A stretch of DNA of 22,513 bases from a virus. Positions 1-22,513 of this stretch are shown here, one piece after another; position 1 is the stretch's first letter, and the number at the start of each line of letters is the position of its first letter. The notes under the pieces are model-generated. The model ran no database searches, was not told the DNA's origin, and saw only the letters and a list, made by a program, of their open reading frames with translations. Location of the stretch: IMG/VR virus record IMGVR_UViG_3300037247_000105, positions 1 through 22,513 of that record; one strand, written 5' to 3'. A program made the translations under genes and the position numbers.

Positions 1-136
1 CAGCAACGACATCGATACCTGCAATCTGCTGCTCAATGGGCCATTGCAGCGTGACGTCTACCAGAGTGGTGATCGAGAGATAACTGGTCTGCGATGGGAA
101 GATCAGCTCACCACCAAAAGTCTCAACAAATGGCAT
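1..136 (-). CDS. Partial phage structural-region protein, N-terminal 45 residues
   Basis: An ATG at 136-134 overlaps the TGA of the upstream adaptor gene by one base (TGATG). The frame stays open to the window edge, giving 45 codons that begin MPFVETFGGELIF and contain DVTLQWPIEQ. The 3' end lies outside the window. The tight coupling to the adaptor gene suggests a co-translated neck or tail component. I recall similar N-termini next to adaptor genes in short-tailed phages, but I cannot name a function. The start is well supported by the one-base overlap and the absence of any alternative. Only the 5' end is visible, so the length and role are unknown. Confidence 0.7.
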   Translation of the reverse strand, partial: MPFVETFGGELIFPSQTSYLSITTLVDVTLQWPIEQQIAGIDVVA

Positions 137-780
137 CAGACACTACTCCTCGTAACTTGTCTGTCGATGATGCGTCTTACGTCTTGCTGTTCAAGGATCA
201 TCACGTCTCTGTCATAGATCCCCTGCCACACAGGAATGCGTTCATCGTTGTTCAAAAATGGAGTCGCCTGTAGAAGCGCACCATGCAACAGAACATTGGG
301 GGCAAAGTCTGTTGTCCAGTTCGTCTGGTTGGCACTGTCTAACAACGCAGGCAACTCCCAATAATTCACCTCGAACGGATACGCAAAGTCTGCTGATGGT
401 GCGAACAACCAGTTGAAGTAATCCCAGTCGGCGTAGAACTTCGGTTGATCCGTGAGATCTTCATCCGGCCAATACCGTCGCACGTACTCGTAGACACGAG
501 GGAAGATCGGTGTGCGTATCTGCGTTGCCCCCACCCCGATACTGATCGAGATCGTATCCCTCCACCGGTCAGGCTTTGGCACCACTGACTGACCTATCGT
601 CAACGTATCCGTTACGACGTTCACGAAGCCCAGGATCTTCAACGAGTTCGCAAGCTGACGTTCCGCAAGGTTGATCAAGCGTGGCAGCTGATCGAACACT
701 GTCGGATCGACAGACGTACCACGCTCCAGATACTGACGCAGGTCAGTCAGCAGCGAGTCAAACGTCAGGGTCTCTGCCAT
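136..780 (-). CDS. Head-tail adaptor (connector) protein, SU10 adaptor / P22 gp4-like
   Basis: This 214-residue protein has the layout of short-tailed phage adaptor proteins that dock under the portal and link it to the tail. The N-terminal helical part (residues about 5-50) includes PRLINLAERQLANSLKI. It is followed by a beta-rich middle with KPDRWRDTISISI and FPRVYEYVRRYWPD. Then come an FYADWDYFNW stretch, the ELPALLDSANQTNW motif, and a C-terminal helix with PFLNNDERIPVWQGIYDR. That order is typical of the family now called SU10 adaptor, as I remember it. GAGGAC lies a few bases before the ATG. The gene follows the acidic-tailed protein by 11 bp and overlaps the next gene by one base. It lies downstream of the lysis cassette, away from the portal and capsid genes. 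The family match is from recall, not from a search. Confidence 0.72.
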   Translation of the reverse strand: MAETLTFDSLLTDLRQYLERGTSVDPTVFDQLPRLINLAERQLANSLKILGFVNVVTDTLTIGQSVVPKPDRWRDTISISIGVGATQIRTPIFPRVYEYVRRYWPDEDLTDQPKFYADWDYFNWLFAPSADFAYPFEVNYWELPALLDSANQTNWTTDFAPNVLLHGALLQATPFLNNDERIPVWQGIYDRDVMILEQQDVRRIIDRQVTRSSV

Positions 781-791
781 CGCTTACGTCC

Positions 792-1235
792 TCAGGGTTG
801 TCCTGGCGTACCTTCGCCGGGAGGTGCAGGGTCGGCTTCTTCTTCCGCTTCAGGTTCAGCCTCAGGTGTCGGTTCAGCCTCCGGGGTTTCTTCTTCAACG
901 GGTTCTTCCTCCGGTTCAGGCACTGGATCTTCTTCAGCCGTGAGTTCATCCTTCACAGCCTGCAGTCGAGCATGTGCTGCCATGCCCCGCGAACGCAGAG
1001 CATCCCACTCAGTAGGTGTCGGCGCTCGATTCGCCTCTGCCATGGCTTCGATAGATTCGGTGAATGCTTTCAGTTCCTCAAAGGCATCTTGACCTTCTTC
1101 GATCAACGAACCGAGAAGACCTAGCAGTTCAGCAGCCTCGCCTGCTCGAACGTGGCTTCCTCCTCCCATTGCGGGGTTGCTCAGAAGTGTGGCAATCCCA
1201 CGCAGTGCCGTAAGTGCCATCATCAATGCGTTCAT
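792..1235 (-). CDS. Hypothetical protein with helical N-terminus and Pro/Glu-rich acidic tail
   Basis: This 147-residue protein is not recognised. Residues 1-20 are hydrophobic (LMMALTALRGIATLL) and could be a short membrane or amphipathic segment. Residues 30-98 look helical (EAAELLGLLGSLIEEG, AFEELKAFTESIEAMAEA). From about residue 100 to the end the chain is a low-complexity tail of Glu, Pro and Ala with few hydrophobic residues, probably disordered. The start overlaps the stop of the lipoprotein gene by four bases (ATGA type), so it is probably translated together with the lysis cassette. The role could be a lysis accessory or a small virion protein; nothing visible decides between them. 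Confidence 0.7.
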   Translation of the reverse strand: MNALMMALTALRGIATLLSNPAMGGGSHVRAGEAAELLGLLGSLIEEGQDAFEELKAFTESIEAMAEANRAPTPTEWDALRSRGMAAHARLQAVKDELTAEEDPVPEPEEEPVEEETPEAEPTPEAEPEAEEEADPAPPGEGTPGQP

Positions 1236-1627
1236 TCTTGTGCTCCTTTAACACTACGAACCAGATCGTTGATGAGTGGTAACGCTCGATCCACCCATCC
1301 TTCGAGACTCGCCCGAGTAGTTGAATTGTTCAGTGTCTGCATCTCCTGCACTGCATTGAGCAATGAGGCTATGACAGGGCTCGTTCGCTCTTCAGCATCC
1401 ACGAGACCGAGTCGAACCGAACGTGATAGTGCATCGTTCTCAGCGAGATCCGCTGCCTTCTCCGCGAAGAGGACGTAGGTGCCGTAGACGGCATACGCAC
1501 GTTGCTCCAGTGTCTCTGCTTTGCCGACCGGATTGATCGACTCGCATGCTGCAATGGCATAAAGTGCCAGAACTGTGCACAAACCTTGGAGCACAACTCC
1601 GAAGACGAAAGAGTTTCGATTAACCAT
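1232..1627 (-). CDS. Predicted lipoprotein in lysis cassette (possible o-spanin or accessory)
   Basis: The 131-residue product starts with a positively charged end (MVNRN), then a hydrophobic stretch (residues 7-27), then I-A-A-C with the cysteine at residue 28. This fits a lipobox recognised by signal peptidase II. The rest is helical with no obvious domain. It starts 8 bp inside the holin-like gene's 3' end and overlaps the next gene. Its place directly after endolysin and holin genes suggests an outer-membrane lipoprotein of the lysis machinery, possibly the outer spanin partner. However, classical o-spanins are shorter and Pro-rich, and this one is neither, so the spanin role is only a guess. 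The lipoprotein call is better supported than the spanin call. Confidence 0.68.
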   Translation of the reverse strand: MVNRNSFVFGVVLQGLCTVLALYAIAACESINPVGKAETLEQRAYAVYGTYVLFAEKAADLAENDALSRSVRLGLVDAEERTSPVIASLLNAVQEMQTLNNSTTRASLEGWVDRALPLINDLVRSVKGAQE

Positions 1628-1826
1628 TGCCAGTCCCCTTAATGAATTTCTCTTTGGGTAGGAGCCATCCGGTGATCACCACAACCACACCCGTGATTGA
1701 AGCTTCGAGACCAGTCGGTGCTGTCGCCATGAGGTCAGGTGCAAAGAAGCCCAGCAACCACATGATGATGACCGTGGTTCCTGCAGCAATCCCAATCGTC
1801 TGCACACTCGTTTGATCGCTATTCAT
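1620..1826 (-). CDS. Holin-like small membrane protein
   Basis: This 68-residue protein has two hydrophobic segments, about residues 11-30 (IGIAAGTTVIIMWLLGFF) and 40-57 (LEASITGVVVVITGWLL). A short loop separates them and the tail is basic (KEKFIKG). This is the size and layout of a class II holin, which would permeabilise the inner membrane so that the signal-less endolysin can reach the peptidoglycan. GGAGG sits just before the ATG, and the start overlaps the endolysin stop by four bases (ATGA), so the pair is translationally coupled. The holin role is inferred from size, topology and neighbours; no family-specific motif is visible. Confidence 0.72.
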   Translation of the reverse strand: MNSDQTSVQTIGIAAGTTVIIMWLLGFFAPDLMATAPTGLEASITGVVVVITGWLLPKEKFIKGTGNG

Positions 1827-2236
1827 AAATCCTCCCCCACCAGCTCCCAGTGAGGGAGATCGTGAAAGCTTTGATCGGTAAACGTCAGGTCGGAGTCCCA
1901 GTCACCACCCCACCTGACGGGGATTCGTAACTCGTCAGCCACCGCAAAGACAAATCCGGCAAAGAAGATGAACCGTTCTCTACTGTTCCAAGGAATCCCT
2001 TCTCCGGGGTAGTACGGACCCACGTCAACCGCTTTGGAGGGGCTTGTGTTATGTCGAGAATTAGGCCACAGGAGCTTTGACCTCCCTTGACGAACCATTT
2101 CGTTTTGTCGTTCTCCATCGCGATGTCCTTCGATGATGGTGCAATCACGATGCACGAGGACCTTGTGGAAAATCGCCTGCAATCTCGTATCGCAGGTGTC
2201 TAACTGCCTCAGGGAGTTGTCGCTGAACGTAGGCAT
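1823..2236 (-). CDS. Endolysin: M15-family peptidoglycan peptidase (L-alanyl-D-glutamate peptidase-like)
   Basis: The 137-residue product is a single catalytic domain of the zinc-dependent M15 type, which cuts peptide stems of peptidoglycan. The first metal motif is SRHNTSPSKAVDVGP, with His62 and Asp71 as likely zinc ligands. It is preceded by the usual EGHRDGERQNEMVRQG segment with the Arg that contacts substrate. Near the C-terminus, FHDLPHWEL supplies the likely catalytic acid Asp126 and the third zinc ligand His129. There is no signal peptide and no separate wall-binding domain, as expected for a holin-dependent Gram-negative phage enzyme. The length fits single-domain phage M15 lysins. 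The start overlaps the membrane protein gene by one base and the stop overlaps the holin start by four. Confidence 0.88.
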   Translation of the reverse strand: MPTFSDNSLRQLDTCDTRLQAIFHKVLVHRDCTIIEGHRDGERQNEMVRQGRSKLLWPNSRHNTSPSKAVDVGPYYPGEGIPWNSRERFIFFAGFVFAVADELRIPVRWGGDWDSDLTFTDQSFHDLPHWELVGEDL

Positions 2237-2601
2237 CAGAGGTTCCCTTGCAATGCGCTCAGTGCGCCTTGAGAACTCTCCAGCTCCAGTTCCAGATCCA
2301 CAAGATCTGCAGCGTCATCAGCAGTCCAATCTCCCTCAGGTGGGTTGTCACGTCTGAACTCCATCTCAGCGATGCTCCTGCGCAGACTGACGATGTCTCG
2401 TTTCACGAGCACCGTGAAGGCAGCTCCGATGGGAGCCACCTCCTGCTTGATCTGCATTGAGATCTGATCGGCCATGGCATCACTGACTGCAGTCACCAAG
2501 ATCGGCTGGAGCACGAACCACAGGAACGGTAGGAGTGGAATCCACGACGCTACCGCTGCCAGCGAGATCCGAACCGAATCTTCCTTGGTGACCTTCATCA
2601 T
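2236..2601 (-). CDS. Membrane protein with periplasmic-type coiled coil (i-spanin-like)
   Basis: This 121-residue protein has one strongly hydrophobic segment at about residues 12-41 (ISLAAVASWIPLLPFLWFVLQPILV), then charged, heptad-rich helix (VKRDIVSLRRSIAEMEFRR) and an acidic second helix (DLVDLELELESSQGALSALQ). A single N-terminal anchor with a long coiled coil is how inner-membrane spanins (Rz-like) are built. It lies just upstream of the endolysin gene with a one-base overlap (TGATG). Two tandem ATGs are present at 2601 and 2598; the first is used here because it overlaps the previous stop. The spanin role is inference. A second option is a small virion or holin-accessory membrane protein. 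Confidence 0.68.
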   Translation of the reverse strand: MMKVTKEDSVRISLAAVASWIPLLPFLWFVLQPILVTAVSDAMADQISMQIKQEVAPIGAAFTVLVKRDIVSLRRSIAEMEFRRDNPPEGDWTADDAADLVDLELELESSQGALSALQGNL

Positions 2602-2879
2602 CAGTTAACCTTGTCGTCCTTCACCGGCTTGAGTCTTCGAGGCTCCTTCTTATCATCCGGGGTATCATTTGGATCTGGTGATTGATTCGCCGCAAGCTCT
2701 GGATTCGGTGAGACGATCAACTCGCCGCGTGCAATCGCACCCAGCAAGTTTTCAAGCATCCCCAGTGCACCACTCTTCGAGATGCTCAGCGGCACAGCCA
2801 GATCATCGACCTGTAACAGCTGCACACCAGCCGATGCTGCCATCTGGACTTGAGCTGGTGTTACGTTCATGTTTGCCAT
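2601..2879 (-). CDS. Hypothetical protein, 92 residues
   Basis: Not recognised. The N-terminal two thirds looks folded and helical (VTPAQVQMAASAGVQLLQV, SGALGMLENLLGAIARG). The last 30 residues are rich in Asp, Pro and Lys and look disordered. There is no signal peptide and no membrane segment. A good AAAGGAGA ribosome binding site precedes the ATG with about 8 bases between. The stop overlaps the next gene's start by one base. It sits between fibre-related genes and the lysis cassette, so it could belong to either module. Confidence 0.66.
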   Translation of the reverse strand: MANMNVTPAQVQMAASAGVQLLQVDDLAVPLSISKSGALGMLENLLGAIARGELIVSPNPELAANQSPDPNDTPDDKKEPRRLKPVKDDKVN

Positions 2880-2897
2880 TTATATTTCTCCTTTGGT

Positions 2898-3437
2898 TTA
2901 GTGGTTTCTCTCATAGCCTAAGCAGGCACCAATGAGATCGACAGTCCCAACACCCGTTGTGTTTGTCAGGTGAAACTCGATGGCGAGCCCAATCGCATTT
3001 GCCAGCGGGTTGGTCGCATCACCTACAGCAAACGAGATCGTCTGCGCGTAGATATCGCCTATCGCTAATCCATTTGCAGTTGTCACCGGCAAGTTGTTCG
3101 TCAGCTGCGTCGATGTCTTCGCAATCCCACTACCTGTGGATAAATCGATGGGCGCGGTGTAGTCAATCGTTAAGCTCAGCTCGTCAGCGTTGGTCTCAGT
3201 TTGAGCTAGGCTCCAGATCAATACCAATGCGGGATCTATAGTGCGATCCATGTTGAATGGCAGCACGAAGAACGTCGAGACCAGCTCGCCAGTAGCTGCG
3301 AATTGCAGTGCGTCAACTGTCGGTGTTGTACCGATGGTGACACCCGTTGGCGCAGACGCACCATTGCGAAACTGCTCAGCCGTGATGATGATCTGCTCCG
3401 ACAGTGCTTGACTGCTTAAGACCTCACCAAAATTCAT
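2898..3437 (-). CDS. Hypothetical beta-rich virion protein downstream of the fibre gene
   Basis: This 179-residue protein is not assigned to a family. The sequence alternates short hydrophobic strands with Thr, Ser and Asn turns (STFFVLPFNMDRTIDPALVLIWSL, ELSLTIDYTAPIDL, AIGLAIEFHLTNTTGVGTVDLIGACLGYE). This is typical of a beta-sandwich virion domain. There is no membrane segment or catalytic motif. AAGGAA lies about 9 bases before the ATG. The gene follows the long repetitive fibre gene by 12 bp. A fibre-associated or host-contact structural protein fits the position, but this is inference. Confidence 0.68.
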   Translation of the reverse strand: MNFGEVLSSQALSEQIIITAEQFRNGASAPTGVTIGTTPTVDALQFAATGELVSTFFVLPFNMDRTIDPALVLIWSLAQTETNADELSLTIDYTAPIDLSTGSGIAKTSTQLTNNLPVTTANGLAIGDIYAQTISFAVGDATNPLANAIGLAIEFHLTNTTGVGTVDLIGACLGYERNH

Positions 3438-3449
3438 CTAACTGTTCCT

Positions 3450-6400
3450 TTATTGGATGACATCGATAGCCTGTAGATCAGCGATCAACGTGCCGAGTAC
3501 ATCTGCCAGTTCATCAATCGATGTTGCGTTCGCATCGTAGGCACGATCCGTTGAGACGTTAGTCGGTGTGTAAATCTCTGCGCTCCTGCGATCTGCGACG
3601 GTCAGCACTCGCTCATAGCCTGCACCGGTTAACGTGTTGTTGGCAAAGAGTCCTCCGAGAGCAGCGGTCGTGGTACGCGCAACTGAAACCCCTACTTCAT
3701 ATAGCTCGACGCTGTTGGCACCATCGGGGTCCATCGTGATCAGGTTTCGAGTGGTGCCACCTGTGTCATCGCCTATGATATTGATCACATTACCGTTGAT
3801 GAAGCTACGGATCTGAGTGATCCCAGCGACGACGTCAATGTGGAAGACCGTGGCAACACCTGTGTCCTCTATCGTGATGTTGCCCGTGTCAGCACCGTCA
3901 CCACGTACCCTAATGCCTTCTAATCGCGTTAGAAGAGTAGTTGCACCTGCGAACTTGAGCTGAACTTCAGCGTCGGGATCGAACGTAGCGCATTCAACGG
4001 ATGCACTAACTGAATTGGCACCTCTGATGAGAAGAAGGGAGCTATCAACCAAGCCATCCCATATTACTCGCGTAGACTCGCCACGCATCGCCATGTGATC
4101 AACGCCAGTGCTGCCTTCCATGAGAAGCAGAACATTAGTTGCCGCGTTACCACGAATCGTGACACCCGATGAGGCTGTGATAAGACGAATGAGCCCCGTC
4201 CAACGTATGTCGGAAGTGCCGGTCGAGCCCGACCCACTGACGACGACCTGCTCAACTCCAGCACCATTCAACACTCGTAGAGAGATACCTAAGCTATTGA
4301 CTCGCGATTGCAGCCGCGTACCTCCAGCGTCGTGGCCCAAACGTGCACGTTCAGTCAATCCATCAGCAGACATAAATCTGTAGTCAGCTGCCGAAGCAGT
4401 CTCACCAAGAAAATCGATGCCTTCAGTCGTCGTGAGAATTCTGTCTGCAGTGTTGTGCTGAATTGTTACGGCACCTGCCGGATCAATGGAGATTGCAGGA
4501 GTGTTGAGCCAGTCTCCCGCTGACTTGAAAAGGACAGACCCTGTGGCTGGAGCTGTCAGCGTGACATCGGTCAGGTCGTTTAGTGCAGCTGCTGCGGGGA
4601 TGTCAGATGTCGTGAGCACACGCTCGAAGCCTGCACCGGTTAACGTGTTGTTGGCTGAGAGACCACCTGCTGCTGCAGTCAATGTTGCGACGACTGAGAC
4701 CCCAATATGAAAGATCTCGGCATCACCAGCAGGGTTGAATCGAGCTGCAACGTGATCGACAGGAGAGCTGTCACGAGTTACAAATTGGATACCGCTATTG
4801 TCTAGCTCTGACTCCAGCTCCATGAAGGAGCCGTTCTGGCCCAGCTTCCAGAGATCTGTCCCATCAGCTTGCTCACCAGTGATCGTAGCAAGACCAGCAA
4901 AGCCACCACGGATAATAATGCCTGAGATGTTAGAAGCGAGAAACTGTAGCGATGTCCCTGCTGCATCTCTAAAGAACGTGACATCACCCTCTGGATCAAA
5001 CGAAGCCATGAGCGTGTCAACACTAGCTGCATCGCTTCCGCGAAGCTGCAGAACTCCAGTGTCTTGGAAGAGCTTAATAGAGAAATCATTGGTGCCTTCG
5101 AGGAAGCCTATCTGCCAAATGTTGTCAGCAGAAGGATTCCTGAATGTCATCCGTGCATCTTGGATCGAGGCATCTACCGCAGGATCATTGTCAAGAATCC
5201 CAGTGATGATGGGACCGACTTGATCAGGGTCGAAGAAGTAGAGAACGCGCTCGGTGCCTGCAGCATTCTCACCGACGAGTTCAAGAGGTCCTCCATGCAC
5301 GAAGTTTTTCAGTCGTAAGGTGGTTGATCCAATCGTCTCGTTGAATCCAACGAACATCGCTGTTTCAGGAGAGGCGTTTCGGTTCACAACGCGGAACACC
5401 CCTACCTGCGCGAAGCCACCAGAGGGCTGGTTAGTGCTATTCGCTTTCTGCGTGACCGCATTGACACCAGTGTCCAACCGCATCAGTTGTTGAGTGCCGT
5501 TGGGCTCTGAGAAGATGATGAAGCCACCAGCGGAGGAGTAGTCGATGTCTATAACATCGCGCACCTCTCCAGCATCTGAACGACCTCGAATGATGGTGCT
5601 CCCACCATTCTGAGCGTTCTCCCAGATACTCTCGTCCGTACCGACATCGTGCGTAAATGTGGTCTGGACTATGAAGTTCTCATTCAGTTGAAGGACGGGG
5701 TCATCTGCCGTCTCGGCATTGACAGCCACACCACCTGAAGCAACGGTGAAGAGTCGTTGCTCTCCTGCATGGAGCATCGTGCTGTTGGAATCGGGATCAG
5801 CAAAGAAGAGCAGTTGCTCAACGCCAGAGCCATCCTCACCTGAGAGGCTGACAGGTCCACCATGCACGAAGTTTTTAATCTCAAGGCTGGTTCGGATAAG
5901 AGATGAACCAAACCCCATCTCTCCGGTCTCGGTGCCGTCTTGCAACGTCATCCGAAAATTGCCAGTTTGACCCGCTCCCGTCGAAGGAGGATTAACACCC
6001 CCCGCCATTATGACTGAAGCGTTACCAGCTATTACGCTCATCCGGATTAAGCCAGCATTCAATACGTCGAGCCAAGTGTGACTCCCCGCAAAACCATCGT
6101 AGCGATAAGTGTCCTCTTCAACGCCACCACCAGTGATCACCCGCACAGCGAAACTACCGCGCCTTACTTTATTGAAAACGCGGAACGTATCTCCTGCAGG
6201 ATCGAAGCCCGCCTCACCAGTCGCTGCAAAGAGGGAGTTCTGATACCCAAGGGTCGCATCGTATGTCCCACCACCCGCAGGGTTGGTCGGATCATCAGTG
6301 CTGGTGCCTATGACGACACCCGCGAAGAGATCTGCTGCGGTTAGGACACGTTCGAGTCCTGCACCCGTGAGCAGGTTGTTGGCGAGCAATCCACCCGCAG

Positions 6401-6761
6401 CTGCTGCAATCGTCTCGACCAAGACAGTGCCATCACGAATTGCAATCTGATGGAAGCCACCCTCCGCATCATTCGACCAGATGAAGTTATCGCCTGCAGG
6501 ATCGAACCCAAAGACACCTGTTTGCTGCAAATTGACATTGCGCCAGAGAAGCTGTCCATCAAATACTCCCCCACCAATGGCTGGATCATCTACGCTGGTG
6601 CCGTTGATGAAGAGAGTGGTCGCACTGATGACGAGATCATCTGCAGCGACTCTTCGACTGACGACTACTCCACCTTCCGTCACTTCCACCTCGAAGAAGG
6701 TGGTAGAACCAACCAGTGGAATAGTGGCGAAGGGCAGATCTGAGATTTGTACGTTAGCCAT
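3450..6761 (-). CDS. Long repetitive tail fibre / appendage protein
   Basis: This 1103-residue, beta-rich protein starts with a segment common in phage fibres that anchors the fibre to the virion (VQISDLPFATIPLVGSTTFFEV, then a basic strand and ADDL). The body carries repeated units. A block ending in ANN-L-TGAG-ERVLT occurs near residues 121-145, 695-715 and 1030-1055. LKNFVHGGP-L followed by GE--G-E occurs near 292 and 482. Many copies of FDPAGD-like turns occur throughout. The C-terminus has YTPTNVSTDRAYDANATS and a helical ELADVLGTLIADLQ, a common fibre end that probably trimerises. No lyase or depolymerase motif is evident. It starts two bases after the preceding stop, with a weak AGAGAG site. 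Receptor binding is the likely role; the receptor is unknown. Confidence 0.85.
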   Translation of the reverse strand: MANVQISDLPFATIPLVGSTTFFEVEVTEGGVVVSRRVAADDLVISATTLFINGTSVDDPAIGGGVFDGQLLWRNVNLQQTGVFGFDPAGDNFIWSNDAEGGFHQIAIRDGTVLVETIAAAAGGLLANNLLTGAGLERVLTAADLFAGVVIGTSTDDPTNPAGGGTYDATLGYQNSLFAATGEAGFDPAGDTFRVFNKVRRGSFAVRVITGGGVEEDTYRYDGFAGSHTWLDVLNAGLIRMSVIAGNASVIMAGGVNPPSTGAGQTGNFRMTLQDGTETGEMGFGSSLIRTSLEIKNFVHGGPVSLSGEDGSGVEQLLFFADPDSNSTMLHAGEQRLFTVASGGVAVNAETADDPVLQLNENFIVQTTFTHDVGTDESIWENAQNGGSTIIRGRSDAGEVRDVIDIDYSSAGGFIIFSEPNGTQQLMRLDTGVNAVTQKANSTNQPSGGFAQVGVFRVVNRNASPETAMFVGFNETIGSTTLRLKNFVHGGPLELVGENAAGTERVLYFFDPDQVGPIITGILDNDPAVDASIQDARMTFRNPSADNIWQIGFLEGTNDFSIKLFQDTGVLQLRGSDAASVDTLMASFDPEGDVTFFRDAAGTSLQFLASNISGIIIRGGFAGLATITGEQADGTDLWKLGQNGSFMELESELDNSGIQFVTRDSSPVDHVAARFNPAGDAEIFHIGVSVVATLTAAAGGLSANNTLTGAGFERVLTTSDIPAAAALNDLTDVTLTAPATGSVLFKSAGDWLNTPAISIDPAGAVTIQHNTADRILTTTEGIDFLGETASAADYRFMSADGLTERARLGHDAGGTRLQSRVNSLGISLRVLNGAGVEQVVVSGSGSTGTSDIRWTGLIRLITASSGVTIRGNAATNVLLLMEGSTGVDHMAMRGESTRVIWDGLVDSSLLLIRGANSVSASVECATFDPDAEVQLKFAGATTLLTRLEGIRVRGDGADTGNITIEDTGVATVFHIDVVAGITQIRSFINGNVINIIGDDTGGTTRNLITMDPDGANSVELYEVGVSVARTTTAALGGLFANNTLTGAGYERVLTVADRRSAEIYTPTNVSTDRAYDANATSIDELADVLGTLIADLQAIDVIQ

Positions 6762-6763
6762 TA

Positions 6764-7114
6764 TTAACTCTCTGAAATGGGTTCCAGTGAACTGCTCTCA
6801 AGCTGACGCAACTCACCACCCGCTGTTATACGAGGATTGCCTCCAACGGTAGAACGAATGCCAAACAAGGCAGTCGTGTTTTCATCCCCAGCAGTCAGTG
6901 GTTCGTCAGGTCGATAGAACCGCAACGTGATGTCTTCCGTGCGTCGTGCAGGTAAGCGGTACGGATCGTAGTCGTCCAGATCATCGAGGCAGACCTTGAG
7001 CCCAGGTGAGTTCGGGTCCGAGTAGAGATCCTCCAGGCTGAACTTACGCCAACAGCGGGCACACACTCCCAGTCCGAATGTTGATCTGCCTGAAGGGTCA
7101 ATGAAGATCGGCAT
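6764..7114 (-). CDS. Small zinc-binding-like neck protein
   Basis: The product is taken as 116 residues from the ATG at 7114 (MPIFIDPSGRSTFG). A longer frame opens at 7183 but would run back over the connector gene. The ATG at 7114 lies two bases after that gene's TAA, with GAGGT about 6 bases upstream. Residues 18-21 are C-A-R-C, and C42 is followed by D-D, so three cysteines and an aspartate could bind a metal. The conserved-looking DDYDPYRLPAR and DITLRFYRPDEP follow. I recall small proteins of this CxxC plus DPYRLP type in structural regions of short-tailed phages, without a proven function. It lies between a connector and the fibre gene, which fits a neck or virion assembly role. Confidence 0.72.
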   Translation of the reverse strand: MPIFIDPSGRSTFGLGVCARCWRKFSLEDLYSDPNSPGLKVCLDDLDDYDPYRLPARRTEDITLRFYRPDEPLTAGDENTTALFGIRSTVGGNPRITAGGELRQLESSSLEPISES

Positions 7115-7116
7115 CG

Positions 7117-8178
7117 TTACCTCGTGTACGGCGATATGTTCGGACGCAAGAACGTGTCGGAGCCATCTCCTTCTCCTGTCCAAGCATCTGCCAAGTAGAG
7201 AGCTGCATCCGCATCGATGATCGGGATCAACTCGACACGCACTTCCTTGATCTCGCGTGCGAGATGCGCAGCTAGGCTACACACGATGGCGAGATACCAG
7301 CGATCAGGCACCTGCAGCTCATCAGTCAATTCACCGACGTCCTGCATCTGGCTCTGCACGAAACCGGTGATCTGTGCAAAGGTGAATTGGAACTCAGGGC
7401 TCGGCCAGATCTCCAGCTCAGGGATCGTGCGTTGTCGGTCGAACCACAGCTGCGTCGGTCGCCCCAGGATGGTCTTGTCAGGCAGGTTCGAGTAGTCCGT
7501 CCTGTTCAGCGTGTGATAGAACGGGATCTCCTGAGGTGTACTCTGGTACACCAGTTCCAACACGTTGAGTATCGTGGTGCCAGTCGCACGCAGTCGCCAC
7601 CCATCGAATGAGGTGACACCCTGCACGTCGATCCATAGCCACTCACCCGCGATAAGAGCCTGAGCTGTACGTGTAATGAACGCAGTGCTCGTCACGAAGT
7701 TGTCGTTCGTCGCCTCGATGACGAAGTCCCAGCTCTCAGTCACATTGGGCAGAATCCCGAAGGTCCTGATAGGTGTCGCTGATTCGAGTGCCATCGTGAT
7801 CGAACCTGCAGGTGTCGTCTGTATGGTCGCAGTCGTCACGTCACCATCGAACGCATTGTCGGCATCACCCTCTGTCGCACTCGCAGTGCCCGTGATCCGA
7901 GTCTGAGTACGCAGGTTGATGTCGAGTATGTTCTCCGTGCCTAGAGGCAAAGGCACCGTCTGCTCAGCCTCATACAAGGGCAGGATGATCGGTTGGATAT
8001 TCCAGAGCTTGATGCCCTTGTTGACCAACGTCATGCAAAACATCCACAGCAGGTCGAGAGCAATCTCTAGGTGCTCCCCGGCAATCTCCTGCGGGACCAT
8101 CTTGCAGCGTCTAAACGCATGATCGATGATCTGCTGATTCAGAAAGATCGTACTGCCAACTGTCCCTGACGTAGGCAT
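7117..8178 (-). CDS. Connector-like neck protein with inserted discoidin-like (F5/8 type C) domain
   Basis: This 353-residue protein appears to have a split architecture. Residues 1-88 (helical, IIDHAFRRCKMVPQ, LEIALDLLWMFCMTLVNKG, LPLYEAEQTVPLP) and 215-353 (YHTLNRTDYSNLPDKT, GRPTQLWFDRQ, ELEIWPSPE, PDRWYLAIVCSLAAHLAREI) together resemble gp4-like head-tail connector proteins. Between them, residues about 93-212 form a discoidin-like beta domain, with DNAFDGDVTTA, SITMALESATPIRTFGILPN, WDFVIEATNDNF and FDGWRLRATG. Discoidin domains bind carbohydrate or lipid. GAGGT before the ATG overlaps the TAA of the preceding gene. The connector reading is from recall of family sequence; the inserted domain is clear in the text of the protein. 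Confidence 0.78.
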   Translation of the reverse strand: MPTSGTVGSTIFLNQQIIDHAFRRCKMVPQEIAGEHLEIALDLLWMFCMTLVNKGIKLWNIQPIILPLYEAEQTVPLPLGTENILDINLRTQTRITGTASATEGDADNAFDGDVTTATIQTTPAGSITMALESATPIRTFGILPNVTESWDFVIEATNDNFVTSTAFITRTAQALIAGEWLWIDVQGVTSFDGWRLRATGTTILNVLELVYQSTPQEIPFYHTLNRTDYSNLPDKTILGRPTQLWFDRQRTIPELEIWPSPEFQFTFAQITGFVQSQMQDVGELTDELQVPDRWYLAIVCSLAAHLAREIKEVRVELIPIIDADAALYLADAWTGEGDGSDTFLRPNISPYTR

Positions 8179-8181
8179 TGG

Positions 8182-9420
8182 TTACCTCATCTTCCTCGAC
8201 TTCTTCCTGCCACCTTTCGCAGCGCTGACGACACCACCTCCTGCCTTAGCAAGTTTCACGTGCATCACGGGTCTCATCGCTCTGCCGAACGTAGCCTCCT
8301 TGTGCTCCCCTATCCCCGTCTGTTTGATGCTGGGCTCTGGCTTCGGCTTCGCCTTCGCCTTGGCTTCTTCCGTAGCGGTTGAAGGTGTTGCAACCTGAAA
8401 TTCAGGATCATCGAGAGAGGACACCGTCGAGCGTGGAGGTGTTGCACTTCGAGGTGGAGTACCCGTCCCGCTACTCGCAGTAGTCTTCGCAGCTGCTAAT
8501 GCTTCTGCGACAAGGTCACCAACAGCTGATTGATGTTCCCTTACATCTTTTATGATCAGCTGTATCCCACTACCTGCCTGTTCAGGCTTTTTTTCCCCGC
8601 CTGCGGCATACCCCCCTGCCGCATAGCGCATGAGTCCACCCCTGTTCTTCACACCTTTGGGCATCCCTTTCTTCGATGCGGCTATTCTCTTGGCGTACTT
8701 ACTTTCTGAGCGAGATTTCACGCCTTTGATCTTGCTGAGGTCAATCTTAGGCATCTCGACCTTGCCACCATCGGCATATGCGGTATCACGCACGCGACGA
8801 ACACCACCACCTTTCTTGAAACGTGGACGTCGTTGCTTGCGTGGACCGGATTCCTTGTCACGTTGGCTCGCCTCATTAACAACGGGAAAGTTGGCGTGAT
8901 CCATCGTGGCTTGCTTGCCGCTCGTCTGCACGAACTCCGCAGAGGTGTTCTTCACCTGCCCACCACGGGCGTAACCCATCTTGCCGCCTTCATCGTAGAG
9001 CCTGTCGTGGACCGACCCACCACCACGCTTCTTCACGCTCTTCGCTGCAGCAGCTGTTTGTGACGCTTGCTGAGGCATTGACTTGCCCCTTCGTGGAGTC
9101 GTTACACCAACGGTGCCACCATGGGAGTAATCCATCTTCCCGCCACGAGCTTTGACATTCTTCGGCATCCCCTTCTTGGACTTGCCTTTGCCCTTGGTGT
9201 GGTCAGGGCTGATGTCGCCGCCACCCATATAACCACCATGTGCCGCTCCAGGCCCAGGCGCACGAGGCTTCTGCGCAGCTGCTTTGACTGGATCTTTCTT
9301 GACGCGACCACCACGGTAGTAGCCACGCACGTTCTCTTTGCCAGCAGACCCCGTGAATCCTTGTTCCGTAGGGAACGTGAATTCATCGACGTATGTCAGC
9401 CCTGCAATCTTGGTCATCAT
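8182..9420 (-). CDS. Gly/Lys-rich repeat protein, probable virion-associated
   Basis: This 412-residue, strongly basic protein carries many short GG-flanked aromatic motifs (RGYYRGGRV, HGGYMGGG, MDYSHGGTV, MGYARGGQV, YADGGKV, MRYAAGGYAAGG). A 22-residue unit, SKKGMPK-VK-RGG-M-Y--GG, occurs at 81-102 and again at 249-270. Residues 280-340 (IQLIIKDVREHQSAVGDLVAEALAAA) look like a different, helical segment, followed by a basic tail (GGRKKSRKMR). No enzyme motif is seen. Such proteins occur in other environmental phages as I recall, without known role. DNA binding inside the virion or ejection with the genome are options. Two tandem ATGs start the gene (9420, 9417) behind AGGAGA. The gene has a slippery heptamer at 8587-8593. 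Confidence 0.75.
   Translation of the reverse strand: MMTKIAGLTYVDEFTFPTEQGFTGSAGKENVRGYYRGGRVKKDPVKAAAQKPRAPGPGAAHGGYMGGGDISPDHTKGKGKSKKGMPKNVKARGGKMDYSHGGTVGVTTPRRGKSMPQQASQTAAAAKSVKKRGGGSVHDRLYDEGGKMGYARGGQVKNTSAEFVQTSGKQATMDHANFPVVNEASQRDKESGPRKQRRPRFKKGGGVRRVRDTAYADGGKVEMPKIDLSKIKGVKSRSESKYAKRIAASKKGMPKGVKNRGGLMRYAAGGYAAGGEKKPEQAGSGIQLIIKDVREHQSAVGDLVAEALAAAKTTASSGTGTPPRSATPPRSTVSSLDDPEFQVATPSTATEEAKAKAKPKPEPSIKQTGIGEHKEATFGRAMRPVMHVKLAKAGGGVVSAAKGGRKKSRKMR
8522..8563 (-). repeat. Nested inverted repeat downstream of the slippery site
   Basis: A perfect 9-bp inverted repeat (ACAGCTGAT / ATCAGCTGT) lies at 8563-8555 and 8530-8522 on the minus strand. It encloses a second perfect 5-bp stem (GATGT, loop AAGGGA, ACATC). 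In RNA this would fold as two stacked stems with an asymmetric bulge. It is inside coding sequence of the Gly/Lys-rich protein and starts 23 bases after the A AAA AAG heptamer. That is longer than the usual spacer for a stimulatory stem-loop. It could also be chance or a protein-binding palindrome. Confidence 0.45.
8587..8594 (-). promoter_or_regulatory. Candidate -1 frameshift slippery site (A AAA AAG)
   Basis: Read on the minus strand, the repeat protein gene has codons GAA AAA AAG at 8595-8587. This places the heptamer A AAA AAG in the exact phase used at the E. coli dnaX site. A -1 slip here gives one Ala codon (GCC) and then TGA at 8584-8582, so the short product would be about 279 residues and keep only the repeat region. 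The heptamer lies within seven consecutive A. Stimulators are not ideal: the nearest hairpin (GCCT-GAAC-AGGC) abuts it, and a stronger stem starts 23 bases downstream. Frameshifting is a prediction from sequence only. Confidence 0.4.
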
Positions 9421-9427
9421 CTTTCTC

Positions 9428-10621
9428 CTAAGTAAGCATGATCCTTCTTTCGCGGAAAGTGACGTTCAGTATCGGCCCATCGACAAGACCCGCAAAGAAA
9501 TTGCTGCGCCAGATTCGATTAAGCAGTGGGTCGGTTTGAACTCTATCGACACCAATTATGATGCCAGCGTCAGCCGTGTAGCCAGGATCTTGGATTTGTG
9601 CTTGAACGAGCGCTGTGATGTCTGGAGTGGAAAAGGTGACACCCGTAAAGAACTGAGGCATGTCCCAGTCAGTGTCTGGTGCCACGCGAGGCGATCCCAC
9701 AGTGTGCCACTGATTCGCATCAACGCTGCCAGGACCGTTCTGCCAGTCATTGCCCAGCCCCTCACCAAAATGGTAAAGCTGACCGTCTTGAAGAAATTGG
9801 TTCAGGTGCCCAATCTGGATGTGGTCAAACACACTGGTCGGGTACTGCACCTCGATGACGAGAAAATAGTCCTGCCCAAACACCAGCGTCGGGTTGCTTG
9901 GGTAGAAGAAAATGACTCCGCTTAGTCCCGTGTTCGATAAAGTACTGGCTGCGACAGGCGTACTGACACCGCCAGCGATATCAATACCGTCTGGGATAGT
10001 GACTCCTCGATCAGTTGTGATGCCCTGAATCCGGCAGATGATGTTGCCAGTCGGGTTGCCGATTCGCTGCATCTGGTATGAGATGAAGCTGACCGTTGTA
10101 TTGGCCGATCCTGCTGTGATCTTCTGTGCCATGTTTTCCCGATTTGCGCCTGTACCTCCCAGCACAGTGAATGCATTCATCTCCCAAAATGCATTACCAA
10201 CAGCGAAACCGATCGGTTGAGCAATGAACGTGAACGTCGTACTAACAACCGCGAGTTCCTGATTCGACCAGAAATCTCTGCGCCAACCTGTAAACGGAAT
10301 GAACGGTGTCTGATACGGGTCTAAGAGCTGACTACCAAAAGATCGTTCAGGTGCATTGATCGTCGCCGTGTGAGTGCCAACCGCCGAATTGGCGAACGCT
10401 ATGACATCCATCGTAGCGGAGAATACTTCTGCTCCTGGGGGAATTTGCGTGTCGAACATATTCACCGTCTGCGCTTGCAGACCAATGAAAAAGTTACCCT
10501 GAATCTGACGAGTTAGTTGGAATGGGGGTGGAAGGAACGTAAGGTTTTTGCCTTGGAATACATGTGTCCAAGTAGCCCAGTAATCATTCGTTTCCTGAGT
10601 AGATTGAGTGACTGCTGCCAT
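9428..10621 (-). CDS. Virion surface protein: DNRLRE-like domain with inserted choice-of-anchor-like domain
   Basis: The 397-residue product looks like a surface adhesin. Residues 45-140 (PPGAEVFSATMDVIAFANSA, THTATINAPERSFGSQLLDP) and 330-390 (DITALVQAQIQDPGYTADAGIIIGV) resemble the two ends of a DNRLRE-type beta-sandwich. Residues about 160-275 look like a choice-of-anchor sandwich placed inside it (MAQKITAGSANTTVSFISYQ, GNPTGNIICRIQGI, VAASTLSNTGLSGVIFFYPS, NPTLVFGQDYFLVIEVQY). No signal peptide or membrane anchor is present, which fits a virion protein and not a bacterial wall protein. The ATG overlaps the previous stop by one base (TAATG). Domain names are from pattern recall, and carbohydrate or surface binding is inferred. 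Confidence 0.72.
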   Translation of the reverse strand: MAAVTQSTQETNDYWATWTHVFQGKNLTFLPPPFQLTRQIQGNFFIGLQAQTVNMFDTQIPPGAEVFSATMDVIAFANSAVGTHTATINAPERSFGSQLLDPYQTPFIPFTGWRRDFWSNQELAVVSTTFTFIAQPIGFAVGNAFWEMNAFTVLGGTGANRENMAQKITAGSANTTVSFISYQMQRIGNPTGNIICRIQGITTDRGVTIPDGIDIAGGVSTPVAASTLSNTGLSGVIFFYPSNPTLVFGQDYFLVIEVQYPTSVFDHIQIGHLNQFLQDGQLYHFGEGLGNDWQNGPGSVDANQWHTVGSPRVAPDTDWDMPQFFTGVTFSTPDITALVQAQIQDPGYTADAGIIIGVDRVQTDPLLNRIWRSNFFAGLVDGPILNVTFRERRIMLT

Positions 10622-10812
10622 TAAGATCCCCTCACCGGGAATGGCTTATCTGCTGGCAGTTGGGCAGCAACCCGCAAAGTCTCCGCTCTCGACTGATCGT
10701 CTGACTTCAAACCCAACCTCCGAAAAGCCGCGACGTCAGCGATGACCGCAGGCACGAGGTCTGGCAACCGGGAGTCCTTGACAAAGGCTACGGCTTCTTC
10801 ACGGGTAGGCAT
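10621..10812 (-). CDS. Hypothetical small protein, 63 residues
   Basis: Not recognised. The chain is charged and probably helical (REEAVAFVKDSRLPDLVPAVIADVAAFRRLGL, SRAETLRVAAQLPAD), ending in PFPVRGS, with no membrane segment. It is linked to both neighbours by one-base stop/start overlaps (TAATG at each end), which argues that it is a real, translationally coupled gene. It may be a small assembly factor or partner for the large surface protein encoded next. Confidence 0.6.
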   Translation of the reverse strand: MPTREEAVAFVKDSRLPDLVPAVIADVAAFRRLGLKSDDQSRAETLRVAAQLPADKPFPVRGS

Positions 10813-11222
10813 TAGCTGTACACCAGAGACACGTTGATCTCATCGGGATTATCAGTGACAGCGGTGAATACTACCCACAGCCAGCTTCCGGCTGGTATAA
10901 CGGCATTGTCGAATGACGTCTCTTCTTGACCGCTCGTTGTGCTGGTCACGACTGTTCCCGCATTGATGACACTGGTCCCGGCAACACTCCGATCAGCATC
11001 GAACCTTACAAAGACTGTTACGTTGGTGGTGCCTTGCAAGACAAAATTTATCTGCTGGATCGTTATCTCTACGGGAGTAAAGAACAGAGTGAAGTTGTCG
11101 TTTAATCCAGGGCATTCAACAGTGATCCCCACCCGCTGGTTAGCACTACCCTCAGCCGAACTGGAGGACTCCTGTGCCGGGTCCCATTCCAGTGTCCGTT
11201 TCTCGTCTGTTGGGATACCCAC
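10812..11222 (-). CDS. Small beta-sandwich virion protein, GTG start
   Basis: This 136-residue protein starts with GTG at 11222, overlapping the previous TAG by one base (TAGTG), with AGGAGA about 10 bases upstream. The body alternates beta strands and turns: NFTLFFTPVEITIQQINFVLQG, VTVFVRFDADRSVAGTSVINAG, EETSFDNAVIPAGSWLWVVF. I have seen this compact pattern in many environmental phage structural regions, where strands of hydrophobic residues alternate with a DADRS turn and an IPAGSWLWV strand. No function is established. A capsid-surface or fibre-attached beta domain is likely, given its neighbours. Confidence 0.68.
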   Translation of the reverse strand: MGIPTDEKRTLEWDPAQESSSSAEGSANQRVGITVECPGLNDNFTLFFTPVEITIQQINFVLQGTTNVTVFVRFDADRSVAGTSVINAGTVVTSTTSGQEETSFDNAVIPAGSWLWVVFTAVTDNPDEINVSLVYS

Positions 11223-12046
11223 TAGCGAGAAATCTCCTGATACGTGTAATAGGCATCGATGAAGAAATCACGAGAAGCCGCTCCTGCCAACTTCATGATG
11301 TGCGTGTTGTAGAAGTTATTGAAGCCTGTGCCAGACGGAATGTTGGCAGCAGTTGACAGCGTACCGACCGAAACACTGTCGATAAAGAATTCCACTGAGA
11401 TCCCGGCAGCGTTGATCTCAAACTCCAAGTAGTACCAAGTGTCCACAACCACTGTGATACCCGTGTCAAGCGATGACTCTGCCACGGCATCCGTGATGCC
11501 CTGCCATCGGCCACCGTTCTGATCGAACTGATATTCAAAGCCCACACCGAAATCGATGACGTTAGGCAGACTAATACTGAAAAGGCCAGAGCGAAGAACG
11601 TACTCTTGAACAGCATCCGAAAGCGTTGCCGGTGCCCGCACCCAACTGCCGACTCGTGTGAGGCCACCGACTCCGATGTTAAAGGAGCCCGGTCTGCCAA
11701 TGACGAACACTCGACCATCAGTGGCTGTGCCCGTGCGCAGACCCCAGATGCCTGGGTGATCGTCTTGAATGCCTAACGGACTAAAGATCGTTGCACCGAC
11801 ACCTGCCGTTACTGCCTGAACCCCCTCTGCAATAGTGGAACCAATGGTGAAGTCAGATGAAACGAGCGAACGAGTGCCCATTGCCTCAAACCAAGCTCTC
11901 TGAGGCGAGGGTGCGACGGGATCGGCTTCCCAGTCGTAATCGTAATCGTCAGGGGATTGCTTGGTGAGCTGCGTTCCCGTAGCACCATCGTCAGGAATCT
12001 GTATCGCGACGATCCCTGAAAAGCCCAGCCCTGATTGTGCAGTCAC
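11222..12046 (-). CDS. Virion protein with LamG / concanavalin-like lectin domain
   Basis: This 274-residue protein starts at a GTG (12046); the ribosome site is weak. The first 50 residues resemble a fibre-type N-terminus (QIPDDGATGTQLTKQSPDDYDYDWEADPV). Residues about 80-270 look like a jelly-roll lectin fold, with HPGIWGLRTGTATDGRVFV, LFSISLPNVIDFGVGFEYQF, VVDTWYYLEFEINAAGISVEFFID and RDFFIDAYYTYQ. Domains like this bind sugars or serve as capsid or fibre decoration. No catalytic residues are evident. It sits in a block of several beta-rich surface-type genes. Sugar binding is an inference from the fold pattern. Confidence 0.75.
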   Translation of the reverse strand: MTAQSGLGFSGIVAIQIPDDGATGTQLTKQSPDDYDYDWEADPVAPSPQRAWFEAMGTRSLVSSDFTIGSTIAEGVQAVTAGVGATIFSPLGIQDDHPGIWGLRTGTATDGRVFVIGRPGSFNIGVGGLTRVGSWVRAPATLSDAVQEYVLRSGLFSISLPNVIDFGVGFEYQFDQNGGRWQGITDAVAESSLDTGITVVVDTWYYLEFEINAAGISVEFFIDSVSVGTLSTAANIPSGTGFNNFYNTHIMKLAGAASRDFFIDAYYTYQEISR

Positions 12047-12049
12047 GGG

Positions 12050-12613
12050 CTACCCCAGGATCGTACCGATCTGCTCGCGCACTGTTGCGAGCTTAGACTT
12101 CTCCTCCAGAAGTAATTGTTCACGTTCATGGAGATCGACCTGAAGCTTGTTCAGGGACTCCCGCTCTTTCTCCTGCGCAGCCTTCTGCACATTCAATTCA
12201 TCGATGGCAAGCCGCGCATCAATCCTTGCTCGATCCGAGTTCCCTATAATCCCCCTTGTAGCCGCTGCTGCCTTCTCAGCCGACTCTGTGAGACCCTCAG
12301 CCGTTTCACGGGCACGGTCCACTATGTCAGCAGCTTGACGCTCTGCCTGCACAAGGAGATCCTCACACTCCTTTCTAGTGTTTGCAGTGAGTCGATCTTG
12401 CTCATCTCTCTCCGCAGCTGCTTGCGCACGCAGCTGGCTGATCTCATTCGCTTCACCGATGAGCGAGATTGCACTCTTCGCTCGCTCCTCAGCGGCTCGA
12501 AGATCATCGAGTCGCTTCGTCAGTCGTGGCGAATCCTCAAGGAGATAGGCCGGGATCGTGACCATTCCTGACTTACCACCTGCCATGGTGCCACCTGAAA
12601 TACCCTCGCTCAT
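12050..12613 (-). CDS. Coiled-coil structural protein
   Basis: This 187-residue protein is nearly all long charged helix from residue 30 on, with Glu, Ala, Arg and Lys heptads (LDDLRAAEERAKSAI, AAAERDEQDRLTANTRKECED, EKERESLNKLQVDLHEREQLL). The N-terminus is Gly-rich (GISGGTMAGGKSG). No membrane segment is seen. The ATG overlaps the previous stop by four bases (ATGA). An oligomerising rod or assembly factor for the surface proteins on either side fits. No specific family is recognised. An alternative start at residue 10 is possible but lacks support. Confidence 0.68.
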   Translation of the reverse strand: MSEGISGGTMAGGKSGMVTIPAYLLEDSPRLTKRLDDLRAAEERAKSAISLIGEANEISQLRAQAAAERDEQDRLTANTRKECEDLLVQAERQAADIVDRARETAEGLTESAEKAAAATRGIIGNSDRARIDARLAIDELNVQKAAQEKERESLNKLQVDLHEREQLLLEEKSKLATVREQIGTILG

Positions 12614-13245
12614 GCCGCTATCCCCGCTTGTACCAGGGTCAGTACAGCAGTGCCGATCCCAGAGTTAGTGAAGAGACGCACCGCACGAGGCGGGAAGGCA
12701 AGGTTGCCATCGTCATTGGCACTCACATTCGCCAGTGTAGGATGGTCGAACCACACCAAGATGGTCGATGGATCTTGCCAGGGATCATCGAACGTGTGCT
12801 GCACGGTGACGTCCGCTGCAACAGCAAAGCCGGTGACTCCCAAACCGATGTTCGTCGGTGTGACACCTTGGTCAACCACAATCGGAATAGAACCACCTAA
12901 AGCATTCGTGCCCCCTTCCATCAGACCAGCATCCGTTCCATCGGGTGTGATGCTAGTGACGGTGAGGAAGTCGAGAGACGTTGCCGACACCCCCACGTTC
13001 GGTCCTACGATGGTCTCGCTGATGATGCGACCCTGCTCGTCCGTACCAACGATGGTGTAGTTGATAGCCGACAGGTTCGCTGCCGACTCCAACTCCACTT
13101 GCCGCTGCACATCGAGAAAGGCAACGCCACCAGTCACAAGAACACCGTTCAGGGTGAGCGCCACATCCGTAGTGGAGCCCTGATCGAGGAAGATCCCATT
13201 GGGGTCAGCCGCATCCAGCTGTCGTGTTTGGATAACGGGTCTCAT
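12610..13245 (-). CDS. Beta-rich virion protein, 211 residues
   Basis: No named family is recognised. The chain is strand-rich with regular Thr/Gly/Asp turns: GSTTDVALTLNGVLVTGGVAFLDV, INYTIVGTDEQGRIISETIVGP, LDFLTVTSITPDGTDAG, ADVTVQHTFDDPWQDP, TAVLTLVQAG. This suggests two small beta domains, typical of capsid decoration or appendage proteins. There is no signal peptide or enzyme motif. AGGAGA lies 9 bases before the ATG. The gene follows another beta-rich gene by three bases and overlaps the coiled-coil gene by four. Confidence 0.7.
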   Translation of the reverse strand: MRPVIQTRQLDAADPNGIFLDQGSTTDVALTLNGVLVTGGVAFLDVQRQVELESAANLSAINYTIVGTDEQGRIISETIVGPNVGVSATSLDFLTVTSITPDGTDAGLMEGGTNALGGSIPIVVDQGVTPTNIGLGVTGFAVAADVTVQHTFDDPWQDPSTILVWFDHPTLANVSANDDGNLAFPPRAVRLFTNSGIGTAVLTLVQAGIAA

Positions 13246-13248
13246 GGG

Positions 13249-13971
13249 TTATCTCTCCTGAATGACGACGATGCGATCCAGAGTCAGGACCTTCGCAGCA
13301 GCCTCACCAGCACGTACTGCGAATGACACAGTCAGCAATTCATCATCGGGAAAACTGACATCAGGTTCTGAGAAGCTGCCGATAGCACCATCGAGCGCAC
13401 CGTACAGTCGTCCAGCTGCGCCCTCGCCATCGTAGTAGGCTTGCAGCCTAAACGCTGTGGCATCTACGATGGTTCCAACATCACCAGAGACCTCCACGTC
13501 GTTCTTTCTAGCGTCCAGCGTCACGAGACCTGCGCCCTCCGCCTTGTGGAAGTACAGACCATCCGTGGGGGCTGGCAACAGCGTTGCGTCGGTGATCGCT
13601 AGACCTATCAACATCTCCGTTAGCGTGACTTCACTGAGAGTTGCAAGGACCTCGATGAAGAACCGTTTGTCAGGATCGAGGAGGTAGCTCTCAGCCGTGA
13701 TACCAGCAGCAACGCGCTGAAGCGCAACTTCATCGTTGTCCGCGCCTGCCAATGTCATCGTGATGATGCCACCATCACCATCTGCAATGGTGACGGTGTT
13801 TACACCTTGTACGTCAGTCTCAGTCCACTGCGCTGCCGTGAAGGTGTAGAAATCTTCCTCGAAGACATGCGAGCCAAGATGGCTCGGAAATCTCAAGGAA
13901 TTGAAAATGCTCCCGACGTCTTCGTTGTTAACGCCATTGCCGAAGCGAGTGAGAATGTTGTCAATAAACAT
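13249..13971 (-). CDS. Beta-rich capsid-proximal protein, jelly-roll-like
   Basis: This is the first gene after the major capsid gene, 240 residues. Strands run through FYTFTAAQWTETDVQGVNTV, GGIITMTLAGADNDEVALQR, KRFFIEVLATLSEVTLTEMLIGLAI, DGLYFHKAEGAGLVTLDARK and FRLQAYYDGEGAAGRLYGALDG. The order, with a DNDEVALQ turn before a wide amphipathic strand pair, resembles concanavalin-like jelly rolls that I recall next to capsid genes in other phages. GGAGA precedes the ATG by about 8 bases. Capsid decoration is the likely role from position; the fold needs a structural prediction to settle. Confidence 0.68.
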   Translation of the reverse strand: MFIDNILTRFGNGVNNEDVGSIFNSLRFPSHLGSHVFEEDFYTFTAAQWTETDVQGVNTVTIADGDGGIITMTLAGADNDEVALQRVAAGITAESYLLDPDKRFFIEVLATLSEVTLTEMLIGLAITDATLLPAPTDGLYFHKAEGAGLVTLDARKNDVEVSGDVGTIVDATAFRLQAYYDGEGAAGRLYGALDGAIGSFSEPDVSFPDDELLTVSFAVRAGEAAAKVLTLDRIVVIQER

Positions 13972-14003
13972 TAGGTTTCTCCATTTCGCGTCTGGAGAAG
14001 TTA

Positions 14004-14028
14004 GGGGCGAGTTTCACGTCCCCGCCCC
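14004..14028 (-). promoter_or_regulatory. GC-rich stem-loop after the major capsid gene
   Basis: In the 73-base gap after the capsid gene, the minus strand reads GGGGCG, 13 bases, then CGCCCC, a perfect 6-bp stem. No run of T follows, so it is not a textbook intrinsic terminator. It could protect the 3' end of the abundant capsid mRNA or reduce transcription into downstream genes. The gap holds no other visible signal apart from the GGAGA site of the next gene. Confidence 0.35.
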
Positions 14029-14044
14029 ACCCTTCCGTGAATGT

Positions 14045-14974
14045 CTACAGTCCAGGCGTGCCGAACACCGTTCGGGGATCGGTCCAGTCTGGAATGTATC
14101 GCTCGGTGGACTTGTACCGCATTGAGTCCGTCTCGAAGTCGCCTTCCATCGACTTCTCCAGTCCCCTCCGCATCATCATCTGCAGACCACGAGGAGCGTC
14201 CGTCTGGACCCACCATGCAGTCGTGGAGGTGATACGGGACAGGTTCGCTTGACCTTGGTCGAGCAGACCCATCGAGAGGATTGGGTTGATGTCGTTGTTC
14301 GCCGTGCCTGCACGCAGGACCGACTTCAACAGCACCTCAGCCTGGAAGACTTGGCTCGGGCCTGTGACGATCTTGAGCGGCGACAGTCGGATGCGCTTGC
14401 CGTTGTTGTCAACAGCGTTGCGGATCTGAATGAGCAGCTGCTCAAGCGACGTTTGCGACAGAGCCGCAGCAGTCGTCAACAGGTTCGAGAACACACCACC
14501 CGCAGCACTCCCTGGTGCAATCGGATGGTTGGTGACGTTCAGTGCTACACCGTCTCCACCGACAAACGCACCGTTGAAGGCGCGGTTGAAGATGTTGGCG
14601 CACAACGTCTCCTTCGTTTCGATCATCGACTGAGCAAGGTGCTCAGAGTAGATCGTGCCGATGCGGATGTGGTCACCGTCTTCGACCAGCACCTTGGTTA
14701 GCGCGAACGCAAGACCAAAGACGCGATAGACGTAGCGCTGAATGAACAGCACGCCGCCTGCGTCGAACGTGACCGGGGTGCCATCAGGCATCTCGGGAGC
14801 CGCGTTGAATCCGAACAGGACGGGCTCTTCGTGGTACGAACGGGGAGTACCCGTACGCTCCGTGAAAACTCCCTTCCACTCGTCGGCGCGTTGGTTATAA
14901 ATTCCGTCGAACGTCTCGTTGAGGATCGGTTCGACAATCGACCGAAAGTCGGTTGATCGCATTGGGACAGCCAT
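14045..14974 (-). CDS. Major capsid protein, Mu gpT-like
   Basis: This 309-residue protein builds the icosahedral head shell. The text fits the Mu gpT-type major head subunit family: an N-terminal helix (FRSIVEPILNETFDGIYNQ), a loop with PVLFGFNAAPEMPDGTPVTF, RYVYRVFGLAFALTKVLVEDG, a domain with NVTNHPIAPGSAAGGVFSNLL, then TSLEQLLIQIRNAVDNNGKRI followed by LKIVTGPSQVFQAEVLL. The C-terminus has DAPRGLQMMMRRGLEKSMEGDFETDSMRYK. These are hallmarks of this HK97-fold family as I know it. A strong GAGGAGA site lies about 7 bases before the ATG. It follows scaffold and cement-like genes in the usual head order. No N-terminal protease domain is visible. Confidence 0.88.
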   Translation of the reverse strand: MAVPMRSTDFRSIVEPILNETFDGIYNQRADEWKGVFTERTGTPRSYHEEPVLFGFNAAPEMPDGTPVTFDAGGVLFIQRYVYRVFGLAFALTKVLVEDGDHIRIGTIYSEHLAQSMIETKETLCANIFNRAFNGAFVGGDGVALNVTNHPIAPGSAAGGVFSNLLTTAAALSQTSLEQLLIQIRNAVDNNGKRIRLSPLKIVTGPSQVFQAEVLLKSVLRAGTANNDINPILSMGLLDQGQANLSRITSTTAWWVQTDAPRGLQMMMRRGLEKSMEGDFETDSMRYKSTERYIPDWTDPRTVFGTPGL

Positions 14975-15005
14975 TGCTTATCTCCTCTGTTGAGTACGTT
15001 AGACG

Positions 15006-15557
15006 TCAGACCGCAGCGCGGTCAGCAACGTACTGGTGTTCGGAGAACTGCACTTGGACTATGGTGAACGCATCACCAATGATGTTGTCCGCAGCAGGGT
15101 TGACCCCAATGACCCTCAGCCCAGCATTGCCTGCCGCCGAAGCGATATCCAATGACTGGTTTGACAAGCCAGTTGTGGCGTTGCCACCGGGAGCGCTCCA
15201 GTCGAACTGGTTGCCTATGTTGGCTAATACGAAAGGCGCATCAGCCTGCACTTCATAGACAATCAGCGGGTCGTAGGTGTAGTACGCAACGATCTCGGTA
15301 GCGACTTCGAGTGCCACCCAGTTGTTAGCGACTGCACGCCGACCATCGGTGCGAGTAAATTCCACACCCTGGAAAACGCCAATGGCTCGTGCACCCGCAG
15401 CTGCTGGTCCGATTGAACCGTCAGCCAAGATTTGCACGGGAGAGAATTGAAAGATGTTCGTACCGAAGCCCGACAGGATCGTCGTAATACCCTGACGAAG
15501 AATGCCAGACGGATGAAACGCAGGCTTCAGCCCGAACGGAGATGCAACAGAACTCAT
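15006..15557 (-). CDS. Probable capsid cement / head decoration protein
   Basis: This 183-residue protein lies directly before the major capsid gene, the usual slot for cement proteins. It starts MSSVASPFGLKPAFHPSG, then has FGTNIFQFSPVQILADGSI, AIGVFQGVEFTRTDGRRAV, EIVAYYTYDPLIVYEVQAD and a C-terminal AFTIVQVQFSEHQYVADRA. I recall close relatives with the same FGL-P-FHPSG start and GVF-GVE strand next to capsid genes of short-tailed phages, annotated only as structural. A strong GGAGGAA site precedes the ATG. The role of stabilising the shell is inferred from position and the small beta-rich fold. Confidence 0.75.
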   Translation of the reverse strand: MSSVASPFGLKPAFHPSGILRQGITTILSGFGTNIFQFSPVQILADGSIGPAAAGARAIGVFQGVEFTRTDGRRAVANNWVALEVATEIVAYYTYDPLIVYEVQADAPFVLANIGNQFDWSAPGGNATTGLSNQSLDIASAAGNAGLRVIGVNPAADNIIGDAFTIVQVQFSEHQYVADRAAV

Positions 15558-15585
15558 CGTGAGTTCCTCCGAATCAGGTTAATAG

Positions 15586-16158
15586 TTACCCGTAGTCCTC
15601 TCCCGTCTGCTCTGCAAACGGTGGGGGCTCGGGTGCCACACCCAATGCAGCTGTGCCGTCTTCAAGTTCCAGTTCCACTGCGCCTTTCGACGCTTGTTGC
15701 ATTTCACTTTGCATCGCACGGATCGCAGCGCTGAGTTTCTCTTCCTCAGCGAGAGGTGCCTCGTGGTGATTGATGCGCATGTACTGTTCGTACAGCTCAA
15801 GTGGGAGCTTGAAAGCAAGCATCTCGTTCACACCGATGCAGCCTATCCATTCTCCGGTCTTGATCGAGGCATGTTCCCAACCAGGGATATCGGATTCCTT
15901 GATCGGTTCGTAGCCTAATCGCATCCTTGAATGGACGGGATCACGTGGATTCTCAGTGGTTAGCCAACATACGTGGTAGCCAGGGATCTTTGGTAGATCG
16001 GGCAATGCTGATTGGAAAAATTGCTGGCGAAACTCAGCCACCCGTTCATCGTCTGATAGTTCGCGGTCTTGCGTCACCTTCCTGTCTTGCATGTGACGAT
16101 CTGCGCGTACTCCCGAATGATCGGAATTCAGTCTCACGTCTTTTCGCTTAGCGGGCAT
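15586..16158 (-). CDS. Conserved head-region protein, function unknown
   Basis: The 190-residue product has a basic, probably flexible N-terminus (residues 1-40). A folded centre follows with KIPGYHVCWLTTENPRDPVH, RMRLGYEPIKESDIPGWEH and EWIGCIGVNEMLAFKLPLELYEQY. After that come a helix with EEEKLSAAIRAMQSEMQQ and an acidic tail. I remember this arrangement as a conserved protein between scaffold and capsid genes in other short-tailed phages, without a known role. A ribosome site that is a near-perfect anti-16S match (TAAGGAGGTGA) overlaps the scaffold stop codon, so high expression is expected. Head assembly or a minor capsid component are the likely options. Confidence 0.72.
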   Translation of the reverse strand: MPAKRKDVRLNSDHSGVRADRHMQDRKVTQDRELSDDERVAEFRQQFFQSALPDLPKIPGYHVCWLTTENPRDPVHSRMRLGYEPIKESDIPGWEHASIKTGEWIGCIGVNEMLAFKLPLELYEQYMRINHHEAPLAEEEKLSAAIRAMQSEMQQASKGAVELELEDGTAALGVAPEPPPFAEQTGEDYG

Positions 16159-16172
16159 GATTAGTCACCTCC

Positions 16173-17207
16173 TTATCGGGCGTTTGCTTCGCTCTTCGCT
16201 TCGGCATCGTATTGCGCGTAGCGTTTGAGCATGCTGTTACGGGCTTCTGGATCATCCCAAATACCAGCCTCGATCATTGCATCCTTGCGCTCGGGGCTGA
16301 TGTAAACCTCGTTATCCTTCAGCGTGCGCTCTCGCCCACCTGTACGAAACGTAGGTCCTTTGTTCCGACGAGTCTGACGCTTCCCTTTTCCGTTACCGGA
16401 ACCTTTGTCATCGTCGTCATCATCCTCTTCATCTCCAGCGTCGAAATGATGAGGCAATTCTTTCTGGACTCGCTCTCTCAGCTCGTCCCAGTAATCCTTG
16501 CTCGTGGGGTCATACCCCTCTTGAACCAGCGCTCCGTCAATGTGGAGCACTGATTTTGAATCATCATCCTGTCCACGGGGGTCCCACCAATCGTTGTCGA
16601 TCATGAAGGATTGCGCGTGGGCAACGTGACGTGGATCTAGCTCCATCGGAGGTCTCTCAATACGACGGTTGCCTTCGTCGGTGAGGTAATCCTTGGCTCC
16701 TTCTAGATCACGCAGGTTGTCTCGGATGACATCACGATGGTCCATCGCTTCAGCGAGGTTTTGACCATCGTTTTTCTCAACAGCTTGCGCAATGACTTGA
16801 TTGGCAAGCTGCAGATCGGATTTGGCTTTGCTGATGTTCTGATCAATGCCAGAAATCTCGCTGCCTGTGACCCGTGCATCGACATTCGCTTCGAGTTCAC
16901 TGAAGCGACGTTCTAACGTCTCATTGCGTCCGCGCAGGAAGGACATCTCACGATCCGTGCGCTCTTTGGCTCGGCGTCGAGATGCATTGCGTTCGGAACT
17001 GCTCTTGTAACGACGACGACCCTTCTTGCCTTCGTCTTCGTCACGACCACCTCCAAGACGAGTCTCCCCCTCCTCATCCTCATCCTCTTGGTCGTCTTGT
17101 TCGTCAGCCTCCTCGCCCTCAGGATCATCCTCGACGGCAATGAACTGTTCTTCTTCTTCCTTGTCCTTCTCGTCCTGATCGACGTCAAACTGTTCGACTT
17201 CGGACAT
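16173..17207 (-). CDS. Head scaffolding-like protein
   Basis: This 344-residue protein has no enzyme motif. The first 55 residues are extremely acidic (EDEDEEGETR), followed by a basic patch (KKGRRRYKSSSERNASRRRAK). A coiled coil follows (residues about 85-170, FLRGRNETLERRFSELEANV). The centre contains DPRHVAHAQSFMIDNDWWDP, and near residues 260-270 there is another Asp run. The helical C-terminus (ERKDAMIEAGIWDDPEARNSMLKRYAQYDA) would bind capsid protein. This charged, coiled-coil layout just upstream of the capsid genes is typical of scaffolding proteins. The ribosome site TAAGGAGGT overlaps the GroES-like gene's stop codon. The identity is from composition and context and not from a motif. 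Confidence 0.75.
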   Translation of the reverse strand: MSEVEQFDVDQDEKDKEEEEQFIAVEDDPEGEEADEQDDQEDEDEEGETRLGGGRDEDEGKKGRRRYKSSSERNASRRRAKERTDREMSFLRGRNETLERRFSELEANVDARVTGSEISGIDQNISKAKSDLQLANQVIAQAVEKNDGQNLAEAMDHRDVIRDNLRDLEGAKDYLTDEGNRRIERPPMELDPRHVAHAQSFMIDNDWWDPRGQDDDSKSVLHIDGALVQEGYDPTSKDYWDELRERVQKELPHHFDAGDEEDDDDDDKGSGNGKGKRQTRRNKGPTFRTGGRERTLKDNEVYISPERKDAMIEAGIWDDPEARNSMLKRYAQYDAEAKSEANAR

Positions 17208-17221
17208 ATGTGCTTACCTCC

Positions 17222-17722
17222 TTACAGGTATGCTATTACCTCCATCGGGTCACAGGTGATCTGGCCGATCATGTCCAGATCGTTGTAGATAACGAAGCAT
17301 GCTTGGTCTACACCCATTCGCATAGACGTAGCACCAGGGAGAGTGACGAACCATCTGTCGCCGCCATACTTTGGCACGCGCACAATCGCACCCTCCTGGC
17401 ACCAGTCCCCTTCCGGCCATGGCTCAAGAGTATCGCGGTTCTTGAAAGCGCCGGGTCCAAGAGAAATGACTTTAGCGACTTGAGTGTTCCAGAACTCAGT
17501 CTCCTGGGATTCAATTGGAACGATGATCCCACCCTCAGTGACTGTTCTGGGCGTACGTTTTTGCACGAGAACACGGGAGCCAAAAGGCTTCAAGCCGGGT
17601 TCCACTACAGGGAACGCCTGCTCGATGTTGTCGTATTGCAACCTCGTCCGACCACCAATAGTCCTACCCCTCTCTTCTAAGGAGTAATTCTCAGGTAGAA
17701 CAACTGGATTTTCCTCAGCCAT
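17222..17722 (-). CDS. GroES-like co-chaperonin
   Basis: This 166-residue protein carries a GroES fold from about residue 42. KPFGSRVLVQKRTPRTVTEGGIIVP aligns with the GroES start (PL-DRV-VKR, mobile loop, GGI-L). TQVAKVISLGPG matches the G-V-AVG-G strand, and GDWCQEGAIVRVPKYGGDRWFV matches VKVGD-V-F--G. CFVIYNDLDMIGQI matches the LI-SE-DI-A end. The mobile loop keeps the hydrophobic contact for GroEL (residues 64-68, GGIIV). Compared with the ~97 residues of bacterial GroES, it has a 40-residue N-terminal extension and a longer central loop. Phage co-chaperonins such as T4 gp31 help host GroEL fold the capsid protein. Its place between portal and scaffold genes supports that role. Confidence 0.85.
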   Translation of the reverse strand: MAEENPVVLPENYSLEERGRTIGGRTRLQYDNIEQAFPVVEPGLKPFGSRVLVQKRTPRTVTEGGIIVPIESQETEFWNTQVAKVISLGPGAFKNRDTLEPWPEGDWCQEGAIVRVPKYGGDRWFVTLPGATSMRMGVDQACFVIYNDLDMIGQITCDPMEVIAYL

Positions 17723-17924
17723 TTTTGGTCCTGTCTTCCTCTTCCCCTATCACTTTCTCGAACAGCCGCTCGGCACGATCCAAGCCTTGGAGAATGCCGC
17801 ACGCTTCACCGTATCCAAAGGCACTCTTATCCTTCGGTGTCGCGAGTAGCGCAAGGCACCCGGCTTTTTCCTGTTTCACTGCCGTCAGGAACTTCTTAAA
17901 AACGATGTCTTCGGCGGCAGGCAT
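17715..17924 (-). CDS. Hypothetical small protein, 69 residues
   Basis: Not recognised. It is helical and charged (EDIVFKKFLTAVKQEKAGCLALL, GILQGLDRAERLFEKVIGEEEDR), with a central FGYGEACG. The gene overlaps the GroES-like start by 8 bases, so the two are probably co-translated. It has no membrane segment. The size and position between portal and co-chaperonin suggest a small head-assembly factor, but nothing in the sequence fixes this. Confidence 0.62.
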   Translation of the reverse strand: MPAAEDIVFKKFLTAVKQEKAGCLALLATPKDKSAFGYGEACGILQGLDRAERLFEKVIGEEEDRTKNG

Positions 17925-17936
17925 TCTAAGCCTGCT

Positions 17937-18161
17937 CTACGGGGGTGTCATCTTCGATGTTCGGGGCACACTCTTGCCCGCACCACTCCCCGTGCTCGTG
18001 CCACTCTGACGAATCTTGCCAGGGTGCTTCGTCCCTTCGCCCCAAGGGGATGGCACCGTCTCCTCGTCGGACGTGTCGCACTTACGCAAGCCCGCACCCG
18101 TCGCCATCATCTTGTGCTGGTTGATTGCACCTTTCGGGTAGTACCCGATGTTCTTTCCCAT
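17937..18161 (-). CDS. Hypothetical small protein, 74 residues
   Basis: Not recognised. The product is rich in Gly, Lys, Ser and Thr (MGKNIGYYPKGAINQHKMMATG, then a polar tail), probably largely disordered. The main support is a strong GGAGG five bases before the ATG, plus the tight packing with the next gene 12 bases away. The composition resembles the Gly/Lys-rich protein at 8182-9420 in spirit (GYYPKG), though there is no clear homology. It may be a short virion protein. Confidence 0.55.
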   Translation of the reverse strand: MGKNIGYYPKGAINQHKMMATGAGLRKCDTSDEETVPSPWGEGTKHPGKIRQSGTSTGSGAGKSVPRTSKMTPP

Positions 18162-18219
18162 GTCGTCCTCCGGTTAGAAATGGAGCCTATCGCAGCTCAC
18201 GAGGGTAGCATCGCTTTCT

Positions 18220-18243
18220 GCGGGCCGACCTTCCGGTCCCCGC
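18220..18243 (-). promoter_or_regulatory. Stem-loop abutting the portal stop codon
   Basis: On the minus strand, GCGGG-GACC, loop GGAA, GGTC, a two-base GG bulge and CCCGC form a 9-bp GC-rich hairpin with a GNRA-type loop. Its first base is the last base of the portal TAG. It lies in the 81-base gap between portal and the next small gene, one of the two longest gaps in the window. No T run follows, so it is a weak terminator at best; mRNA stabilisation or a processing site is equally possible. Nothing else is visible in this gap except the GGAGG site. Confidence 0.4.
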
Positions 18244-20846
18244 TAGCTTCGAGGTCTGGGGTTTGTTGCACCCTCACCAGTCGTGACCCTACCTCTCTGT
18301 TTTGCTGCTTCCGCATTCTTGTCCGCGATGGCTAACGCCGTTACGTTATCTTCGGTGTTTATGTCCTCACGGCTCTCAGTCTCAACGAGTGTCTCCTCTC
18401 TCTCAGCGTCTAGTCGCTCCATAAGCTCTTCGAGTCGAGCGGCGTACTCCAAAGCTTTTCGAGCGTCTTCACGTGCACCACGGAGAGTGCTCTCGCGAGT
18501 TTCGTGATCAAGCTCCATGAACTTGATTTCTTTCTGCTGCTCGCGAGCCTGTTGTTTGTCCACGAGCTGCATCTGCGTTGCCTCACGCTCCCGTGCATCA
18601 CGCATCTCATCCGACGCTTGCTCTTGCTCGATAGCCATCTGCGTATTCGGATCAATGGGTGGTTGCTCGGGCTCGGGCTGATTCTCCTGAATCTGCTGTG
18701 CGGTCTGCTCAATGATTGGCAGCAGACCAGACAGCACCTTCTCAACAGCAGGCATCACAACCTGTGATTGTACTGCGAGGTTCTTGTCCAATTCTTTGCG
18801 CACTTCGGGCGTACGCAACTTCATCATCTCACTCATCTCCTGCCCACTAAGACCTGTGGATGCCTGCAGGAGATCGTAGTTGTACTCAACGTAATAGAAC
18901 GTCATGTGCTCTTTGATGTGCTCCAAGACCATTGGCATGAAGGTCTGAGAGATGAGCATGTTCTGTCCCAACACAGGAGACTGGAGATAGTCGAGATGCA
19001 CCTGCAGGTGAGCGAGGTGATTTTGCTCAGGGAAGGCTGCTATCGGTCTACCCAGTGACATGGAGGCATTCTCATTGACGGCATTCATCTCCTCCGGGGA
19101 GTCATCCGGCAGGAGCAGCTCGTCAGGATTCGGAATTTTCGTGCGTTCGAGAATGCGCTTCTCAACAGCCTTGATGTTGTAGACCTGAGGCATCGCGGCA
19201 GCGCGGTCTGCGACGACTTGCAGCTGTGCCATGCGCTGAACGTCGGAGAAAATCTCCGGGTCAGCGACAGGCATGATGTCAAACGGAGGATCGAAGTCCT
19301 TGCGATGTGCAAGCACCTCACCGACCTCGCTCTTCGCCTCTTCCTCCTCCAGATACATCCGGTTGATGCGGTTCAGAATCCGCAGGATGTAATTCATTGA
19401 CTGGAACAGGCGCAAGTGAATTGCGCTGAAGACAGTCATGCCTTCTTCAATCAAGGCGAGGGTGGTGCCTACGGGCATCTGTGTACTTTGTTCACCCAGC
19501 TTCTCGAAGGTGGTTTGCACCATCCCTCGACCGGCTTCGGAAACGACGCTCAGCAGTTCTAGGAGGACGTTAGATGGGGGATTGAACGGCACGGGCATGA
19601 TCAACTTGCGAATGTCATCGCCAGCGATCCCACCCTCGATTTCAGTGACCTCAGCTATGTTCAGTTCCTTCGACTGACCACTGAAGTTTGCCCCCTTGAG
19701 CCTGAGCAGGGTGGGCAAGTTGTTCATGTGGGCTGAGTCGAGGAGAGCGCGGAGCGCACCCGTAGCAGCGCCGGATAGCGATCCGATCATCTGCCCCAGT
19801 CCTATGGTGTACGCTCCGCGCCAAGGAATGAATGGAAACTCAACAGCCCAATAAAGAGGCTGCTTGGTGTCGTCGTCCTCCTCCTCCCAGTTCCGGTTAA
19901 CAGCACAGACCTTGCGAGCTGCACCGTCGATGGTGATGCGGTAAGGAGCGTAACCATGCTTCTCTTCCAGATCATCGCACCAGCACATCACCTCGTAGAC
20001 GTTGCGCAGTCCATCCTCGTTGTAGGGCTGCAGCTGATCCTTGCCTTCAATCTTGTCGGTCGCCTTCGCGGCTCCCGATTTGTCGATAGGTTGTGATGTA
20101 ACGACCGTACCCAGGTCGAGCCACATCTCACTCTTCACACGTTGCTTGACCTCGTGCTCCGTGATGTGCTCACAGAAAGTCACTCGCTCTGCGGTGTAGA
20201 AGTTGGATGCTGCGTAGGGGAGGTAGACGTCGTCACTAGGCCAATACGTGGGAACCGGGCGTTTCTTCTGGCTGTCATACACCAGTCTCATGTACTGAGA
20301 CCCACCCAGCGGAAGCTGTGTCAGCAACTGCTCCAGCTCTGATCGAAAATCAGGCATCTGGATCAGGAACTGCCAGTTCATGTAGGTCTTGACACGCTCG
20401 CCTTTGGCGAAGCGTCCAGGCTCCGGGTGGTCCCCAGGCACGTACACCTTAACGGGACCGTTAGGGGGCATCAGCTCCTTGATTGCTCTCGATGCAAAAT
20501 CAACAACTGCCTCAGTGAGCATTGGATGGACGGCTTTTGAAGCGCCCTCAAAATCTGCTCCTCCTGGCGTTTCCTTTCCGAGACCAGTTCGCTTGATTGC
20601 CTCCTCGTAGTCCTTGTCCCTCTGCTCCCTCGCCTGTCGATCACGCTCGATGTCCTGCAACAGACGTGTACAAATTTTGCTCAACTCAGCACTGTCGATA
20701 TCGTCCGCGATGTTCGCGTACCACTCCCTGTTGGGACGAGTGGGGACGTCATCCCCAACGCGGACAATGGCACCCCCATCGTCGGTATCGGTCACTTCAT
20801 CGGGGACCTCCTGAAACTCTTCAACAGTGCCCGTGGCTTCAGCCAT
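18243..20846 (-). CDS. Portal protein (large, P22/podovirus type)
   Basis: This 867-residue protein forms the dodecameric ring at the capsid vertex through which DNA is packaged and released. The N-terminal part has EEAIKRTGLGKETPGGADFEG, then SKAVHPMLTEAVVDFASRAI and ELMPPNGPVKVYVPGD. The wing/crown region includes LPLGGSQYMRLVYDSQKKRP and PSDDVYLPYAASNFYTAERVTF. The centre has GRGMVQTTFEKLGEQSTQMPVG, a likely stem/clip helix region. The C-terminal ~170 residues are Gln/Glu-rich helices (IEQTAQQIQENQPEPEQPP, EQEQASDEMRDAREREATQ), like portal barrel helices. Length fits large podoviral portals. The start overlaps the upstream gene by 8 bases, and the gene follows the terminase after two small genes. 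Confidence 0.88.
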   Translation of the reverse strand: MAEATGTVEEFQEVPDEVTDTDDGGAIVRVGDDVPTRPNREWYANIADDIDSAELSKICTRLLQDIERDRQAREQRDKDYEEAIKRTGLGKETPGGADFEGASKAVHPMLTEAVVDFASRAIKELMPPNGPVKVYVPGDHPEPGRFAKGERVKTYMNWQFLIQMPDFRSELEQLLTQLPLGGSQYMRLVYDSQKKRPVPTYWPSDDVYLPYAASNFYTAERVTFCEHITEHEVKQRVKSEMWLDLGTVVTSQPIDKSGAAKATDKIEGKDQLQPYNEDGLRNVYEVMCWCDDLEEKHGYAPYRITIDGAARKVCAVNRNWEEEDDDTKQPLYWAVEFPFIPWRGAYTIGLGQMIGSLSGAATGALRALLDSAHMNNLPTLLRLKGANFSGQSKELNIAEVTEIEGGIAGDDIRKLIMPVPFNPPSNVLLELLSVVSEAGRGMVQTTFEKLGEQSTQMPVGTTLALIEEGMTVFSAIHLRLFQSMNYILRILNRINRMYLEEEEAKSEVGEVLAHRKDFDPPFDIMPVADPEIFSDVQRMAQLQVVADRAAAMPQVYNIKAVEKRILERTKIPNPDELLLPDDSPEEMNAVNENASMSLGRPIAAFPEQNHLAHLQVHLDYLQSPVLGQNMLISQTFMPMVLEHIKEHMTFYYVEYNYDLLQASTGLSGQEMSEMMKLRTPEVRKELDKNLAVQSQVVMPAVEKVLSGLLPIIEQTAQQIQENQPEPEQPPIDPNTQMAIEQEQASDEMRDAREREATQMQLVDKQQAREQQKEIKFMELDHETRESTLRGAREDARKALEYAARLEELMERLDAEREETLVETESREDINTEDNVTALAIADKNAEAAKQRGRVTTGEGATNPRPRS

Positions 20847-21054
20847 TCAGGAATTCTCCATGCACAGCATCAAGGATCTTCTCAACGCGCTCTGCCACTG
20901 TGGGGATGCTGACGTGCAGATCCGTCTTGGGATCTCGCTGCGCCATGATGTAGATCATGGTCCTCTCGACGTTCGGCTGCCCATACTTCTCACAGAGAAG
21001 ATCAAGCTCGGCTTGGTCAGGGAAGACTAGTTTATTGATCGCATTGCTTGCCAT
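20839..21054 (-). CDS. Hypothetical small protein, 71 residues
   Basis: Not recognised. It is a compact, probably folded protein (NKLVFPDQAELDLLCEKYGQPNVERTMIYIMAQRD, SIPTVAERVEKILDAVHGEFL) with no membrane segment. The ATG abuts the preceding TAG with no gap, and its stop lies 8 bases inside the portal gene, so translation of the portal may be coupled to it. Its position between terminase and portal suggests a role in packaging or portal assembly. Confidence 0.65.
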   Translation of the reverse strand: MASNAINKLVFPDQAELDLLCEKYGQPNVERTMIYIMAQRDPKTDLHVSIPTVAERVEKILDAVHGEFLNG

Positions 21055-21405
21055 CTAGTGAACCTCGCCATACTTGAGTGCGACGATGTCAGACACATGC
21101 TGGATGATGTTGGAGAATGTACATACCGGACAACCTCCATTCTCATCGATAATCTTAGGGGCTCCGAAGCACTCGAAGGCACCGAGATTGATCATGTTGC
21201 AGGCTTCCCAGCAAGGGTCCATCTCGCCTAGCTCAAATTTCGCGTTCAGCGTCTTGGCATCGGGTGCAATCTGATTGCTCAGTCCGCGATCCCGTAATGC
21301 GAACATCAGCTCTGCCCAGTGCGTCTCGCACCACCTGATGGCACGCAGGTGCTGCTGCGGCTCGTGCAGGAAGTAGGGAACGTCAAGCTTGATGTCGTCA
21401 GTCAT
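21055..21405 (-). CDS. Cysteine-rich conserved phage protein, 116 residues
   Basis: No named family is recognised. There are six cysteines (C26, C65, C69, C79, C92, C95) and several histidines (H29, H103). The near-C-terminal block GGCPVCTFSNIIQHVSDIVAL with its CxxC looks like half of a zinc site. The helix HWAELMFALRDRGLSNQIA is also well defined. The start overlaps the terminase stop by 8 bases, giving coupling. I recall proteins with a GGCPVCTF block next to terminase genes in other short-tailed phages, of unknown function. A packaging accessory is plausible. No helix-turn-helix of a small terminase is obvious, so it is not called as TerS. Confidence 0.68.
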   Translation of the reverse strand: MTDDIKLDVPYFLHEPQQHLRAIRWCETHWAELMFALRDRGLSNQIAPDAKTLNAKFELGEMDPCWEACNMINLGAFECFGAPKIIDENGGCPVCTFSNIIQHVSDIVALKYGEVH

Positions 21406-22513
21406 AAGGATTGTCTTTCTTCTTCAACCGACGTTCCGAGATCTCACGGGCTTTCGCCTGCTCCCGTGCTTCGACACTGTCCACCAGGGTGAACGGGCCG
21501 AAGAACTTATCCATGAGAAGGCGCAATCCTTGAGTCGCGGTGTCGAGTAAATCGTCTCGCTCCACGGAGCCAGGACCCACATAGGAGCAGACTTGAGAGA
21601 CGAGGGGGTCAGCCCAGGTTTTGAAGGTTCCAGGGTTGATCTCCGATTCAACAGCCCAGACTCGACCGGCGGCAAACATAGGCGACACGTAATGTAGTCG
21701 CGTTAGCTTATCCTCATTACCCGGATTGTAGCCGTGCGTCAAGATATTCTCTTCCGCCAGCTGCTGTCTCAAGCTGATCCCAGATGCCTTCTCCTCGATC
21801 AAAATGATGTCAGGCACGCGCCCCTGGTGCTTGGCTCGTTGACCTTTAGGGATGATCTGTGGTCTCAGGAGGGGCTCGTCCACATCACCGTAGGTGTACG
21901 TTTTCTCCTTCTTGATCCGGCGCACGAGAGCCGGGAACCCCAGCCAGTCTTCCCATGCATCGAGCAACAGCACATGCGGCATAGGAGGCTTGCCTTGGCG
22001 AGGGATCATGAAGACACCCCACGCACTGCAGGCTGTCGGATCGTTCTCCTGCTTGCGCTTGTCGAAGTTCTTCTCGGTGAACGCAGGGTCGATGGACAGC
22101 ACGATGAAGTTGAACTTCGGCAGTGCTTTGGTGTGAGGCCAGATCCTCCATTGACTGCGCTTGACGAAGCCTTCCTCTTCCGGGTCCAGCAGCTCGCCCC
22201 GGATCTCCTGGCGACCAACTCGCGTGCCTTCGTACTTGGCAATCGACTCGAAGAAGTACTCAGTCAAATTATCCCGGTTCTCGTAGGTGCTGCCCACCAC
22301 ATCGACGGTACGTTTGTCGTTGACTAACCGGCGTACGAAGGGGGTTGGCTTCGGTGTCCCCGTCACACAGATCTGAGGCTTCTCGCCCAGGCGCAGGCCG
22401 AAGCTCAAGTTGTCCCATGCCTCCTGCGGGTACTTCCACGATGCGATCTCATCGCACCAGATCTTGGCATGCTGCGGACCCCGGAGCCGCTCGGGAGTAT
22501 CCCCCGCGAAGCC
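21398..22513 (-). CDS. terL: Terminase large subunit, 3' part (5' end outside window)
   Basis: The open frame runs back to the window edge, giving 371 residues. The TTG at 22408 is internal and not the real start. Upstream of it the frame reads GFAGDTPERLRGPQHAKIWCDEIASW, with the Walker B acidic pair D-E. CVTGTPKPTPF follows, matching the coupling motif of the ATPase domain. The nuclease domain shows the RNase H-like acids: D in VLSIDPAFTEK, E in ILIEEKASGISLRQQL, and D in ERDDLLDTATQGLRLL. The Walker A part is beyond the window. The enzyme pumps DNA into the prohead and cuts it. It is the first gene of the head module here and overlaps the next gene by 8 bases. Confidence 0.92.
   Translation of the reverse strand, partial: GFAGDTPERLRGPQHAKIWCDEIASWKYPQEAWDNLSFGLRLGEKPQICVTGTPKPTPFVRRLVNDKRTVDVVGSTYENRDNLTEYFFESIAKYEGTRVGRQEIRGELLDPEEEGFVKRSQWRIWPHTKALPKFNFIVLSIDPAFTEKNFDKRKQENDPTACSAWGVFMIPRQGKPPMPHVLLLDAWEDWLGFPALVRRIKKEKTYTYGDVDEPLLRPQIIPKGQRAKHQGRVPDIILIEEKASGISLRQQLAEENILTHGYNPGNEDKLTRLHYVSPMFAAGRVWAVESEINPGTFKTWADPLVSQVCSYVGPGSVERDDLLDTATQGLRLLMDKFFGPFTLVDSVEAREQAKAREISERRLKKKDNPYD

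Follow-up and report, generated by a model that had tools for sequence, protein, structure and literature searches.

A GroES-type co-chaperonin gene in the head operon of a phage with a small capsid protein

Most of what is understood about phage co-chaperonins comes from T4 gp31, for which the size of the cage has been the argument: gp31, which has a 22-residue loop and no roof, is explained by the ~56 kDa capsid protein gp23 (PMC6318259). Both gp31 and CocO of phage RB49 replace GroES (PMC3012670). GroES in short-tailed phages has also been published and is not new. HTVC023P-type Podoviridae have 13 core genes, GroES among them (PMC9599517), and the genome maps of CRP-901-type phages show it as well (PMC10149686); Caulobacter phages RW and KcrB carry genes annotated as 'co-chaperonin GroES'. 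Genes annotated in this way and lying in the slot described below are found in Caulobacter phage RW, Roseobacter phage CRP-902 and Pelagibacter phage HTVC023P.

The window analysed here (the whole stretch of 22,513 nucleotides) encodes a protein of this kind (Table 1). Over residues 28-166 it shares 54% identity with gp090c of Caulobacter phage RW and its orthologues in GB2A, RLK and KcrB, which have the same WPEG roof and occupy the same slot between the portal gene and a scaffold-like gene; their N-terminal extension is shorter (143 aa in all). The HTVC023P-type pelagiphages and Roseobacter phages CRP-901/902 also use this gene slot, with a capsid protein ~40% identical to the one in the window. 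Their GroES proteins are ~30% identical to ours and the roof is shorter or altered, although that of HTVC023P (FPKGAWC) resembles the WPEGDWC of the window protein. With bacterial GroES the protein has in common the barrel, the mobile loop, the roof and a KYGG-type motif; it differs by its extended N terminus, by insertions that follow the mobile loop and enlarge the roof, by a C-terminal tail of ~9 residues, and by a reversed conservation of roof and mobile loop. Gp31 and CocO are likewise phage-encoded and have the Cpn10 fold. However, the lengthened mobile loop and missing roof typical of gp31 were not found in the window protein, which combines a loop of GroES length with a larger roof and matches gp31 less well in structure than it matches GroES. 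In a separate observation on phage RW, two genes annotated as 'large terminase subunit' were found to flank a gene for a SAM-dependent methyltransferase (L028, 2445-5247).

Table 1. Features of the head-gene region and of the GroES gene (window coordinates)
Feature	Positions	Strand	Evidence or remark
Portal protein, 867 aa, 97.9 kDa	18243..20846	minus	phrog_1216, E 6e-10
Conserved small ORF, 69 aa, 5' of GroES	17715..17924	minus	overlaps the GroES start by 8 bp
GroES/Cpn10 co-chaperonin, 166 aa, ATG start	17222..17722	minus	Pfam, PHROG, PDB sequence and fold matches
N-terminal extension, codons 1-43	17594..17722	minus	alignment of relatives; low pLDDT in residues 1-30 of the model
GGIIV, codons 64-68, predicted GroEL-binding part of the mobile loop	17519..17533	minus	alignment to E. 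coli GroES I25-V26-L27
Roof loop with WPEG insertion, codons 90-106	17405..17455	minus	belongs to the best-conserved segments in the family
Putative scaffold, 344 aa, pI 4.6	16173..17207	minus	position and acidity; conserved slot; only PHROG match is a family of unknown function
Major capsid protein, gpT-like, 309 aa, 34.0 kDa, candidate client	14045..14974	minus	phrog_4523, E 6.5e-8; homologues annotated as major capsid protein

Identity, predicted fold and gene context

A reading of the sequence alone had proposed a GroES-like protein, and database searches bore this out. Pfam PF00166 (Cpn10) matched with 36.6 bits (cut-off 21.1; E 4.7e-9), and the PHROG match was to phrog_3188, 'co-chaperonin GroES' (E 1.8e-9). 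Several NCBIfam GroES models were also hit (best E 1.4e-6), all below their curated cut-offs. Because the equivalog models for cellular GroES matched weakly and stayed below the cut-off (28.1 bits at best vs. 136), the protein belongs to a divergent phage branch and is not cellular GroES itself. GroES chains of the PDB were retrieved with the single sequence (E 3e-4), while a family profile built from 53 relatives found Thermus cpn10 (E 7e-9) and chloroplast Cpn20/23 (~1e-12). The Cpn10 profile was matched individually by 50 of these 53 relatives. Compared with the nearest relative, dN/dS was ~0.09 (0.025/0.276), and purifying selection on the gene is supported.

The AlphaFold2 model (49 sequences) had a mean pLDDT of 85.9, and its residues 43-157 matched bacterial and mitochondrial Cpn10 in Foldseek (E 3.9e-7). 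With VIA-align, Z reached 9.2 (94 residues) against bacterial and mitochondrial GroES and was lower, 6.5-7.4, against T4 gp31. The comparison of a predicted structure with GroES and gp31, which the sequence-only reading had suggested as a check, yielded the Cpn10 beta-barrel and the mobile loop. The catalytic domain of medium-chain dehydrogenases contains a GroES-like fold, and these enzymes appeared in the same list of structural matches with a Z of 5.9; the fold match is thus not decisive when taken alone. Sequence, fold and loop evidence agree, and the ORF is confirmed as a genuine Cpn10/GroES homologue.

Most of the detailed features that had been read from the sequence were also recovered. 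The mobile loop GGIIV is present at residues 64-68; the loop has the same length as that of E. coli GroES and could be aligned with it without insertion. All three positions of the tripeptide I66-I67-V68 are hydrophobic in 53/53 relatives, which, as far as the alignment goes, would fit retained binding to GroEL. The lengthened central loop was found as ~4 additional residues that follow the mobile loop and another ~4 (WPEG) that enlarge the roof, with a further, variable insert near residues 128-140. The N-terminal extension, announced as 40 residues long, is real, but only residues ~30-43 (the AFP..DPG region) are conserved. The first 27 residues are variable, and the relatives mostly measure 131-150 aa vs. 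166 aa for the window protein.

The gene order is portal, two small ORFs, GroES, acidic putative scaffold, two ORFs and major capsid protein. The head genes share one strand and are separated by short gaps or overlap slightly, and GroES is placed between the portal and scaffold genes as had been described, the latter gene being a putative one. The Shine-Dalgarno sequence of GroES is weaker than the strong sites at the scaffold, g190, g183 and capsid genes. Together with the overlap at the start codon, this fits a need for GroES in smaller amounts than the structural proteins. A promoter scan gave nothing above chance, and a search by sequence for solved structures gave no useful match for the capsid and portal proteins. 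The assignment to a short-tailed type of phage is plausible to the extent of a podovirus affiliation, given that the HTVC023P-type relatives are Podoviridae (PMC9599517) and that an SU10-type adaptor is encoded at 136-780. The small ORF that overlaps the GroES start is probably helical and has 76 homologues (~65 aa) in the locus set, as found by iterative profile search. Elsewhere in the window, a protein of 1103 aa (3450-6761) contains repeated motifs of the type GGLxANNTLTGAGxERVLT and had no family match.

Linkage of GroES to the capsid type

The association of GroES with this capsid was determined on loci fetched by the capsid protein alone, blind to GroES. Viral contigs yielded 80 capsid-anchored loci, and GroES was found in the upstream slot in all of the 73 that reached far enough. 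The same was true of the 17 capsid loci of sufficient length in bacterial genome collections (17/17), so that the combined count for GroES between portal and scaffold was 90/90. Of 20 annotated phage records whose capsid is related, 14 were also matched by the GroES search at matching coordinates and four more carry a Cpn10 gene in the slot; in these annotated phages, capsid relatives with as little as 32% identity have GroES there. The remaining two records, MW202601 and MW202604, represent one capsid type.

In the MW202601-type branch, GroES was found at the head operon in 0/8 loci long enough. We had considered this branch as a natural control devoid of GroES, and this was rejected: a whole-record search, which covered MW202601 and two contigs of the branch (G011 and G012), disclosed a Cpn10 gene outside the head operon in the two longer records, MW202601 and G011. 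The MW202601 gene (L154, 3200-3664) adjoins an SSB gene. In the shorter contig G012 (10.9 kb), the same search found no Cpn10 gene. Retention of GroES with this capsid type is thus near-universal.

A search for Cpn60 (GroEL) genes was positive in 14/14 known genomes used as a control but detected none in 14 records of relatives, which may include fragments. This indicates that the phage GroES presumably caps the GroEL of the host. We also tried to assign a host from bacterial genomes; this was rejected as unreliable, since each of the 23 capsid matches fell in a contig of a metagenome-assembled or uncultured bin. Two metagenome-assembled genomes (G013 and G014; loci L139 and L140) had the phage copy as their sole Cpn10 match, which could pass for a host gene.

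Conservation of the roof and the mobile loop

The phage family was compared with GroES of bacteria from the phylum of a Methylomonas bin (31 sequences). In bacterial GroES the roof is the barrel segment with the lowest conservation (2.80 bits, vs. 3.50 bits for the mobile loop), whereas in the phage family it ranks among the best-conserved segments (3.33 bits, vs. 2.57 bits for the mobile loop). The difference between roof and mobile loop amounted to -0.71 bits in bacterial GroES (bootstrap 95% interval -0.79 to -0.53) and to +0.76 bits in the phage family (0.54 to 0.90); the contrast is descriptive, because mean identity is not the same in both sets (66% for the bacterial and 54% for the phage sequences) and the bootstrap ignores phylogeny. 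As judged from these alignments, a conserved roof with a variable mobile loop, the reverse of bacterial GroES, appears to be a mildly unusual feature. Such a pattern is not described in the passages on phage GroES that we covered, which come from sources other than the main survey of viral chaperonins.

In capsid relatives at a greater distance the roof is variable: it is nearly absent from the GroES of MW202796 (L119, 4600-4935). The GroES of Alcaligenes phage QDWS535 (L117, 3531-3872) has a longer, altered mobile loop.

Function and client

We consider it probable (about 0.85) that the protein is a phage co-chaperonin of the GroES/Cpn10 family, which serves as a lid for host GroEL and helps to fold phage morphogenetic proteins, most likely the capsid protein. 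It would assemble as a heptameric ring and dock on host GroEL through the mobile-loop tripeptide; the closed chamber would then assist the folding of morphogenetic proteins, the abundant capsid protein being the most likely client.

The sequence-only reading had gone further and suggested a capsid protein that needs a modified folding chamber. The data did not sustain this. At 34.0 kDa the capsid protein is far below the ~56 kDa of gp23 and small enough for the ordinary GroEL-GroES cage, the normal loop length and enlarged roof are unlike gp31, and one branch has its cpn10 outside the head operon. The pairwise distances of GroES correlated with those of the portal, scaffold-like, g190 and capsid genes (r 0.73-0.83), but the partial correlation between GroES and capsid, with the other genes accounted for, was 0.04. 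Covariation therefore gives no support for a capsid-specific partner, and we rejected co-evolution as a proof that the capsid is the client. A larger chamber is not part of our interpretation; what is unusual in the protein is its extended, highly conserved roof. Some specificity for the capsid may nevertheless exist, since subtle features of the cage may matter as well as its size (PMC3012670).

Two versions of the co-chaperonin function carry equal weight, and we would put each of them somewhat short of an even chance. The protein may cap GroEL for general supply or takeover, replacing or supplementing a limiting host GroES during infection for the benefit of many clients, with no special dedication to the capsid protein. 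Such a role agrees with the rate covariation, which does not favour the capsid over other genes of the module, with the location next to SSB that cpn10 can adopt, and with a capsid protein that does not need a bigger cage; gp31, too, takes over general folding (PMC6318259). It accounts less well for the nearly constant presence of GroES inside the head operon and for the extended conserved roof, which suggests selection beyond mere dosage. Alternatively, the protein may be a chaperone specialised for the capsid: its long, conserved roof (FKNRDTLEPWPEG) would touch the capsid protein or give the top of the chamber a form suited to it. The opposite signs of the roof-loop difference in phage and bacterial proteins, with bootstrap intervals that do not overlap, argue for such a specialisation, as does the finding that the structure of the roof differs between capsid lineages. 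On the other hand, the roof may be conserved for the sake of ring assembly or of its own closure, the compared sets differ in mean identity, and no covariation specific to the capsid was seen.

A more far-reaching version, which we regard as rather unlikely, is that of a podovirus-wide GroES lineage in which the roof was fixed and extended while the GroEL-binding loop drifted with the host. The roof would then offer a small capsid protein a surface specific to this client, and capsid specialisation would have been reached by another route than in gp31 with its enlarged roofless cage. It is highly improbable that the Cpn10 fold has given up its engagement with GroEL and now serves in a protein of the virion or of its assembly, such as a head plug or a decoration protein: the position among head genes, the divergent sequence and the N- and C-terminal additions would suit such a protein, but the hydrophobic tripeptide is kept throughout the relatives, the ribosome-binding site is weaker than those of the structural genes, and the characterised phage homologues gp31 and CocO act as co-chaperonins (PMC3012670).

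To return to the co-chaperonin function, a widespread phage group keeps GroES despite a small capsid protein; cage size can therefore not be the whole reason for a phage to have a GroES of its own. Caulobacter phage RW, together with its genetically tractable host, would allow the reason for a phage-encoded lid to be tested directly.
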